From positions 62,001-126,000 of the forward strand of contig JAUJNZ010000004.1 in the NCBI GenBank assembly GCA_030447905.1: a stretch of 64,000 nucleotides of DNA, given 5' to 3'. The position numbers were made by a program, and so were the translations under genes. This DNA is from Thermoleophilaceae bacterium. Its GTDB lineage: Bacteria; Actinomycetota; Thermoleophilia; Solirubrobacterales; Thermoleophilaceae. The first letter of the stretch is position 1. Each line of letters starts with the position of its first letter. Under the pieces are notes generated by a model. The model saw only the letters and a list, made by a program, of their open reading frames with translations, made no database searches and was not told where the DNA came from. Of this stretch, positions 1 to 64,000 are shown in pieces.

Positions 1-432
1 GACCCGCTCGAAGGCCGGACCATGCTGCTCGAGCTGCGCTTCTGGGGGCTGCGCTTCCACGTTGGCGTCAGGGTGGCGCAGGTCACCGACGGGGTGCGCG
101 TGGAGGACGACAGGGAGGTGGTGGTGTGGGGCTGGAGCTATCGGACGCTCGTCGGGCATCTCGAGGCGGGCCAGATGGACTACGAGGTGAGGAAGTGGGT
201 CGACACCGGGGAGGTCGAGTTCCGCATCCACGCTTACTGGCGCGCGGCGGACATAGGCAACCCGATCGTGCGTCTGGGCTTTCGCCTTTTCGGGCGCCGG
301 GAGCAGAAGAGGTTCGTGCGCACCGCCTGCGAACGGATGCGCCGGCTGACCGAGGCGGAGCTCACGTCCGGCGGGCCCCGCCTCGGAGTCAGCGACGGAG
401 GGGTCGGCCTCGTCATCCGTCCGGCAACGTAA
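1..432 (+). CDS. DUF1990-like protein, 5' end outside the window
   Basis: The reading frame is open from the first base and the family core is present, so the true start probably lies upstream; the first ATG inside the window is at 22. The segment WGWSYRTLVGHLEAGQ followed by a beta-strand pattern and a C-terminal RLGFRLFGRREQKRFVR helix matches what I know of the DUF1990 family, in which a glycine-rich GTLPGHPE-like motif and a basic C-terminal helix are typical. No enzymatic function is established for the family. It is the last gene with normal composition before the less GC-rich accessory block that follows. Family assignment is from memory of the motif, so moderately confident. Confidence 0.6.
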   Translation, partial: DPLEGRTMLLELRFWGLRFHVGVRVAQVTDGVRVEDDREVVVWGWSYRTLVGHLEAGQMDYEVRKWVDTGEVEFRIHAYWRAADIGNPIVRLGFRLFGRREQKRFVRTACERMRRLTEAELTSGGPRLGVSDGGVGLVIRPAT

Positions 433-632
433 GGCCTGGGGAATGAGCCGTCCGTCGAGCAAGGGAAGTTGGCTAGACTCTCCTTATCGCCTTACAGTAG
501 CGCTAACGCCGAATGTAGATTGTCTGTAGGAGGCATATCGTTGTATTCGGCAGAGACGGCGAACTGGGGCGTCGTGTGGACGCGCACGATCCGCTCATGC
601 ACTGGACCGTGGGTCAGCGACCTCAACGGCCG

Positions 633-1283
633 TCAATGCACACTGAATACACCTAAAGCAGTACGGCTGGATGCTGGGGCCGTCCGTCCCACCTCTCGTC
701 GCATCAAGCGCAAAAAGCTCTGCGAGCACATGCCGTTGATGAAGACGCTTCCCTCGGAAGATATCCGAACCTCGATCTGGTCGGCGACAGCGCCTAACCG
801 AGGTGCCAGGTGCAAGTACCTTGGGGTTAGGAAACGGAAGCTTTGATTTCTTGAACCTACCCAGGGCCGCTCACGATCGGGCTGGGTACGGTCGTATGGG
901 CCATCGATCAGGAGGTCGGTAACGGCGAGAAGTCGCTCCCATTCGTCGCGACCGGAGCTGGCCAGGACGTCATAAACGTAACCGGAGAAGGTGAGGATTG
1001 ACAGTCCCGCTGCCCGGACTCGCGCACCCAGCTCAGCCAAAGCTCCAGCTTGCTCGAACGGCTCCCCTCCTAGGAATGTCACACCTTCGATGCCGGGCGT
1101 CTCGATCACTCGGGACGCAAGCTGTTCAACCTGCACCGTTTGGCCAGTGTCCCGCGGCCACATATGCGAGTTGAAGCAACTCGGGCACCGGATCGAGCAG
1201 CCTTGAACCCACACACACGCCCGACTTCCCGGCCCCTCGACATTCGTCCGAGCCAAAAATCCGTGGATTCGGAGCTCAGTCAA
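633..1283 (-). CDS. NrdG-like radical-SAM 4Fe-4S activase of the AAA/DUF2997 cassette
   Basis: A 216-residue protein with the radical-SAM cluster motif CX3CX2C at C29, C33 and C36 (GCSIRCPSC) and the SAM-binding LGGEPF motif at 71-76. The short length, the early position of the cysteine motif and the Q-G-C-x(3)-C-x(2)-C spacing match the anaerobic ribonucleotide-reductase activase (NrdG) branch, which makes a 5'-deoxyadenosyl radical to install a glycyl radical in a partner. No NrdD-type glycyl-radical protein is visible here, so the substrate is probably something else, plausibly a member of the cassette. It begins with TTG overlapping the TGA of the preceding helix-hairpin-helix gene (TTGA), which implies translational coupling, and is the last gene of the operon. 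The 200 bases between it and the left-hand gene hold no convincing gene. Confidence 0.85.
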   Translation of the reverse strand: MTELRIHGFLARTNVEGPGSRACVWVQGCSIRCPSCFNSHMWPRDTGQTVQVEQLASRVIETPGIEGVTFLGGEPFEQAGALAELGARVRAAGLSILTFSGYVYDVLASSGRDEWERLLAVTDLLIDGPYDRTQPDRERPWVGSRNQSFRFLTPRYLHLAPRLGAVADQIEVRISSEGSVFINGMCSQSFLRLMRREVGRTAPASSRTALGVFSVH

Positions 1284-2134
1284 AAGTCGACGATCCGGCC
1301 CCTTGGTCCGGATGAAGGGGTCTCCGGCGCTTGGTTCACGATCAGGCGTCCGCGTAGGCGCTGCAGGACGTGGGGCTTGAGTCCGACCGCGACAGCCATC
1401 TCTTCGACCGAGCGAAAGCCCCCGCGCTGGTGCCGTTCCGCGACGACCCGTTTGGCCAAGATTGCCCCTATGCCCGGGAGGGGAGCGAGCTCCTCCTCTC
1501 GAGCTGTATTAACATCCAGCGGTTGTGCAGGGACTTCGTGACCGCGCTGCTCGGCAGTAGAGGGGGCAATCTCCGACGAGCCGGACGATGTAGCGGATTG
1601 CGAGTGGAAGGAGACGGACGGTTTTGGCGCCTGGGTGTGTTCGGTCCACTCCGCCCCGCTCCACCACCGTTGAGCAGCGCCACCACCAGGGTCGGGGTAC
1701 CAGCCGGCGACCGCTTGACTAATCGGACTAGAGCCCGTGGCCGTGGAGTAAGCGGCGCGGGGTGTAGGAAAGCCACGACGCGCTGTTCGTCTCGCCGCAA
1801 GTCGACGGAGGTACTCCCCTCTTATGACGAAAGCGTGAACCGAGGAGGCCACCCATACCAGAAGAAGCAGCACCATCCCCATGTCAAATAGCCCGAAGCC
1901 TGGCGGGTCCTCGGAGGCCGCGACCAAGGGTACCCAAGGCAGGGCATAAGCCGCTGCCCAAACGACCCAGGCACGCTCCCTGACACGGAGCCCCGCATAC
2001 AAGAATGAGACCCAGCTGAGCAGACCGATCGAAAGCGGGGCCCATCCGATCCAGAGCGAGTGCCACAACTCCCACGACTCGCCATAGGGAGTGATCCCCC
2101 GTTTAGCCATGGCCCTCGAGCCGTTCGCGCTCAT
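1280..2134 (-). CDS. Membrane protein with DUF2510-like and helix-hairpin-helix domains
   Basis: A 284-residue protein with three predicted transmembrane segments at about 28-47, 55-72 and 85-104, a DUF2510-like tryptophan motif at 144-168 (GWYPDPGG...RWWSGAEWTEH) and a ComEA-type helix-hairpin-helix region at about 206-266 (LDVNTA then LPGIG). Helix-hairpin-helix modules bind DNA non-specifically or mediate protein contacts; attached to a membrane anchor here, the ligand is unknown. The last residues are RGRIVDF, closely matching the end of the AAA ATPase in the same operon (GGRTVDF). The start overlaps the DUF2997 gene; ATG 2134 and ATG 2110 are both possible. The gene is intact, unlike the frameshifted ATPase upstream. 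Precise function is unknown. Confidence 0.8.
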   Translation of the reverse strand: MSANGSRAMAKRGITPYGESWELWHSLWIGWAPLSIGLLSWVSFLYAGLRVRERAWVVWAAAYALPWVPLVAASEDPPGFGLFDMGMVLLLLVWVASSVHAFVIRGEYLRRLAARRTARRGFPTPRAAYSTATGSSPISQAVAGWYPDPGGGAAQRWWSGAEWTEHTQAPKPSVSFHSQSATSSGSSEIAPSTAEQRGHEVPAQPLDVNTAREEELAPLPGIGAILAKRVVAERHQRGGFRSVEEMAVAVGLKPHVLQRLRGRLIVNQAPETPSSGPRGRIVDF

Positions 2135-2330
2135 CCGCTCCCTCGAGTGCTATCTGGCTTCCGCGTTGAGGCTCATAAAACTCTTCGGTGTACCAGGAGT
2201 CAACAACTTGAGCTCCCGTCAGGTGCTCAAGCTCCTCGATGTAGGGAAGGCACTCCGAGCCTTTCATCCCTTGCGTTTCCGCTTCAACGCTCCCGTCAGG
2301 GCGGATACGAACCGTCATGCGCTTGGTCAT
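2103..2330 (-). CDS. DUF2997 family small protein
   Basis: A 75-residue protein whose first half has the DUF2997 pattern: a short strand ending in a PDG turn (VRIRPDGSVEAET), then GMKGSEC and a helix (YIEELEHLTG). In genomes I know of, DUF2997 proteins are small companions of DUF1257 proteins and Ycf46-type AAA ATPases, notably in cyanobacteria; no biochemical role is established. The ATG overlaps the TGA of the DUF1257-like gene (ATGA), and its own stop lies inside the start region of the helix-hairpin-helix gene, so it belongs to one coupled operon. The single cysteine of the GSEC segment is the family-conserved one as I recall it. Confidence 0.75.
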   Translation of the reverse strand: MTKRMTVRIRPDGSVEAETQGMKGSECLPYIEELEHLTGAQVVDSWYTEEFYEPQRGSQIALEGADERERLEGHG

Positions 2331-2659
2331 CCCGACTGCTCGACTCTGAGCGTCAACACGATCGAGTTGTCCTCCTCGACCCGCTCGCTTTCTAGGGCTA
2401 GGCCTTGCTGCTGGGCTCGCTCGACCACTTGCTCGTATACCCGCTCCTGAACGAGCCGGGTGTACTCAGCGTCGAGCTGCTCGAGAACCGTCTGCGCTTG
2501 CGCTTGAGGCACCGTTCCCGGGAAAAGCGCCTCGAATGTTCCCGAGTCGGTGCGAGCGAGGGAGAGGAATTCCTGCGACCTCGCTAACGCCGGCTCCTCC
2601 CTCACTGCCGCCCGATGAGGCCCCGAGCGCTGCTGCCGCCGCCCCGAGAAGCTGCTCAT
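2327..2659 (-). CDS. DUF1257 (Ycf35)-like protein
   Basis: A 110-residue protein. The C-terminal half consists of a long helix (about 56-90) followed by a strand with EEDNSIVLTLRV, resembling the C-terminus of DUF1257/Ycf35 proteins, which end in a helix and a D-G-S-I-x-L strand. The N-terminal half (MSSFSG then Ser/Arg-rich) is poorly conserved against my memory of the family and may be divergent or disturbed by an unnoticed indel. Its position between a DUF2997 gene and a Ycf46-like ATPase supports the assignment. The start codon overlaps the TGA of a 45-codon gene (ATGA). Function unknown; called mainly on context. Confidence 0.55.
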   Translation of the reverse strand: MSSFSGRRQQRSGPHRAAVREEPALARSQEFLSLARTDSGTFEALFPGTVPQAQAQTVLEQLDAEYTRLVQERVYEQVVERAQQQGLALESERVEEDNSIVLTLRVEQSG

Positions 2660-2793
2660 CGCGCATGCGCGTTTTCGAAGGAATACGGCGGAGCAGCGAA
2701 CGCCTGCTGCTCGACGCGTCGCGCCCGGTAGCGCCCGATCACGCCTACTCCGGCGGCGATGGCGAAGGGAATGAGCTCGAGCCCCGTACTCAT
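2656..2793 (-). CDS. 45-residue micro-protein of the AAA cassette
   Basis: A short frame that fits exactly between the AAA ATPase stop (2800) and the DUF1257-like start. It starts with ATG at 2793 and its TGA forms an ATGA overlap with the next ATG, the same junction type used elsewhere in the operon; this is the main evidence that it is translated. The product has a hydrophobic stretch at about residues 5-20 (LELIPFAIAAGVGVIGRY) followed by a basic segment and a polar tail, so it could be a one-pass membrane peptide or an adaptor. No homologue is recognised. It could in principle be a translational spacer rather than a functional protein. Confidence 0.55.
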   Translation of the reverse strand: MSTGLELIPFAIAAGVGVIGRYRARRVEQQAFAAPPYSFENAHAR

Positions 2794-2799
2794 GCGGAC

Positions 2800-4461
<1,662 letters not shown>

Positions 4462-4925
4462 GCGGTCCGAGCTTACAAGGCGTGGACGTACCGGGGTTCA
4501 AGGGTAGGCGGGCCTCATGGTCCCCCGTTCACCGATGCCCTCGCCCCTGGGCGGATATAGGCGCCTCGCCCCAGAGTGTCTCGACTCGCGCGTCGGGGCA
4601 ATCCAGTCGTGAGGAGTAGCCGATCACCCGAGCCGGGAAGGCCCCGAACAATTCGGCAGGCATGAGGCCACAGACACCGCCGAATCCGTTTCCATTTTGT
4701 TTCCTCGACGCCGTTCGTTCTCTCGGGGGAGCATCGAGACACTCGGCGAAGCCCTTTTCCATGGGGAATCGGGTGATGGGCCTGGTTGGGCAGGGTTCGA
4801 AACAGGACCTTGGTGCAGAGCTAGCGCGCTTGGCGGATCGAGCTGCTGATGGCCCGGTTGCGGATTCGCCTGTTGCCCGAGTCGAAGCGACGCGGCGTGT
4901 CTGACGGTCGATCACGGACGCCGTC
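4462..4925. other. Gene-poor stretch upstream of the AAA cassette
   Basis: No convincing coding sequence on either strand. The longest frames have biased, low-complexity translations and no motif I recognise. The promoter of the leftward AAA operon must lie here, just above 4461, but I see no clear -35/-10 pair. A GGTTCGAAAC stretch near 4796 looks like a tRNA T-loop but has no surrounding cloverleaf. The segment may contain remnants of mobile DNA. Confidence 0.4.
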
Positions 4926-5168
4926 GTGACGGTGTTGGGATCGGCTGGCGAACTACGGGCGACTGACGTCCATGCCGCCGTCCAGACGCTGCTCGGCGAG
5001 CCGGTCTCCTTCTCGTCGATCAAGAACTGTCTGGCGAGCAACACGGTCGGAGATGGTCGCCGCTTCGAGCGCATGGGTAGCGGCCGTTATCGCTTGGCGC
5101 GTTGCCTCCTCGTCCCCGGCGGCGCTGATCCTGCTTTCGCGCGAGAGAGCAAAAGTGAGCCCATGTAG
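4926..5168 (+). CDS. Small protein with winged-helix-like segment, possible fragment
   Basis: An 80-residue frame from GTG 4926. Residues about 9-54 (ELRATDVHAAVQTLLG, then SFSSIKNCLASN, ending GRYRLAR) have the helix-turn-helix plus wing pattern seen in small actinobacterial winged-helix domains, including the C-terminal parts of some recombinase- or restriction-associated proteins. The domain is complete but nothing precedes it in frame after the stop at 4902-4904, so this may be a remnant of a larger gene or a stand-alone DNA-binding protein. It is the only plausible plus-strand gene between 433 and 10,600. The C-terminal 25 residues look unstructured. Low confidence that it is functional. 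Confidence 0.4.
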   Translation: MTVLGSAGELRATDVHAAVQTLLGEPVSFSSIKNCLASNTVGDGRRFERMGSGRYRLARCLLVPGGADPAFARESKSEPM

Positions 5169-5265
5169 TGCCACACAACCCCTGGGCTTCGCCGGTCGAA
5201 CCTGAAGTGCGGCGGACCGGCGGCCGAGCGCCTCAACACAGAGTTCCGGCCCGCTCCAGCCCCAG

Positions 5266-5841
5266 TCATGTGTGAGGGTCGGCAGCTTTGAGCTCCGCTG
5301 CTACCGCGTCGGCACGTGCACGCCGGGCGCTGGGCCCCCAGCCTTCGTTGCCTTCGAACGAACCCTCGAACACGGCACGCTGGCCGCGGCTGTTCTCCGC
5401 GAATCTACCGCGGAACTCCTTTTCGAACGCGGACTTGACCCCCTTTGCGATCCACGCTTCATCAGCGTTTTCCGCTTTCTTGATGCTCAACGCCGTGATG
5501 AAGGCGGTGAGTGCAGCGACGGACGCAGCCAGCAGTTTCTTGGTCTCCGTGCTGGCGTCCTTCGCAGGCTCGAGCCAAACGCCGATCGCGATCAGAACTG
5601 CCGCGGCGCTGCCCGCCATCAGCAGCAGGCTCACAGCACGCCAAGCCATCAATCGCACGCCGCGCACGGGGTCATGTGGTATCCGCGCCCTACCGGCAGC
5701 GGAGACCGCCACTGTTGTTATCGCGAGCAGGCCGACGATCGCGACCGGAATCAGCCAATGCGTCTTGAACGCAAGCCATGCGAGCCCGACGCCGATGAGC
5801 GCGACCGCTAGCGCAGCTGCTGGCGCCGGCAGCCGACTCAT
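5266..5841 (-). CDS. Four-helix membrane protein with soluble C-terminal tail, function unknown
   Basis: A 191-residue protein with predicted membrane helices at about 7-25, 29-48, 67-88 and 103-120, followed by a charged tail of about 70 residues beginning KKAENADEAWIAKGVKSAF. No family is recognised. Its ATG overlaps the stop of the 84-residue gene upstream (ATGA), so the two are translated together. It lies at the end of a minus-strand set with a metallo-beta-lactamase-fold gene and another membrane protein, so a role as effector or membrane sensor in an accessory module is possible; this is inference from position and topology only. Confidence 0.6.
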   Translation of the reverse strand: MSRLPAPAAALAVALIGVGLAWLAFKTHWLIPVAIVGLLAITTVAVSAAGRARIPHDPVRGVRLMAWRAVSLLLMAGSAAAVLIAIGVWLEPAKDASTETKKLLAASVAALTAFITALSIKKAENADEAWIAKGVKSAFEKEFRGRFAENSRGQRAVFEGSFEGNEGWGPSARRARADAVAAELKAADPHT

Positions 5842-6092
5842 GGTTTTAGGTCGGTAGCGGCAGGCGCACAGTGCTCAGGCGTGTGGGTGCAACACCACTC
5901 GAGCCCTGAGTCGGTCATAACTAGGCGCACTTGGGCATATGGCTCGGCCCGGCGGCACTCCCCTTCGAGCTCCAGAGTCTCCACGGCAAGCCGGAGAACG
6001 TGCTCGGCAGCCGGATCACGCTCTCTCATAGTCTCGAACTGCCGATGCAGTTCGCGCCTGGACTGCTCATCTGCCATACGCCGAGCCTCCAT
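5838..6092 (-). CDS. Small acidic/basic soluble protein, function unknown
   Basis: An 84-residue protein. The first 45 residues form a charged amphipathic helix (MADEQSRRELHRQFETMRER onward); the rest contains a Cys-Cys pair in GLEWCCTHTPEHC and a further cysteine, which might bind metal. No family is recognised. It shares an ATGA junction with the downstream four-helix membrane protein. ATG 6092 has an in-frame alternative five codons later (MADEQS). Support is the coupling and plausible amino-acid composition; no homology evidence. Confidence 0.5.
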   Translation of the reverse strand: MEARRMADEQSRRELHRQFETMRERDPAAEHVLRLAVETLELEGECRRAEPYAQVRLVMTDSGLEWCCTHTPEHCAPAATDLKP

Positions 6093-6152
6093 CTCTCATG
6101 CAAGGTAGTACGCCTTTGCCCGCTCCGCAAGGCGTGCGGGGTATGGCAGCGC

Positions 6153-6184
6153 GCTCGGGCTCATTTGACCCCATGAGCCCGAGC
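6153..6184. terminator. Strong stem-loop between two minus-strand gene sets
   Basis: An inverted repeat with 12 paired bases, GCTCGGGCTCAT and its complement, around an 8-base loop. It lies about 200 bases beyond the end of the leftward 4TM gene and just upstream of the leftward 84-residue gene. There is no clear U-tract on either side, so it may be a bidirectional or Rho-assisted terminator, or a regulatory hairpin. The rest of 6093-6378 shows nothing coding. Confidence 0.45.
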
Positions 6185-6378
6185 CGCGCGCCGGATGGCG
6201 CGGCTCACGCAGCCGCTCCGGCCTGGAGCATCGGCCGATCCCCCCCATTCCGAGGGGGGGCCGGCCGGCCGCGAGCCCTACAGCGGCCGGGCCGCAGTCA
6301 CGGAAGCCGCGGGCACCGTCCTAAACGCTCAAGCATGGTCAGGGCCAGATACCGAACGCGGGCGCCGGCCGTGCGGGG

Positions 6379-7095
6379 TCATCCGGACCGGCGCTGGTGA
6401 ATGAGCACCTCCAGCGCGGCCATGAGCCGGTCCGCGTAACGCTCGGCCGCTGACCTAACCCAACTCGGAGTCGCCAATTTCCACCAACCGACGAGCCAGA
6501 GGCCGCCCACGGCTGCTGCCACCCAGAACCGTCCGACGTCCGCAGCCCCGCGCCCAGCGCCGGTGGCGAGTAGCGGGAGGCTCACTACAACTACCCCTGC
6601 GGCTACGCCCATGGCGATTGGGCGGAGTCCGAGACAATTCCTCCGGAACCCGTACTCAGCATTCTCGTCGGCGACCAGCGGGTGCTCATCTCGCTTCCGG
6701 GTCAGTTCGCGCAACGTTGCGACCGCCTCGTCGTAGCGACGATCACTTGCCGCGGGATCGGCCAGCTCCTCGTCCCGGCTGGGTAGTTTCTCATCCGTCA
6801 CGGCCTCGAACAGCCGATGGCGGCGCTCAACAGCCGACGGGTCAGCTGCGTTTCTCCACCGGAGGCGCTGCTGTGCAGGCGCGCCGCCCCAGCTTTCCCA
6901 GAGTCCCGGTTGCAAGCGTTGGCCTAATCCGCGGACTACCCCGCAGATGACCACGCCTAGAACGCCCAGACTGATCGCCGCTACCGAGATGAGCTCGCGC
7001 GGCGAGACGAGGCCTCCCACGAGTAAGACGATCGCCGGAACCGCCGCGACGGCGGCGGGTGCGAGGCGAGCACGCCGACTGTAGGCGTCGAACAT
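6379..7095 (-). CDS. 2+2 transmembrane partner of the MBL-fold protein
   Basis: A 238-residue protein from ATG 7095 (the frame is open further upstream, but that part overlaps the neighbouring gene and is arginine-rich, so I reject it). Two helices at about 8-30 and 34-54, a cytosolic middle region, then two helices at about 158-178 and 188-206. The middle holds RRYDEAVATLRELTRK and the conserved-looking ADENAEYGFRRNCLGLRP. Paired hairpins around a soluble core recall the 2TM/4TM effector domains described in nucleotide-signal and SLOG-linked conflict systems, though I cannot assign a named family. It follows the MBL-fold gene by 11 bases, so the two very likely act together. Confidence 0.7.
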   Translation of the reverse strand: MFDAYSRRARLAPAAVAAVPAIVLLVGGLVSPRELISVAAISLGVLGVVICGVVRGLGQRLQPGLWESWGGAPAQQRLRWRNAADPSAVERRHRLFEAVTDEKLPSRDEELADPAASDRRYDEAVATLRELTRKRDEHPLVADENAEYGFRRNCLGLRPIAMGVAAGVVVVSLPLLATGAGRGAADVGRFWVAAAVGGLWLVGWWKLATPSWVRSAAERYADRLMAALEVLIHQRRSG

Positions 7096-7106
7096 AGAAT
7101 AGGGCT

Positions 7107-8111
7107 TTAGTCGTCCGCTTCCTCGACCATTGGGCCAAGCGGCGTGGCCGGACCCCAGTTTGCCCGGGCAGGCGTCCCATGTGGGCGGCTGATCGATTGG
7201 CCTGCCGTGGCGACCACGGTGCACCCTCGACGCTTGTACGCGTTGACCACCCTGCCGGAAGGATGCTTGGGCGAGATTCGGACAACGGAGACGAACGCCG
7301 AACGGGTCTCCTCCTGCCCTGTCGGACCGAGAAGTCGGTCGAGCCACGCAGATGAGGCGTTGCGCCGACTTCCGTGGTGAGGAACCTGAACGAAGTCGGG
7401 CGGCGCGGCAAGGCCAACGGCTTCGGCCTCGTCCCAAGCCCTCTCGAGTGCCGGCACTCCAGCGTCAGCCGTGAAGAGAAGGGACTGGTCGTCGACACGC
7501 AGCAGGCTGACCGTTGAGCTGTTGTTCCGCGGCGAGACTTCCTTTTCGCTAAAGGGGGTTTCAACTCCGAGTGCAGCGCCGATCCGATCGAACAGCCCGC
7601 GCGCCGCCTCGACGATGGCCTTGCCAGCCGGCGTGGACCTTCCCACGCCGCTGACCTGCTCGACCATGAGCTCCTCGTAGTAGGTCTCTGTCGGTCCGAG
7701 TACGGTAAGCGCTCCGCCGAAGGCCTGCGTCCCAGCCCACGGCTCCCGCACCGCGGTTCCCCGCGCGCGAGCAAGCGCAATGAGATCGTTGACCGCGGCC
7801 GCGGCCGGCAGCGTCGCGCCCCCGTGCTGGGTGAGGTCGTGGAGCCAAAGCTCCCTCACCTGCAATCCGCGGATCACCTCGCCCATGCCTCCGATGTGGT
7901 CGCCATCGGGGTGCGTGAGTATCGCGACGTCGATCTCGTTGGTGCCGTAGTAGCTCCGGACGTGCTCGACGAGCGCCTCGCCATCGTCGGCAAACCCCGC
8001 GTCGATGATGACGCGGACCCACCGGCCCGTGTCCGGATGCGAGAAGCGCAGAGCGATCGCGTCTCCGGAGTCTTCTCCGTCGCCTACAGGGAGAAAGTCG
8101 ACCTCGTACAT
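7107..8111 (-). CDS. ComEC-like metallo-beta-lactamase-fold hydrolase
   Basis: A 334-residue protein from ATG 8111, which has a good ribosome site (GGAAGGAG) eight bases upstream; the longer open frame upstream is not coding. Metal-ligand motifs are present: LTHPDGDHIGG at about 66-75, FTADAG further on, and VPHHGSRRNASSAW near 265. These are the signatures of the stand-alone relatives of the ComEC C-terminal domain, which bind two metals and are thought to cleave phosphodiesters. There is no signal peptide, so it acts in the cytoplasm. Gene order with a 2+2 TM protein just downstream and a winged-helix protein upstream suggests a small nuclease/effector module rather than DNA uptake, since no comEA or comEC channel is nearby. 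Confidence 0.85.
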   Translation of the reverse strand: MYEVDFLPVGDGEDSGDAIALRFSHPDTGRWVRVIIDAGFADDGEALVEHVRSYYGTNEIDVAILTHPDGDHIGGMGEVIRGLQVRELWLHDLTQHGGATLPAAAAVNDLIALARARGTAVREPWAGTQAFGGALTVLGPTETYYEELMVEQVSGVGRSTPAGKAIVEAARGLFDRIGAALGVETPFSEKEVSPRNNSSTVSLLRVDDQSLLFTADAGVPALERAWDEAEAVGLAAPPDFVQVPHHGSRRNASSAWLDRLLGPTGQEETRSAFVSVVRISPKHPSGRVVNAYKRRGCTVVATAGQSISRPHGTPARANWGPATPLGPMVEEADD

Positions 8112-8245
8112 TCCTGCTCCTTCCTCGAGCCCCTTTGCGCGCTGCCCGGCCTCGTCCGAAATGTTGCGGTGTGGTGCACAGCCACGTAAGGCTCGTAACC
8201 AACCAGACCGTCCGGACGGACGTCTGATGAGGGCGGCGCTTCGCC

Positions 8246-8698
8246 TCAGGTAACGAGTCGGTAGAGGCCGGTGCGCGTGCCGACGCGTTCCACGCTGTCG
8301 GCACGGCTGACTCCCGTCAAGAAGCTGTTGAGCGGGTTGCGGCCCGCGACCTCGAAGCCCTCGGCGCGCAACAGCGAGAACCAATCTCGGTAGTGGACCG
8401 CGCGGTCCGTCCCAACGCGTCGCCGAAGGACCTCAACGGCGACTTCTTGCAGCCGCCGTCCTCGCAGCTGCCGATCGAGCCGTTCTAGCCGGAGTTGTGG
8501 CCGACGGTCCGAGAGCTCCTCGATCTCACGGAGTAGGCGTTCCTCTCGCGCGAGCTGTTCTTCCACGCTCGCCACTATCTCGCGATGGACAGTCGCTCGC
8601 TCTTGTAGGTCGTGGATGCTGGTGATGAGGCGGCCGCGTTCACGCTCGAGCATCCGGTCGCTGGCGGCCGCGAGGTCGGTGGGCGGGTGCGCTGCCAT
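8246..8698 (-). CDS. Coiled-coil plus HARE-HTH-like winged-helix protein
   Basis: A 150-residue protein. Residues about 12-80 form a heptad-rich coiled coil (repeating L-x2-E-x3-L). Residues 82-150 hold a winged-helix domain: RRLQEVAVEVLRRR, AVHYRDWFSLLRAEGFEVAG, NSFLTGVSRA and a GLYRLVT end. The W-F-x-L-L-x2-G-x-x-V-x-G core is typical of HARE-HTH-type domains, which are found in restriction and chromatin proteins and are proposed to recognise modified DNA. It lies 134 bases upstream of the MBL-fold gene on the same strand and just downstream of tRNA-Val, so it may sense or regulate the module. Confidence 0.65.
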   Translation of the reverse strand: MAAHPPTDLAAASDRMLERERGRLITSIHDLQERATVHREIVASVEEQLAREERLLREIEELSDRRPQLRLERLDRQLRGRRLQEVAVEVLRRRVGTDRAVHYRDWFSLLRAEGFEVAGRNPLNSFLTGVSRADSVERVGTRTGLYRLVT

Positions 8699-8815
8699 GG
8701 GCGCAACCGTAGGTCGGCGATCGGACGCGCACCCATGCGCTCCACATGCGGGCGCGTGAGGTCGGCGTCTAGTCGATCGCCCGGTTCGGACTCCGCGCTG
8801 ACCGGTTCCAGAATT

Positions 8816-8887
8816 TGGGCGCGGCTGGTTTCGAACCAGCGACCTCTCGCGTGTGAAGCGAGCGCTCTCCCACTGAGCTACGCGCCC
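8816..8887 (-). tRNA. tRNA-Val (anticodon CAC)
   Basis: Read on the minus strand, the acceptor stem GGGCGCG pairs with CGCGCCC, the D-arm contains TAGCTCAGTGGGAGAGC, the anticodon arm CTCGC-TTCACAC-GCGAG gives anticodon CAC, and the T-arm has GGTTCGAAACC. The length is about 72 bases including an A discriminator; no CCA is encoded. It marks the right edge of the accessory block, a common site for integration, though I found no convincing duplicated 3' end. Confidence 0.95.
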
Positions 8888-9047
8888 GGTGCGACGATTC
8901 TAGTCTTGGAGGCTGGGCGGCTACTCGAGCGCTCGAGGCCGCTGCACGAGGCTTCCTGCGGCACCACGCAGGATCGAGGCGACACGGGACGCATGTCGCA
9001 AAGCGCTCCTGTTCAGAGACGGCTGGCCACAACGGAAGACCTACGGC

Positions 9048-10160
9048 TCATCCGGGCCCTGCGCTGGGCACGGGCGCCTCGCCCCGCATGTAGCGCACGC
9101 ATACCCGGTCGTCCTCGTCAGTGACGTAGTAGAAGTACCCGTGCGGGTCGGTGGCGAGCCCTTCGACGTTGTGGAGATCGAAGGCCTGCACGAGCTCGGC
9201 CTCGACCGAACCTCCGTCCCTGTTGCTCGGCAGGGCGAAGCGGTGGTGCGCGCACGCGGCCTGGCCGCCCTCGGGATGGTCTTCGAGCAGAGCGCTTCCC
9301 TTCCCCTGGGCGTCGAGGCTCCCGGTGATCGCGTGGAGCTCGTCCCCGCGGCGATGGAGCGCCCGGATTCCGGCCGGCGCCGCGGGAGTCCCCGCGTTCT
9401 CGACGACCCAGAAGCGCCGGACGACCGGCGCCGCCCGCTCATCCTCGATCATCGCCTCGACCCCCGCCAGCTCGGCCAGGATCGGCTGACCGGCCGCGGT
9501 GACGGGGTAGCGGAGGCCGAGCAGCAGCGACCCGTGGCTGTCGAAGGTCGCTCCCTCGACGTTGATCGGGACGTCGCCGTCGTTGATCCTCCGCGCGGGC
9601 CCGCGCGGGCCGTCGCGGCGGGTCTGGTCGATGAAGCGGTCGCGTACCGTGGGCCCCGGGGCGAGCAGGGACGGTCCAAAGGCGCGCAGGGCGTCGTTGA
9701 CGGCCCGGTGGAGGCGAAGCTTGTTCCTCGCCACGTGCATCTGGGGTCGCGAGCCCTCGAGGTCGCGGGCGAGATCACTCTCGCGGAAGCGGGCCAGGAA
9801 CGCCCGCTTGCTCTGGAGCGGACCGTCCTTGCTTCCGTATTGAGAGCCGACGAGGTAGATCCACCCGTCGAGGCGCGCGCATGCCTCCGCGTCCTCGGTC
9901 CGGCCCGCGTTGTCGGTCACGTGGAAGCGCGGCCGGACGACCTCCCACGCGTCGTCCTCGGCGGAGGGTCCGCGGCTGTGGCCGATCACCGCGAGGGAGT
10001 CCTCGACGCAGCCCTCGTCGAGGACGGTCCAGAACGCCGAGTCCCAGCCGCGGGCCCGCAGCAGCTCGTCGCTTTCGACCGGAAGGAGATCCGAGGCCTC
10101 GTTGGGGTGCAGGTCGAGGTCGACCGCATGCAGCGCGTGCGTGTGGTTCGAGGCGGGCAC
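9048..10160 (-). CDS. DUF3616-like predicted beta-propeller protein
   Basis: A 370-residue soluble protein without a signal peptide. The middle and end contain repeated four-strand-like elements with INVEGATFDSHGSLLLGLR at about 200 and DLHNVEGLATDPHGYFYYVTD near the C-terminus; these N-V-E-G-[AL] blocks are the hallmark of esterase-like phytase/DUF3616 propellers, which are often found as calcium-rich or phosphate-ester-binding folds. No catalytic residues can be proposed. It is followed 16 bases downstream... on the opposite side in transcription it lies after the small membrane protein at 10177-10551, so the two may be co-transcribed. The family call is from motif memory. Confidence 0.55.
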   Translation of the reverse strand: MPASNHTHALHAVDLDLHPNEASDLLPVESDELLRARGWDSAFWTVLDEGCVEDSLAVIGHSRGPSAEDDAWEVVRPRFHVTDNAGRTEDAEACARLDGWIYLVGSQYGSKDGPLQSKRAFLARFRESDLARDLEGSRPQMHVARNKLRLHRAVNDALRAFGPSLLAPGPTVRDRFIDQTRRDGPRGPARRINDGDVPINVEGATFDSHGSLLLGLRYPVTAAGQPILAELAGVEAMIEDERAAPVVRRFWVVENAGTPAAPAGIRALHRRGDELHAITGSLDAQGKGSALLEDHPEGGQAACAHHRFALPSNRDGGSVEAELVQAFDLHNVEGLATDPHGYFYYVTDEDDRVCVRYMRGEAPVPSAGPG

Positions 10161-10176
10161 GGACCGAATCCGGAGT

Positions 10177-10551
10177 CTACGCCCTAGCGTCGAGGTCGAG
10201 GTACTCGTCGGCGTAGTCGGTCGCCATGACGAGTGCCTGCACGGCGCCCGCCCCGGCGACCGCGAGGGCCGCGGTCTGAAACCAGGAGTGGCGCGCCCGC
10301 AGACGGCTCATCAGGAAGTAGCCAAAGGCGAGGAAGCCGCCGACCCAGACGAGCCGGGAGCCGAGCACGAGTAGAGCACCGGCGTTCGCGTAGGGGTAGG
10401 TACCGGACCTCCCGAGGTCGTCGAGCTCGAAGTAGACCCACAGGTCACCGGTCAGCACGAACCCCGCGAGCACGGCGGCGAGCAGCTTCTCGCTCCTGCC
10501 CGTGCTCACTTCGTCGCGGTCGAGGTCTTCGAGCGCCCCGGTCTTGGCCAT
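10177..10551 (-). CDS. Small membrane protein, function unknown
   Basis: A 124-residue protein with an acidic N-terminus, then predicted membrane helices at about 22-41, 57-80 and 90-110 (KLLAAVLAGFVLTGDLWVYF, LLVLGSRLVWVGGFLAFGYF, TAALAVAGAGAVQALVMA). No family is recognised. It starts at ATG 10551, 68 bases from the divergent SRP RNA, and ends 16 bases before the start of the propeller-like gene, suggesting a two-gene unit. Codon use is typical of the core chromosome. Confidence 0.65.
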   Translation of the reverse strand: MAKTGALEDLDRDEVSTGRSEKLLAAVLAGFVLTGDLWVYFELDDLGRSGTYPYANAGALLVLGSRLVWVGGFLAFGYFLMSRLRARHSWFQTAALAVAGAGAVQALVMATDYADEYLDLDARA

Positions 10552-10618
10552 GGCTTCTTATCGGCGCCGCGTCCGGCGCCCTGAGCCCTTTCCTCTGGCT
10601 TGGCGCTACTCTTTCCGG

Positions 10619-10893
10619 CGGACCGTGCTAGGCGGGAAATTAGCGGTGTCCTGTACTCGCAATCCGCTCTAGCGAGGCCGAATCCCCGCCCGAGGGATCC
10701 GGTTTCTGAGGCCAGTACGCCGCCCGCGGGTGTCGATGGCCAGGTCCCGCGCGATGGTCGCTCGTGAACCAGGTCAGATCCGGGAGGAAGCAGCCTTAAG
10801 CGATTCCGACCATGCGCCGCGGGGAAGCCTGGCCGGAGCCCGGGGGCAGCGGGAACGCTCGGAGGCCGATCTCGACGGCGGGTGCACGGTCCG
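10619..10893 (+). ncRNA. ffs: Signal recognition particle RNA, large bacterial type
   Basis: The S-domain core reads AGGTCAGATCCGGGAGGAAG then CAGCCTTAAG, close to the universal AGGTCAGGTCCGGAAGGAAGCAGCC signature that binds Ffh. Upstream, TGTCCTGTACTCGCAATCCG corresponds to the Alu-domain half found in long bacterial SRP RNAs. The ends pair perfectly for ten bases: CGGACCGTGC (10619-10628) with GCACGGTCCG (10884-10893), giving a molecule of about 275 nt. It lies upstream of dnaX, ybaB and recR, the usual neighbourhood. Exact 5' and 3' ends are inferred from the terminal helix. Confidence 0.95.
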
Positions 10894-10917
10894 CTTATCG
10901 GCCCACGGAGAGGGTTC

Positions 10918-11847
10918 TCAAGCGGGTGGGGCCGGCGGCGCTGCGGCCGCGTCCGGCTTTGCTCGCAGCCGCAGCCAGGCGAGCGTCCAGAAGCTGTGAC
11001 CGAAGGCGCCGAGAGCGCCGAACGCCGCGAGCAGCGGGCCGAGCAGGACGAGCGCGGCCGCGACGCCGAGGACGATCGCCGCGCCGATCAACTCCGCTAC
11101 GGCCAGAAGGATCGCGGGCAGGGCGAGCACGACCCCCGCGACGAGCGCGACCAGCAGGATGGCGATGGCCGCACCGATGGCGATCCCGATTTGGATCAAC
11201 CAGAGCAGGAGGCTCGTTCCCAGGTGACGTCGAAAGAGCCGGTATCCCCCGCGGATCGCGGCGGTCGGGCGCTCTCCGCCGACGACGACCTCGCGCAGCG
11301 AGAGCTGGACGACGATCGAGAGCGGTATGAAGAGGCCGATGAGGGCGACGATCGCGACCAGCACCGCGACCACGACGACGGGTATGCGCGCGCCCGGCGC
11401 CTCGGTCGCGGCGAACGTGGCCGCGACGAGGCCCCCGAGCGGGACGGCTACGAGCAGCAGCAGGCCGATCCCGATCAGCGCGAGCAGCACGAACTGGCCG
11501 AGCACGCGCCAGAAGCGCGAGGTCCCGGCTCGCCACGCCGTGCCAAAGCTTCGCTGCTCACCGCGGTCGATGGCCGCCACGCTCTCGGCGAGGGCGCCCT
11601 GGGAGATCACTGACAGCGCGGCGAAGAGCAGCCCGAGGAGAACCACTCCGGCACCGATCGCGATCAGCACCTCCGGGCGGGGCAGGAGGTCGTCGAGACC
11701 GGCTCGATCGGGACCGGAATCGCCGCCGAAGTTGGCGTTGAACCCGGGGAAGTTGAACGTCGTCCCCGCGAAGAGACCGAAGAACCACAAGTAGCGGTTG
11801 CGCCACGTGATGCGGAAGCTGTTGGTGAGCAGGTCGCGGTAGTTCAT
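10918..11847 (-). CDS. Multi-pass membrane protein (glycerophosphodiesterase membrane-domain-like)
   Basis: About 309 residues from ATG 11847; an in-frame ATG at 11889 is also possible. The product begins MNYRDLLTNSFRITWRNRYL, typical of proteins related to the GlpQ membrane-anchor domain, and has about six hydrophobic segments, two of them very long (around residues 120-150 and 200-260). An Ala/Pro-rich tail closes the protein. No catalytic domain follows, so this is an integral membrane protein of unknown role. It lies just downstream of the GT-C-like gene on the same strand with a short gap, so both are probably one transcript. Confidence 0.7.
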   Translation of the reverse strand: MNYRDLLTNSFRITWRNRYLWFFGLFAGTTFNFPGFNANFGGDSGPDRAGLDDLLPRPEVLIAIGAGVVLLGLLFAALSVISQGALAESVAAIDRGEQRSFGTAWRAGTSRFWRVLGQFVLLALIGIGLLLLVAVPLGGLVAATFAATEAPGARIPVVVVAVLVAIVALIGLFIPLSIVVQLSLREVVVGGERPTAAIRGGYRLFRRHLGTSLLLWLIQIGIAIGAAIAILLVALVAGVVLALPAILLAVAELIGAAIVLGVAAALVLLGPLLAAFGALGAFGHSFWTLAWLRLRAKPDAAAAPPAPPA

Positions 11848-11904
11848 CCGGGCGAGGGAGTCTGCCTCATCGCCGGCCGAAACGGTCAAGGACTTCCAGG
11901 CGAC

Positions 11905-13398
11905 TCACCCGACGGCGCGGCAGCGCTTCGATCCCGAGAGGAGCCACGAGCGGTTGCCGGCGACCGGCCGGTAGGCGCCCGGCGCCGCCGCGTCGAGCCG
12001 GCGGGGATCGTTGGGGTCGAGGATCGAGAGCTCCTCCACGCGCCTGCTCGCCGGAGCCAGGAATAGTCCGCTCGGAGTCGGGCGCTCGAGCTGGGCCGAG
12101 ACGATCTCGTTCGGGCGCAGGCCGGTCCAGAGCGCGAGGCTCGGCACGTTGCGGTGGTTCGGTACGAACAGCGGCCGGCAGCGAGCGAGCACGCGCGCGA
12201 CGGCCGGCCGCTCGACCAGCGCGTGCAGGTCGTCCTGGACGCGATCGCGCGCCGCGATGTCCGCGCGCAGGTCGTCCAGTCGGCCGACCTGGGCCGGCAG
12301 GAAGACGAGCAGGCCCGCCAGCACGACGATCCCCGCGGCTGTCCACGCCCGCCGCCCCGACTGCGCGGCCGTGCTCGAACGCGCGGTGAACCCGAGCGCC
12401 GCGACTGCGGCGAACAGGGCCAGCATGGCGGCGGCCAGGAACAGGTAGCGCCCGAGCAGCGGCAGTCCGGCCACCGCAAACGCAGCGAACGCGACGCCGT
12501 TGAGCAGGGCGAGGGCCGCGGGCAGGACGGTCCGGCGGCGAAGCCACACGAGCGCCGCGGCGAAGCCGAGCACGGCGGCGACGAGCTCGGGCAGCCGCAG
12601 GATCTCGCCGAGCCGATACGGAACGACGCCGGGCAGGGCGAGCAGGCCGGTCGGCCGCTCGAGCTCGGCCGCCAGCGCGCTCGTTCCCTCGAGCGACCAC
12701 AGCGGGTTGCCGGTGACGAGCAGGTCGCCGAGCGCCCACAGCGCAGGCGCCGCGAGGGCGAGGGCGCCGAGCCGTGCCCGTGCCGGCCACGAGAGGGGCG
12801 GCGTGATCCACAGCCAGTAGGCGCCCGCGTATAGCCACGCCTCGGGACGCAGGAGGCCGGCCAGGGCGAGCAACAAGAGAACGGGCGCCCCCGCCCGTCT
12901 CCGTCGCGCCTCGAGCACCGCCGCCCAGACGACGAGCGCCAGCGCCGGCAGGTCGACGTAGCCGCGGATGCCGTAGTTCAAGATCGGCTGACGGGTAAGC
13001 AGGATGACCGCGGCGAGCAGCCCTACGGGCCATGCGTAGAGCTCCTGGCCGAGGCGAAACAGGCCAACGGCCAGGGCTCCGAGACCGAGCAGGAGGAGCG
13101 CGAGGAACACGCTCTCCGCAGCCTGGCCCAGCGGAGCGAGCGCCACGCCAACGGCGACCGCCAGGGGATGGGGCGTGGGGGCGACCGGCACGTCGTACCT
13201 GGGCAGGGAGCCGTCAGCCAGGTCGGCGCCCCAGACAAGCGCGTAGGCGCTGTCGTAGTTGAGGAAGGCGTGGCCGCCGAACGCCACGTGCACGGCAAGT
13301 GCGAGGGCCGCCGCGACCAGCACATCGAGAGACCCTCGCCAGCGCCCCAGACTCCGACCTCGCGCCGCGGTGGACGGCCCCCTCGCGGTCGCGCTCAT
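11905..13398 (-). CDS. Polytopic GT-C-type glycosyltransferase-like membrane protein
   Basis: About 497 residues from ATG 13398 (the open frame continues to 13461, but the extra residues look non-coding). Ten or more hydrophobic segments; the first luminal loop carries FLNYDSAYALVWGADLADG then HPLAVAVG, in the place where GT-C enzymes such as ArnT and DUF2029 mannosyltransferases keep their acidic D/E catalytic motif. A soluble C-terminal domain of about 120 residues begins around VGRLDDLRADIAARDR. The donor would be a polyprenyl-phosphate sugar. The specific substrate is unknown. The gene is divergent from dnaX. Confidence 0.7.
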   Translation of the reverse strand: MSATARGPSTAARGRSLGRWRGSLDVLVAAALALAVHVAFGGHAFLNYDSAYALVWGADLADGSLPRYDVPVAPTPHPLAVAVGVALAPLGQAAESVFLALLLLGLGALAVGLFRLGQELYAWPVGLLAAVILLTRQPILNYGIRGYVDLPALALVVWAAVLEARRRRAGAPVLLLLALAGLLRPEAWLYAGAYWLWITPPLSWPARARLGALALAAPALWALGDLLVTGNPLWSLEGTSALAAELERPTGLLALPGVVPYRLGEILRLPELVAAVLGFAAALVWLRRRTVLPAALALLNGVAFAAFAVAGLPLLGRYLFLAAAMLALFAAVAALGFTARSSTAAQSGRRAWTAAGIVVLAGLLVFLPAQVGRLDDLRADIAARDRVQDDLHALVERPAVARVLARCRPLFVPNHRNVPSLALWTGLRPNEIVSAQLERPTPSGLFLAPASRRVEELSILDPNDPRRLDAAAPGAYRPVAGNRSWLLSGSKRCRAVG

Positions 13399-13557
13399 GC
13401 GCCGGGACGCTACCGCCGCTCGCGGAGGCAGATCGGCGTCCTGGGCCGCCCCAGCCGGCACGAGGCACGCGCGCGGCGGTCGTCGCCGCGCGCCCGCATA
13501 GAGCAGGAAAGGCCGCGTCGCGACGCCCGGTCTCGCCCGCCACGCGGGCTAGCATCC

Positions 13558-15375
13558 GTGGTCGTGCTCTCGCTCTACCGCCGCCATCGCCCGCGCACCT
13601 TCGACGAGGTGGTCGGCCAGAAGCACATCGTGCGAACGCTGCGCAACGCGATCGAGCTCGGCAAGGTTCACCACGCGTACCTGTTCGTCGGCTCGCGCGG
13701 GACCGGGAAGACGAGCATGGCCAAGCTGCTCGCCTGCGCGCTGAACGCCGAGGGCGGACCGCGCGCGGACTTCTCGCCCGACGACCCGGCCAGCCGGGCG
13801 ATCGCCGCCGGTACCTCGCTCGACGTCGTCGAGATGGACGCCGCCTCGAACAACTCGGTCGACGACATCCGCGAGCTGCGCGAGAACGTCGCCCTCCAGC
13901 CGATGGCGGGCGGGCGGCGGGTCTACATCCTCGACGAGGCGCACATGCTCTCGACCTCGGCGTGGAACGCGTTCCTGAAGACGCTCGAGGAGCCGCCGCC
14001 CCACGTGGTCTTCGTGCTCGCCACCACCGAGGCCCACAAGGTGCCGGCGACGATCGTCGACCGCTGCCACCGCTTCGACTTCGGCCGCCCCTCGCTCGAG
14101 CAGCTCGCCGGCGTGCTGCGGCGGGTAGCCGGCGAGGAGGGCATCGAGGTTCCCGACGCGGCGGTGGGGATGATCGCCCGCGCGGCCACGGGCTCCTTCC
14201 GCGACGCGCTCGGGACGCTCGAGCAGCTCGTCACCTACGGCGGCGCGCGGATCGAGCTCCGAGACGTGCTCGAGGTGCTCGGAGTGGCCGACGCTGAGCT
14301 CGTCTTCGAGGCCGCCGACGCGCTCGCCGATCACGACTCGAGGGCTGCCCTCCTGTGCGTCGAGCGACTCGCCGCCTCCGGGCGCGAGCTGCCTCAGTTC
14401 ATCCGCGACCTCGCGGCGCACCTGCGCCACCTCTTCGTGACCCAGACGCTCGGCGAGGTCCCGGATACGTTCTCGGTCACGGCCGAGCACTCCGGCCGCA
14501 TCGCCGCGCAGGCCGAGCGCATCCCCGAGGGCGAGCTCCTCCGGGGGATCGACCTGCTCGCCGCCGCCCTCGCCGCGATCAAGGACGGCTCGGAGCCCCG
14601 CATCCAGCTCGAGCTGGCGCTCATGAAGGCGACCAGGCCCGACGCCGACCTCTCGCTCGGCGCGCTCGCCTTTCGGGTGGAGCGGCTCGAGGAGAGGCTG
14701 AAGGCGCTCGGCGGAGGAGGCGACGGCGCAACGGTGGCGCCGCCGAGCGGCTCCGGCGATGGCCTGACCGCGGCCGAGCCGGCACCGGCGCAGCCACGGC
14801 CGGCTTCGAGCTCCTCGAACGGCGGTGCCTCGGGGGCGGTCGGCGCCCCCGCTCCCTCTCCCGCGGAGAGCGCCGCCGCCGTCGTCTCTGCTCCGTTCGG
14901 AGATGCCACCACCGCCCCGTCTCCCGCTCCGCCGCCCTCCCCCGCCGAGCCCGACTCGAGCGCAGCGTCAGATCCGCCACAGCCCTCGACCTCAGCCCTC
15001 GACCTCACCGCGCTGCGCACGCTCTGGCCGTCTGTGGTCGACGCCGTGCGCGCCGAGAACGCCATGGTCGGCGCGCTCCTCGGCGAGGCCCGCCCCGCCG
15101 AGCTCGAGGGCGACCGCCTCACGGTCGCCCTCCCGCCGGGGGCCGACTTCACCAGGCGCAAGATCGAGGCCAACCGCCCGCTGGTGCAGACCGCCCTGCG
15201 CCGGCTGACCGGAGGGGCGCCTATGCTCTCCTTCGAGCTGAGCGACGGCGGCCAGGCGGGCGCTCTCACCGCCTCGGCTCCGATGCTGACCGAGGAGGAG
15301 CTCCTCGAGCGGCTCAAGCAGGAGTTCGGCGCCCGGGAGATCTTCGAAGACGACCCTCCGAAGCCAGAGGAGTGA
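13558..15375 (+). CDS. dnaX: DNA polymerase III subunits gamma/tau
   Basis: 605 residues from GTG 13558; GTG 13564 is equally possible. Clamp-loader ATPase with RRHRPRTFDEVVGQ at the N-terminus, P-loop GSRGTGKTS, Walker B LDEAHMLS, sensor LATTEAHKVP and SRC-like EEPPPHVVF. The zinc knuckle usually found between P-loop and Walker B (four Cys) is absent: the segment reads LNAEGGPRADFSPDDPASRA. Domain III ends at about 360, followed by an Ala/Pro/Ser-rich linker and a conserved tau C-terminal domain from about 480 (LWPSVVDAVRAENAMVGALL). It acts at the replication fork loading the sliding clamp. Its TGA overlaps the GTG of ybaB. Confidence 0.95.
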   Translation: MVVLSLYRRHRPRTFDEVVGQKHIVRTLRNAIELGKVHHAYLFVGSRGTGKTSMAKLLACALNAEGGPRADFSPDDPASRAIAAGTSLDVVEMDAASNNSVDDIRELRENVALQPMAGGRRVYILDEAHMLSTSAWNAFLKTLEEPPPHVVFVLATTEAHKVPATIVDRCHRFDFGRPSLEQLAGVLRRVAGEEGIEVPDAAVGMIARAATGSFRDALGTLEQLVTYGGARIELRDVLEVLGVADAELVFEAADALADHDSRAALLCVERLAASGRELPQFIRDLAAHLRHLFVTQTLGEVPDTFSVTAEHSGRIAAQAERIPEGELLRGIDLLAAALAAIKDGSEPRIQLELALMKATRPDADLSLGALAFRVERLEERLKALGGGGDGATVAPPSGSGDGLTAAEPAPAQPRPASSSSNGGASGAVGAPAPSPAESAAAVVSAPFGDATTAPSPAPPPSPAEPDSSAASDPPQPSTSALDLTALRTLWPSVVDAVRAENAMVGALLGEARPAELEGDRLTVALPPGADFTRRKIEANRPLVQTALRRLTGGAPMLSFELSDGGQAGALTASAPMLTEEELLERLKQEFGAREIFEDDPPKPEE

Positions 15376-15725
15376 GCACGGTGCCCAAGCCGCCCAAGCA
15401 GCCCAACATGAACCAGATCCTCCAGCAGGCCCAACAGATGCAGGCGGAGATGGCGAAGGCCCAGGAGGAGCTCAAGTCGGAGGTGGTCGAGGCGAGCGCG
15501 GGCGGCGGCATGGTGACCGTGCGGGTCAGCGGCGACCTGGAGCTTCAGGCGGTGACGATCGCCCCCGACGCCGTCGATCCCGAGGACGTCGAGCTGCTCC
15601 AGGACATGGTCCTCGCCGCCACCAACGAGGCGCTGCGGTCCGCCCAGGAGCTCGCCTCTTCGCGGCTCGGCCAGGCGACGGGCGGGCTGGGGGATCTCGG
15701 AGGCCTGGGCGGCTTGGGTATGTAG
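15372..15725 (+). CDS. ybaB: YbaB/EbfC nucleoid-associated protein
   Basis: 117 residues from GTG 15372, which overlaps the dnaX stop (GTGA). It has the family features: an N-terminal helix rich in Gln and Met (NMNQILQQAQQMQAEMAKAQ), a central strand GGGMVTVRVSGDLELQAVTI, DPEDVELLQDMVLAATNEA, and a Gly/Leu-rich tail. EbfC-type proteins form dimers that bind DNA and affect nucleoid organisation. The dnaX-ybaB-recR order is conserved in many bacteria; here recR is separated by one secreted-protein gene. Confidence 0.95.
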   Translation: MSTVPKPPKQPNMNQILQQAQQMQAEMAKAQEELKSEVVEASAGGGMVTVRVSGDLELQAVTIAPDAVDPEDVELLQDMVLAATNEALRSAQELASSRLGQATGGLGDLGGLGGLGM

Positions 15726-15784
15726 CGACAGCGGGGCCACTCGCGCGCCGCGTCTCTGGGCCACCGATCCTCTCCGTCCACCTC

Positions 15785-17512
15785 GTGAGTTTCTCGTTTC
15801 CCACGACTGGAATGGTCGGACTGCGGCGCACCGTCCTCCTGGCCCCGCTGCTGACGCTCTTGCTGTGCCTCGTCCTCGCCCCGAGCGCGCTCGCCGGCGC
15901 GCAGGCGACGAAGTGGATCCCCGCCGGTGGCGACACCTCTCTTCGCGAGGGCCTTCTGACCTCGCAGTGGTCGAGCACGCCGCTGCGCTCAGGGCGCTAC
16001 ACCTCTGCGGGCAGGAGCCATCGGACCCTCGTCCGCTTCCCCCAGGCCGTTGTCGACGACGTGCGGGACAAGAACGTCCTCAGCGCCGGGTTGTGGCTGT
16101 ATGACACGAAGTCCGGCGCCTGCGATCGCCGAGTTGAGGCTCGCCGTCTGACCCAGGGCTTCGGCTCCTCGACGATCTGGGCAAACCAGCCTTCGGCCAC
16201 CCCGACGGTCGAGGGTTCGACCACCAAGGGCGCCGGGGCGGCGGGCTGTGACGCCGCCGCGTGGATCCGAATCCCGATCTCCAAGGCGACGATCGACGGT
16301 TGGGCTGACGGAGTGGTCGCCAACCATGGCCTGCAGGTCCGCGCCACCAACGAGTCCGACGGCCTGGCCAGGCGCGACTACGCCTCGCTTGAGTCGAGCG
16401 CTGATCCTCAGCTTCACATCACCTACAACACCCCGCCCCAGATCCCGGCGCTCCGCTCCCCGGCCGCCGCCGCCTCCGGAGACTGCGATCCGACGCTGTC
16501 GGCCTCCTTCTCCGATGCCGAGGGCGGCGAGGGCCGGCTCGCCTTCCACGTGCTCGACGGCGCGGGCAACCTCGTCGTGGGCGCCTGGGCTGATTCGGTC
16601 AACGGCGAAGCCAAGTGGCAGGTGCCCCGCAACGCCGACGGCTCCTGCAAGCTCAACCCCGGCCAGTCCTACACCTGGCGCGCAATCGCCCATGACGGGC
16701 GCGACTACTCACCAGCATGGAGTGAGCTGCGGGGGTACTCGGTGCCGGGCGCTCCTGCCACCTGGCGAGCGAGCCACGAAGTCGGAGACTTCTCGGAGTG
16801 GACTTGGTGGGGCGATGGCGATCCCGGCTACACCGGTTTGGCGGTGGTCGATCCCTCGAACGAGGGAATCCCGGCCTTCCGGGGCAGGGCGGCTCGCTTT
16901 CAGTTGACGGCCGACGACATCGCCGCGGGTCGGATCCACTCGAAGGTCTACGGCGACTTCCACGAGGGGGGCGGAGATCGAACGAACTGGAGCACGTCGA
17001 ACGTCAGCGGCACCTACCAAGCCTCCTACTACGTGCCCGATAACTACTCCGTCACGGACGACGCCGGGGACAACAAATGGGTAAACATCTTCCAGTTCAA
17101 GGATCAGTACTGGGAGACCACTCCCGGTGGCGCGGAGACCTCAGACCCCACCTGGTGGATCGAGCTCGGCCGCGCCTCGGATTACGGCGTCTCGGCATCG
17201 CGCGTCGACGCTCCGGTCGCGATCGTCAAGCATTGGCAGGACTGGGAGATGCATCCCGAGAAGGGCTACCACCCCGGCACGCCGGTCGAGGTCCCTCGCG
17301 GCCGCTGGTTCGAGATTCGGGCGGAGGTCCGCCAAGGCGATCGGATCGACTTCTACGTCGACGGCAAGCTCCTCAACACCGGTTTCGCATCGGACTATCC
17401 CGTGGGCAACTTCCACTCGGGTTCCTTCAACTGGATCTTCGGAGTCGGCCACTACAGCACCAACCCGGGCTACCTTTACTCCGACGAGAGCTCCTACACG
17501 CGCTCGCCCTGA
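15785..17512 (+). CDS. Secreted DNRLRE / polysaccharide-lyase-like protein
   Basis: 575 residues from GTG 15785 (ATG 15812 also possible). A signal peptide is clear: a basic start, a leucine-rich core (LLAPLLTLLLCLVLAPS) and ALAGA cleavage region. Residues about 40-215 form a DNRLRE-type beta domain with GGDTSLRE and LHITYN. A fibronectin-like segment follows (about 220-320, PPQIPALRSP...YTWRAIAHDGRDYS). The last 250 residues (SEWTWWGDGDPG, KWVNIFQFKD, PRGRWFEIRAEVRQGDRIDF) resemble family 20-type polysaccharide lyase/heparin-lyase-like jelly rolls. It should act outside the cell on glycans or surface polymers. It is inserted between ybaB and recR. Confidence 0.75.
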   Translation: MSFSFPTTGMVGLRRTVLLAPLLTLLLCLVLAPSALAGAQATKWIPAGGDTSLREGLLTSQWSSTPLRSGRYTSAGRSHRTLVRFPQAVVDDVRDKNVLSAGLWLYDTKSGACDRRVEARRLTQGFGSSTIWANQPSATPTVEGSTTKGAGAAGCDAAAWIRIPISKATIDGWADGVVANHGLQVRATNESDGLARRDYASLESSADPQLHITYNTPPQIPALRSPAAAASGDCDPTLSASFSDAEGGEGRLAFHVLDGAGNLVVGAWADSVNGEAKWQVPRNADGSCKLNPGQSYTWRAIAHDGRDYSPAWSELRGYSVPGAPATWRASHEVGDFSEWTWWGDGDPGYTGLAVVDPSNEGIPAFRGRAARFQLTADDIAAGRIHSKVYGDFHEGGGDRTNWSTSNVSGTYQASYYVPDNYSVTDDAGDNKWVNIFQFKDQYWETTPGGAETSDPTWWIELGRASDYGVSASRVDAPVAIVKHWQDWEMHPEKGYHPGTPVEVPRGRWFEIRAEVRQGDRIDFYVDGKLLNTGFASDYPVGNFHSGSFNWIFGVGHYSTNPGYLYSDESSYTRSP

Positions 17513-17627
17513 GAAGGCAAGCGGCCGCGGCGGCGGCGGGCGGCGGCCGGGCGCTCGGCGGATGGTCGGCAGAGGCGGTGGTGACCGAACCCGCAGGAGC
17601 AACCGCCACTCCAACTAAGCTCGGCCC

Positions 17628-18227
17628 GTGCTTGCCCCCCCGGTCAACCGCCTCGTGACCGAGCTCGCGCGTCTCCCGGGCATCGGCCAGCGCACCGCAC
17701 AGCGGCTCGCCTTCCACCTGCTCAGCGCCCCTGAGGACGAGGCGCTCGACCTCGCCGCGGCCATCCGCGAGGTGAAGGAGACCGTCGGTCGCTGCGAGAC
17801 CTGCTTCAACCTCTCCGTCGGTCCCCGCTGTCGGATCTGCGAGGACGAGCGCCGCGATCCCGCGCTCATCTGCGTCGTCGAGCAGCCAGGCGACGTGATC
17901 CCGCTCGAGCGCACGCACGAGTTCCCCGGTCGCTATCACGTCCTCGGCGGCGCTCTGTCGCCGATCGACGGGATCGATCCCGAGGACCTGCGCATCGCCG
18001 AGCTCGTCGAGCGCGCGTCGGAGAACGGAGTCCGCGAGGTCGTGGTCGCCACCAACTCGACCACGACCGGCGAGGCGACCGCGCTGTACGTCGCCGACGC
18101 CCTGCGCGAGCGGGCGCCGGACGTCGCGGTCACGCGCCTGGCGAGCGGCCTGCCCGTGGGGGCCGACCTCGAGTACGCCGACGAGGTCACGCTCGGCAAG
18201 GCGTTGCGGGGGCGGCGGCAGCTGTAG
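17628..18227 (+). CDS. recR: Recombination mediator RecR
   Basis: 199 residues from GTG 17628, the expected length. Helix-hairpin-helix at the N-terminus (LARLPGIGQRTAQRLAFHLL), C4 zinc finger CETCFN...CRICEDERRD, and a Toprim domain with CVVEQPGDV, YHVLGGALSPIDGI and ATNSTTTGEATA, ending RLASGLPVGADLEYADEVTL. RecR works with RecO and RecF to load RecA onto gapped single-stranded DNA. No truncation; all expected motifs are present. Confidence 0.97.
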   Translation: MLAPPVNRLVTELARLPGIGQRTAQRLAFHLLSAPEDEALDLAAAIREVKETVGRCETCFNLSVGPRCRICEDERRDPALICVVEQPGDVIPLERTHEFPGRYHVLGGALSPIDGIDPEDLRIAELVERASENGVREVVVATNSTTTGEATALYVADALRERAPDVAVTRLASGLPVGADLEYADEVTLGKALRGRRQL

Positions 18228-18261
18228 TCGGACCGGCCGCCCGGCGGGGGAGCGAGCTCAG

Positions 18262-19914
18262 CTAGCCGGAGGGAACGTAGTAGGTGGTTCCGCCCGGAGA
18301 GGTTCCGCCCGGAGGCGTGTAGCTCGACCCTGGTACGCCGCCGGGTGCGGTCTGGAAGGTCGAGCCGGGGGCCTGGAAACTCGGCTTGCGCGGCCGCGGC
18401 CGCGGCCGAGGCCTGAACCCCCCGAGCCCCGGGGGGCGACCTTCGCGACGACGAACCCCGGGGATCGCCGGCTCGCGTGGCGCCGGGCCGGGCCCCCCGC
18501 CGGGTCCGTTCGGGCGGCCCTCGCGCCTGTCGATGCCCGGAACGCGCCGGGCGGCTCGGGGGCGTGCGGTGGCTCGCGGCGGGGCTGGCCGTGCGGGCGG
18601 CCGGGGCTCTTCGGCCAGTCGCCCCCGGCGGTCGCCGGACCGCCGCTTCGCACCGATCAGGCCTGCCGCACGCTTGGCCTCGAGCACGCGTAGGACGGCA
18701 TCATCGAGGCGCTCGCGAGAGATGCGCCCCGTGCGGGCGGCGGCGAGCAGCGCCGCTCGCATCCGATCCTGCTCCTGCGGCGGGCCCGAGAGTCGGACCA
18801 TGTCGGCCCCGGCGACGATCGACGCCACCCCCGCCTCGGCCGAGGTACCGGGGATGGTGATCGCGCCCGCGGCCAGGTCGTCGGTGATCGCAAGACCCTT
18901 GAAGCCGAGCTCGCCGCGCAGGAGGTCGGTGAGGATGAAGCGCGAGGCCGAGGCCGGGACCACGAAGTCGTCGGTGCCGTAGAGACCGTGGCCGACCACG
19001 ATCGCCTGCGCCCCCGCGTCGATCGCCACCCGGAAGGGGAGCAGGTCGCGCCGGCGGAGGGCGTCGAGGGTCAGGGGAACCTGCCCGGGCCCCTCGTCGG
19101 TCGAGGTCGCGGCCTGACCGAGGCCTCCCGGAAAGTGCAGCGGCGCCGACAGGAGGCCGGAGGTCACATAGGGGGTCACGGTCGCGCGGGAGTAACGGGC
19201 GATCTCGCGCACGTCGTCGGAGAACACGCGCAACCCGAGCGGTCCTCCATCCGTGGCGCCGACGTCGAGCACGGGTCCCAGCACGCCGTCGAGCCCGATG
19301 CGGCTCAGGGCACGCGCGGAGTCGAGCGCCGCCTCGGCCGCCTCCTCGACCGAGGCGGTGTCGGCGGGGGCATAGTCCGGGGGCAGGTCGGCCAGCGCCG
19401 AGAGCTCGCCTCCCTCCTGGGAGACCATGAACAGCGGCGGCAGGCGCTTCTCCTCCCGCGCCCGGTTGCGGATGTCGCTCACGAGCTTGCGCAGATCCTT
19501 AGCGCCGGTGTAGTTCTCCTCGGCCACCGTCAGCCCTCCGAGCTCGCCGCGAGCGAGCCTTCGCTCGGCCTCGCCGGCGTCCCTGAAGCCGAGCAGGAGC
19601 AACTGGTCGACCCGCTCCGGGATCGAGAGCTCCTGGGCCGCCTTCCTGACCTCGGGCGCGACCGGCTGGTCGGCACGAGCCTGCTCGGGCGCCGGGACGA
19701 GCCGGGTGAGGAAGGAGTCGCGCCTGAGCTCTTCGGGCGTCGCGTCGGAGGTGCGCAGGAGGGGGACGGCGACGAGGGCGAGCACCAGCGCGACGAACAG
19801 GCCGGCGCTGAGGACGAGCAGGCGCCGATCCTGGGGCTCGAGCGCCTCGAACCGCGCGCGAGCGCCGGTCAGAGCGGGTCGAAACCGCGGCCGATGGCGA
19901 CTAGGAGCGCTCAC
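18262..19914 (-). CDS. Membrane-anchored GH3 (NagZ-like) glycosidase with Pro/Arg-rich tail
   Basis: About 550 residues from GTG 19914. One membrane anchor near residue 34-54 (LLVLSAGLFVALVLALVAVP) places the rest outside. The GH3 barrel spans about 95-420: MVSQEGGELSAL, LDGVLGPVLDVG, HFPGGLG and AITDDLAAGAI, where the Asp of TDDL is the expected nucleophile. The Lys normally before HFPG is replaced by Leu (SAPLHFPG), and the GDT-x-x-DSH acid/base loop of NagZ is replaced by ATSTDEGP. The last 140 residues are Pro/Arg/Gly-rich and end in a Gly/Thr/Tyr segment. It may cleave N-acetylhexosamine linkages in the wall or may have lost activity. It is divergent from lysC with only 23 bases between starts. 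Confidence 0.8.
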   Translation of the reverse strand: MSAPSRHRPRFRPALTGARARFEALEPQDRRLLVLSAGLFVALVLALVAVPLLRTSDATPEELRRDSFLTRLVPAPEQARADQPVAPEVRKAAQELSIPERVDQLLLLGFRDAGEAERRLARGELGGLTVAEENYTGAKDLRKLVSDIRNRAREEKRLPPLFMVSQEGGELSALADLPPDYAPADTASVEEAAEAALDSARALSRIGLDGVLGPVLDVGATDGGPLGLRVFSDDVREIARYSRATVTPYVTSGLLSAPLHFPGGLGQAATSTDEGPGQVPLTLDALRRRDLLPFRVAIDAGAQAIVVGHGLYGTDDFVVPASASRFILTDLLRGELGFKGLAITDDLAAGAITIPGTSAEAGVASIVAGADMVRLSGPPQEQDRMRAALLAAARTGRISRERLDDAVLRVLEAKRAAGLIGAKRRSGDRRGRLAEEPRPPARPAPPRATARPRAARRVPGIDRREGRPNGPGGGPGPAPREPAIPGVRRREGRPPGLGGFRPRPRPRPRKPSFQAPGSTFQTAPGGVPGSSYTPPGGTSPGGTTYYVPSG

Positions 19915-19937
19915 TAGGGGAGGGTATTCTGCGGCAG

Positions 19938-21251
19938 ATGACGGATCGAAGCGTCGTCCCCGCTCCGGCGACCGCCGCACACACCGTGGTCATGAAGTTC
20001 GGCGGCACCTCGGTAGCCGACGCGGAATGCGTTCGTGGCGCCGCCGAGCGTATCGTCGCGGCCAAGGAGGCGGGCAGCCGCGTGGTCGCGGTCCTGTCGG
20101 CGCGCGGGAAGACGACCGACGACCTCGTGGCCATGGCCTACGAGGTCTCGGACCGTCCCGACCCACGCGAGATGGACATGCTGCTCTCGACCGGGGAACG
20201 GATCTCCTGCGCCCTCACGGCGATGGTGATCAACGACCTGGGCCACGAGGCGATCTCGCTCACGGGCTCCCAGGCCGGGATCGTCACCGACACCTCGCAC
20301 ACCAAGGCGCGCATCCTCGACGTGCGCGCGGGGCGTATCGACGCGGCTTTGAGCGACGGCAAGATCGTCCTCGTCGCCGGCTTTCAGGGCGTTTCGACCG
20401 CCGCCGACGTGACCACGCTCGGGCGTGGCGGCTCGGACACCACCGCGGTCGCGCTCGCGGCGGCGCTGGGCGGCGACTGCGAGATCTACACCGACGTGGC
20501 CGGGGTGTTCAGCGCCGACCCGCGGATCGTCCCGGACGCGCGCAAGCTCACCCAGACCTCGTTCGAGGAGATGCTCGAGATGTCGGCCTCGGGTGCGCGC
20601 GTGCTCCAGCTACGCTCGGTCGAGTACGCCCGCAACCACGGCGTGCGCATCCACTGTCGCTCGAGCTTCGAGGACCGGCCGGGCACGTGGGTCCTGACCG
20701 AGGAGGAGACCATGGAGCGACCGCTCGTCACCGCCGTCACCCACTCGACCGACGAGGCGCGCGTGACGCTCACCGGACTGCCCGACGAGCCGGGGGTCGC
20801 GGGTCGCGTGATGACCGCCCTCGCCGAGGCCAACGTCAACGTCGACATGATCATTCAGAACGAGCCCGAGAGCGAGGGCCAAGAGGCCGACATGTCGTTC
20901 ACCGTCCCCCGCGACGACCTGACGGCCGCGCGCGAGGCGCTCGCCCCCCTGCGCGCCGAGCTCGGGATCGCCGACGTGGCCGCCGACGCTCGGATGGGCA
21001 AGGTCTCGCTCGTGGGGGCCGGCATGCGCTCCTATCCCGGGGTCGCCGCCAAGACGTTCTCGGTGCTCGGGGACGCGGAGATCAACATCGAGATGATCTC
21101 GACCTCGCCGATCAAGATCTCGGTCGTCGTGCGCGAGGACGACGTGCCGCAAGCGGTGCTGGAGCTCCACACCGCCTTTGGCCTCGGCGCCGACGCCGTG
21201 CGGCCAGAGGACCCGCGCGGAGTCCATCGACCGACCGTTTCGAGCCTGTGA
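19938..21251 (+). CDS. lysC: Aspartate kinase
   Basis: 437 residues from ATG 19938. The kinase domain has MKFGGTSVAD (about 17-26), GERISCAL, and TTLGRGGSDTTAVALAAALG; two ACT domains follow from about 275 (VTLTGLPDEPGVAGRVMTAL and VGAGMRSYPGVAAKTFSVLG), the regulatory part that binds lysine and/or threonine. It phosphorylates L-aspartate in the first step of the Lys/Met/Thr pathway. The stop overlaps the GTG of asd (GTGA). In many actinobacteria lysC produces alpha and beta subunits from an internal start; I did not identify one with certainty. Confidence 0.96.
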   Translation: MTDRSVVPAPATAAHTVVMKFGGTSVADAECVRGAAERIVAAKEAGSRVVAVLSARGKTTDDLVAMAYEVSDRPDPREMDMLLSTGERISCALTAMVINDLGHEAISLTGSQAGIVTDTSHTKARILDVRAGRIDAALSDGKIVLVAGFQGVSTAADVTTLGRGGSDTTAVALAAALGGDCEIYTDVAGVFSADPRIVPDARKLTQTSFEEMLEMSASGARVLQLRSVEYARNHGVRIHCRSSFEDRPGTWVLTEEETMERPLVTAVTHSTDEARVTLTGLPDEPGVAGRVMTALAEANVNVDMIIQNEPESEGQEADMSFTVPRDDLTAAREALAPLRAELGIADVAADARMGKVSLVGAGMRSYPGVAAKTFSVLGDAEINIEMISTSPIKISVVVREDDVPQAVLELHTAFGLGADAVRPEDPRGVHRPTVSSL

Positions 21252-22288
21252 GGGTCGCGGTCGTCGGCGCGACCGGGGTGGTCGGGCGCACGCTCCTCGA
21301 CGTCATGGCCGAGCGCGCGTTCGCCGCCGATGAGGCGGTGGCCTTCGCCTCGGCGCGCTCGGCGGGCCAGGAGGCTCCCTACGGCGACGGCGATGCGCTC
21401 GTCGTGCAAGAGCTCCGCGAGGACGCCCTCGAAGGGTTCGACCTCGCGCTGTTCTCGGCCGGCGGGTCGACGAGCGAAGCGTGGGCGCCGCGCTTCGTCG
21501 AAGCGGGCGCGACCGTGGTCGACAACTCGTCGTTCTGGCGCATGCACGACGACGTGCCGCTCGTGGTCGCTGAGGTCAACCCGGAGGCTCTCGAGAGCGG
21601 ATCGCGCGGGATCGTGGCCAACCCCAACTGCTCGACGATGCAGATGGTCGTCGCGCTGAAGCCGATCTTCGACGCGGCCGGGATCGAGCGGCTCGTGATC
21701 TCCACCTACCAGTCGGTCTCGGGGACCGGCAAGGCCGCGGTCGACGAGCTCACCGCCCAGACCCGCGCGCATGCGCTCGGGGAGGAGTCCCCGGGTGCGC
21801 ACGTCTACCCGCACCAGATCGCCTTCAACGTGCTTCCCCAGGTCGAGACCTTCAAGGCCGGCGACGACTACACGACCGAGGAGCGCAAGATGATGGGCGA
21901 GACGCGCAAGATCCTTGGCCGCGAGGAGCTCGCCATCTCGGCGACCTGCGCGCGCGTGCCCGTCTACAACGGACACTCGGAATCGATCAACGTACAGACG
22001 CGGGAGGAGCTCTCGCCGGAGGCGTGCCGCGACGTACTGAGCGACGCCCCGGGGGTGGTGGTGATCGACGACCCGTGGCAGGGGCTCTACCCGCTCGCCA
22101 CCTCGGTAGCCGGGCGCGACGACGTGCTCGTCGGTCGAATCCGGCGGGATCCGTCGCAGGAGCGCTGCCTCAACCTGTGGGTGGTCGGCGACAACCTGCG
22201 CAAGGGCGCGGCGACGAACGCCGTGCAGGTGGCGGAGCTGCTGGTGGAGCGCGGGCTGGTGGGAGACCGCCCGGCGCGAGCGGCCTGA
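21248..22288 (+). CDS. asd: Aspartate-semialdehyde dehydrogenase
   Basis: 346 residues from GTG 21248, coupled to lysC by a 4-base overlap. The N-terminal Rossmann motif VRVAVVGATGVVGRTLL binds NADP; NPNCSTMQM carries the catalytic Cys; YQSVSGTGKAAVDEL and ATCARVPVYNGHSESI hold substrate-binding residues and the catalytic His region. It reduces aspartyl phosphate to aspartate semialdehyde, the branch point to diaminopimelate/lysine, threonine and methionine. The whole open frame is longer at the 5' side, but that part is the out-of-frame shadow of lysC. Confidence 0.96.
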   Translation: MRVAVVGATGVVGRTLLDVMAERAFAADEAVAFASARSAGQEAPYGDGDALVVQELREDALEGFDLALFSAGGSTSEAWAPRFVEAGATVVDNSSFWRMHDDVPLVVAEVNPEALESGSRGIVANPNCSTMQMVVALKPIFDAAGIERLVISTYQSVSGTGKAAVDELTAQTRAHALGEESPGAHVYPHQIAFNVLPQVETFKAGDDYTTEERKMMGETRKILGREELAISATCARVPVYNGHSESINVQTREELSPEACRDVLSDAPGVVVIDDPWQGLYPLATSVAGRDDVLVGRIRRDPSQERCLNLWVVGDNLRKGAATNAVQVAELLVERGLVGDRPARAA

Positions 22289-22471
22289 GACGGCCGCGTC
22301 CCGCGGGGCTTGTAGACCTCGGCGACCCTCCACCTCGAGTTGGCCGTCGATGCGGCCACCCCGGGCGATCGCCCGCGCCGGCTCCCGAATCACTTGCAAC
22401 GGAACGCGCGCGGATAGGTTCGCTCGATCGGCTCGCGCGTGCCTTGGACAGATTGGCGTACACCCGCCTCG

Positions 22472-24187
22472 ATGGCGCTTGCGCTCGCCGCCGTTTGCAG
22501 TGTTCCTCGCCCGCGCGGCTGAGGCCGCCCCTACCCGCTCTCTTGGCGGTGGGGCTAGTCGTGGTTCGGTGACCCCAGAGCGGTGCATCACAGGGGCGCC
22601 TACAACCGCACCTACATCGGGTGGATCGACCGGGAGGGCGACATCAAGGTGGCAAGCTACGACCACAGCACACGCTTGCGCACCACCGCCGTCCTCGCGT
22701 GGAGGCTGGGGATTGACGACCACAACAATCCGTCCCTGCATGTTCGGCCGGACGGAAGGCTCATGGCCTTCTACTCCCGCGCCGGTCGCAAGACGATGCG
22801 CTATCGCGTCTCGAGTCGGCCCGAGGACATCACTTCCTGGGGTCGGGAACGGACCGTGCCAACCAACACATCGGGTCCCAAGGGGTACACCTACCCGAAC
22901 CCCGTCCAGCTGGGGGAGAGCAACCGACTGTGGCTCTTCTGGCGGGGCGGAAACTGGCAGCCCACCTTCTCTACCTCCACTGACAGCGGGAGTACTTGGG
23001 CCCCCGCGCAAACGCTAGTCAACTATCCGGACCACCGCCCATACATCAAGTTCTCGTCGAACAAGAGCGACAGGATCCACTTCGCCTTCACCCAGGGCCA
23101 TCCCCGCAACCTGAACACCAACATCTACCACGCTTATTACAGGAAGGGTGCTCTCTACCGGGCGAACGGAACAAGGATCAAGTCGATGGCTGGCCTTCCG
23201 CTTGCTCCGAGCGAGACCGACAAGATCTACGACACGAGCTACAGGTCGTGGGTCCACGATATAGCCCTCGATTCTCGGGGCCGGCCGATAATTGTCTTCG
23301 CAGTCTTTCCCTCGACTTCGGATCACCGGTACTACTACGCCCGCTGGACTGGCCTTCGATGGAGGCGCTACGAGATAGCTCCGGCCGGCGGCATGATCTC
23401 AGATAGTCGTGAGCCTCACTACTCGGGCGGTATTACGCTCGACCACGAGAATCCATCGGTCGTCTACCTCTCTCGGGAGGTTAGAGGGGTGCACGAGGTC
23501 GAGACCTGGCGGACGCCAGACGGCGGTCCGACCTGGCGGCGGCAGGCGGTGACCTCAGGGTCGCGTGCAGAGAACGTCCGTCCGGTCTCGCCACGCGGGC
23601 TGCTCTCCTTCGACAACAACATGTCTGTGGTGTGGATGCGTGGGAATTACGGGCACTATGTCGACTATCAGACCGACATCACGACACGGCTGCTGAACGG
23701 CGGAAACGTTCCGCCCGCCGCCGAGGCTGCGGTCTCCCCGAGGAGCGGCCGCGCCCCACTCTCAGTCCGGTTCGACGGCCGGCGATCGAAGGATTCCGAC
23801 GGGTCGATCGTGAGTTGGTCCTGGCGCTTCGGCGACGGATCACTCGCCAATGGCCGCACCGTCTCCCATACCTACTCCTCACCGGGCCGCTACTTCGTCA
23901 GGCTGACCGTGACCGACGACTGGGGGGACAAGGACGTCCTTGTCACCCGAAATCGTCGTGGGTCGAGCCGGTCGCTGACGGGTCTCTCGAGGCTTGCGCG
24001 AGACACCGCGCTTCGCGGGAAAAGGCGCTGCTCCGTACCACGTAAGCGTGCGACTCCCGCGACCTCCGGGCGCGTCAGCGCCGCCGCCTCAGTGGTTTCG
24101 CAGCGCGTCGACCAGCTCGCCCTTGTCCATCTTCGAGCGGCCCTCGATGCCGATCTCCTTGGCGCGCTGCTGCAGGTCTTGCTTTGA
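22472..24187 (+). pseudogene. Secreted BNR-repeat/PKD protein with two compensating frameshifts near its start
   Basis: The main frame from about 22559 encodes a BNR_4-like propeller (SWFGDPRAVHH, YIGWIDREGDIKVASYDHST, NNPSLHVRPDGRLMAFYS, WVHDIALDSRGRPIIVFAVF) followed by a PKD domain (about 380-455, SVRFDGRRSKDSDGSIVSWS, WRFGDG, HTYSSPGRYFVRLTV). A good signal peptide begins at ATG 22472 in the same frame, but a stop at 22520 and another at 22556 interrupt it. One extra base near 22501 and one missing base near 22558 would restore MALALAAVCVFLARAAEAA joined to PTRSLGGGAS and SWFGD. The C-terminal 100 bases overlap a minus-strand gene. The protein would bind or cleave external polysaccharide. 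Confidence 0.7.
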
Positions 24188-24343
24188 CCACTCCTCGTAA
24201 CTTGGCGACTTGCCGCCCTTCTGGCCGCTCTGCGAGCGGCTCGTGTTGGCGATTCGCGCCGCCTTCTCCTTGCTGGCACCCTCGCGGCGTAGTGCCTCGT
24301 ACTGCTCGTCGTCCTTCACGCTCGACCCGTGATCCTTGGCCAT
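24089..24343 (-). CDS. Small Rho-N-domain (DUF7218-like) protein
   Basis: 84 residues. The first half (MAKDHGSSVKDDEQYEALRR, EGASKEKAARIANT) is a lysine/arginine-rich helical segment common to small actinobacterial stress proteins; the second half SYEEWSKQDLQQRAKEIGIEGRSKMDKGELVDALRNH is a Rho-termination-factor N-terminal (SAP-like) fold, which usually binds nucleic acid. The complete family pattern, including the terminal helix, makes this a confident gene even though it overlaps the end of the plus-strand BNR/PKD frame. Role unknown; perhaps nucleoid or RNA binding. Confidence 0.85.
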   Translation of the reverse strand: MAKDHGSSVKDDEQYEALRREGASKEKAARIANTSRSQSGQKGGKSPSYEEWSKQDLQQRAKEIGIEGRSKMDKGELVDALRNH

Positions 24344-24568
24344 GTGCTCACGCCTTCGCTCGTGTCCGCGGTCGCGGCGCCGGTTACCCCGGGCGCTCGG
24401 GCACGAAACCGGCGGCTCGCTCGCGTAGAGTGGCCTCGAGCGAGCAAGAGGGACGCGCCATCACCACCGCGGCGGGCAGGCCGCCCTTCACGCCGACCGA
24501 CGGCGACGGTCGGCGCCGGCGTGTCTCACCGCCGCCCGACGTCCTCGACGGCCTCGGCCTCGAGCTCC

Positions 24569-24829
24569 GACCGCGTGGAGGAGTCCTGCTGCGGGATGGC
24601 CGGGAGCTTCGGGTACGAGCGCGAGAAGCATGAGATGTCGATCGGGATCGGCGAGCGTGCCATCCTGCCCGCCATGCGCTCCGCCGACCCGAGGACCCTG
24701 ATCCTCGCCGACGGCTACTCGTGCCGCTCGCAGATCGGCGACGGAACCGGACGGCGGGCGCTCCACCTCGCCGAGGTGCTGCGCATGGCTGCACACGAGA
24801 ACCGGGCCGCCGGCGGAGAGCGCTCCTGA
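24569..24829 (+). pseudogene. C-terminal fragment of an FAD/Fe-S oxidase (GlcF-like CCG domain)
   Basis: About 86 residues similar to the extreme C-terminus of FAD-linked oxidases fused to an iron-sulfur CCG domain: DRVEESCCGMAGSFGYEREK, HEMSIGIGERAILPAMR and LILADGYSCRSQI. In complete proteins this stretch supplies the last CCG and a Cys ligand of a [4Fe-4S] cluster. Nothing upstream in any frame continues the protein; the open frame runs on into unrelated sequence. So a gene of roughly 900 codons has been reduced to its tail by deletion. Its TGA overlaps the probable start region of the TSUP gene. Confidence 0.75.
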
Positions 24830-25227
24830 GCGCCGAGGCCGGGGCGCCGGCTGGGGGTCCGGGCGGCTCGCGCGCCCGCTTCGGCGCGATCGGCTTCCTC
24901 GGTGGCCTCCTCGGCTCTCTGCTCGGGGTCGGCGGCGGCTTCGTGATGGTTCCGCTACAGGTCCTCTGGGCCAAGGTCGGCGAGCATCGTGCGATCGGGA
25001 CTTCGCTCGCCGTGATCGTCCCGATCGGGCTCGCGGGCGTCCCGATCTACGCGCTCGCCGGGGGACAGGTCGACTTCCGGCTCGCCCTCCCGCTCGTGGT
25101 CGGCGCGATCTTCGGCGCCTACGTGGGCGCGCGGGCGGTGGCGCGCCTTCCCGAGGACAAGCTGCGACGCGTGGTCGCGCTCGTCCTGCTCGTGGCCGGT
25201 CTCAAGCAGCTCGTCTTCCCGGGTTGA
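24721..25227 (+). CDS. Half-size TSUP (TauE/SafE) transporter, first of a pair
   Basis: Homology starts at about 24870; upstream the frame overlaps the decayed oxidase fragment, so the real start may be CTG 24826 rather than GTG 24721. The conserved part has four predicted helices and the TSUP signature GFLGGLLGSLLGVGGGFVMV, then IGTSLAVIVPIGLAGVPIYA and a PEDKLRRVVALVLLVAGLKQL end. A full TSUP protein has two such repeats in one chain of about 250 residues; here each repeat is separately encoded. These proteins export sulfur- or carboxyl-containing anions. Coupled to the second half with two bases between stop and ATG. Confidence 0.75.
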   Translation: MPLADRRRNRTAGAPPRRGAAHGCTREPGRRRRALLSAEAGAPAGGPGGSRARFGAIGFLGGLLGSLLGVGGGFVMVPLQVLWAKVGEHRAIGTSLAVIVPIGLAGVPIYALAGGQVDFRLALPLVVGAIFGAYVGARAVARLPEDKLRRVVALVLLVAGLKQLVFPG

Positions 25228-25229
25228 CG

Positions 25230-25586
25230 ATGGTCGTCGACGTCCTGCTCGTCCTCGCCGGCTTCTTGGCCGGCGCCGTCGGCGGTGTTCTCGGCGTCGG
25301 CGGGGGACTCGTGTTCGTGCCGGCGCTGACGCTCGGCGTGGGCGTCCCCCAGGCCGTTGCCCAGGGAACCTCCCTGGCGGCGATCGTCCCGACGTCCCTG
25401 GTCGGTGCGGTCACCGCCGACCGCGAGGGCCACGTCGCACGCTCGGAGCTCGTGGCCATGGGGGCTCTCGGGGCGATCGGCGCGGTCGCGGGCGCGCTGC
25501 TGGCCCTGGCGCTGCCGACCGACGTGCTCGTGCGCGTGTTCGGCGCGTTCCTGCTCGCCTCGGCCTGGCGCCTCTGGCGCAGCTGA
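25230..25586 (+). CDS. Half-size TSUP (TauE/SafE) transporter, second of a pair
   Basis: 118 residues from ATG 25230. It repeats the signature of its neighbour: FLAGAVGGVLGVGGGLVFVP, AVAQGTSLAAIVPTSLVGAV, GHVARSELVAMGALG and ending VRVFGAFLLASAWRLWRS. With four predicted helices it is one half of the usual transporter, so the two products probably form a heterodimer or each forms homodimers. The frames differ, so this is not a simple stop-codon split of one gene; the clean ATG and 2-base spacing argue for a genuine gene pair. Substrate unknown. Confidence 0.8.
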   Translation: MVVDVLLVLAGFLAGAVGGVLGVGGGLVFVPALTLGVGVPQAVAQGTSLAAIVPTSLVGAVTADREGHVARSELVAMGALGAIGAVAGALLALALPTDVLVRVFGAFLLASAWRLWRS

Positions 25587-25623
25587 CCCGTGCCCGGCGA
25601 AGTCGGTTCGTGACCGATGGCGG

Positions 25624-26409
25624 TCAGGCGGCGGTGGGGGTCGCCACGTCGCGCAGCTGATGGGCGGGGGTGAAGAAGTTGCGCTGGGCGAGGATCACGG
25701 CGGTGACCGAGGAGATCGCCACGCTGCCGAGGAGCATGTAGAGGATGATGAGCTGCAGCCGGACGGCCTCTAGGGGCGCCGCGCCGGCCAGGAGCAGTCC
25801 GACCATGGTCCCCGGGAAGAAGATCACGCCGGTGGTCTTGGTCGAGTCGATCAGGGGGATCACCCCCGAGCGCAGGCTGCGGCGCACGATCGGCCGGATC
25901 GCCTGGCCGGCCGTGGCCCCGAGGGCGAGCGTGGCCTCGATCTCCCGCCACGAGCCGGTCACCTCGTCCCCGAGCCGGCTGAGCGCGACGGCCGCCGCCG
26001 TCATGGAGTTGCCGACGACCATACCTCCCAGCGGGACGAGATAGCGCGGCGCGGTGCTGAACACCCCCAGCGCCACGAGCAGCACCAGCGTCGCCGTGCC
26101 TGCGAGCGTCAGCGCCACGAGCAGTGGCCAGAAGGCGCCCGGCACCGAGGCCGCCCGCCGGCGCGCGGTGAAGGCGCCGAACACGGCCATGCCGGCGATG
26201 AGCGCGACCACCAGCCCCAGCTCGTCCTGCTCGAAGACGAGCTGGATGACGAAGCCGACGGCCGTGAGCTGCACGAACGAGCGCGCCACGGCCACGGCGA
26301 TGTCGTTCTCGAGCCGCATCCGCTGCCACAGCGAGACGAGGACCGCCACCGCGACGAGCCCGAGCGCCGCGCCCACCTGGGCGAACCCGATGTCGGGGGC
26401 CCGGGTCAT
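25624..26409 (-). CDS. fetB: FetB-like ABC exporter permease (UPF0014)
   Basis: 261 residues with about seven membrane helices. Family blocks: RMRLENDIAVAVARSFVQLT near 30-50, PLGGMVVGNSMTAAAVALSR around 128-147, and LIDSTKTTGVIFFPGTMVG near 190-208. In E. coli FetA-FetB export iron and protect against peroxide; that is the best-studied family member, and substrate transfer to this protein is inference. Its start overlaps the stop of the ATPase gene (4 bases). The two genes form a two-component exporter with no binding protein. Confidence 0.8.
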   Translation of the reverse strand: MTRAPDIGFAQVGAALGLVAVAVLVSLWQRMRLENDIAVAVARSFVQLTAVGFVIQLVFEQDELGLVVALIAGMAVFGAFTARRRAASVPGAFWPLLVALTLAGTATLVLLVALGVFSTAPRYLVPLGGMVVGNSMTAAAVALSRLGDEVTGSWREIEATLALGATAGQAIRPIVRRSLRSGVIPLIDSTKTTGVIFFPGTMVGLLLAGAAPLEAVRLQLIILYMLLGSVAISSVTAVILAQRNFFTPAHQLRDVATPTAA

Positions 26410-27086
26410 CGGACCGTGGAGGGCCTCGAGGCACTCGTCGGCTCCGGATCGAGGCCGGGGCTTGTCGCCCGCCCGTCCTCGAGGCGCACCACTCGCTCTG
26501 CGAGCCGCTCCGCCTGGGCGAAGTCGTGGGTCACGAGCACGAGCGAGAGCCTTAGGCGGAGGCGCAGCTCCTTCAGGGTCTCCTCGACGTGGTCGCGGGT
26601 CCGCTCGTCGAGCGCCGAGGTCGGCTCGTCGAGGAGGAGCACGCGCGGCTCGAGCGCGAGCGCCCTCGCCAGCATCACCCGCTGCTGCTCCCCGGTGGAG
26701 AGGCGATCGGCGTCGCGATCGGCGAAGGCGGCGGGAAGCCCGGCAAGGTCGAGCAGGGCACCCACATCGACGTCGCGCCCGACGAGGCCGGGTCCGAAGC
26801 GGACGTTGTCAGCCACGGCGCCGGGAAGGAGCGCGGGGAGCTGGGGCACGAGCGCGACCTCGCGGCGCAGGGCGAGGACGTCGAGCGAGTCGAGCCCGCG
26901 CCCTCGGTAGGCGACTCGCCCCGAGTCGGGCTCGGCGAGCCGGTTGAGCAGCCGCAGGAGGGTCGACTTGCCCGAGCCGGAGCGGCCCGCCACACACGTT
27001 GCGCCCTCGGGCAGCGCAAGCGAGACGTCGTGGAGGACCTCGACGCCTCCGCGCGAGGCCCGCACGCGCTTGAGCTCGAAGAGCAT
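26406..27086 (-). CDS. fetA: ABC transporter ATP-binding subunit, FetA-like
   Basis: 226 residues from ATG 27086 (MLFELKRVRASRGG); the ATG at 27131 adds an Ala/Gly-rich extension that is less likely. Walker A is GRSGSGKST, the Q-loop VPQLPALLPGAVADN, the signature LSTGEQQRVMLARALALEPR, Walker B VLLLDEPTSALD and the switch His is in LVLVTHDFAQAERLA. It energises the FetB-like permease encoded immediately downstream. The signature motif has T instead of G at position 3 (LSTGE), a tolerated change. It is divergent from the CDF gene, so metal export systems of two kinds face each other here. Confidence 0.85.
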   Translation of the reverse strand: MLFELKRVRASRGGVEVLHDVSLALPEGATCVAGRSGSGKSTLLRLLNRLAEPDSGRVAYRGRGLDSLDVLALRREVALVPQLPALLPGAVADNVRFGPGLVGRDVDVGALLDLAGLPAAFADRDADRLSTGEQQRVMLARALALEPRVLLLDEPTSALDERTRDHVEETLKELRLRLRLSLVLVTHDFAQAERLAERVVRLEDGRATSPGLDPEPTSASRPSTVR

Positions 27087-27188
27087 CGATGGACCCGCGG
27101 TTGCGCCACCCGTGGCCGCGGCCGAGCCCATGTGCGTTCCAGACTAGCCGCTGGCCGGGTGGTCTCGACGTAGACTCGAGTCAAGTCG

Positions 27189-28169
27189 ATGGCCCACGAC
27201 CACCACCACGGCCACTTCCACGCGCCGGCGCCCGACGCCGATCGCCGCCGCCTCGGGTTCGCCCTGGGGCTCATCGTGGGGTTCATGGCCGTCGAGGTCG
27301 TCGTCGGCATCGCTGCCTCCTCGCTCGCCCTGCTCGCCGACGCCGGTCACATGCTCACCGACGCGGGGGCGATCGGCTTTGCCCTCGTGGCCATCCGGCT
27401 CGCCGCCCGACCGGCGACCGGCGGCTACACGTTCGGCCTCAGGCGCGCCGAGATCCTCTCTGCTCAGCTCAACGGGGCCACGCTGCTCGCCCTGGCCGTC
27501 TTCATCGTGTACGAGGGCGTGCGGCGGCTCATCGACCCGCCCGCCGTCGAGGGCACGGCGGTGCTCGTCGTCGCGCTGGTCGGTGTCGCAGTCAACCTCG
27601 CGGCGACCTGGACGCTGGCCGGTGCCAACCGCCAGAGCCTGAACGTCGAGGGCGCCTACCGCCACATCCTCACCGATCTGCTCGCCTTCATCGCAACCGC
27701 GGTGGCCGGGGCTGTCGTACTGCTCACCGGCTTCGCCCGGGCCGACGGGATCGCCGCCCTGGCGGTCGCGGCGATCATGGCGTGGGCGGCCTACGGCCTC
27801 TTGCGCGACTCCGGCCGGGTCCTGCTCGAGGCGGCGCCGCGCGGCCTCGAGGCCGACCGGATCGGCCGCGCCATGGCCTCGCTGCCGGCGGTGGCCGAGG
27901 TGCACGACCTCCACGTCTGGGAGGTCACCTCCGGTTTCCCGGCCCTCTCCGCGCACGTGCTGGTTGCGCCCGGGGACGACTGTCACGCTCGGCGGCGCGA
28001 GCTCGAGCAACTGCTCGCCGTGCAGTTCGGGGTCGAGCACACGACGCTCCAGGTCGACCACGAGCACGAGCAGGGGCTGCTCGCCATCCAGGCCGAGGGC
28101 CCGCGCTCGGTGGTGGGGGATGCGACAGCCGGGGATGAGCGAGGCGACGGCGTGCCGCGAGCTACGTGA
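27189..28169 (+). CDS. Cation diffusion facilitator (ZitB/CzcD type)
   Basis: 326 residues. A His-rich start (AHDHHHGHFH) precedes six membrane helices; metal-site motifs are HMLTD (helix 2 region ADAGHMLTDAGAIGFALVAI) and HILTD (helix 5, YRHILTDLLAFIATAVAG), the HxxxD pair that coordinates Zn in this branch. A ferredoxin-like cytoplasmic domain follows from about 215 (VAEVHDLHVWEVTSGFPALS). Such proteins exchange Zn or similar cations for protons. The last 45 residues are polar and without motif. The gene starts 100 bases from the divergent FetA-like ATPase. Confidence 0.92.
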   Translation: MAHDHHHGHFHAPAPDADRRRLGFALGLIVGFMAVEVVVGIAASSLALLADAGHMLTDAGAIGFALVAIRLAARPATGGYTFGLRRAEILSAQLNGATLLALAVFIVYEGVRRLIDPPAVEGTAVLVVALVGVAVNLAATWTLAGANRQSLNVEGAYRHILTDLLAFIATAVAGAVVLLTGFARADGIAALAVAAIMAWAAYGLLRDSGRVLLEAAPRGLEADRIGRAMASLPAVAEVHDLHVWEVTSGFPALSAHVLVAPGDDCHARRRELEQLLAVQFGVEHTTLQVDHEHEQGLLAIQAEGPRSVVGDATAGDERGDGVPRAT

Positions 28170-28215
28170 CCGTCGCAGGCGGGTCGAGGCCTTGAGAACC
28201 GCGTCTTCGGATACC

Positions 28216-28875
28216 TCAGCAGCTCGTCCGCGCCGGCCCGGTCCAAGTCTCGAGCAGAGGTGCCACGAGCGTCTCCACGTTCTCACGCACGAGGACGGTC
28301 ATCTCCTCGGCTCCGTCGCTGTCGTGCCACATCTCCGCCGCCACCCGAAAGGCGGTACCGACAGCCGCCGACACGAGTCGCGGACGCCGGTGGCCCGCCT
28401 CGACGCCGAGGCGCAGGGCCATGAAGTCGCGCAGAACGAGCTCCATGCCATGCACCATCTCGAGGAACCCGGCGGCCAGCCGCGGAGTCGTCGTGACCAG
28501 GCGCATCCAGGCGAGCTCGCGGTCGCGGTCGGTGCTGTGAAGGGCGGCGAAGACTCCGAGCATTCCCCGCAGTGAGTCCATCACCGGCTCATGCGGTGGG
28601 CGCTCGCCCAGGCTGCGGGCGGCGAGGGCCATCTTGTCGCGGCCGCGGGCCAGGAGCAGATCCTCCTTCGAGGCGAAGTAGCGGAAGAACGTGCGCGGGG
28701 AGATCAGCGCCGCCTCGGCGATGTCCTCGATGGTCGTCGCGCCGTAGCCGCGCTCGAGGAACAGGCCCAGGGCGGTCGCCTCGATGTCGTCCCGGGTGCG
28801 CGCCCGCCGGCGCTCGCGCACGCTCTCGACGACCGCCTCCGACGCACTGGATGGCTTTTTGGCAGCTTGTGTCAT
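28216..28875 (-). CDS. TetR-family regulator
   Basis: 219 residues from ATG 28875 (the open frame continues upstream but runs through the promoter region). The DNA-binding domain spans about 20-68: RRRARTRDDIEATALGLFLE, GYGATTIEDIAEAALISPRT and FFRYFASKEDLLLARGR, the standard TetR helix-turn-helix with a Phe-x-Tyr-Phe signature. The ligand domain has the TetR_C-like segments around MRLVTTTPRLAAG. It is divergent from the RND pump, and a 26-base inverted repeat overlaps its start codon, so autoregulation and control of the pump are likely. Confidence 0.92.
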   Translation of the reverse strand: MTQAAKKPSSASEAVVESVRERRRARTRDDIEATALGLFLERGYGATTIEDIAEAALISPRTFFRYFASKEDLLLARGRDKMALAARSLGERPPHEPVMDSLRGMLGVFAALHSTDRDRELAWMRLVTTTPRLAAGFLEMVHGMELVLRDFMALRLGVEAGHRRPRLVSAAVGTAFRVAAEMWHDSDGAEEMTVLVRENVETLVAPLLETWTGPARTSC

Positions 28876-28899
28876 AGTGACGGCCGTTGCCGCAACTAT
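28874..28899. promoter_or_regulatory. Inverted repeat, probable TetR operator
   Basis: Two half-sites: ATAGT-N2-CGGC, a CGTT spacer, and GCCG-N2-ACTAT, a perfect match on nine positions per arm. It covers the start codon of tetR and lies about 110 bases upstream of the RND start, the geometry expected if the repressor controls both genes. Confidence 0.6.
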
Positions 28900-29006
28900 A
28901 GTCCCAAGCCGAGCATCGCGCCGCTCTACCGTCGGTGGCCGTACTCCGACTGGCCCGCAGCTCTCCGAGCTGAGCCAACCGTGACGCAACCGCGAGCGAG
29001 CGACCC

Positions 29007-32000
29007 ATGACCGCAATCGTCTCCTGGTGCCTGCAGCGCCGGTCCGTGGTGATCCTCGCCAGCCTCCTGATTCTCGGCGCGGGCGCCTACGGGGCGACGC
29101 AGCTACGCCAGCAGTTCTTTCCCGAGGTCGACTTTCCCTTCGTCATCACCAACCTCGAGGTGTCGGGCCTCGACGCCGAGGGCGTCGACGAGCAGGTGGC
29201 TCAGCCGCTCGAGTCCGCGGCCAGCAACCTCGAGGACGTCGAGGCCACCCGGACTCTGTCGAGCGAGGGTCGCGTGACCCTCGTCACCGAGCTCGCCTAC
29301 GGGACCGACACCAAGCAGTTCGAAGAGGATCTCGCTCGCGAGCTCGCGTCCGTGCCGCTGCCCCAGGGCGCTGGGGAGCTCGACATCGGTGGCGGGTTCG
29401 ACGAGCAGGCCGTGCTCAACGCCGCGATCAGCACCGACGGTGATCTGGTCGACCTCACCGAGCGGGCCGAGGACGTCCAAGATGAGCTCGAGGGGATCGA
29501 CGGTGTCGGACGCGTCGAGCTCGAGGGCGGTGGGGAGGAGGAGTTCGCCGTCGAGCTCGAGGAGAAGGCGGTGCGCCGCGGCGAGACGCCCGCGAGCCTC
29601 GCGACGAAGATCCAGAGCGCGCTGCGCGAGGCGCCGGTGGGGCTCGTCGAGCGGGACGGGGCGCGGACCCCCCTCCTGGTCGATCCGGGCACCGTAGACG
29701 ACCGCAAGGAGCTCGAGCAGCTGCCGATCTCCGACCGCCGCGAGGTCAAGGACGTCGCCACCGTCCGGCGCCAGCCCGCCGAGGGCACGGGCTTCGCGCG
29801 CGTCAACGGCAAGCCGGCGATAGCGCTGTCTGTCTTCACCGAGGACGACGCCAACCAGGTCCAGGTCGTCGACGACTCGCAGGCAGTGCTCGCCCGCGTG
29901 GAGCGCGGTCTCGGCGACGTTGAGGTCACGACGGTCTTCGAGACCGCTAGCGACGTGAAGGCGTCGGTCAACGGTCTTCTGCTCGAGGGAGTGCTCGGCG
30001 CTCTCTTCGCGACAGTGATGATCTTCGTCTTCCTTCGCTCCCTGCGCCCGACGCTGGTGGCGGCCGTATCGATCCCGACCTCGATCGTCTTCGGCCTGCT
30101 CGCCGCCTGGGCGCTCGGCCTGACGCTCAACGTCATCACGCTCGCGGGGCTGACCATCGCCATCGGCCGGGTGATCGATGACGCCATCGTCGTGCTCGAG
30201 AACATCTACAAGCACCTCGAGCGCGGCGAACCGCGAACGCAGGCGGCCCTCGAGGGGACCGCGGAGGTCGCAAACGCGATCGTCTCCTCGACGCTCGCCA
30301 CCGCCGCGGTCTTTCTGCCGCTCGGGGTCGTCGGTGGGCTGATCTCGGAGATCTTCTTCTCGTTCTCGATCATCGTCGTCGTCGCCCTGCTCGCCTCGCT
30401 GCTCGTCGCGGTGACGGTCATACCGGTGCTCGGCGCGACCTTCATGCGACCGAGGGGCCGGCCGAAGGAGGAGGCCGGCCCGCTCGCGCGGATCGTCACG
30501 CCGATCACCCACTTCGGCATCCGCCCGTTCGGTCGCGTGGTGGTCATCGCCGCCGCCTTCGCGGCTCTGATCGGCACCATCTCCGTGGTCGCGGGGGGCG
30601 GCATCCCGGTCCAGTTCCTGCCCGACAGCGGAACTCAGCAGGCCTTCGGGACGGTGGACCTGCCCGCCGGAGTCGGCCCCGAGCGCGCCGAGCGCCTGTT
30701 GCGACCCCTCGAGGACCGGCTGAACGGGATCGACGGGATCGAGAACGCCCAGGTCACCTTCGGCGGCGCGGGCGTCCAGACCGACGAGGTCGAGGACACC
30801 GAGAACGGCGCCTTCTTCGCCAACTTCCAGGAGGGGGTCGACGTCAACCGGGTGACGGCCGAGCTGCGGCGCTTCGGTGAGCGGGAGTATCCCGAGGGCT
30901 TCACCGCCGACCGGCTCGAGCAGGGGCCGCCCGCGGGTCAGTTCGAGGCGACGGTCGTGGGCGACGACCAGGAGGACGCCGAACGGGCAGCGGCCCGGGT
31001 GACCAGGCTGCTCGAGAGGCGCGGGGACCTCGCTCAGGTCGACAACGAGGCGGCCGACGAGCAGACCCAGTTCGTGCTGGAGATCGACAGGGACGAGCGT
31101 GGCACCGAGGATCAACAGCGGGCCACCCAGGCCCTCGCCGCCCTCGTGGCGCCGGCGGACGCGGGCACGATCGGAGACGACGACGTCCCGGTGCTCGTGC
31201 GAGCGCCCTCGGGCCTGCTCGAGGACGCCGACGCGCTCGAAGACGTTCCGCTGGCGCCTCGGGCGAGCGAGGCGGCGGGCGCAGGTGCGATACCACCGGG
31301 CGGCGGAGCCCCTCCCGGCGCAGGCGGACCGCCCGCGGGTGGCATATTTCCCGGCGGTGCACCTCCCGGCGGCGGCGCGCCCCCGGGGGGTGGTTTACCT
31401 CCCGGCCGCGCGCCTCCCGGGGCCGGGGCACCTCCGGGGGCTGGCCTACCGCCCGGCGCCGCCCCTCCCCGCGGCGCCCGTCCCCGCCGCGCCCCGGCCC
31501 CCGGGGGCAGTGACCCCAGAGGGGGAGCACCTCCCTCGGGCAGGGACTCTCCCCACTGCTCCGATCGCCTCGACAACGACTCGGACGGGACGACCGACTT
31601 CGCCGAGGATCAGGGCTGCGGCTCGGTCACCGACGACTCGGAGGCCCCCGACGCACCGAACTGCTCCGATCGCCTCGACAACGACTCGGACGGGAAGGTC
31701 AACTTCCCCGAGGATCCTGGCTGTGCCTCGCCCATCGACGACTCGGAGGCCCCGGACGCCCCGTCGGGCGGGTCTGCTTCGCGTGGCGGTGCGGCCACCA
31801 GGTCTGGCGCGGAGGCGGTAGTTCTCGTGGGCGTCAGGCAGCGCGCCGCAGGCACTCCGGCCGTGAGCGGAGCACCCGGCGCGAGCGCGGAAGCCGGCGC
31901 GGGCCTCACCCCCGTTGCCGCCGGCGGAGGATCAGGCGCCGGCGCCCCACCTGCGGGCGGAGGAGGCGGGGCCCCCACGGGCGCGGGTGGCGCTACTGCC

Positions 32001-33056
32001 CCTGGCGCCGCCTCTGGCGGAGCAGGCGCAAGGAGCCCGGCCGCGCCTGGCGCATCCGAGGCCGGCGCGGCCGCTTCCGGCGCTGCCCCGGGCGCCCCCG
32101 GAGCGGCCGCAGCCGCCGCCTCCGGTGCCACCACACGGTCGGGCCGGCGCGACACGGTCGGCGACGTAGGAGAGGTCGTGCGCCAGAAGGCTGCAGGCAC
32201 CCTCTCGCGCGTCGACTCCGAGCCGGCCGTCCGCGTCTCCGCGCGCATCCTCGGAGAGGACGTGAACGCCATCAACCGCGACATTCAGTCCGAGGTCGAC
32301 GACTTCGGCCTCGCGAACGCCCGCGTTGACCTCGGGGGCGATCAGGAGTTCATCAACCAGATGTTCACCGACCTCGGCACCGCGATCCTCGCCGCGATCG
32401 CGCTCGTCTTCGTCGTGCTTGTCGTCTTCTTCGGCTCGACGAGCCAGCCGATCACGATCCTCGCTCCCGTGCTGTTCTCGAGCATCGGTAGCCTGCTCGC
32501 CCTGATCGTCACCGACGCGGCGCTCGGTCTGCCCGCCATGATCGGCCAGCTCCTCCTGATCGGGATCGTCGTCGCCAACTCGATCCTGCTCGTCGACACC
32601 GCGCTTCGTCAGCGTCGCCTGGGCGTGGACCGCAGCGAGGCGCTCGTGAGCGCGGCCCGCCTGCGTGTGCGACCGGTCCTCATGACCGCACTGGCCACCA
32701 TCGTCGCGCTCCTGCCGCTGGCGGCCGGCCTCTCGGGCGAGGGCGGCATCATCTCCCGATCGCTCGGGGCGGTCGTGATCGGCGGCCTGCTCACCGCCAC
32801 CTTGCTGACCCTGGTCATCGTGCCCGCCGTCTTCTCGACCTTTGACGGGTTCGGCCAGCTTCTGGCGCGATTGCTCGGCGGCGGGCCCGAGCCCTCACTC
32901 GCCGGCGCTCCAGGGAGGACCTCGGGGAGCACTTCGGACGGGCCTGACCCGAGCCGGGGGGCGGATCCGGTGGCGTCAGGCCCACCCGGCGATGGCGCCG
33001 ACCCTGGAAACGGTGGCGGGCGCCTGGAACGACCGCCCGAGCCCTCAGAGCCCTAG
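29007..33056 (+). CDS. RND (AcrB/HAE1-type) efflux pump with a large low-complexity insert
   Basis: 1349 residues, about 300 longer than usual. The N-terminus (SWCLQRRSVVILASLLILGA) and the ATQLRQQFFPEVDFPFV block are typical; transmembrane helix 4 has GRVIDDAIVVLENIYKHLERG with the Asp-Asp proton relay. Helices 2-6 lie at about 325-480 and 7-12 at about 515-535 and 1120-1290. Between about residues 761 and 1061, in the second periplasmic loop region, lies a Pro/Gly/Ala-rich stretch that includes two CSDRLDNDSDG repeats. The end is again disordered. It probably exports lipophilic compounds. No periplasmic adaptor or outer-membrane channel is nearby, as expected for a single-membrane host. Confidence 0.85.
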   Translation: MTAIVSWCLQRRSVVILASLLILGAGAYGATQLRQQFFPEVDFPFVITNLEVSGLDAEGVDEQVAQPLESAASNLEDVEATRTLSSEGRVTLVTELAYGTDTKQFEEDLARELASVPLPQGAGELDIGGGFDEQAVLNAAISTDGDLVDLTERAEDVQDELEGIDGVGRVELEGGGEEEFAVELEEKAVRRGETPASLATKIQSALREAPVGLVERDGARTPLLVDPGTVDDRKELEQLPISDRREVKDVATVRRQPAEGTGFARVNGKPAIALSVFTEDDANQVQVVDDSQAVLARVERGLGDVEVTTVFETASDVKASVNGLLLEGVLGALFATVMIFVFLRSLRPTLVAAVSIPTSIVFGLLAAWALGLTLNVITLAGLTIAIGRVIDDAIVVLENIYKHLERGEPRTQAALEGTAEVANAIVSSTLATAAVFLPLGVVGGLISEIFFSFSIIVVVALLASLLVAVTVIPVLGATFMRPRGRPKEEAGPLARIVTPITHFGIRPFGRVVVIAAAFAALIGTISVVAGGGIPVQFLPDSGTQQAFGTVDLPAGVGPERAERLLRPLEDRLNGIDGIENAQVTFGGAGVQTDEVEDTENGAFFANFQEGVDVNRVTAELRRFGEREYPEGFTADRLEQGPPAGQFEATVVGDDQEDAERAAARVTRLLERRGDLAQVDNEAADEQTQFVLEIDRDERGTEDQQRATQALAALVAPADAGTIGDDDVPVLVRAPSGLLEDADALEDVPLAPRASEAAGAGAIPPGGGAPPGAGGPPAGGIFPGGAPPGGGAPPGGGLPPGRAPPGAGAPPGAGLPPGAAPPRGARPRRAPAPGGSDPRGGAPPSGRDSPHCSDRLDNDSDGTTDFAEDQGCGSVTDDSEAPDAPNCSDRLDNDSDGKVNFPEDPGCASPIDDSEAPDAPSGGSASRGGAATRSGAEAVVLVGVRQRAAGTPAVSGAPGASAEAGAGLTPVAAGGGSGAGAPPAGGGGGAPTGAGGATAPGAASGGAGARSPAAPGASEAGAAASGAAPGAPGAAAAAASGATTRSGRRDTVGDVGEVVRQKAAGTLSRVDSEPAVRVSARILGEDVNAINRDIQSEVDDFGLANARVDLGGDQEFINQMFTDLGTAILAAIALVFVVLVVFFGSTSQPITILAPVLFSSIGSLLALIVTDAALGLPAMIGQLLLIGIVVANSILLVDTALRQRRLGVDRSEALVSAARLRVRPVLMTALATIVALLPLAAGLSGEGGIISRSLGAVVIGGLLTATLLTLVIVPAVFSTFDGFGQLLARLLGGGPEPSLAGAPGRTSGSTSDGPDPSRGADPVASGPPGDGADPGNGGGRLERPPEPSEP
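31556..31765 (+). repeat. Two 105-base direct repeats inside the RND insert
   Basis: Copies start at 31556 and 31661, 35 codons apart, with a nearly identical 35-base opening. Each encodes CSDRLDNDSDG, a second acidic turn (FAEDQGC or FPEDPGC) and a D-D-S-E-A-P-D-A-P tail. The D-x-D-x-D-G spacing is like calcium-binding thrombospondin-type or dockerin-like loops, with one Cys pair per unit. Confidence 0.8.
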
Positions 33057-33117
33057 CGCGGCGGCGCTAGGGCCCGCCTCGCTCGAAGAACGCCCGCCAC
33101 TGCGACGCGAGCGCCAC

Positions 33118-34017
33118 CTACGCCGCTACGAGCTCCGCCACCTTGCGCTGCACCTCGCGCGTCCTGACGACGTGCTTGTCCATGCCGAGCTCCCCGGGCT
33201 CGAGGCCAAGCGCAAGCCCCAGCAGCTGCGGCAGGTGCAGCACGGGAATCCCCAGCCCACGCTCCACGTACTTCTCCGCCTCGGGCTGCTGGAGGTCCAG
33301 GTTCAGGTGGCAGAGCGGGCAGGGAGTGACCAGGCAGTCCCCGCCGGCGTCGATCGCGTCCGCCAGGTGGCGGCCGGCCTGGCGCAGCGATGTCGCGCGC
33401 GCCATGGTGATCACCGGGAAGCCGCAGCACTTGTGTGACCCCGCATAGTCGACGGTCGTCGCGCCGAGCGCCTCGATCACCTGATCGAGGTAGAAGTCCC
33501 GCTCGGGGAACTCGTCGTAGCCGAGCCGGCCGGTCGGGCGGACGATGTAGCAGCCGTAGAACGGCGCCACGCGCAACCCCTCGAGCGGGCGGACGACCTT
33601 CTCCTGCAGGGCATCGAGCCCGATGTCCTCGACGAGGAGCCAGAGCAGGTTCTTGTTCGTCCACTCGCGCCCGCCGCGCTCGTAGGTCAACCCCTCCGGC
33701 TCGAGGTGCGAGTTGATCATCGCCCGGTAGTCGGGGTCGGCGTCGAGGCGCTGCTGGCACTCCGACTGCGCGCCCTGGCAGGTCGAGCAGATGTTCATCA
33801 TCTGAACGCCGGTCTGTTGGGCCATGGCGAAGGTGCGCGCGTTCAGCGTGTCGACGAGCTCCTGGTTGTGCTCGGCGATCACCCCGGCGCCGCAGCAGTT
33901 CGCGCGGTCGAGCTCGATCAGCTCGAGGTCGAGCCTGGGCGCGACGGCGGCCATCGAGCCGTGCAGCTCGGGGGTGAATCCGCGCGATACGCAGCCCGGC
34001 CAGTACGCGACCTTCAC
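33118..34017 (-). CDS. CCG-domain iron-sulfur subunit of succinate dehydrogenase (HdrB/SdhE type)
   Basis: 299 residues from GTG 34017, overlapping the sdhB stop. Two CCG modules: N-terminal GCVSRGF, NCCGAGVIAE, ICSTCQGAQSEC, then GCYIVRPTGR, KCCGFPVITMARA and TPCPLCHLNL. Such HdrB-like subunits replace the cytochrome b anchors (SdhC/D) in type E succinate:quinone reductases known from archaea and some bacteria; the CCG cysteines bind [4Fe-4S] or a non-cubane cluster and one Zn. I avoid the symbol sdhE because it also denotes an unrelated flavinylation factor. It is the last gene of the sdhAB operon. Confidence 0.9.
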   Translation of the reverse strand: MKVAYWPGCVSRGFTPELHGSMAAVAPRLDLELIELDRANCCGAGVIAEHNQELVDTLNARTFAMAQQTGVQMMNICSTCQGAQSECQQRLDADPDYRAMINSHLEPEGLTYERGGREWTNKNLLWLLVEDIGLDALQEKVVRPLEGLRVAPFYGCYIVRPTGRLGYDEFPERDFYLDQVIEALGATTVDYAGSHKCCGFPVITMARATSLRQAGRHLADAIDAGGDCLVTPCPLCHLNLDLQQPEAEKYVERGLGIPVLHLPQLLGLALGLEPGELGMDKHVVRTREVQRKVAELVAA

Positions 34018-35180
34018 TGGACCGCCGCTCCCTGCTCGGTGCCGGCCTCGGGGCCGGTCGCCACCTCGGCCGCGTCGCCCATCGCCGGGGCTTCGGCGCC
34101 CGCGTCGGGGCCCCATTCGTCGCCCTCGGCCTCGTCCCCGACGATGTACAGGTTGAGCTCGATCCGCTCGCCGCGGGACTCGACCTCGTGGTAGATCCGT
34201 CGCACCTGGTCCTGGTCGGGCAGCTTCTTGTGCCAGATCGCCTTGACCGGCGAGACCTTCCCGGAGCGCAGGCCGTTGATGACCGTGGGGAGTCCCTCGG
34301 CGAGTTGCTTGAGGGAGTCCGGTCTGACCTGGCTCTTGACCAGCGAGCCGTCGGCGTAGGAGCGGGGCAGGAGCTGGGACTCGTGGAGCGTGCCGTACTT
34401 GCGCACGATGTCGACGAACGCCTTCTCGTGCCCGTAGCCGTTGTTGGAGTCCTTGATCCCGTAGTCGCCGCTGGCGCGGCGGCGCAGGCGCATGATCTGG
34501 CTCATCGGCGCGACGTCCTTGGGGCACACCTCGATGCAGGCGAAGCAGTGGGTGCAGTCGTAGATGCCGTGCGGATCTTCGGCGAGGTCGCGCAGGCGCT
34601 CCTCGGTCTGGGAGTCGCGCGGATCGCCCACGAAGCGGTAGGCCTTCGCGAGCGCGGCCGGACCGACGAACTCGGGGTCGACCTCCATCGACAGGCAGGC
34701 CGACACGCACGCGCCGCATTGGATGCACGCCATCGACTGGGTGATGTCGATCATCGACTCCGCGGGGACGACGTACTCGCGCTCGGGAGGCTCCCCCTCC
34801 GGCAGGAGCCACGGCACGACCCGCTGGATCTTCTTCCAGTGGACCGCGTCCATGTCGACGATCAGGTCCTTGAGCACGGGCATGTTCCCCATCGGCTCGA
34901 CGACGATCGTTCCGTCCTTGGAGCGGCCCTCTTCGCTGGCCACGCCGAGCTGGGTATTGCAGGCGAGCCGCGACTGGCCGTTGATGCGCACGCCGCACGA
35001 GCCGCAGATCGCGGCCTGGCACGAGCACCGTATGCCGAGCGAGTTGTCGGTGTCGGCCTTGAACTTGAGGATGGCGTCGAGGACGGAGCGCTCCGGCCCG
35101 AGCTCGACCTGGATGTCCTGCCAGTAGGCGGACTCGCCCGACTCGGGGTCGTAGCGACGGACCTTGAGGTCGAAGCTCAT
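34014..35180 (-). CDS. sdhB: Succinate dehydrogenase iron-sulfur subunit, with extra cluster cysteine
   Basis: 388 residues, longer than the usual 240-260. A [2Fe-2S] domain has CSCQAAICGSCGVR and SRLAC; the first C-terminal cluster motif is CIQCGACVSAC and the second is CTHCFACIEVCP. In ordinary SdhB one of the cysteine positions in the second motif is non-Cys and gives a [3Fe-4S] cluster; here all positions are Cys, so a second [4Fe-4S] is expected, as described for type E enzymes. A polar C-terminal extension of about 120 residues follows. Overlaps the CCG subunit gene by 4 bases and is 10 bases from sdhA. Confidence 0.93.
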   Translation of the reverse strand: MSFDLKVRRYDPESGESAYWQDIQVELGPERSVLDAILKFKADTDNSLGIRCSCQAAICGSCGVRINGQSRLACNTQLGVASEEGRSKDGTIVVEPMGNMPVLKDLIVDMDAVHWKKIQRVVPWLLPEGEPPEREYVVPAESMIDITQSMACIQCGACVSACLSMEVDPEFVGPAALAKAYRFVGDPRDSQTEERLRDLAEDPHGIYDCTHCFACIEVCPKDVAPMSQIMRLRRRASGDYGIKDSNNGYGHEKAFVDIVRKYGTLHESQLLPRSYADGSLVKSQVRPDSLKQLAEGLPTVINGLRSGKVSPVKAIWHKKLPDQDQVRRIYHEVESRGERIELNLYIVGDEAEGDEWGPDAGAEAPAMGDAAEVATGPEAGTEQGAAVQ

Positions 35181-35190
35181 CGAGATAAAC

Positions 35191-36882
35191 CTAGTAGGTC
35201 CGCGCCTCGGGCTGCCACTGCGTCAGCGTGACGTCGGAGTAGGCGAGCTCGGGGACCTCGCCGTCGGAGCCGTTGTGGGTGACGGTGATGTGGCGCAGCC
35301 AGTCGTCGTCGTTGCGCTCGGGAAAGTCGGTGCGGTACTGGGCGCCCCGGCTCTCCTTGCGCTCGAGCGCCCCCATGACGATCGCCTCGGCGTTGTCGAG
35401 CATGAACCCAAGCTCGAGCGCACCCAGCACGTCCTGGTTGAAGATCGTGCCCTTGTCGTCGGTGGCCACGGTCTTGGCCTCCTCCTGGAGGCGCTTGACC
35501 ACCTCGAGGGCCTCCCCGAGACCGTCCTCGTCGCGGAACACGGCGACGTTCTTGTCCATGATCTCTCCGAGCTCGGCGTGGAGCTCGGAGACCCGCCTGC
35601 CGGTGCGCTCGCGCCCCACGATCGCCTCGATCGCTGATTTCTCGTGCTCGAGCTGGGCCCTGGAGGCGCTCGGCATGACCATCGCCTTGGCCTCGCGAGC
35701 CGCGCGGGCGCCGGCGCGGCGGCCGAAGACGAGCGTGTCGAGGAGCGAGTTGGCGCCGAGCCGGTTGCCTCCGTGCACGGACACGCAGGCGGTCTCGCCC
35801 GCGGCGTAGAGGCCGCTCACCGGAGTGTGCCCGTCCGTGTCGGTCTTGATCCCGCCCATCACGTAGTGGTTGCCCGGCTTGACCGGGACCGGCTCGCGGG
35901 TGATGTCGACACCGGCGAAGTCGCGCGCGATCATGACGATCTCCCGCAGCGCCTCGTGGATGCGCTTGCGCGGCACCTTGGTGATGTCGAGGTGGACGGT
36001 GCCGTCCTCGAAGCCGCGGCCCTCATCGATCTCGATCTGCTCGGCGCGCGAGACGACGTCGCGGGACGCAAGCTCCATCTTGTTCGGCGCGTACTTCTCC
36101 ATGAAGCGCTCGCCCTCGGCGTTGTAGAGGTGGGCTCCCTCGCCGCGCGCGCCCTCGGTGATGAGCAGCCCGTTGCCCGCGAGCGTCGTCGGGTGGTACT
36201 GGACCATCTCCATGTCCATCAGCGGCGCGCCGATGCGGTAGGCGAGCGCGATCCCGTCGCCCGTGCACACGAGCGCGTTGGTCGTAGGGTCGTAGACCTG
36301 CCCGTTCCCGCCGGTGGCGAGAATCACCTGCTTGGCGTGGAAGAGCTCCATCGCGCCGTCGCGCAGGTTGCGCGTGACCGCGCCCGCGACGTTGCCGGAG
36401 TCGTCCTGGACCAGCGCGGTGACGAAGAACTCCTCGTAGCGACGGACCTCCTGGTGCTTCATGAGCTGCTCGTAGAGCACGTGGAGGATGGCCTGACCGG
36501 TGATGTCGGCTACGTAGTAGGTCCGCGCGGCGGAGGCGCCGCCGAACGCGCGCGTACCCAGCATGCCCCCATCGTTGCGGTGGAAGGTCGTGCCGAGATG
36601 CTCGAGATGAAGGATCTCCTCGGGAGCCTCCCGGCACATGATCTCGATCGCGTTCTGGTCGCCGAGGTAGTCGGAGCCCTTGACGGTGTCGAAGGCGTGT
36701 GACTCCCACGAGTCCTCGGGGTTCAGCGCGGCGTTGATACCGCCCTGCGCGGCGTTCGAGTGCGAGCGCACGGGGTGGAGCTTCGAGACGATGCCGACCG
36801 TGGCGCCGCCCTCGGCGGCGGCGAGCGCGGCGCGCATGCCGGCGAGGCCGGCGCCGATTACGAGGACGTCGTGGTGGGGCAT
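35191..36882 (-). CDS. sdhA: Succinate dehydrogenase flavoprotein subunit
   Basis: 563 residues from ATG 36882. N-terminal FAD-binding motif [20 protein letters not shown]; the FAD-linking His lies in [38 protein letters not shown] and [11 protein letters not shown]-like segments form the dicarboxylate site. The C-terminal capping domain is intact, ending in a tail with QWQPEARTY. It oxidises succinate to fumarate and passes electrons through SdhB to the CCG subunit. Longer upstream reading is possible but is arginine/serine-rich and rejected. Confidence 0.96.
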
Positions 36883-37036
36883 CTCGTTGGCTCTTGAGGA
36901 GTACGGGGACGGAGGGGAGGAGGGTCGAACCCGCAAGACGATTCTACGGGACGGTGATAGCGGCAACCCGTGGTCAGACGCTGACTCACCCGCGCCCCGA
37001 GCGGGAGGCACAACGCCCGCAGTCGCCTTGACGGGG

Positions 37037-37468
37037 CTACTCGGCGATCGGGCGATCGCCCCGGCCGCGCCACAGCCTGACCTCGTAGAGCGAGAGGCCC
37101 ACCAGCGCAGCGACGAAGAGACCGAGCCACACGAGCGCGGCCACCGCCGCAGCGGGCGAGCTGTAGGCCGCGGCGATCCCCGCGAGGGTGTCGTCGGCCG
37201 CCGGCCCGATGTGCACTGCGAGGACGAAGAAGCCGCCGGCGGAAGAGAGGAGCAGCCAGAAGCGCGGCCCCGCTCGTCCGCGCTTGGAGAGGACGAGCCC
37301 GGCGCCGATCACCGGATAGACGAGCAGGCTGTAGGTGAACGGATTGACGCCGCCGGCCAGCGGCCAGCCGGTCGCTCCGCGCAGGACGTGGTCGACGTGG
37401 TGCCCGAGGCTGAAAGCGACGGCGAGCCCGATGAAGGCGTAGAGCGAGCGGGTCACGAAGTGCTCCAC
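37037..37468 (-). CDS. Membrane protein with His-rich first helix, upstream of sdhA
   Basis: 143 residues from GTG 37468. Four predicted helices, starting [20 protein letters not shown] and followed by [15 protein letters not shown], which puts a pair of histidines near the membrane face; such residues can bind heme, but the sequence does not match SdhC or SdhD. The position directly upstream of sdhA on the same strand suggests co-transcription; the SDH here seems to be an anchor-less type, so this protein may be unrelated or a non-canonical partner. The start overlaps the DUF1707 gene by 16 bases. Confidence 0.55.
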
Positions 37469-37901
37469 TCGCTTGCTCGGCGCGGACCGCGGTGCCGAGC
37501 GCCGTGGTGGACGTGGCGCTTGGCGAGACCGAGGCCCCAGCCGAGCAGCGGCCACAGCGGCCAGAAGTAACCGGCTCCCGAGATCGCCCAGACCACGATC
37601 AGAAGCAGGTTGACGGCGGCGTAGATCGCGAGCTGGCGCCGCGCGTCGCCTCGATCTCCGCGGACGGCGTGCGCGGGCTTAGTCGCGGGGGCCTCGTCCG
37701 GGAGATCCTCGATCACCGAAGCGAGCTCGCCGCGGGTGCGGGAGCCGAGGGCGCGCTCGACCCGCTCTTCTAGCTCCTGGGGCGTCAGTCGCCCCTCGGC
37801 GCGCCGTCGCGGAGCAGCACCACGGCACGCTCGACGTCGGAGGCGAGCAGGTCGGAGCCGCCTGGCAATGCCAAAGGGTAGGGTCGTCGCTCAGGGGCCA
37901 T
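37453..37901 (-). pseudogene. DUF1707-2TM protein with one frameshift
   Basis: From ATG 37901 the frame gives GSDLLASDVERAVVLLRDGA and then runs into a stop; one base further the frame continues EGRLTPQELEERVERALGSR, a DUF1707 pattern, and two transmembrane helices (LAIYAAVNLLLIVVWAIS and YFWPLWPLLGWGLGLA). A single missing base near 37797 explains the break. DUF1707 proteins are small actinobacterial membrane-associated proteins of unknown function. Located just across a 30-base divergent promoter from padR, so its expression is probably PadR-controlled. Confidence 0.7.
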
Positions 37902-37905
37902 AGTC

Positions 37906-37926
37906 CGAAACATACCATATGCTTCG
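37906..37926. promoter_or_regulatory. Perfect inverted repeat between DUF1707 gene and padR
   Basis: CGAA-N-CATA-N3-TATG-N-TTCG, 8 matched bases per arm over 21 bp, filling most of the 30-base gap between the two divergent start codons. This is the expected place and size for a PadR operator controlling both directions. It is the most AT-rich point nearby. Confidence 0.6.
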
Positions 37927-37931
37927 TACCT

Positions 37932-38453
37932 ATGCTCACCTCCACCTCCTACATCGTCCTCGGGCTGGTCGATTGGATCGGCGAGGCCACTCCGTACGAG
38001 CTCAAGCAGCGGATCGCCGAGACCGTCGGCAACTTCTGGTCGGTGCCCCACTCACAGCTCTACGCGGAGCCCGCGAGGCTCACCGCGAGCGGTCACCTCT
38101 CGGAGCGGCGCGAGCGGGGCGGCCGCCGGCGCCGTCTCTTCTCCCTGACCGACCACGGCCGCGAGGCGCTGTCGGCGTGGCGGTCCCAGCCGGCCGACGA
38201 TCCGCTCCCCGAGCTCAGGGACCCCGGGCTCCTGCGGCTGTTCTTCGGCGCCGACCCGCAGGCGATCGCCCGGACTCGGCTCCATGCCCACCAGGAGAAG
38301 CTGCGCAGCTATGAGGAGCGGTTGGCGCGCGACTCGGGCGCCCCGCCGCGCGGGCCGTGGCTTGCCCTCGAGGCGGGCATCGGGCACGAGCGCGAGTGGG
38401 TGCGGTTCTGGGCCCAACTGGCGGCTCCCACCTCCGATCCGATCGCCGGATGA
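37932..38453 (+). CDS. PadR-family transcriptional regulator
   Basis: 173 residues from ATG 37932. The N-terminal winged helix is canonical: STSYIVLGLVDWIGEATPYE, LKQRIAETVGNFWSVPHSQL and LTASGHLSERRERGGRRRRL-FSLTDHGREAL. The C-terminal half (about 95-170) is the helical dimerisation/ligand part of the Vir_act_alpha type. PadR repressors respond to phenolics or other small molecules; the inducer here is unknown. A 21-base inverted repeat lies six bases before the start. Confidence 0.92.
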   Translation: MLTSTSYIVLGLVDWIGEATPYELKQRIAETVGNFWSVPHSQLYAEPARLTASGHLSERRERGGRRRRLFSLTDHGREALSAWRSQPADDPLPELRDPGLLRLFFGADPQAIARTRLHAHQEKLRSYEERLARDSGAPPRGPWLALEAGIGHEREWVRFWAQLAAPTSDPIAG

Positions 38454-38549
38454 ATTCCTCCGAGTCGGTCGGGGCACGACCTACGGCGCTCGGCGCGGGG
38501 GGCGCCGCACGGTCCCGTACCGGGCACAGCGCGGTCCCTCCCGGCCTCC

Positions 38550-39725
38550 CTACTGAGCCGTCCGCAGCGCCCGCCGCAGGTGACCTAGCGTGAGAACGCC
38601 GCGGAGCACGCCCTCCGAGTCGACCGCGATCACCGCTCCGAGGCGACGCAGCGCCTCCGAGCCGAGCAGCGCCTCGAGCGGGTCGTCGGTGCGGACCCGG
38701 AACGTCTCGCCCGAGCCCTGGCGCACGAGATCCCCGGCGCTTCGGCCCGGTCGCTCGGACTCCGGTACGCCCTCGACGTCCTCGCGGGCCAGGAGGCCGA
38801 GGTAGTGCCCGGTCCCGTCGACGACGGGAAACCACGGCCACCCGTAGCGCAGGAAAAGCTCGTCGTGGGCACGGTCCAGAGACGTCTCGGCGGCCGCGGC
38901 CACGGGCTCTGAGTCCATCACGTCCTTGACCTCGAGCCGCTCGATGCCGGCGGTGAGCTGCGACTGAGTCACGGCGGATCGGGCCGCCTGGGCGATGAAG
39001 ACGCCGACCAGGACAAGCCACACGCCGCCGAGGGGGTCGACCTCGACGGCGACGAAGATGCCCAGCCCGATGAGCGCGAACGAGAGGACGCGGCCAAGGC
39101 CGGCCGCGATGCGGGTGGCCCGGGCCCGATCGCCGGTCAGCTTCCAGGCGACCGCCCGAGCGATGCGGCCGCCGTCGAGCGGCAGCCCGGGCAGCAGGTT
39201 GAAGACGAGCAGCAGCGCGTTGATCTGGGCCAGGTAGCCGAGCACGATGGCACCGGCGCCAGTCGCGTCGACCGTCTCGGGTCTGAGCTCGAGGGCGGCG
39301 CGGAACCCGCCGGAGCCGGCAAGCGCGACGCCGGCCCCGACGGTCGCGATGACCACCAGCAGGGTCACCAGCGGGCCGGCGGCGGCGATGCGAAAGTCGA
39401 CGCCGGCCGAGCGGGCGTCGCTGCGCATCCGCGCGACCCCGCCAAACAACCAGAGGTCGATTCCGGCGATCGAGATCCCGTTGCGCCGCGCCACCACTGC
39501 GTGGCCGAGCTCGTGCACCACGACCGAGGCAAAGAAAAGCAGGGCGGTGAGCACGGCGAGGGCGAAGGGGAGGACATCGCCCGCGGTCGGGAGCGCGCGG
39601 CCCAACGTGCCCGAGAGGATCCAGATGATCAGGAAGAGGACGAGGAACCAGCTCGGGTCGACTCCCACGCGGACGCCGAGGACGTTGGCGAGCTTGATCG
39701 AGCGACCACCCGGCATCGAGATCAT
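38550..39725 (-). CDS. Site-2-protease-like M50 metalloprotease with CBS domains
   Basis: About 391 residues from ATG 39725 (ATG 39716 also possible). Membrane-embedded zinc protease motif VVVHELGHAVVARR (HExxH) and the second ligand block NLLPGLPLDGGRI. Two CBS domains follow from about 265 (VKDVMDSEPVAAAA and FPVVDGTGHYLGLL, then VRTDDPLEALLG), a common arrangement in Rv0359-like S2P homologues, where CBS modules may sense nucleotides. It probably cleaves a membrane-anchored regulator, identity unknown. It is divergent from icd. Confidence 0.9.
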   Translation of the reverse strand: MISMPGGRSIKLANVLGVRVGVDPSWFLVLFLIIWILSGTLGRALPTAGDVLPFALAVLTALLFFASVVVHELGHAVVARRNGISIAGIDLWLFGGVARMRSDARSAGVDFRIAAAGPLVTLLVVIATVGAGVALAGSGGFRAALELRPETVDATGAGAIVLGYLAQINALLLVFNLLPGLPLDGGRIARAVAWKLTGDRARATRIAAGLGRVLSFALIGLGIFVAVEVDPLGGVWLVLVGVFIAQAARSAVTQSQLTAGIERLEVKDVMDSEPVAAAAETSLDRAHDELFLRYGWPWFPVVDGTGHYLGLLAREDVEGVPESERPGRSAGDLVRQGSGETFRVRTDDPLEALLGSEALRRLGAVIAVDSEGVLRGVLTLGHLRRALRTAQ

Positions 39726-39840
39726 CGTCGCAGACGCGCGCGAGCAGATTGCGGCTCCCGCCGTACGCGAACGAGCGCGCGGGGATAATGCCCCGTGCAC
39801 GCCCTCGGGGGCGACGCGACAGCAAATCGAGAGGAGCGAC

Positions 39841-40935
39841 GTGGCGTATCAGGTGACCTTCATCCGAGGCGATGGAACCGGCCCCGAGATCTCGGAGGCG
39901 GTACGGCGCGTGCTCGAGGCCACCGGCGTCGACTTCGAGTGGGATTGGCAGGAGGCGGGAGCCGACGTCTACGAGGAGGAGGGCAGCCCGCTGCCCGACC
40001 GCGTGATCGACTCGATCAGGGAGCGTGGGCTGGCGATCAAGGGACCGGTCACCACGCCGGTCGGCTCCGGCTTTCGCTCCATCAACGTCGCCCTGCGCAA
40101 GGAGCTCGACCTCTACGCCTGCCTGCGTCCCTGCAAGGCCTACGAGGGCGTCCGTACCCGCTTTCCCGAGACCGACGTGGTCATCGTCCGCGAGAACCAC
40201 GAGGATCTGTACGCCGGAGTCGAGTACGAGCGCGGCGACGAGCGGACCGAGGACCTGCGCCGGTTCATCAGGGACAGCGAGGGCACCGAGCTGCGCGAGG
40301 ACATCGGAGTCACAATCAAGGCGATCTCGGAGTACGGCACCAGGCGCATCGTGAAGGGCGCCTTCGAGTACGCCCGCGCCCACGGCCGCTCGAAGGTGAC
40401 CGCCGCCCACAAAGCCAACATCATGAAGTACTCCGACGGCCTGTTTCTCGAGGTGGCTCGCGAGGTCGCCGGGGAGTACGACGACATCGAGTTCGAGGAT
40501 CGCATCATCGACAACCTATGCAACCAGCTCGTCTCGCGGCCCGAGGAGTACGACGTCGTCGTCCTACCGAACCTCTACGGGGACATAGTCTCCGATCTCG
40601 GAGCCGGGCTGATCGGCGGCCTCGGCGTGGCTCCCGGAGCCAACGTCGGCGACGACTATGCCGTCTTCGAGGCCGTGCACGGCTCGGCACCAAAGTACAA
40701 GGGTCAGAACAAGGTCAACCCGATCGCGCTCATGCTCTCCGGAATGATGCTGCTACAGCACATCGAGGAGGGCGACGCCGCCGCGCGCATGGAGGATGCC
40801 ATAGCCGAGGTCATCAAGGAGGGCGAGTCGGTGACCTACGACATGAAGCCGAGCCGCGACGACCCCAGCGCGGTCGGCACCTCTGACGTCGCCGACGCGG
40901 TCATCGCCAAGATGCAAGAACGGGTGGCGGCCTGA
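39841..40935 (+). CDS. icd: Isocitrate dehydrogenase (NAD-type beta-decarboxylating dehydrogenase)
   Basis: 364 residues from GTG 39841, preceded by GAGAGGAG. Signature blocks: IRGDGTGPEISEAVRRVLEA, IKGPVTTPVGSGFRSIN, REN-HEDLYAGVEYER, and NLYGDIVSDLGAGLIGGLGV with HGSAPKYKGQNKVNP. The last block suits NAD-dependent isocitrate dehydrogenases and relatives (homoisocitrate, isopropylmalate); the SIN-x-x-L-R-x2-L motif near 90 and neighbouring TCA genes favour isocitrate. The open frame extends upstream across the promoter of the protease gene; GTG 39841 is chosen for the ribosome site. Confidence 0.88.
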   Translation: MAYQVTFIRGDGTGPEISEAVRRVLEATGVDFEWDWQEAGADVYEEEGSPLPDRVIDSIRERGLAIKGPVTTPVGSGFRSINVALRKELDLYACLRPCKAYEGVRTRFPETDVVIVRENHEDLYAGVEYERGDERTEDLRRFIRDSEGTELREDIGVTIKAISEYGTRRIVKGAFEYARAHGRSKVTAAHKANIMKYSDGLFLEVAREVAGEYDDIEFEDRIIDNLCNQLVSRPEEYDVVVLPNLYGDIVSDLGAGLIGGLGVAPGANVGDDYAVFEAVHGSAPKYKGQNKVNPIALMLSGMMLLQHIEEGDAAARMEDAIAEVIKEGESVTYDMKPSRDDPSAVGTSDVADAVIAKMQERVAA

Positions 40936-41005
40936 CCGCCACACCCGTCACCGCACCGCCGTGACCGGCGCAGGCAGGCGCGACGCGGGGGGGCGCGGCC
41001 GGATC

Positions 41006-41425
41006 TCAGCGCGCGACGAAGCCGCGTCCCTCCTTGTCGATCGCGCCCTGGCTCTGGAGGTCGGCCACGATCCGGTAGAGGTAGTTGCGCTGCTTCATTC
41101 CGAGCCGGTCGGCGATCTCGGCCACGGTGATGCCCGGGTTCTGACGCACGAGCTCGAGGGTCTCTCCGGACCGCCCCCCGGCGCGCCGGCGCTGGCGCCG
41201 GCGCCCGTTGGCCGGTGCCGCCCGCCTTCTGCTACCGCCGGCCGCGCGACCGCTTGTCCCGCCGCTGCCCCGGGCTGCGGCGCGGCCCCCCCCGACCGGC
41301 TGTCCGTCGAGCCCCTCGAGTGCGGTTCTGGCCCGCTCGAGCCGGTTGTACTCCTCTTGCAGCGGGCGGAGCTCTTCGAGCCGTCGCTCGATCTGCGCCC
41401 GGGTATCGGTCAAGAAGTCAGCCAT
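41006..41425 (-). CDS. Coiled-coil/HTH DNA-binding protein
   Basis: 139 residues. An N-terminal coiled coil (about 5-42, RRLEELRPLQEEYNRLERAR), a Gly/Arg/Ala-rich basic linker, and a C-terminal winged helix-turn-helix at about 88-139: ETLELVRQNPGITVAEIADR, LGMKQRNYLYRIVADLQSQG. Such proteins are common in Thermoleophilia and look like nucleoid- or promoter-associated regulators. It is divergent from mdh, 34 bases apart, so it may regulate mdh or itself. No ligand domain. Confidence 0.75.
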   Translation of the reverse strand: MADFLTDTRAQIERRLEELRPLQEEYNRLERARTALEGLDGQPVGGGRAAARGSGGTSGRAAGGSRRRAAPANGRRRQRRRAGGRSGETLELVRQNPGITVAEIADRLGMKQRNYLYRIVADLQSQGAIDKEGRGFVAR

Positions 41426-41459
41426 GTCACCCTCTCCTGACGAAAGGTAAAGTCAGTCA

Positions 41460-42392
41460 ATGCGTCGTACCAAGGTTACTGTAGTCGGCGCCGGCAACGT
41501 CGGCGCGACGTGCGCGCAGAGGATCGCCGAGCGCGACTACGCGGACGTCGTCCTCGTGGACATCGTCGAGGGACTGCCGCAGGGCAAGGCGCTCGACATG
41601 AACCAATCCGGTCCGGTGGTCGGTTATGAGCCGAACCTCGTCGGGACCAATAACTACGGGGATACGTCGGGTTCGGACATCTTCATCATCACCTCGGGCC
41701 TCGCTCGCCAACCGGGGATGAGCCGCGACGACCTGCTTCAGAGGAACAAGGAGATAGTGGGCAGCGTGGCCCGGGAGGCGGCCGACCGCTCGCCTGACGC
41801 GATCCTGATCGTGGTGACCAATCCGCTCGACGCGATGTGTCACGTTGCCTACGATGCGACGAAGTTCCCGCGCCAACGGGTGTTCGGCATGGCCGGAATC
41901 CTCGACTCGGCGCGGTTTCGCGCCTTCCTCGCGTGGGAGCTCGGGGTCTCGGCCAAGGACGTGAACGGGTTCGTCCTCGGGGGGCACGGGGATACCATGG
42001 TCCCCTGCGTCAGCTACACCACGGTGGCGGGGGTACCGGTCGAGCAGCGCATCTCCTCGAATCGGCTCGAGGAGATCGTCCAGCGCACGCGCGACGGCGG
42101 CGCCGAGATCGTCAAGCTGCTCGCGAAGGGCTCGGCCTACTACGCCCCCGCGGCGGCGGTCGCGGAGATGGTCGACGCGATCGTCCTCGACCAGAGCCGC
42201 ATCCTGCCGTGCGCGGCCCTGTGTGAGGGCGAGTACGGCATCGACGGGCTGTTCGTCGGGGTACCGATCCGGCTCGGCGCCGAGGGCATCGAGGAGATCG
42301 TCGAGATCGAGCTGAACGACCACGAGCGCGAGGACCTCGGCAAGTCGGCCGACTCTGTGCGCGAGCTCGTCGCCACGCTGGCTCAGGTCTAG
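41460..42392 (+). CDS. mdh: Malate dehydrogenase
   Basis: 310 residues, matching the LDH-like MDH family. N-terminal NAD-binding [18 protein letters not shown]; the substrate-specificity Arg is in [17 protein letters not shown] (Arg where lactate dehydrogenases have Gln); [11 protein letters not shown] and [16 protein letters not shown] supply the catalytic His and Arg. It interconverts malate and oxaloacetate with NAD. Lying after icd and close to sdhABE, it is part of a TCA-enzyme neighbourhood. ATG 41460 is the only reasonable start. Confidence 0.95.
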
Positions 42393-42426
42393 AGATCGAA
42401 GTCGGCCCCGGTGGAGGCCAACGGCG

Positions 42427-42861
42427 TCAGGCCTCGAGCAGGTTCTTGAGCCGTTCGAGCGAGCGCTCGACCTCCCGGCCCGCGGCGGCTGAGACCGCGC
42501 GTCCGGCGATCCGGCCGGCTGCTCCTCCGGGGAGCTGGTACTCGTTGAGGTAGGAAAAGTGAGTGGTGCCGTCGCGGTCCTCGATGTCGTAGACGACGCG
42601 GGCCTTCGTCCACGCGGGCCCCTTGCCCTCCCAGACCACCTTCGAGGGTCGCTCGTCGTGGGTCACCTGCCAGTTGACGGTGAAGCGCTGGCCGGCGACC
42701 TTGACCTTCTGGATCATCTCGGAGCCCTGCTCGAGCCGGTCGGGTGCCTTCTCGAACCCCGCGTGGATGGTCACCCACTCGCCCAGGCGGTCGGGGTCCA
42801 TCAGCAGCGTGTAAACCCCGTCGGGGTCGACGGCCAGGTCGACCTGGCGCTCGATCTTCAC
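42427..42861 (-). CDS. SRPBCC (polyketide cyclase/START-like) protein
   Basis: 144 residues from GTG 42861, coupled by a GTGA overlap to the preceding oxidoreductase gene. The pattern VKIERQVDLAVDPDGVYTLL, DRLGEWVTIH, and a long central beta-sheet with a C-terminal amphipathic helix (AAGREVERSLERLKNLLEA) is typical of SRPBCC ligand-binding proteins. It has a hydrophobic pocket but no catalytic residues can be inferred. Together with the upstream NmrA-like protein it may handle a small hydrophobic molecule. Confidence 0.85.
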   Translation of the reverse strand: MKIERQVDLAVDPDGVYTLLMDPDRLGEWVTIHAGFEKAPDRLEQGSEMIQKVKVAGQRFTVNWQVTHDERPSKVVWEGKGPAWTKARVVYDIEDRDGTTHFSYLNEYQLPGGAAGRIAGRAVSAAAGREVERSLERLKNLLEA

Positions 42862-43775
42862 CGCGCCGCGAGCTCCTCGGTGCGCTCCCACTCCGCCAGC
42901 GCCCGCTCGACGGCTCGGCGGAAGCCGAGCGGGCGGAGGCCGTAGATCGCCGCCGCCGCGTCGTCGCGGGGAAGGAGGTCGTCTTCGAGGCTCTGCATCA
43001 GCGGGCGCACGAGCTCGCGCGGCTGACTGGTCACGGCGGCGACCAGAGCGCTCGCCGCCGGGGTCTGGTTGATCCCGAGCGGGAGCGGCAGGCGCCCGAC
43101 TCCGAGCAGGTCGGCGATTTGCTCGATCATCTGCCCGTAGCTCAGCGCATCCGGCCCCGCGATGTCGAGCGACCGCCCCTCGGCCTCGGGTCGCTCGGGC
43201 GTCAGGGCGAGGTACTCGAGGGCGTCGCGCTCGGCGATCGGTCGGGTGCGGCGCACTCGCCAGGCCGGAAAGGGGAGGATTCGCAGGCGCTCGACGAGCC
43301 GAACGAGGATCCTGAACGACGACGATTCGGCGCCGATCAGGATCGAGGCCCGCAGCGCGGTCGAGCGCGGCAGCTCTTCCAACAAGATCCGCTCGACCTC
43401 GAGGCGCGAGCGCAGATGGACCGATCTGGGTCCGCCGGCGGGAACGAGCCCCCCGAGGTAGACCGCGCGCTCGAGACCGGCGGCACGGGCGGCGCGGGCG
43501 AAGTTGCGGACCGCCCGGCGGTCGCGGCTCGCGAAGTCGTCGGAGCCGGCCTCCATGGAGTGGACGAGGTAGTAGGCCGTCGAGCAGCCCTCGAGGGCCT
43601 CCTCGAGGCCCTTACCCGAGACCAGATCGCCCGGTGCGGGCTCGACGCCCGGCCGCTCCTCGAGGCGCGTCGGATCGCGGGCCAGCGCACGCACGGGCCG
43701 ACCGGCTCGGCTCAGCCGCTCGATCAGGCGCCGGCCGACGTAGCCGGTCGCTCCGGTGACAAGTTCCATGGTCAT
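42858..43775 (-). CDS. NAD(P)-binding NmrA/NDUFA9-like oxidoreductase
   Basis: 305 residues. N-terminal dinucleotide motif ELVTGATGYVGRRLIERLSR; the family block YYLVHSMEAGSDDFASRDRR; LGGLVPAGGPRSVHLRSRLE; and ILIGAESSSFRILVRLVERL. The usual Tyr-x3-Lys catalytic pair of short-chain dehydrogenases is absent, as common in this NAD-dependent epimerase-like branch with roles in quinone-associated or isomerisation steps. Its GTG-overlapped partner is an SRPBCC protein. Substrate unknown. Confidence 0.88.
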   Translation of the reverse strand: MTMELVTGATGYVGRRLIERLSRAGRPVRALARDPTRLEERPGVEPAPGDLVSGKGLEEALEGCSTAYYLVHSMEAGSDDFASRDRRAVRNFARAARAAGLERAVYLGGLVPAGGPRSVHLRSRLEVERILLEELPRSTALRASILIGAESSSFRILVRLVERLRILPFPAWRVRRTRPIAERDALEYLALTPERPEAEGRSLDIAGPDALSYGQMIEQIADLLGVGRLPLPLGINQTPAASALVAAVTSQPRELVRPLMQSLEDDLLPRDDAAAAIYGLRPLGFRRAVERALAEWERTEELAAR

Positions 43776-44068
43776 CGTCTACCCGTCCGCACGGGCCTAC
43801 GAGCGCGAGCGGGGCGAGACCAAGGGGTCCGCCGGATCTATTCGCAGCGGCCAAAACCCGCTCGGTGCGACCGCGCGGTGAACGCGTCCTCGGTTTGGCG
43901 CAAAGAGCAGGAAAAGCAAAAGCGCGCGATTTGCGAGGACCGACCTGGACGGGGGGAGCGAGATCGGCGAGCATCCGATCCCGGGTCGCCAGGGCGGCGG
44001 CCCCGAGAGAGCGTCGTCGCGGGGCGACGGGCCGACACCAACAAGCGAGGCGGGAGGAGCCGGGGCGG

Positions 44069-44272
44069 ATGTCGAAGGGAAAGCGCGTGACGTGCGAAGA
44101 CTGCTACTTCAAGCAGAACATGCTCTGTGCCCTCGAGCTGAGCGCTCCATGCGCGACTTTCCGCTCGGCGAAGCAGGGCCTGCGTCCCGAGCGCCAGCTT
44201 TCGTTCGTCTTTCGCACCCAGCGCACGCGCACCGCCTACGCCTTTCCGCAGCCGCCGGTCGCCGTCCGCTGA
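44069..44272 (+). CDS. Small Cys-containing conserved protein
   Basis: 67 residues from ATG 44069, preceded by GGGAGGAG. The first part MSKGKRVTCEDCYFKQNMLC carries a CxxC plus two further Cys (LELSAPCATF), likely a zinc knuckle; the second part ends RTRTAYAFPQPPVAVR. I recall similar short proteins in Thermoleophilia-type genomes, with no function. It stands alone between the NmrA-like gene (divergent, 293 bases away, nothing else seen there) and the MBL-fold gene. Confidence 0.65.
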   Translation: MSKGKRVTCEDCYFKQNMLCALELSAPCATFRSAKQGLRPERQLSFVFRTQRTRTAYAFPQPPVAVR

Positions 44273-44369
44273 AGCCGGGCGCTCGAGGCGCCGGGCGGTC
44301 GGCGCGCCTGCGCGCGCCGGCACGGATCGCCCGCTCGGGCCATGGCCCGCGAAGTAGAGTGCGCCGACG

Positions 44370-45164
44370 ATGCGGCTCACGGTGCTCGGCAAGTCGCCGT
44401 CCTGGGAGGACGCGGGCGGCGCCTGCTCGGGCTACCTGCTCGAGGCGAACGGCCACTCGGTGGTCATCGACTGCGGCAACGGCGTGTTCTCCAAGCTCCG
44501 GCGCTTTCGCGACTACACCCGCGTCGACGCGGTGATCGTCTCGCACCTGCACGCCGACCACTTCCTCGACCTCATCCCCTGGGCCTACGCGCTCACCTAC
44601 GCCCCGCGCCAGCAGCCGGTCCCGGTCGACCGCTGGGAGGGAACGCCCGAGCCCGCGCGCCCGCGCCTGCTCGCACCCGGGGGCGCCCGCGAGCTCTTTC
44701 GTCGGGTCACGGGCGCCTGGGGGCCGGAGGGCCTGATCGAGAACGCCTTCGCCCTCGAGGAGTACGAGGAGTCCTCCGAGGTCGCGATCGGGGCACTGCG
44801 CTTCGACTTCCGGTCGGTTCCGCACTTCGCCACCACGTTCGCCTGCCGCGTGCGGGAGGGCGACCGCGACTCGAGCATCGTCTTCGGCGCCGACTCCGCC
44901 CCCAACGAGCAGCTCGTCGAGATCGGCCGCGACGCCGACCTGCTCCTGCTCGAGGCCACGCTCCCCCGCCCCGAGCGAGAGGGTCCCCGCGGCCACATGA
45001 CCGCCGGCGAGGCCGGTGAGCACGCGGCGCGGGCGGGGGCCGCGCGACTCGTGCTCACCCACATCTCGGACGAGCTCGACGCGCTCGGGGCGCACAAGGC
45101 CGCGGCCGCTGCGTTCGGCGATTCGGTCGAGATCGCTCGCGACGGCGCCGTGTTCGAGGTCTAG
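44370..45164 (+). CDS. MBL-fold metallo-hydrolase (RNase Z-like)
   Basis: 264 residues. The metal site is IVSHLHADHFLDLIPWAYAL (HxHxDH), with a further His in VPHFATTFACRV, Asp in IVFGADSAPNEQLV and LVLTHISDEL as the last His. N-terminal RLTVLGKSPSWEDAGGACSG, with glycine/serine pattern, is like tRNase Z/phosphodiesterase relatives. It is not a canonical RNase Z because the exosite arm is absent. It starts 22 bases upstream of the Hsp20 gene's GTG after a short spacer, so the two may share a transcript. Confidence 0.88.
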   Translation: MRLTVLGKSPSWEDAGGACSGYLLEANGHSVVIDCGNGVFSKLRRFRDYTRVDAVIVSHLHADHFLDLIPWAYALTYAPRQQPVPVDRWEGTPEPARPRLLAPGGARELFRRVTGAWGPEGLIENAFALEEYEESSEVAIGALRFDFRSVPHFATTFACRVREGDRDSSIVFGADSAPNEQLVEIGRDADLLLLEATLPRPEREGPRGHMTAGEAGEHAARAGAARLVLTHISDELDALGAHKAAAAAFGDSVEIARDGAVFEV

Positions 45165-45185
45165 GAAACCGGGAACCACCTGACC

Positions 45186-45661
45186 GTGCCGCGTGACCCC
45201 TTCGCCAACTTCGAGCGCATGCGCCGCGAGGTCGACGAGCTCGTGGGCGGCGTCTTCGAGCACACGAGCCTTACCCACCGCCGGGGGTTCTCGCCGCGCG
45301 TCGACGTCTACTACGAGGGCGATCCGCCGCGAGCGGTGGTGGCCGCGGAGGTGCCCGGCGTCGACATGTCCGAGGTCCGCCTCGAGATTCGCGGGCGCAA
45401 GCTCCTGATCGCCGGCGTCCGTCACGCCCAGCCCTCCGAGGGCCGCCTCTACCAGCAGATCGAGATCGAGCATGGCCCGTTCCGGCGCGTGGTCGAGCTC
45501 GGGGCCGACGTCGCCACCGACCGCGCGAGCGCCACCTACGACGACGGCATCCTGCGGGTCGAGGTCCCGCTCACTCAGCGCGAGCCCGAGGCCCGCACGG
45601 TGCCGATCGGCTCTGCGCGACGCTCGGGCGAGGCCGACGACGTCGAGGACGGCGACCGCTC

Positions 45662-45665
<4 letters not shown>
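45186..45665 (+). CDS. Small heat-shock protein Hsp20
   Basis: 159 residues from GTG 45186. Alpha-crystallin domain at about 35-140: FSPRVDVYYEGDPPRAVVAA, EVPGVDMSEVRLEIRGRKLL, YQQIEIEHGPFRRVVELGAD and ATYDDGILRVEVPL (the last containing the family I-x-[IV] packing pattern in variant form). It holds unfolding proteins for refolding or degradation. The stop overlaps the GTG of lon by 4 bases, an arrangement that couples chaperone and protease synthesis. Confidence 0.93.
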
Positions 45666-48172
<2,507 letters not shown>

Positions 48173-48237
48173 GGCCAGCCTCACGCTGCCGCGTAGGCGA
48201 TCTGTCGACCGGTGGGTGATCCACCTGGGCGATCCGG

Positions 48238-48250
48238 GTATTGTCAATAC
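48238..48250. promoter_or_regulatory. Perfect 13-base palindrome upstream of the membrane-linked protein
   Basis: GTATTG-T-CAATAC, the only AT-rich block in its neighbourhood, about 90 bases upstream of the start at 48338. It may be an operator or a promoter element for that gene. No matching second copy was noticed. Confidence 0.35.
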
Positions 48251-48337
48251 TGGTGTTGCTTCCCCACGGTTCGAGTGCGTGCCGCAACCGAACCGTCGGT
48301 CGATATCACCGAGGCGAAAGCGGACCCTAGGAGAGCC

Positions 48338-48853
48338 ATGGCTGCAAAGAGGAAGGCCGCAAAGGCCAGTTCCGGAGCGTGGGCGACCGGTAAGGCGGTG
48401 CGCAACAATCCCTACGTCGAGCGCCTGGTCGGCGACGAGGAGCTGCGTAACAACCTGCGCACGGCGTTCGAGTCTTCGCGCAAGGCGTACGAGCGGATGG
48501 CCGACGGGCGCGGCCCGCAGGCCATCGTCGACGACAAGAAGACCCAGAAGCAGCTCAAGGAAGCGGCGTCCTCCTTGCGCGAAGCGGCCGATGCCCTGCG
48601 CGGGGCGCGCCAGAAGCGCAAGCGCAAGCGGCGCGGGGGGCTGTTCCTCCTCGTGCTCGTGGGCGCCGGCGCGGCCGTGGCCTTCAACGAGGGTCTGCGC
48701 AAGAAGGCGCTCGATCTGCTCTTCGGCGCCGAGGAGGAATTTGAGTACACGCCCTCCACCACCGCACCCAACCCTCCGCCGACCACCGGGGCCGCCACCC
48801 CCGCCGCCGCAGGAACCGCGGCCCCGCCGGAGGGGCCGGTCGGAACGTCGTAG
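48338..48853 (+). CDS. Single-pass membrane protein with helical N-terminus
   Basis: 171 residues from ATG 48338, preceded by TAGGAGAG; upstream extension of the frame is not coding. The first 90 residues are helical and polar (NPYVERLVGDEELRNNLRTA, SRKAYERMADGRG, KQLKEAASSLREAADALRGA), followed by a basic stop-transfer region RKRKRRGGLFLLVLVGAGAA and one membrane helix, then a Pro/Thr-rich tail. No family recognised; similar small proteins occur in Actinobacteria near lon or clpB. A terminator follows at 48878. Confidence 0.65.
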   Translation: MAAKRKAAKASSGAWATGKAVRNNPYVERLVGDEELRNNLRTAFESSRKAYERMADGRGPQAIVDDKKTQKQLKEAASSLREAADALRGARQKRKRKRRGGLFLLVLVGAGAAVAFNEGLRKKALDLLFGAEEEFEYTPSTTAPNPPPTTGAATPAAAGTAAPPEGPVGTS

Positions 48854-48877
48854 CGGCGAGGTCACCGCAGCAACGTG

Positions 48878-48905
48878 AAAGGGCGTCCTTCGGGGCGCCT
48901 TTTCT
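48878..48905 (+). terminator. Rho-independent terminator
   Basis: Stem AAAGGGCGTCC / GGGCGCCTTT around a TTCG tetraloop (one G-T wobble), running straight into a T-run at 48900-48903. It ends the transcript of the membrane protein gene before the divergent-orientation break to the next unit. Confidence 0.8.
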
Positions 48906-48941
48906 CGTTGCCGGGCACGAGACGCCCGGAGCCTTGTCGCC

Positions 48942-49391
48942 GTGACCGCGAGGTCCGAAGCCGAGGGGTATCTGGACCCGCTTCCCGACTGGGAACGGCG
49001 AGCGCCAGGGATCCTGATCGTAACCGGGCCGCACGCCGTGCCGATCTCGACGGCAGTCCGCGCCGGCGACCGGTGCCTCGTCCTCGGGCTCGCCCGTCGT
49101 CGCGAGACGCTCGCCCGCCTGCGCGAGGATCCCCACGCCGCCTTCGCCCTGCTCGCGGAGGGGGTCGCCTTCACCGCGTATGGGGACGCGCGCGTCGTCT
49201 GCGAGGCCCTCGAGGGCGCGCCGAACATGGCCGGAGTGGAGTTACGCGTCGAGCGCGTCCATAACCACCTCGCCGACGGTCGCACGGAGATGCTCTCAGC
49301 CGCCGGCTGGCGCTGGCGCCAGGAGGAGGCGCGGGAGGCCGACCTGACGGTGGTGGCGGCGATCGAGGCCCTCGCCCGCGCGCGAGGGTAA
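48942..49391 (+). CDS. Pyridoxamine 5'-phosphate oxidase-fold protein
   Basis: 149 residues from GTG 48942. Flavin-binding split-barrel pattern: APGILIVTGPHAVPISTAVR, RCLVLGLARRRETLARLRED, PHAAFALLAEGVAFTAYGDA and VELRVERVHNHLADGR. Such F420/FMN-binding proteins are common in actinobacteria, with roles from heme or F420-dependent reduction to oxidative stress. The specific cofactor cannot be assigned from sequence. It lies between the terminator at 48878 and the FASII operon. Confidence 0.8.
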   Translation: MTARSEAEGYLDPLPDWERRAPGILIVTGPHAVPISTAVRAGDRCLVLGLARRRETLARLREDPHAAFALLAEGVAFTAYGDARVVCEALEGAPNMAGVELRVERVHNHLADGRTEMLSAAGWRWRQEEAREADLTVVAAIEALARARG

Positions 49392-49475
49392 CCATATGAC
49401 GCCGAGGCGTTCGGGGTCGAGCGACTGGGGCTGATCGACTGATACTCTGCCGACCCCCCAACCCGGTCTTGGGCA

Positions 49476-49492
49476 GGCCCCTGAGAGGGGCC
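49476..49492 (+). promoter_or_regulatory. Stem-loop in the fabD leader
   Basis: GGCCCCT-GAG-AGGGGCC, a 7-base perfect stem with a 3-base loop, about 50 bases upstream of the fabD ATG. A GATACT hexamer at 49441 could be its -10 element. The hairpin may be a leader structure controlling the whole operon; no U-run follows, so it is not a simple terminator. Confidence 0.4.
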
Positions 49493-49542
49493 ACGGGGTG
49501 CTGAGGTTGACGCCGTCGAAAATGGGGAAAGGAGGTGCGCAC

Positions 49543-50409
49543 ATGGCCGCTCCCTGCACCGCCCTGCTCTTCCCGGGCCAGGGCAGCCAGACCGACGACA
49601 TGCGCGACGAGGTGGAGCGCCACCGCCCCGACCTGCTCGAGCTCGCGCAGCGCGAGGTCGGCGAGGATCCGTTCCCCCGGGTCGACGAGAACACGCGCTT
49701 CCAGCAGCCGGCGCTCTTCTGCGCCAGCCTCGCCGGGCTCTCCCGCCTGGACGGGATCGATTCCGAGTTCTACGCCGGGCACTCGATGGGCGAGATCGCT
49801 GCGCTCGTGGCCGCCGAGAGCCTGAGCGAGGAGGACGGCCTGCGCATCGTGGCGATCCGGGGCCGGGTCATGGACGAGGCGGCTGCGCGGGCGCCCGACA
49901 GCGGGATGCTCGCGCTGCGGGGGAACCTCGAGCTCGCCCAGCAGCTCGCCGACCGACACGGCCTGACGGTGGCCAACGACAACGCCCCGGGACAGGTAGT
50001 GCTCTCCGGTCACGAGGAGGGCCTCGAGGCCGCGACCAGCGACGCGGAGGAGGAGGGTGTGCGCACCACGCGCCTCCCCGTCGCGGGCGGCTTCCACTCC
50101 CCGGCCATCGAGAGCGCGGTGCCGGAGTTCGAGCAGGCGCTCGCTGAGATCGACTTCGCCTCGCCGCGTGCACCGGTCTTCTCGGGGGTCACCGCCGAGC
50201 CCTTCGACGACCCACCTCGGCGGCTCGCGGAGAGCCTCACCTCTCCGGTCCGCTGGCGCGAGATCCTGATCGCCCTCCATGAGCGCGGGGCTCGCCGCTT
50301 CGTCGAGACCGGTCCCGGCAAGGTCCTCACCGGCCTCGCCAAACGCACCCTGGACGACGTCGAGGCGATCACCGCCGACGCGCTGTCGGAGGACGCCGCC
50401 CGTGCCTGA
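49543..50409 (+). CDS. fabD: Malonyl-CoA:ACP transacylase
   Basis: 288 residues from ATG 49543, with a strong ribosome site (AAAGGAGG) seven bases upstream; the open frame upstream is leader. Family blocks: LLFPGQGSQTDDM, the nucleophile GHSMGE (Met where Leu is usual), IRGRVMDEAAARAPD, VANDNAPGQVVLSG and the catalytic His in VAGGFHSPAIESA. It loads malonyl onto the acyl carrier protein. First gene of the FASII operon; its stop overlaps the fabH start by 8 bases. Confidence 0.94.
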   Translation: MAAPCTALLFPGQGSQTDDMRDEVERHRPDLLELAQREVGEDPFPRVDENTRFQQPALFCASLAGLSRLDGIDSEFYAGHSMGEIAALVAAESLSEEDGLRIVAIRGRVMDEAAARAPDSGMLALRGNLELAQQLADRHGLTVANDNAPGQVVLSGHEEGLEAATSDAEEEGVRTTRLPVAGGFHSPAIESAVPEFEQALAEIDFASPRAPVFSGVTAEPFDDPPRRLAESLTSPVRWREILIALHERGARRFVETGPGKVLTGLAKRTLDDVEAITADALSEDAARA

Positions 50410-51439
50410 GACGCTCGCCTCACTGGACCAGGCGGTCGCCTCGAGCGCCGAAGGTCCCTTCCCGGCGGGGCGGCCGGATACGCCGGTCGGCGCGCGAATC
50501 GGCTCGGTCGCCATCGCCGTGCCCGAGACGGTCGTCGGCAACGCCCCGATCGCCGAGCGCCTGGGGGTCGACGAGGACTGGATCGTCTCGCGCATGGGGA
50601 TACGCGAGCGCCGGGTCATGCAGTCCGACGAGCGCCTCTCCGACCTCGCCGCCCAGGCGGGCCGCGCCGCGCTCGAGCGCGCGGCCCTCGATCCGGCCGA
50701 GCTCGACCTGATCCTCGTCGGGACGATGTCCCAGGACGAGCTGACCCCCGGCGCCGCTCCGCTCGTCGCCCACGAGCTCGGAGCGTCGCAGGCCTCCGCG
50801 CTCGACGTCGGAGCGGCCTGTACGGCCTTCCTCGGCGTCATCGAGCTCGCCGCCGGCCAGATCGAGTCGGGCCGCAGCCGCAACGCGCTCGTGATCGGAG
50901 CCGACGTGCTCCACCGCTGGGTCAACCCCGACGACAAGCGGACCGCCGGCCTGTTCGGCGACGGGGCGGGAGCCGCCGTGATGACCGCTTCGGAGGGACC
51001 GAGCGGGATCGGCCCGATCCCGATCCACTCCGACGGCTCGCAGGCGTGGACGATCTACGCCGATCGCGAGGAGGGCGTGCTCCAAATGGAGGGCGGCGAC
51101 ACCTACCAGCAGGCCGTGAACCGTCTGTCCGAGGTCACCCTCGAGGCGCTCGAGCTGGCCGGCCTGAGCCTCGAGGACATCGACCTGTTCGTCTACCACC
51201 AGGCCAACCGGCGGATACTCAACGCCGTCGGCGAGCGCCTCGAACTGCCCGCCGAGCGCGTGGTCGACGTGATCGAGACCTACGGCAACACCTCGGCCGG
51301 GTCGATCCCGATCGCCCTCGCCGAGGCCGAGAGCGCGGGCCGCCTGCACGAGGGCTCGAAGGTCCTGCTCGGCGCGATCGGCTCCGGGCTCGTCTGGGGT
51401 GGGGGCGTGGTCGAGTGGGGTGGCGTCGGTGGGAGCTGA
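50402..51439 (+). CDS. fabH: Beta-ketoacyl-ACP synthase III
   Basis: 345 residues from GTG 50402. The catalytic Cys is in LDVGAACTAFLGVIELAAGQ, the His in LFVYHQANRRILNAV and the Asn in ETYGNTSAGSIPIALAEAES, the standard Cys-His-Asn triad. A 35-residue N-terminal extension (QAVASSAEGPFPAGRPD) precedes the usual start, and an alternative start inside it is possible. It condenses an acyl-CoA primer with malonyl-ACP; actinobacterial forms prefer branched starters. Confidence 0.95.
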   Translation: MPETLASLDQAVASSAEGPFPAGRPDTPVGARIGSVAIAVPETVVGNAPIAERLGVDEDWIVSRMGIRERRVMQSDERLSDLAAQAGRAALERAALDPAELDLILVGTMSQDELTPGAAPLVAHELGASQASALDVGAACTAFLGVIELAAGQIESGRSRNALVIGADVLHRWVNPDDKRTAGLFGDGAGAAVMTASEGPSGIGPIPIHSDGSQAWTIYADREEGVLQMEGGDTYQQAVNRLSEVTLEALELAGLSLEDIDLFVYHQANRRILNAVGERLELPAERVVDVIETYGNTSAGSIPIALAEAESAGRLHEGSKVLLGAIGSGLVWGGGVVEWGGVGGS

Positions 51440-52205
51440 GTCCGGTGAGCAAGCCAATGCGGTCAACGGGCAGGGTCAGGCCCGCGAGGGTGCGGCGCTC
51501 GTGACGGGCGCCTCGCGCGGGATCGGCGCGGCCTGCGCCACCCGCCTAGCTGCCGGCGGCTGGCCGGTGGGCGTCAACTATCGCTCCGATTCCGAGGGGG
51601 CCGAGCAGGTCGTCCAGGCGATCGAGGAGGCCGGCGGGCGGGCGGTCGCCCTGCGCGGCGACGTCGCCGACCCCGAGGCCGCCGATCCGCTGTTCGAGGC
51701 GCTCGAGGAGGAGTTCGGCTCGGTGATGGTGCTCGTCAACAACGCCGGCGTCCGCGCCGATGCGCTCGCGCTCCAGATCGAGGACGACGACTGGCAACGG
51801 GTCATCGACACCAACCTCTCCGCCGTCTTTCGGATCACCCGCCGCGCGCTGACCCCGATGATGAGCGCGCGCTTCGGCCGGATCGTCAACATCGCGTCGG
51901 TCGTCGGCGCCAAGGCCAACCCGGGCCAGGCCAACTACGCCGCCTCGAAGGCCGGGGTGATCGGCATGACGAAGACCGTGGCCGCGGAGGTCGCCCGCCG
52001 CGGGGTGACCGTCAACGCCGTCGCTCCCGGGCTCGTCGAGACCGAGCTCACCGAGGGCGTGGCGGAGGAGATGGTCAAGGCGGTCCCCGCACGCCGGGCC
52101 GGCACGCCCGAGGACGTGGCCGCGTGCGTCGGCTTCCTGGCCTCCGAGGAGGCCGCCTACGTGACCGGCGTGACCCTCACCGTCGACGGCGGGCTCTCGG
52201 CCTGA
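51429..52205 (+). CDS. fabG: 3-oxoacyl-ACP reductase
   Basis: About 258 residues; GTG 51429 is chosen, but other GTG codons slightly upstream exist. SDR motifs: ALVTGASRGIGAACATRLAA, LVNNAGVRADALALQIEDDD, the catalytic Ser-Tyr-Lys in IVNIASVVGAKANPGQANYA-ASKAG, and NAVAPGLVETELTEG. Uses NADPH to reduce 3-oxoacyl-ACP. It overlaps the fabH stop, with translation coupled; ACP follows. Confidence 0.95.
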   Translation: MGAESGEQANAVNGQGQAREGAALVTGASRGIGAACATRLAAGGWPVGVNYRSDSEGAEQVVQAIEEAGGRAVALRGDVADPEAADPLFEALEEEFGSVMVLVNNAGVRADALALQIEDDDWQRVIDTNLSAVFRITRRALTPMMSARFGRIVNIASVVGAKANPGQANYAASKAGVIGMTKTVAAEVARRGVTVNAVAPGLVETELTEGVAEEMVKAVPARRAGTPEDVAACVGFLASEEAAYVTGVTLTVDGGLSA

Positions 52206-52258
52206 CGCCCTCGCCCGCCTTGACAACCCGATAACCCAACCCCCAAGGAGGAAAGACC

Positions 52259-52504
52259 ATGGCCGAGGTGACCCAAGAGGCCGTCGAGGAAAAGGTCGTC
52301 GACGCGCTCGCCGAGCTCGGCCCCGACCGCAGCGAGATCACCCGGGACGCGACCTTCGAGTCGCTCGACATCGACTCGCTCGACCTCGTCGAGATGTCCC
52401 AAGTCGTCGACGAGGAGTTCGGCGTCCAGGTCAAGGGCGAGGACGCCCAGCAGCTCAATACCGTGGGCGACGCGATCGACTTCATCGTGGCCCGCGCCGG
52501 ATGA
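52259..52504 (+). CDS. acpP: Acyl carrier protein
   Basis: 81 residues, acidic, from ATG 52259 with AAGGAGG upstream. The phosphopantetheine Ser is in TFESLDIDSLDLVEMSQVVD (DSL motif); helices 2 and 3 and the acidic pattern are typical. Carries growing acyl chains for all the FASII enzymes encoded around it. The stop overlaps the fabF ATG (ATGA). Confidence 0.96.
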   Translation: MAEVTQEAVEEKVVDALAELGPDRSEITRDATFESLDIDSLDLVEMSQVVDEEFGVQVKGEDAQQLNTVGDAIDFIVARAG

Positions 52505-53700
52505 GCCGCCGCGTCGTCATCACCGGTCTCGGCTCGGTCTCGCCGCTCGGCGTGGGCGCCCGGACGCTGTACGACCGCTGGAGCGCCGGGGAGATCGGCA
52601 TCGAGGACGGTCTCGCCCCGTGCACGGACTTCGACCCGGAGGACTTCCTCTCCTCCAAGGAGGTTCGGCGCAACGACCGCTTCGTGCAGCTCGCCCTCGC
52701 CGCGTCCCAGGAAGCGCTCGCCCAGGCCGGGTGGGACGAGGAGCCGCCCTACGACCCCGAGCGCATCGGCTGCGTGGTCGGTACGGGGATCGGCGGCATC
52801 GGGTCGCTCGAGAACCAGCACGACGTACTCCGCGACAAGGGACCCGACCAGGTATCCCCGCTGGCCGTGCCCCTCATGATGGCCAACGCCGCGACGGCCG
52901 CGCTCGTCATGAGTCACGGGCTGCAGGGACCCACGCAGACCACGGTCTCCGCCTGCGCCGCGGGCACCGACGGGATCGGCGCCGCGCTGCGCATGATCCG
53001 CTCCGGTGACGCCGAGGCGGTCGTCACCGGGGGCGCCGAGTCGACGCTCACCCCGCTCGCGCGCTCGGCCTTCGCGGCAATGGACGCGACTTCGCAGGCC
53101 GGCGTCATGCGCCCGTTCGACGCGCGCCGGGACGGCTTCATCATGGGCGAGGGGGCGGGCATCCTCGTGCTCGAGGACGCCGAGGCCGCCGAGGCCCGCG
53201 GCGCCACCGTCCTCGGCGAGGTGCTCGGCTACGGGGCGAGCGCCGACGCCTATCACATCACCGCCCCCGAGCCGGCCGGCCGGGGCGCCGCGAAGGCGAT
53301 CGAGCGAGCGCTCAGCGACGCGGGACTGGGCCCCGAGGACATCGACTACGTGAACGCCCACGGGACCTCGACCCCCCTCAACGACAGCTCCGAGACCCAG
53401 GCGCTCAAGGCCGGCCTGGGCGAGGAGCGGGCAAAGGCGATCCCCACCTCCTCGACGAAGTCGGCGATCGGGCACCTTCTCGGCGCCGCCGGAGGCGTCG
53501 AGGCCGTGGCCACGGTGATCGCCCTCCAGGAGGGCAAGGCGCCGCCCACGCTCGGTTACGAGGAGCCGGACGAGGGCCTCGATCTCGACTACGTCCCCGA
53601 CGGCCCGCGTGACATCGGCAACGGCGGACGGCTGATCGCGCTGTCGAACTCGTTTGGGTTCGGGGGCCACAACGGCGTGCTCTGCCTGGCCGCTCCATGA
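52501..53700 (+). CDS. fabF: Beta-ketoacyl-ACP synthase II
   Basis: 399 residues from ATG 52501. Start RRVVITGLGSVSPLGVG; catalytic Cys in TTVSACAAGTDGIGAALRMI, His in NAHGTSTPLNDSSETQALKA and His/Lys in STKSAIGHLLGAAGGVEAVA. Elongates the acyl chain on ACP. Full length with no anomalies. The ATGA overlap with acpP and the short gap to the SGNH-type gene suggest one operon from fabD to fabI. Confidence 0.96.
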   Translation: MSRRVVITGLGSVSPLGVGARTLYDRWSAGEIGIEDGLAPCTDFDPEDFLSSKEVRRNDRFVQLALAASQEALAQAGWDEEPPYDPERIGCVVGTGIGGIGSLENQHDVLRDKGPDQVSPLAVPLMMANAATAALVMSHGLQGPTQTTVSACAAGTDGIGAALRMIRSGDAEAVVTGGAESTLTPLARSAFAAMDATSQAGVMRPFDARRDGFIMGEGAGILVLEDAEAAEARGATVLGEVLGYGASADAYHITAPEPAGRGAAKAIERALSDAGLGPEDIDYVNAHGTSTPLNDSSETQALKAGLGEERAKAIPTSSTKSAIGHLLGAAGGVEAVATVIALQEGKAPPTLGYEEPDEGLDLDYVPDGPRDIGNGGRLIALSNSFGFGGHNGVLCLAAP

Positions 53701-53745
53701 CGGGTCCGGCGATCACGCTCGCCGACCGGGAGAGGGCGCGCCCGC

Positions 53746-54459
53746 GTGGCGGCAACAAGCCCTAGGTCCGGCGATTCCGGCGGGGGCACGAGCCGGTCCG
53801 TTCGCTCCTACGTGGCCATCGGCGACTCCTTCACCGCGGGAGCCGCCGAAGCGAACGCGGAGGAGGGCCACGCGACCAAGCTCTGGGCCGACGAGCTGGC
53901 CGGGGCGCTGCGGGCCGCCGCGCCCGACGGACAGTTCACCTACCGCAACCTCGCCGTGGCCGGGGCCTCGAGCCCCGAGGTGGCGGCGGGTCAGATCGAG
54001 CCGGCGCTCGCGCTCGCGCCCGACCTCGTGACCGTCTTCTGCGGGGCCAACGACGTGCTGCTCTCGGTCCGGCCCGACATCGATGCCTTCCGCGCGGCGC
54101 TGTCGGAGATCTTCGGGTCGCTGCGCGAGGGCGTTCCGGAGGCGACGATCATCACCGCGACCTGTCCCGACCTGCAGTTCCTGCCCTTACGCGAGCGATC
54201 GCGCGAGCGCGTCACGCGCGGGATGGAAGCGGTGAGCCAGGCGATCCGCGAGCTCGCCGACCGCCACGACGTTCTCTGCCTCGACTTCGCCACCAACCCG
54301 CAGGCCGGTAGCCCCGAGAACTTCGCCGCGGACTGGATCCATCTCTCCGACACCGGCAGGCGCCGGACCGCCGCGCTCTTCGCCCAGGCCCTCGACGAGG
54401 TGGTCGGAGTGGCGATCGACCGCCGTGAACTCGAAATCGACAGCGAGGAGGAAGCATGA
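53746..54459 (+). CDS. SGNH/GDSL-type hydrolase
   Basis: 237 residues from GTG 53746; no signal peptide, so it is probably cytoplasmic. SGNH blocks: Ser in SYVAIGDSFTAG (block I), Gly in RNLAVAGASSPEVA (II), Asn in TVFCGANDVLLSVRPD (III) and Asp/His in DWIHLSDTGRRRTA (V). It would hydrolyse an ester or thioester; its place inside the FASII operon suggests acyl-ACP or lipid-linked substrates, by context only. The stop overlaps the MaoC gene start. Confidence 0.88.
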   Translation: MAATSPRSGDSGGGTSRSVRSYVAIGDSFTAGAAEANAEEGHATKLWADELAGALRAAAPDGQFTYRNLAVAGASSPEVAAGQIEPALALAPDLVTVFCGANDVLLSVRPDIDAFRAALSEIFGSLREGVPEATIITATCPDLQFLPLRERSRERVTRGMEAVSQAIRELADRHDVLCLDFATNPQAGSPENFAADWIHLSDTGRRRTAALFAQALDEVVGVAIDRRELEIDSEEEA

Positions 54460-55004
54460 GCTCTGCCGTCCCGCAGGAGGGCGACACAGCGACCGGGCTG
54501 TTCTCGCGCGACTTCGATGCGCTCGAGACCGGCGAGACGTTCGTCAGCTCCGGCCGCACGATCACCGAGGCCGACATCGTCTCGTTCGCCGGGCTGACCG
54601 GCGACTTCCATCCCCAGCACGTCGACGAGGAGTGGGCCCGCGAGAGCGCGTTCGGCGAACGAGTGGCCCACGGGATGCTGGTGCTGTCGCTGGCGGTCGG
54701 GCTCGTCCCGCTCGACCCCGAGCGTGTTCTCGCGCTGCGGCGGATCTCCGATGCGGTGTTCAAGCGCCCGGCGCGGATCGGCGAGACGGTACGGGTCGAG
54801 GGGAAGATCGAGAGCGCGCGCGAGATCGACGAGGAGACCGGCCTCGTGGGCTGCGCGTGGAAGGTCGTCGATACCGAGGGCGCCGCGGTCGCGCGCGTGA
54901 AGGTCGAGGTCCTGTGGCGCCGCGGCGAGCCGGGAGCGGCGGCGCCTGCGGTTTCCGGCGACGCAGACGGTGACGCCGCCCCCGACTCCTCGTCCGGCGC
55001 CTAG
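54456..55004 (+). CDS. MaoC-type (R)-hydratase / dehydratase-like hot-dog protein
   Basis: 182 residues from ATG 54456. Hot-dog fold with the hydratase catalytic pair in SFAGLTGDFHPQHVDEEWAR (Asp and His five residues apart) and AHGMLVLSLAVGLV. The last 40 residues are Ala/Asp-rich. Because no fabZ or fabA is seen in the operon, this may be the 3-hydroxyacyl-ACP dehydratase of the pathway, as the related mycobacterial HadB is; that is inference. It overlaps the SGNH gene by 4 bases. Confidence 0.85.
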   Translation: MSSAVPQEGDTATGLFSRDFDALETGETFVSSGRTITEADIVSFAGLTGDFHPQHVDEEWARESAFGERVAHGMLVLSLAVGLVPLDPERVLALRRISDAVFKRPARIGETVRVEGKIESAREIDEETGLVGCAWKVVDTEGAAVARVKVEVLWRRGEPGAAAPAVSGDADGDAAPDSSSGA

Positions 55005-55005
55005 C

Positions 55006-55926
55006 GTGCTGCTCGAGGGCAAGCGGCTGGTGATCACCGGGGTCGCGACGAAGGACTCGATCGCCTTCTCGGTCGCCGAGCAGGCTCAGCAACTCGGGGC
55101 CGAGGTCGTCTTGACGAGCTTCGGGCGAATGCGCCGGATGACCGAGCGCGCGGCGAAGGAGCTCCCGGAGCCCCCCGAGGTGCTCGAGCTCGACGTCAAC
55201 CGCCCGGAGGACTTCGAGCAACTGACCGCCGACCTCGATCAGCGCTGGGGTGGAATCGACGGGGCACTCCACGCGATCGCCTTCGCTCCCGCGGACGCGA
55301 TCGGCGGTCAGTTCCTCTCTACCCCTCAGGAGAGCGCGACGAGCGCCTTTGGCACGAGCGCCTTCTCTCTGAAGTCACTTGCCACGGCGCTGCTGCCGCT
55401 CTTCGAGGCCGGGGACGAGCCGGGCGGCAGCCTGGTCGCGCTCGACTTCGACGCCTCGGTGGCGTGGCCGGTCTACGACTGGATGGGCGTGTCGAAGGCA
55501 GCGCTCGAGTCGGTCGGGCGCTACCTGGCGCGCGATCTCGGACCGCGCGGGGTGCGGGTGAACCTCGTCTCGGCGGGGCCGGTCTCGACTCCGGCCGCGG
55601 GCGGGATTCCGGGCTTCGAGCTGCTCGCCGGGGAGTGGGGGCGGAGGGCCCCGCTGGGATGGGACACGGGCGATGCGAGCCCGGTCGGAGGCGCGATCTG
55701 CTTCATGCTCTCGGACCTGGCGCGGGGGGTGACTGGCGAGATCCTGCATGTCGACGGCGGCTTCCACGCGATGGGGGCGCCGGTCGAGGGGCTGGATGGG
55801 GAGTCTGCTGAGGCCCCGGAGTCCGGTGAGGGGGACGACGGCACGGCGTCGGAGGAAGAGGGATCCGAAGCCGGCGGGGTAGGGGCGCCTCGATCCGGCC
55901 GGCCGCTTCAAGAGGAGGAGCCATGA
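55006..55926 (+). CDS. fabI: Enoyl-ACP reductase
   Basis: 306 residues from GTG 55006 (GTG 54970 is possible). FabI signature: LLEGKRLVITGVATKDSIAF, HAIAFAPADAIGGQFL, the active-site Tyr-x6-Lys in VYDWMGVSKAALESVGRYLA, and ILHVDGGFHAMG. A charged, Glu-rich tail of about 45 residues (SAEAPESGEGDDGTASEEEG) follows the normal C-terminus. Reduces the trans-2-enoyl-ACP double bond with NADH; triclosan/isoniazid family target. Last FASII enzyme here; its stop overlaps the next ATG. Confidence 0.94.
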   Translation: MLLEGKRLVITGVATKDSIAFSVAEQAQQLGAEVVLTSFGRMRRMTERAAKELPEPPEVLELDVNRPEDFEQLTADLDQRWGGIDGALHAIAFAPADAIGGQFLSTPQESATSAFGTSAFSLKSLATALLPLFEAGDEPGGSLVALDFDASVAWPVYDWMGVSKAALESVGRYLARDLGPRGVRVNLVSAGPVSTPAAGGIPGFELLAGEWGRRAPLGWDTGDASPVGGAICFMLSDLARGVTGEILHVDGGFHAMGAPVEGLDGESAEAPESGEGDDGTASEEEGSEAGGVGAPRSGRPLQEEEP

Positions 55927-56306
55927 AGTACGACGAGTTCGTCAAGCACGTCAGGGAGCGGGCCGAGGTCACGCGTGAGGACGCCCAAAGCGCCGCCCTC
56001 AGCGCCCTCGCCGTGCTCGGGGAGCGACTCGAGGCGGGCGAGGCGACCGATCTCGCCTCCCAGCTGCCCAAAGAGCTCGGAGAAGCCGTCGCGAGGTCGC
56101 ACGGGACGGGCGAGACCTTCTCGGCGAGCGACTTCGTGGAGCGCGTCGCCGATCGAGAGGGCATCGCGCCAAACGACGCGGACAAGCGGGTGAGAGCGGT
56201 GCTGGCCACCCTCCAGGACGCGGTCACTGGCGGTCAGATGGAGGACGTTCTCACCCAGCTGCCAACCGACTACCTCGAGCTGATGTCAGGCACTCACCGT
56301 CGGTGA
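55923..56306 (+). CDS. DUF2267 protein
   Basis: 127 residues, complete. Two repeats of a helical pattern: MKYDEFVKHVRERAEV with ERLEAGEATDLASQLPKELG, and SDFVERVADREGIAPND with DAVTGGQMEDVLTQLPTDYLE. DUF2267 proteins are small, all-helical, stress-related in many actinobacteria, with no known biochemical activity. ATG overlaps the fabI stop (ATGA), so it probably rides on the FASII transcript. No further gene is seen between it and the divergent membrane protein gene. Confidence 0.9.
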   Translation: MKYDEFVKHVRERAEVTREDAQSAALSALAVLGERLEAGEATDLASQLPKELGEAVARSHGTGETFSASDFVERVADREGIAPNDADKRVRAVLATLQDAVTGGQMEDVLTQLPTDYLELMSGTHRR

Positions 56307-56425
56307 CGCGTCGCTCGGGGAGGCCGCCGACCGCCGGCACGTCGGCGTGGCCTTCGAGCGCCGCAGCCACGAGCCCGGCCGCAAGAGCTCCAGCTAGACA
56401 CGCTCAGGGCGACCGCTGGACGCGC

Positions 56426-56932
56426 CTATAGCCCTCGAGAGGGCACTGCGAGCTCATGCGGCGCTGCGCTCTGGCGTCGCACCCTGCGGCGGCGCACGAC
56501 GGCCCCGACCACTGCCCCGAAGGCGGCATGGTCGGCGACCTGTGGCGGTGTCCGAAGCGCGCGGACCCACGGAAACCTGCGGCCCACGAGGCCGAGGTCG
56601 AGGGCCGCGATGGCGAGGCCCCCGGTCACTCCGGACGCGACCGTGGCGCGCCGGGGAAGCACGAAGGCGAGGGCGATGGCCCAGCCGAGCGAGAGCGCGA
56701 GATGGACGGCAACCGCCGCGACCAGCAGAGGGCCGGTGCGCCGCTCAGCGGGCAGCAGAAGCGTCCCGGCGGCGGCCGCGGCCTCGAGCGGGTCGGCTCG
56801 CCGCACGAGCGCGTCGACCGTGGAGGGGACACCGCTCAGGAGTGCCGCGACCACGCCCGCGGCGAGGCCGTCGCGGACTACCTCATCCCGCTCGTCGCGG
56901 GCTGGAAGCCTCCCGCCACGCCGAGCCCCCAC
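56426..56932 (-). CDS. Membrane protein, four helices
   Basis: 168 residues. An Arg-rich start, then hydrophobic segments at about 23-38, 67-86, 88-106 and 128-147 (LAAGVVAALLSGVPSTV, TGPLLVAAVAVHLALSLGWA, VASGVTGGLAIAALDLGLVG). No family recognised. It is immediately downstream of glyS on the same strand, with 4 bases between glyS stop and its start, so it is likely co-transcribed. Support is topology and composition. Confidence 0.6.
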   Translation of the reverse strand: MGARRGGRLPARDERDEVVRDGLAAGVVAALLSGVPSTVDALVRRADPLEAAAAAGTLLLPAERRTGPLLVAAVAVHLALSLGWAIALAFVLPRRATVASGVTGGLAIAALDLGLVGRRFPWVRALRTPPQVADHAAFGAVVGAVVRRRRVRRQSAAPHELAVPSRGL

Positions 56933-56936
56933 CCTC

Positions 56937-58346
56937 TCAGCCCAACTTCGGGCTCTGCCACGGTGCCGCCAGCCGCCGCCCGAGCTCCCCCGCCAGCTCC
57001 GCCCTCGGCACCCTCGCCTGCTCGAGCGAATCCCGGTCGCGCAGGGTCACCGTCCCGTCCTCGACGGTCTGGTGGTCGACGGTCACCCCGAACGGGGTCC
57101 CGATCTCGTCCTGGCGCCGGTAGCGCCGCCCGATCGACCCACCGGCGTCGTACTCCGCCGGCATCAAGGCCCGCAGCTCCTCGTAGGTCTCCCGGGCGAG
57201 CTCGGGCTGACCGTCCTTGTTCACTAGTGGCATGACCGCCACCTTCACGGGCGCGAGCCGCGGGTGCAGCCGAAGCACGGTCCGCGACCGTCCCTCGACC
57301 TCCTCCTCGTCGTAGGCGTCGACCATGAACGCCAAAGCGGCGCGGTCGGCCCCCGCGGCCGGCTCGATCACGTGCGGCACGTAGCGCTCGCCGCTCGCCG
57401 AGTCGACGTACTCCAGCTTCTCGCCCGAGTAGCGGGCGTGCTGGGTCAGATCGAAGTCGTCTCGGTTGGCGATCCCCTCGAGCTCCGACCAGCCGATCGG
57501 GAACAGGTACTCGACGTCGGACGTCGCGCTCGAGTAGTGGGAGAGCTCGTCGGCTGAATGCTCGCGCAGGCGCACGTGGTCGGGGCGTAGGCCGAGATCC
57601 AGGTACCACCGCATGCGCTCCTCGAGCCAGTAGTCGAACCAGCGCTCCGCCTCGGGCGGGGGGACGAAGAACTCCATCTCCATCTGCTCGAACTCGCGCG
57701 TGCGGAAGAGGAAGTTGCCGGGCGTGATCTCGTTGCGAAACGACTTTCCGACCTGGGCGATCCCGAAGGGAGGCTTCTTGCGGGCGAACTGCAGCGTGTT
57801 CTTGAAGTTGACGAAGATCCCCTGCGCGGTCTCGGGGCGCATGAAGATCCGAGCGGCGTCGTCTTGGACGGGGCCCATGAAGGTCTGGAACATGAGGTTG
57901 AAGTTGCGCGGCTCGGAGAGCTCGCCGCCGCACTCGGGGCAGCGCAGCTCCTCGCGGGCGACGGCGCCGGGGTCGGCCTCGGGGGCCTCGTCGGGGGCCA
58001 TGACCGCCTCCTCCGCGCGGATGTGGTCCTCGCGCCAGCGCTTCTTGCAGCGGCCGAGGCACTGCACGAGCGGATCGGTGAAGCCCTCGAGGTGGCCCGA
58101 GGCCTCCCAGGTCCGGGGGTGCATGAGGATGGCGGCGTCGAGGGCGACGATGTCGTCGCGCTCCTGGACCATGGCCCGCCACCACTCGGCCTTGACGTTC
58201 GACTTGAGCAGAACCCCGTAGTGGCCGTAGTCGTAGGTCGAGGCGAGCCCGCCGTAGATCTCCGACGACGGGAACACGAAGCCCCGCCGCTTGCACAGCG
58301 CGACGATCTTGTCCATCGTGACGACGTCCTGAGAGCGCGTGGCCAT
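56937..58346 (-). CDS. glyS: Glycyl-tRNA synthetase, dimeric type
   Basis: 469 residues from ATG 58346. Class II synthetase: motif 1 region SSEIYGGLASTYDYGHYGVL, motif 2 VGKSFRNEITPGNFLFRTRE, and motif 3 near LRLHPRLAPVKVAVMPLV. A CPECGG zinc-like insertion occurs at about residues 135-140. The anticodon-binding domain at the end is complete. Charges tRNA-Gly in the cytosol. The gene has typical core codon use. Confidence 0.95.
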   Translation of the reverse strand: MATRSQDVVTMDKIVALCKRRGFVFPSSEIYGGLASTYDYGHYGVLLKSNVKAEWWRAMVQERDDIVALDAAILMHPRTWEASGHLEGFTDPLVQCLGRCKKRWREDHIRAEEAVMAPDEAPEADPGAVAREELRCPECGGELSEPRNFNLMFQTFMGPVQDDAARIFMRPETAQGIFVNFKNTLQFARKKPPFGIAQVGKSFRNEITPGNFLFRTREFEQMEMEFFVPPPEAERWFDYWLEERMRWYLDLGLRPDHVRLREHSADELSHYSSATSDVEYLFPIGWSELEGIANRDDFDLTQHARYSGEKLEYVDSASGERYVPHVIEPAAGADRAALAFMVDAYDEEEVEGRSRTVLRLHPRLAPVKVAVMPLVNKDGQPELARETYEELRALMPAEYDAGGSIGRRYRRQDEIGTPFGVTVDHQTVEDGTVTLRDRDSLEQARVPRAELAGELGRRLAAPWQSPKLG

Positions 58347-58400
58347 GGCCGCGCGAACCCTAGCGGCGTCGCCTCACGGCACTCCTATACTGAGAGTGCC

Positions 58401-58775
58401 ATGCCGATCTACGAGTATCGCTGCGACGAGGGCCATACCTTCGAGGTCAGACAGCGCATGGCCGACGACCCGGTCGAGAGCTGCCTGACCTGCGAGCGTC
58501 CCGTGCAGAGGGTCTTCCACCCGGTGGCGGTGCACTTCAAGGGCTCGGGCTTCTACAACACCGACTACGGCAAGCGCCAGCGCGGGTCGGGCGAGGGAGA
58601 GGCCGAGGGGGAGGCCAAATCCGACGGCACGGGCGAGTCGAAGAAGTCGGGCGACGGTGCGGGCTCGGGCGATTCCAAGGGCTCCTCGAGCGACGGCAAG
58701 GACTCGAGCGAGTCGAAGGGCTCGAGCGACTCCGGCTCGAAGACCTCTTCGGCCGCCCCTTCTTCGTCCTCCTGA
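58401..58775 (+). CDS. FmdB-type zinc-ribbon protein with Ser/Gly-rich tail
   Basis: 124 residues from ATG 58401. The first 60 residues are the FmdB ribbon: MPIYEYRCDEGHTFEVRQRM, SCLTCERPVQRVFHPVAVHF, KGSGFYNTDYG; one of the four usual Cys ligands (CxxC before the second pair) is His/Cys in RCDEGH and CLTC, as typical. The remainder is a low-complexity acidic/Ser/Gly tail. FmdB-type proteins are proposed regulators of formamidase or related genes. Divergent from glyS. Confidence 0.9.
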   Translation: MPIYEYRCDEGHTFEVRQRMADDPVESCLTCERPVQRVFHPVAVHFKGSGFYNTDYGKRQRGSGEGEAEGEAKSDGTGESKKSGDGAGSGDSKGSSSDGKDSSESKGSSDSGSKTSSAAPSSSS

Positions 58776-58851
58776 CCCCGACCGCCGAAGCGGCGGGACT
58801 CGCACCGAGACGGGTAGAGGGCGTGCGCGAGCCGGCGCTCTCGCCGCTCGG

Positions 58852-59409
58852 CTACGCGAGGGCCGGGGCCCGTGCCACCACCTCGATCGTGGCGCGCAGG
58901 AACGCCGGCAGATCGTCCGGCTTGCGGGAGGAGACGAGGTTGCCGTCGACGACCACCTCGGCGTCCTCCCACTCGGCGCCGGCGTTGCGCATGTCGTCGG
59001 CGATCGAGGGGTTGCCCGTCACCCGCCGCCCGGCGACGATGTCGGCCGACGCCGGGACCCAGCCCCCGTGGCAGATGAACGCGATCGGCTTACCCTGCTC
59101 GTCGAGGTTGCGTACGAGCCCGAGCAGGCCCTCGTCGGTGCGCAGCTTGTCGGGGCCGAAGCCGCCGGCGATAACGAGGAGGTCCAGGTCGTCGGCCGAG
59201 AGGTCGCCGGCCGCCCGTTCGGTCTTGAGCTCGTCGCCCTTCTTGCCCGGGAGCGCCGTGCCGGCCTCCGAGCCGATGACCTGGACGTCGGCACCGGCCT
59301 CGCGGAGGCGGTAGAGCGGGTACAGGGCCTCGATGTCCTCGAACAGCGGGCCGACGGCGACCGCGGCGCGCTTGCCCTCGAGCGGCTGCTCGTGCTCATG
59401 GTGGGTCAT
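58852..59409 (-). CDS. DJ-1/PfpI family protein
   Basis: 185 residues from ATG 59409, with GGAGG upstream. The nucleophile Cys lies in PIAFICHGGWVPASADIVAG; the acidic partner and oxyanion residues are in IAGGFGPDKLRTDEGLLGLV and NAGAEWEDAEVVVDGNLVSS. The protein matches PfpI/DJ-1 glutamine-amidotransferase-like enzymes that act as general stress deglycases or proteases in actinobacteria. The open frame upstream is non-coding. A gap of about 90 bases separates it from the flavoprotein gene, on the same strand. Confidence 0.92.
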   Translation of the reverse strand: MTHHEHEQPLEGKRAAVAVGPLFEDIEALYPLYRLREAGADVQVIGSEAGTALPGKKGDELKTERAAGDLSADDLDLLVIAGGFGPDKLRTDEGLLGLVRNLDEQGKPIAFICHGGWVPASADIVAGRRVTGNPSIADDMRNAGAEWEDAEVVVDGNLVSSRKPDDLPAFLRATIEVVARAPALA

Positions 59410-59498
59410 GTCGTCCTCCAATGTCGATGCGTTGCTCCCTGGGCATGATTCCCACTGGTGACCGCCGGCGAACCTACTGCCCGCCGAGCTCGAAGGCC

Positions 59499-60599
59499 TT
59501 ACGCCGGCACCTCCGCGGGCACGGCCAGCTCGGGAGCCACCTCGTCGGAGACCGCGGAGTCCACGAGCAAAGGCCCTATGAGCGGGGCGAACTTGAACAC
59601 GTTGTTGCCCGCGAACACGGTCACCGGACCCTCCTGCCACGCCGCGGAGGCGTCGTCGCCCCAGGGCAGCTTGGTGGTTCGGCACAGGCGCAGCTCGACG
59701 GGCTCGGGATCCAGGCCGGGTAGGTTCTCGGCGACGTAGCGGGAGGTGTGCTCGACGGCGGGCGAGAGCGACTCGGCGGCCGGGATCGGCGCGGTGCCGT
59801 CGGGGAGGGGCACCTCGCTCGAGTGGAGTCCGACCGTGTAGCACGGCCTCCCCTCGCATTGCGAGGCATATACGCCGCTCGCCGCCGAATCGCGACGGTC
59901 GAGCAGGCATGCGAGGCGCTCGCCGGCGAGCCCCTCGCGCACGCCGAACGTCGCCCGCAGCTGGCAGCCGTGGCTGACGGGAAGCTCGAAGCCGAGTGGC
60001 CGCGCGAGCCTGTCGGTGCCCGCACCCGCGCAGAGGACGGCGTGCCGGCCCCGCCATATGCCCTCGGATGTGTGAACCTCGAGAGCCCCATCCGCCTGCT
60101 CGAGGCTCAGCACCTCGGCGAGCACGAGCCGCCCGCCCAGCCACCCGACGAGCGCCTCGACGGCGTCGCGGATGCGGATGGCGCCGCCTTTGTGGTCGAG
60201 GAGCGCGGTCTCTCCGAGGGAGGCGAGGATCGGGAGCGCCCGCCGCTGCGCGGATGGGTCGACCTGCGTGCTCTCGACGCCGGCGGTCTCGAAGCGACGG
60301 GCATGGTCCTCGAGGTCCGGCCCTGCCACCAGCGCGCCCTCATCGCCGACCAGCCTGTGACCCAGCCGGGTCTCCCAGCGCTCCCACTCGCGCCGGGCGC
60401 GAACCGCCATCTCGACGAGCTCCGGCCGCTCGTGGCGATGGCGAAAGATGCGCGTTCGCCCCGCCGACTGGCCGACCCCCGGGCGGGCCGCCTCGAAGCA
60501 GCGCACCTCGAGGCCGCGATCCTGCGCCGCCACGGCGGTCGCCAGACCCACGATCCCACCGCCTACGACGATCAGATCGAGCTCCGCTTGGCGGCACAT
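59499..60599 (-). CDS. FAD-dependent amino-acid/amine oxidoreductase (DAO family)
   Basis: 366 residues. FAD motif LDLIVVGGGIVGLATAVAAQ, then GVGQSAGRTRIFRHRHERPE near 40-58 which is the SoxA/sarcosine-oxidase-type segment; GRHAVLCAGAGTDRLARPLG; and a C-terminal FKFAPLIGPLLVDSAV that closes the active site. The GxS-x-G and RIFRH features favour sarcosine/N-methyltryptophan-type oxidases, but the substrate is open. Covalent FAD would need a Cys near the C-terminus that I could not confirm. Confidence 0.85.
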   Translation of the reverse strand: MCRQAELDLIVVGGGIVGLATAVAAQDRGLEVRCFEAARPGVGQSAGRTRIFRHRHERPELVEMAVRARREWERWETRLGHRLVGDEGALVAGPDLEDHARRFETAGVESTQVDPSAQRRALPILASLGETALLDHKGGAIRIRDAVEALVGWLGGRLVLAEVLSLEQADGALEVHTSEGIWRGRHAVLCAGAGTDRLARPLGFELPVSHGCQLRATFGVREGLAGERLACLLDRRDSAASGVYASQCEGRPCYTVGLHSSEVPLPDGTAPIPAAESLSPAVEHTSRYVAENLPGLDPEPVELRLCRTTKLPWGDDASAAWQEGPVTVFAGNNVFKFAPLIGPLLVDSAVSDEVAPELAVPAEVPA

Positions 60600-60682
60600 C
60601 CAGCCCGGTCTACCCGGCGGTCGGGCCGGTTAACCACTGGCGGTCCGACGGCTCGGACGCCGCCTCGCGGGGCGACGCGGCC

Positions 60683-61729
60683 TCACTCCCCGCCCTTCAG
60701 GTACTTCGCCGCCTCGGCCCGTTCCTCCTCCGACACCAGCACGCTGCCGCCCGGGCCGAAACCCGCCGGCTCGAGCACCTTGGTGTCCCCGGCCCCGCCC
60801 GTCGCTACGTCGAACGCAAGCGCCGAGAGTCCCGGCCCCGCCAGGTCCGTGTTGATCGTCTGGGGAACGCGCCAGCCGATCCATGGCGCCCGTACGAAGG
60901 CCCCCGGAGAGATGAGCCGCGAGCGGATCGCCGAGAGCACCTGCTGCTGGCGGCCGGCGCGGTCGCGGTCGTCCTCGGACGGGTCGCAGAGGTTGTCGCG
61001 CACGCGCGCGAAGCGGAGGGCCTGTTGGCCGTCGAGGTGGTGGTCACCGCGCTCGAGGTTCACCCGGCGACCGTTGAACTTCTGCGAGCGGACGCAACGC
61101 TTGAGCGTGATGTCGATCCCCCCGAGCGCGTCGATCAGCTTCGGGAAGTCGTCGAACGAGAGGCGGATGACGTGGTTGACCTCGACGCCGCCGCCGAGGT
61201 ACTCCTCGACGGTGTCGATCAGCAGGTCGGTCCCGCCGAGCGCGTAGGCGGCGTTGATCTTCTGCGGCCCCTGTCCGGGGATCTGGGCCAGCGAGTCGCG
61301 CAGGATCGAGACCCGCCGCACCTCCCCGAAGCTCGCGCGCAGGAGGATGATGCTGTCGGCGCGGGGAGGGGCCTTCGCCTCGGTGCTCGTGCTCGGCCGC
61401 TGGTCGGAGCCGATGACGAGCACCGTGCTGCCGAACAGGAAGCTCGAACCGCCCTCGAGGTTGCGCTCGGCGGCCCGCGACACGCCCTCGCCCTGCTCGA
61501 ACTGGGAGCTTATGAAGAAGAGCACGACGGCCAGGGCGATCCAGACGGCCACCGCGAGCGCGAGCCACTTGGCGATCCGGCGCAGCGGCGGGCGGTCGCG
61601 CCCGGGAGGCCGCGGACCGCCGCGCTTGCGGCGCAGCCCTTCGAGGCCACCGAGTCCCCGCAGGCGGTCGAGGGGTCCGCGGCGCGAACGGTAGAGCGTG
61701 TAGTCGGGTCGAGGCGGAGAGCTGGCCAT
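60683..61729 (-). CDS. LytR-CpsA-Psr (LCP) family cell-wall ligase
   Basis: 348 residues. Arg/Gly/Pro-rich cytoplasmic start, one transmembrane helix at about 52-73 (IAKWLALAVAVWIALAVVLF), then the LCP domain: VLVIGSDQRP, ADSIILLRASFGEVRRVSIL-RDS, INAAYALGGTDLLIDTVEEY, and DHHLDGQQALRFARVRDN with the conserved R-x-R-x-D. These extracytoplasmic ligases attach glycopolymers to peptidoglycan or lipid carriers. Divergent from the ROK kinase. Confidence 0.93.
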   Translation of the reverse strand: MASSPPRPDYTLYRSRRGPLDRLRGLGGLEGLRRKRGGPRPPGRDRPPLRRIAKWLALAVAVWIALAVVLFFISSQFEQGEGVSRAAERNLEGGSSFLFGSTVLVIGSDQRPSTSTEAKAPPRADSIILLRASFGEVRRVSILRDSLAQIPGQGPQKINAAYALGGTDLLIDTVEEYLGGGVEVNHVIRLSFDDFPKLIDALGGIDITLKRCVRSQKFNGRRVNLERGDHHLDGQQALRFARVRDNLCDPSEDDRDRAGRQQQVLSAIRSRLISPGAFVRAPWIGWRVPQTINTDLAGPGLSALAFDVATGGAGDTKVLEPAGFGPGGSVLVSEEERAEAAKYLKGGE

Positions 61730-61751
61730 GCGATCTGTATACCGTCCTTCG

Positions 61752-62732
61752 ATGCCGTCGCCGCGTGTCCTCGCCTTCGACGCCGGGGGGACGAAGCTCC
61801 TGGGCGGCGTCGTCGACTCCGATCTGACCGTCCATCACCGCTCGTGGCGGCTGATCGCCGGGCTCGAGCGTGAGGATCTGCTCGACATCTTCGCTGAGAC
61901 CGTGGCCGAGGGCCGAGCCGCAGCGCCCGACGCCGTGGCCGTCGGCTTCGGCATCCCATCGCTGGTCGACCGCCGGCGCGCCCTGTCGGTCGAGTCGGTC
62001 CATCTGCCGCTCGACGACCTGCCTTTCGGGGAGCTCCTCGAGGAGCGAGTCGGCCTGCCGGTCGCCTGGGACAACGACACGAACCTCGCCATGCTCGCCG
62101 AGCACCGGCTCGGGGCGGCCCGCGGCGCGTCCGAGGCGCTCATGCTCACGATCGGCACGGGGATCGGTGGCGCGCTCGTGCTCGGCGGCGAGCTATACCG
62201 CGGGAGTGCGGGGGCGGCCGGAGAGCTCGGCCACATGGTCGTCGATCTCGACGGGCCGCCCTGTCAGGGCAGGTGCCCGAACCGGGGCTGCCTCGAGGTC
62301 ATGGCCTCGGGGACGGCGATCGGACGCGAGGGGGCGGTCGCCGCGCAGGGGGCGCCGGACTCGGCCCTCGGGCACGCGCTCGGCAACGGTCATCCGGTGA
62401 CCGGGGCGCTCGTGACCGCGCTCGCGCGCTCCGGTGACGCGGTGGCCGGGCAGGTCGTCGAGCTCGTGGGCCGGCGGCTCGGGGCCGGCATAGCGAGCCT
62501 CGTCAACGCGCTCAACCCCGAGGTCGTGGTGATCGGAGGCGGTGCGATGGTCGCCGGTGAGCTCTTGCTCGGGCCGGCCCGGGCGATCCTCGGCGAGACG
62601 GCGCTGCGGCCGAGCCGGGACGGAGTGCGGGTCGTGCCCGCCCGGTTCGGCGACGAGGCGGGGGTGGTGGGCGCCGGGCTCGCCGCCTTCGAGCTCGCCG
62701 ACGGGGAGGAGGGCGGTAGGAGGTGGCGGTGA
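61752..62732 (+). CDS. ROK-family glucokinase
   Basis: 326 residues from ATG 61752 (ATG 61728 is an alternative start). ATP/sugar-binding blocks: LAFDAGGTKLLGGVVDSDL, LMLTIGTGIGGALVLGGELY, GHMVVDLDGPPCQG and the zinc motif CPNRGCLEVMASG; IASLVNALNPEVVVIGGGAM follows. No helix-turn-helix, so it is an enzyme rather than a regulator. Probably phosphorylates glucose. The stop overlaps the rsmI start by 10 bases. Confidence 0.93.
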   Translation: MPSPRVLAFDAGGTKLLGGVVDSDLTVHHRSWRLIAGLEREDLLDIFAETVAEGRAAAPDAVAVGFGIPSLVDRRRALSVESVHLPLDDLPFGELLEERVGLPVAWDNDTNLAMLAEHRLGAARGASEALMLTIGTGIGGALVLGGELYRGSAGAAGELGHMVVDLDGPPCQGRCPNRGCLEVMASGTAIGREGAVAAQGAPDSALGHALGNGHPVTGALVTALARSGDAVAGQVVELVGRRLGAGIASLVNALNPEVVVIGGGAMVAGELLLGPARAILGETALRPSRDGVRVVPARFGDEAGVVGAGLAAFELADGEEGGRRWR

Positions 62733-63559
62733 GCGGTCGGCTCCTCGTGTGCCCGACGCCGATCGGGAACCTCGAGGACGTGACCCTGCGCGTGCTCTCG
62801 GCGCTGCGCGAGGCCGAGGTGATCGCCTGCGAAAACACGCGACGCACCCGCGTCCTGCTCGAACGCTACGGAGCCTCGGGCGAGCTGGTTCCCTACCACG
62901 AGCACAACGAGCGCCGCCGGGCCACGGAGCTCGTCGAGCGGATCCGCCGCGGCGAGACGGTGGCGCTCGTCTCCGACGCCGGCATGCCGCTCGTCTCCGA
63001 CCCCGGCTACGTGCTCGTGCGCGCGTGCGTGGCCGCCGGAGTGGCGGTCGAGGTGCTTCCCGGTCCTTCCGCGGCCCTGGCGGCGCTCGTGGCCTCGGCG
63101 CTTCCGGCCGATCGCTGGCGGTTCGCCGGGTTTCTGCCGCGCCGGCGGGGCGAGCTGGGCGCGGTGTTGGCCGAGCCGGGGGGTACGCTCGTGGCCTTCG
63201 AGTCCCCGCACCGGCTCGCGGCCACGCTCGCTACGCTGGCCGAGCTCGATCCGCAGCGGCCGGTCGCGGTGTGCCGAGAGCTGACGAAGGTCCACGAGGA
63301 GGTCGTGCGGGGCACGGCGAAGGAGCTTGCCGCGCGGTTCTCCGAGCGAGCGCCGAGGGGCGAGGTCGTACTCGTGGTCGGGGCTCCCCCCGCACGGCGC
63401 TCGGGGGCCGACGACGAGCCGCCGGCCGGGCTCGACGCCCTCAGGCGCCTCGTGGACGCGGGTGCGCGGCCGCGGGCCGCGGCAGGCGTCGTCGCCGAGC
63501 TGACCGGGGAGAGCGCGAACCGGCTGTACCGGGCACTGGTGGCGCCGCGCCCGGAGTGA
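62723..63559 (+). CDS. rsmI: 16S rRNA (cytidine-2'-O)-methyltransferase RsmI
   Basis: 278 residues from GTG 62723. Typical start RLLVCPTPIGNLEDVTLRVL, then ACENTRRTRVLLERYG, SDAGMPLVSDPGYVLVRACV and LPGPSAALAALVASALPADR, the SAM-binding segments of the YraL/tetrapyrrole-methylase fold, and FESPHRLAATLATLAELDP. Methylates C1402 of 16S rRNA in E. coli. C-terminal part (about 225-278) is a helical tail. Followed by the M23 peptidase gene. Confidence 0.95.
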   Translation: MAVSGRLLVCPTPIGNLEDVTLRVLSALREAEVIACENTRRTRVLLERYGASGELVPYHEHNERRRATELVERIRRGETVALVSDAGMPLVSDPGYVLVRACVAAGVAVEVLPGPSAALAALVASALPADRWRFAGFLPRRRGELGAVLAEPGGTLVAFESPHRLAATLATLAELDPQRPVAVCRELTKVHEEVVRGTAKELAARFSERAPRGEVVLVVGAPPARRSGADDEPPAGLDALRRLVDAGARPRAAAGVVAELTGESANRLYRALVAPRPE

Positions 63560-63733
63560 GGGGCGGGTCGGCTCGGCCGGACGGCAAGGCAACCGGGGCG
63601 GCGCGAGAGAGCGCAACGGGCGTCGGCCAGAGCGAGACGCGTTTGCACCGGACCGCTACAGCGACGCACCGGTCCGCACATCGGCGCCATCTCCCCCTTG
63701 TGCGGACGCGGCGGGGACGGGATCTTCGCCGCC

Positions 63734-64000
63734 ATGACTCCCAACACCACACCCATACCCGGTCGCCCGCGCCTCGCGCCGGCGGCCCGCAGGCGCTTCA
63801 GAAGGCCCTCCGCCGGCCTCCCTCCCGGTGGTCTCGGCGCACGGCTCGCCGTTTTCGCGACCGTCGTCGCGGCGACGATGCTGTCGCTCGCACCCCCCGC
63901 CGCGGCGGCGGGCGACTGGCCCTGGCCGGTCGACGGAGAGGTCCTGACCTCCTACCGCAACGGCGACGACCCCTACGCCGCCGGTCAGCATCGCGGGATC
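63734..64000 (+). CDS. M23-type peptidoglycan endopeptidase, 3' end outside the window
   Basis: 89 codons visible from ATG 63734, in frame to the last base. A Pro/Arg-rich start, a hydrophobic signal (ARLAVFATVVAATMLSLAPP with AAAAGD cleavage) and the beginning of a LytM/M23 domain: WPWPVDGEVLTSYRNGDDPY and AAGQHRGI, where the H-R-G-I is the start of the first metal site. It would be exported and cut peptide cross-links of the wall. An inverted repeat (CGGACCG, 63649-63655, and CGGTCCG, 63670-63676) sits in its upstream region. Confidence 0.85.
   Translation, partial: MTPNTTPIPGRPRLAPAARRRFRRPSAGLPPGGLGARLAVFATVVAATMLSLAPPAAAAGDWPWPVDGEVLTSYRNGDDPYAAGQHRGI

Follow-up and report, generated by a model that had tools for sequence, protein, structure and literature searches.

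The window, a 64,000-nucleotide stretch of DNA from a soil, Thermoleophilaceae-like actinobacterium (genome G000), encodes an adaptor-free AcrB-type pump in which the docking hairpin has undergone a genuine, lineage-specific expansion; its site, its conservation and its genomic context are established. The pump type is known; what is new is the expanded hairpin, which carries an acidic module. The features of the locus, numbered from the first nucleotide of the window, are:

28216..29016, - strand: TetR-type regulator, divergent from the pump, which it possibly controls (PF00440, E 1.5e-15)
29007..33056, + strand: AcrB/HAE-1-type RND permease, 1349 aa (PF00873, NCBIfam RND permease models, PDB matches, Foldseek)
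31260..32153, + strand: 298-aa insert, residues 752-1049, where crown beta-hairpin 2 of the DC (funnel/docking) subdomain would have its turn (alignment, pLDDT)
31260..31553, + strand: Pro/Gly/Ala-rich arm, residues 752-849, predicted to be disordered (composition; divergence between G000 and its relative G001)
31557..31661, + strand: acidic Cys repeat, copy 1, CSDRLDNDSDGTTDFAEDQGCGSVTDDSEAPDAPN (NF033662 match, the pair being below cut-off; also in G001)
31662..31766, + strand: acidic Cys repeat, copy 2, CSDRLDNDSDGKVNFPEDPGCASPIDDSEAPDAPS (as for copy 1; also in G001)
31773..32153, + strand: Ala/Gly-rich arm, residues 923-1049, predicted to be disordered (composition; divergence between G000 and G001)
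32154..32859, + strand: the pump resumes with the returning DC strand TVGDVGEV, the remainder of loop 2 and TM8-TM12 (second stretch of PF00873)

The pump and its neighbouring genes

In a profile search of the open reading frame, the ACR_tran family PF00873 matched with an E value of 9.4e-149 and 497.5 bits (gathering score 28), in two stretches with the insert lying between them. The closest solved structures in the PDB are MdtB, CmeB and AcrB, and a Foldseek search returned CusA, AcrB and CmeB. The multidrug RND subfamily models of NCBIfam remained under their curated cut-off of 1250 (NF033617 with 429.6 and NF000282 with 287.8), and a plasmid search with the pump gave generic RND matches and nothing more specific. 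The fold, the two-stretch ACR_tran match, the Asp pair of TM4 and the funnel/docking subdomain are shared with the HAE-1 pumps AcrB, MexB, MdtB and CmeB, from which the window pump differs by the 298 residues inserted in crown hairpin 2. The remaining excess length lies in a C-terminal tail of low complexity, about 65-70 aa long.

Alignment with AcrB shows that the Asp-Asp pair of TM4 (AcrB D407/D408) is kept (GRVIDDAIVVLEN), whereas the position of AcrB K940 in TM10 is occupied by Ala, and by Ser or Thr in relatives from the same class. Lysine at this position is a feature of AcrB itself rather than of every AcrB-type RND member, and its absence alongside a retained Asp pair means that proton coupling may differ from that of AcrB. 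By homology, the protein would act as a homotrimer with proton-driven export; trimerisation and expression are both assumed on this basis.

The divergent TetR gene is retained beside the pump at one related locus (L020) and was not found at the other loci compared. Its open reading frame, read from a TTG start, overlaps the start of the pump by 10 bases, and a later start is likely. On the other side of the pump, the minus strand of 33118-37011 encodes an SdhB-like protein followed by a Cys-rich protein (CCG-like, as judged by eye) adjoining an SdhA-like flavoprotein, which together form a non-classical succinate dehydrogenase/fumarate reductase cluster.

Site and composition of the insert

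The initial annotation had described an insert of about 300 residues at 31290-32200. The insert is real, although its limits, as set by alignment to Escherichia coli AcrB and class relatives, are slightly different (31260-32153, 298 aa). In the alignment with E. coli AcrB it takes the place of A794-D795-G796 in the DC hairpin YVRA-ADG-QMVPFSAF. The TolC docking model assigns residue D795 to crown beta-hairpin 2 (PMC2292822), the crown hairpins of AcrB form cross-links to TolC (PMC2292822, PMC4446572), and hairpins 1 and 2 are gripped by the beta-barrel of the adaptor AcrA (PMC6975555). By alignment, the insertion site is thus the AcrA-gripped, TolC-facing docking hairpin of Gram-negative pumps, a point absent from the initial annotation. 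The outward-facing location first proposed is borne out, since the extracytoplasmic domain carries the insert at its top, a position common to the close relatives.

The insert consists of two low-complexity arms flanking an acidic part. The first arm contains 30 Gly, 28 Pro and 20 Ala in 98 residues, the acidic part (residues 850-922) has 17 Asp in 73, and the second arm contains 43 Ala and 33 Gly in 127. When the C-terminal half was modelled with AlphaFold2, most RND residues had moderate pLDDT values of 70-90, and residues from about 760 to 1045 fell below 50. Since almost no homologues could be aligned there, the low pLDDT is weak evidence for disorder, which it fits without proving. Because most of it is predicted to be disordered (pLDDT <50), the insert is unlikely to be an adaptor, as first suggested, if by this a folded hairpin protein is meant. 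The idea that VLVGVRQRAAGT within the insert arose by duplication of the strand VGEVVRQKAAGT was dropped, as this pattern is not conserved in G001.

Conservation and history of the insert

An insert of this kind could in principle be an assembly artefact or unrelated sequence fused into the gene, and two genomes, G002 and G003, have contigs that break off inside the region. However, contig ends are expected here, given short-read assemblies and GC-rich low-complexity repeats, and the window lies on a 237-kb contig on which the pump frame is open throughout. Moreover, G001 (JACCTJ010000234.1, Thermoleophilaceae bacterium MGR_bin71), a separate assembly of a species of the window genus, covers the Pro-rich arm and then both repeats, in the order and frame seen in G000, before its contig ends within the Ala/Gly arm. 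The same architecture in an independently assembled member of the genus shows that the insert is not a misassembly and largely refutes the artefact reading, which is left as extremely improbable. A DNA-pattern search for the acidic repeats found none in G002, G003 or G018, the contigs of the first two stopping within the insert. A close relative with an otherwise identical protein and no insert was also looked for: in same-genus relatives the insert is present or the contig breaks off within it, and the only pumps without it are about 46-50% identical.

Genome searches that used core segments of the pump as queries gave a match, at the threshold used, in 19 of 299 genomes of the class. Among the aligned class pumps, an expanded turn occurs only in the window genus, in L033 (G018) and in L021 (G262). 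In the latter two the insert is located at the same turn and is Pro/Ala- or Ala-rich; in contrast to that of the window, it is only about 70-95 residues long and the acidic repeats are absent. The pump segment that follows the insert (32154..32859) is 70% identical in L033. The orthologous Thermoleophilia pumps L023 and L024 share 46-48% identity over the C-terminal half and the same hairpin strands, but have an ordinary short turn (e.g. PVATSDGRELRLGDVA). Surveying Thermoleophilia homologues at this site reveals inserts in close lineages and a short turn in the other aligned pumps. A tree built without the insert (from a short search, with some long branches) groups the window genus with L033 and places L021 nearby in an unresolved fork; this placement fits either one or two gains of the insert.

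Divergence within the insert

The core of the pump is 88% identical between G000 and G001, with a dN/dS of 0.17. The acidic part is 74% identical with a dN/dS of 0.62, a value not significantly below 1 (P 0.19, one species pair). The arms differ by both substitutions and indels, with 57% identity in the Pro/Gly/Ala-rich arm and 41% in the Ala/Gly-rich arm, the fastest-evolving part. Within the repeats, none of the 14 substitutions between the two species falls at the 20 family-typical positions (P 0.0024), these positions (10, from the motif) having been picked by eye from the repeats of other proteins. This suggests that the Cys/Asp pattern of the repeats is maintained; a function of the repeats is nonetheless unproven, given the non-significant dN/dS and the single species pair.

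These data bear on the proposal that the insert is functionless, having grown by GC-rich slippage at a tolerant surface turn that caught an acidic module by chance. In its favour are the low-complexity arms, which evolve rapidly and differ by indels, the insert lengths ranging from about 70 to 300 and the similar low-complexity tail at the C-terminus of the same pump. However, conservation of the frame and of the repeat motif in two species, with all 20 motif positions unchanged, argues against it. Purely neutral growth is possible, if on the unlikely side.

The acidic Cys repeats

The two 35-residue copies are identical at 26 of 35 positions (counted by eye), and each contains two Cys in both species. 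As a pair, they match the NCBIfam model NF033662 (acid_disulf_rpt) with an E value of 4.5e-7 and 29.5 bits, which does not reach its cut-off of 41. This E value, together with the presence of both copies in frame at the same place in G001, indicates that the repeats are not due to chance. They share with this family of acidic double-disulfide repeats the motif C-S-D-x-x-D-N-D-x-D-G ... D-x-G-C and the arrangement in tandem copies. However, among the NF033662 instances examined, those of the window, although below the cut-off as a pair, are alone in lying within a membrane pump. A literature search found no paper that names NF033662 or the DNDGDG motif.

Repeats of the NF033662 type were matched in 23 of 199 genomes of the class, and none of the repeat-bearing open reading frames examined is similar to RND pumps. 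Elsewhere in G000 (C24:328285-328362; L001, L017), another protein on a partly masked contig carries a single acidic Cys repeat, CSDGRDNDGDGKVDHPADTDCGSRADDSE, and after it repeats that look Ig-like. Occurrence in other proteins of the class, with this further copy in the same genome, makes module capture a plausible origin of the acidic repeats in the pump.

The initial annotation had read the Asp-rich repeats as calcium-loop or disulfide-stabilised units. In favour of this, the DxDxDG pattern and the flanking Cys are present (the loop DNDSDGTTDFAE agrees by eye with DxDxDGxxDxxE) and the repeats lie near a known acidic Cys-repeat family. The Pfam models EF-hand_1 (8.5 bits), EF-hand_5 (8.6 bits) and MopE (10.4 bits) all remained under their cut-offs on the repeats, with E values of about 0.8-2, which is chance level, and AlphaFold2 gave a model of the repeat pair with no confidence (pLDDT 49, pTM 0.18). 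The arm could plausibly bind metal or touch the wall.

A more specific proposal, along the lines of the wall contact or adaptor role suggested at first, treats the repeats as binding sites for Ca2+ or for cationic polymers of the wall, which would keep the mouth of the pump in or near the peptidoglycan; the arm would thereby anchor the pump to the wall and replace the adaptor. Such a role would be in keeping with an insertion site in the adaptor-binding hairpin, acidic motif positions that are identical between species, loops that combine DxDxDG with Cys, and recurrence of the module in other proteins of the class. However, the failure of the EF-hand and MopE models, the weak selection signal, the sister-lineage inserts that have no repeats and the lack of confidence in the repeat model make it unlikely. 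Taken further, the arm would be a cis-encoded stand-in for the missing adaptor: three disordered tethers, bearing acidic knobs stabilised by metal, would keep the exit funnel of the pump pressed to the wall of the single-membrane cell. This elaboration is decidedly improbable.

Adaptor context and loss of the docking constraint

HAE-1 pumps are described as almost confined to Gram-negative bacteria, and Gram-positive phyla were omitted from a survey of these families published in 2024 (PMC10872679). Actinobacteria except Corynebacteriales are described as monoderm (PMC10746217). A tripartite HAE-1 efflux system includes an adaptor and a TolC-type channel; in contrast, neither HlyD_D23 (only one adaptor model) nor OEP, the TolC-type channel, was detected in G000, which is 95% complete. 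A genome with no detected adaptor is in line with the first reading of the insert. The genome contains a single full-length ACR_tran pump and a fragment of 92 aa (C21:94877-95017; L088), an open frame that matches the C-terminal end of ACR_tran only and is perhaps a pump remnant.

A follow-up search found no HlyD_D23 match in 13 of the 19 genomes, several of which have short turns; G219, G257, G042 and others lack HlyD_D23 yet retain the short turn. Absence of the adaptor is thus wider than the insert, meaning that it permits the expansion but does not alone cause it. G001 does have an HlyD_D23 match, on a short contig next to an ABC ATPase. This HlyD-type fragment (C138; L093) adjoins a double-ATPase ABC gene and no RND pump, and may represent a YhiI/RbbA-like system or contamination of the metagenome-assembled genome.

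Loss of the docking constraint is the best inference for the origin of the expansion. It is reasonably probable that, in an adaptor-free, single-membrane lineage, the hairpin lost this constraint, grew a disordered low-complexity arm and gained an acidic module of the surface-protein type. Crown beta-hairpin 2 would have been released from docking in a single-membrane cell, its freed turn becoming a permissive site at which Pro/Gly/Ala-rich low-complexity growth lengthened the turn; a duplicated acidic module, of a type known from other proteins of the class, would then have been acquired in the window genus. If the pump is a trimer like AcrB, the mouth of its funnel would bear three arms pointing towards the cell wall. 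The DxDxDG/Cys modules would most likely be small knobs stabilised by disulfides and possibly by metal, which may provide a hydrophilic anchor or spacer close to the exit, with no part in catalysis or transport.

Implications

AcrB-type pumps of single-membrane bacteria have been little studied. A docking hairpin that has been freed and rebuilt shows the fate of an interface once its partners are absent, and the window pump offers a natural test for roles of the crown hairpins beyond docking.
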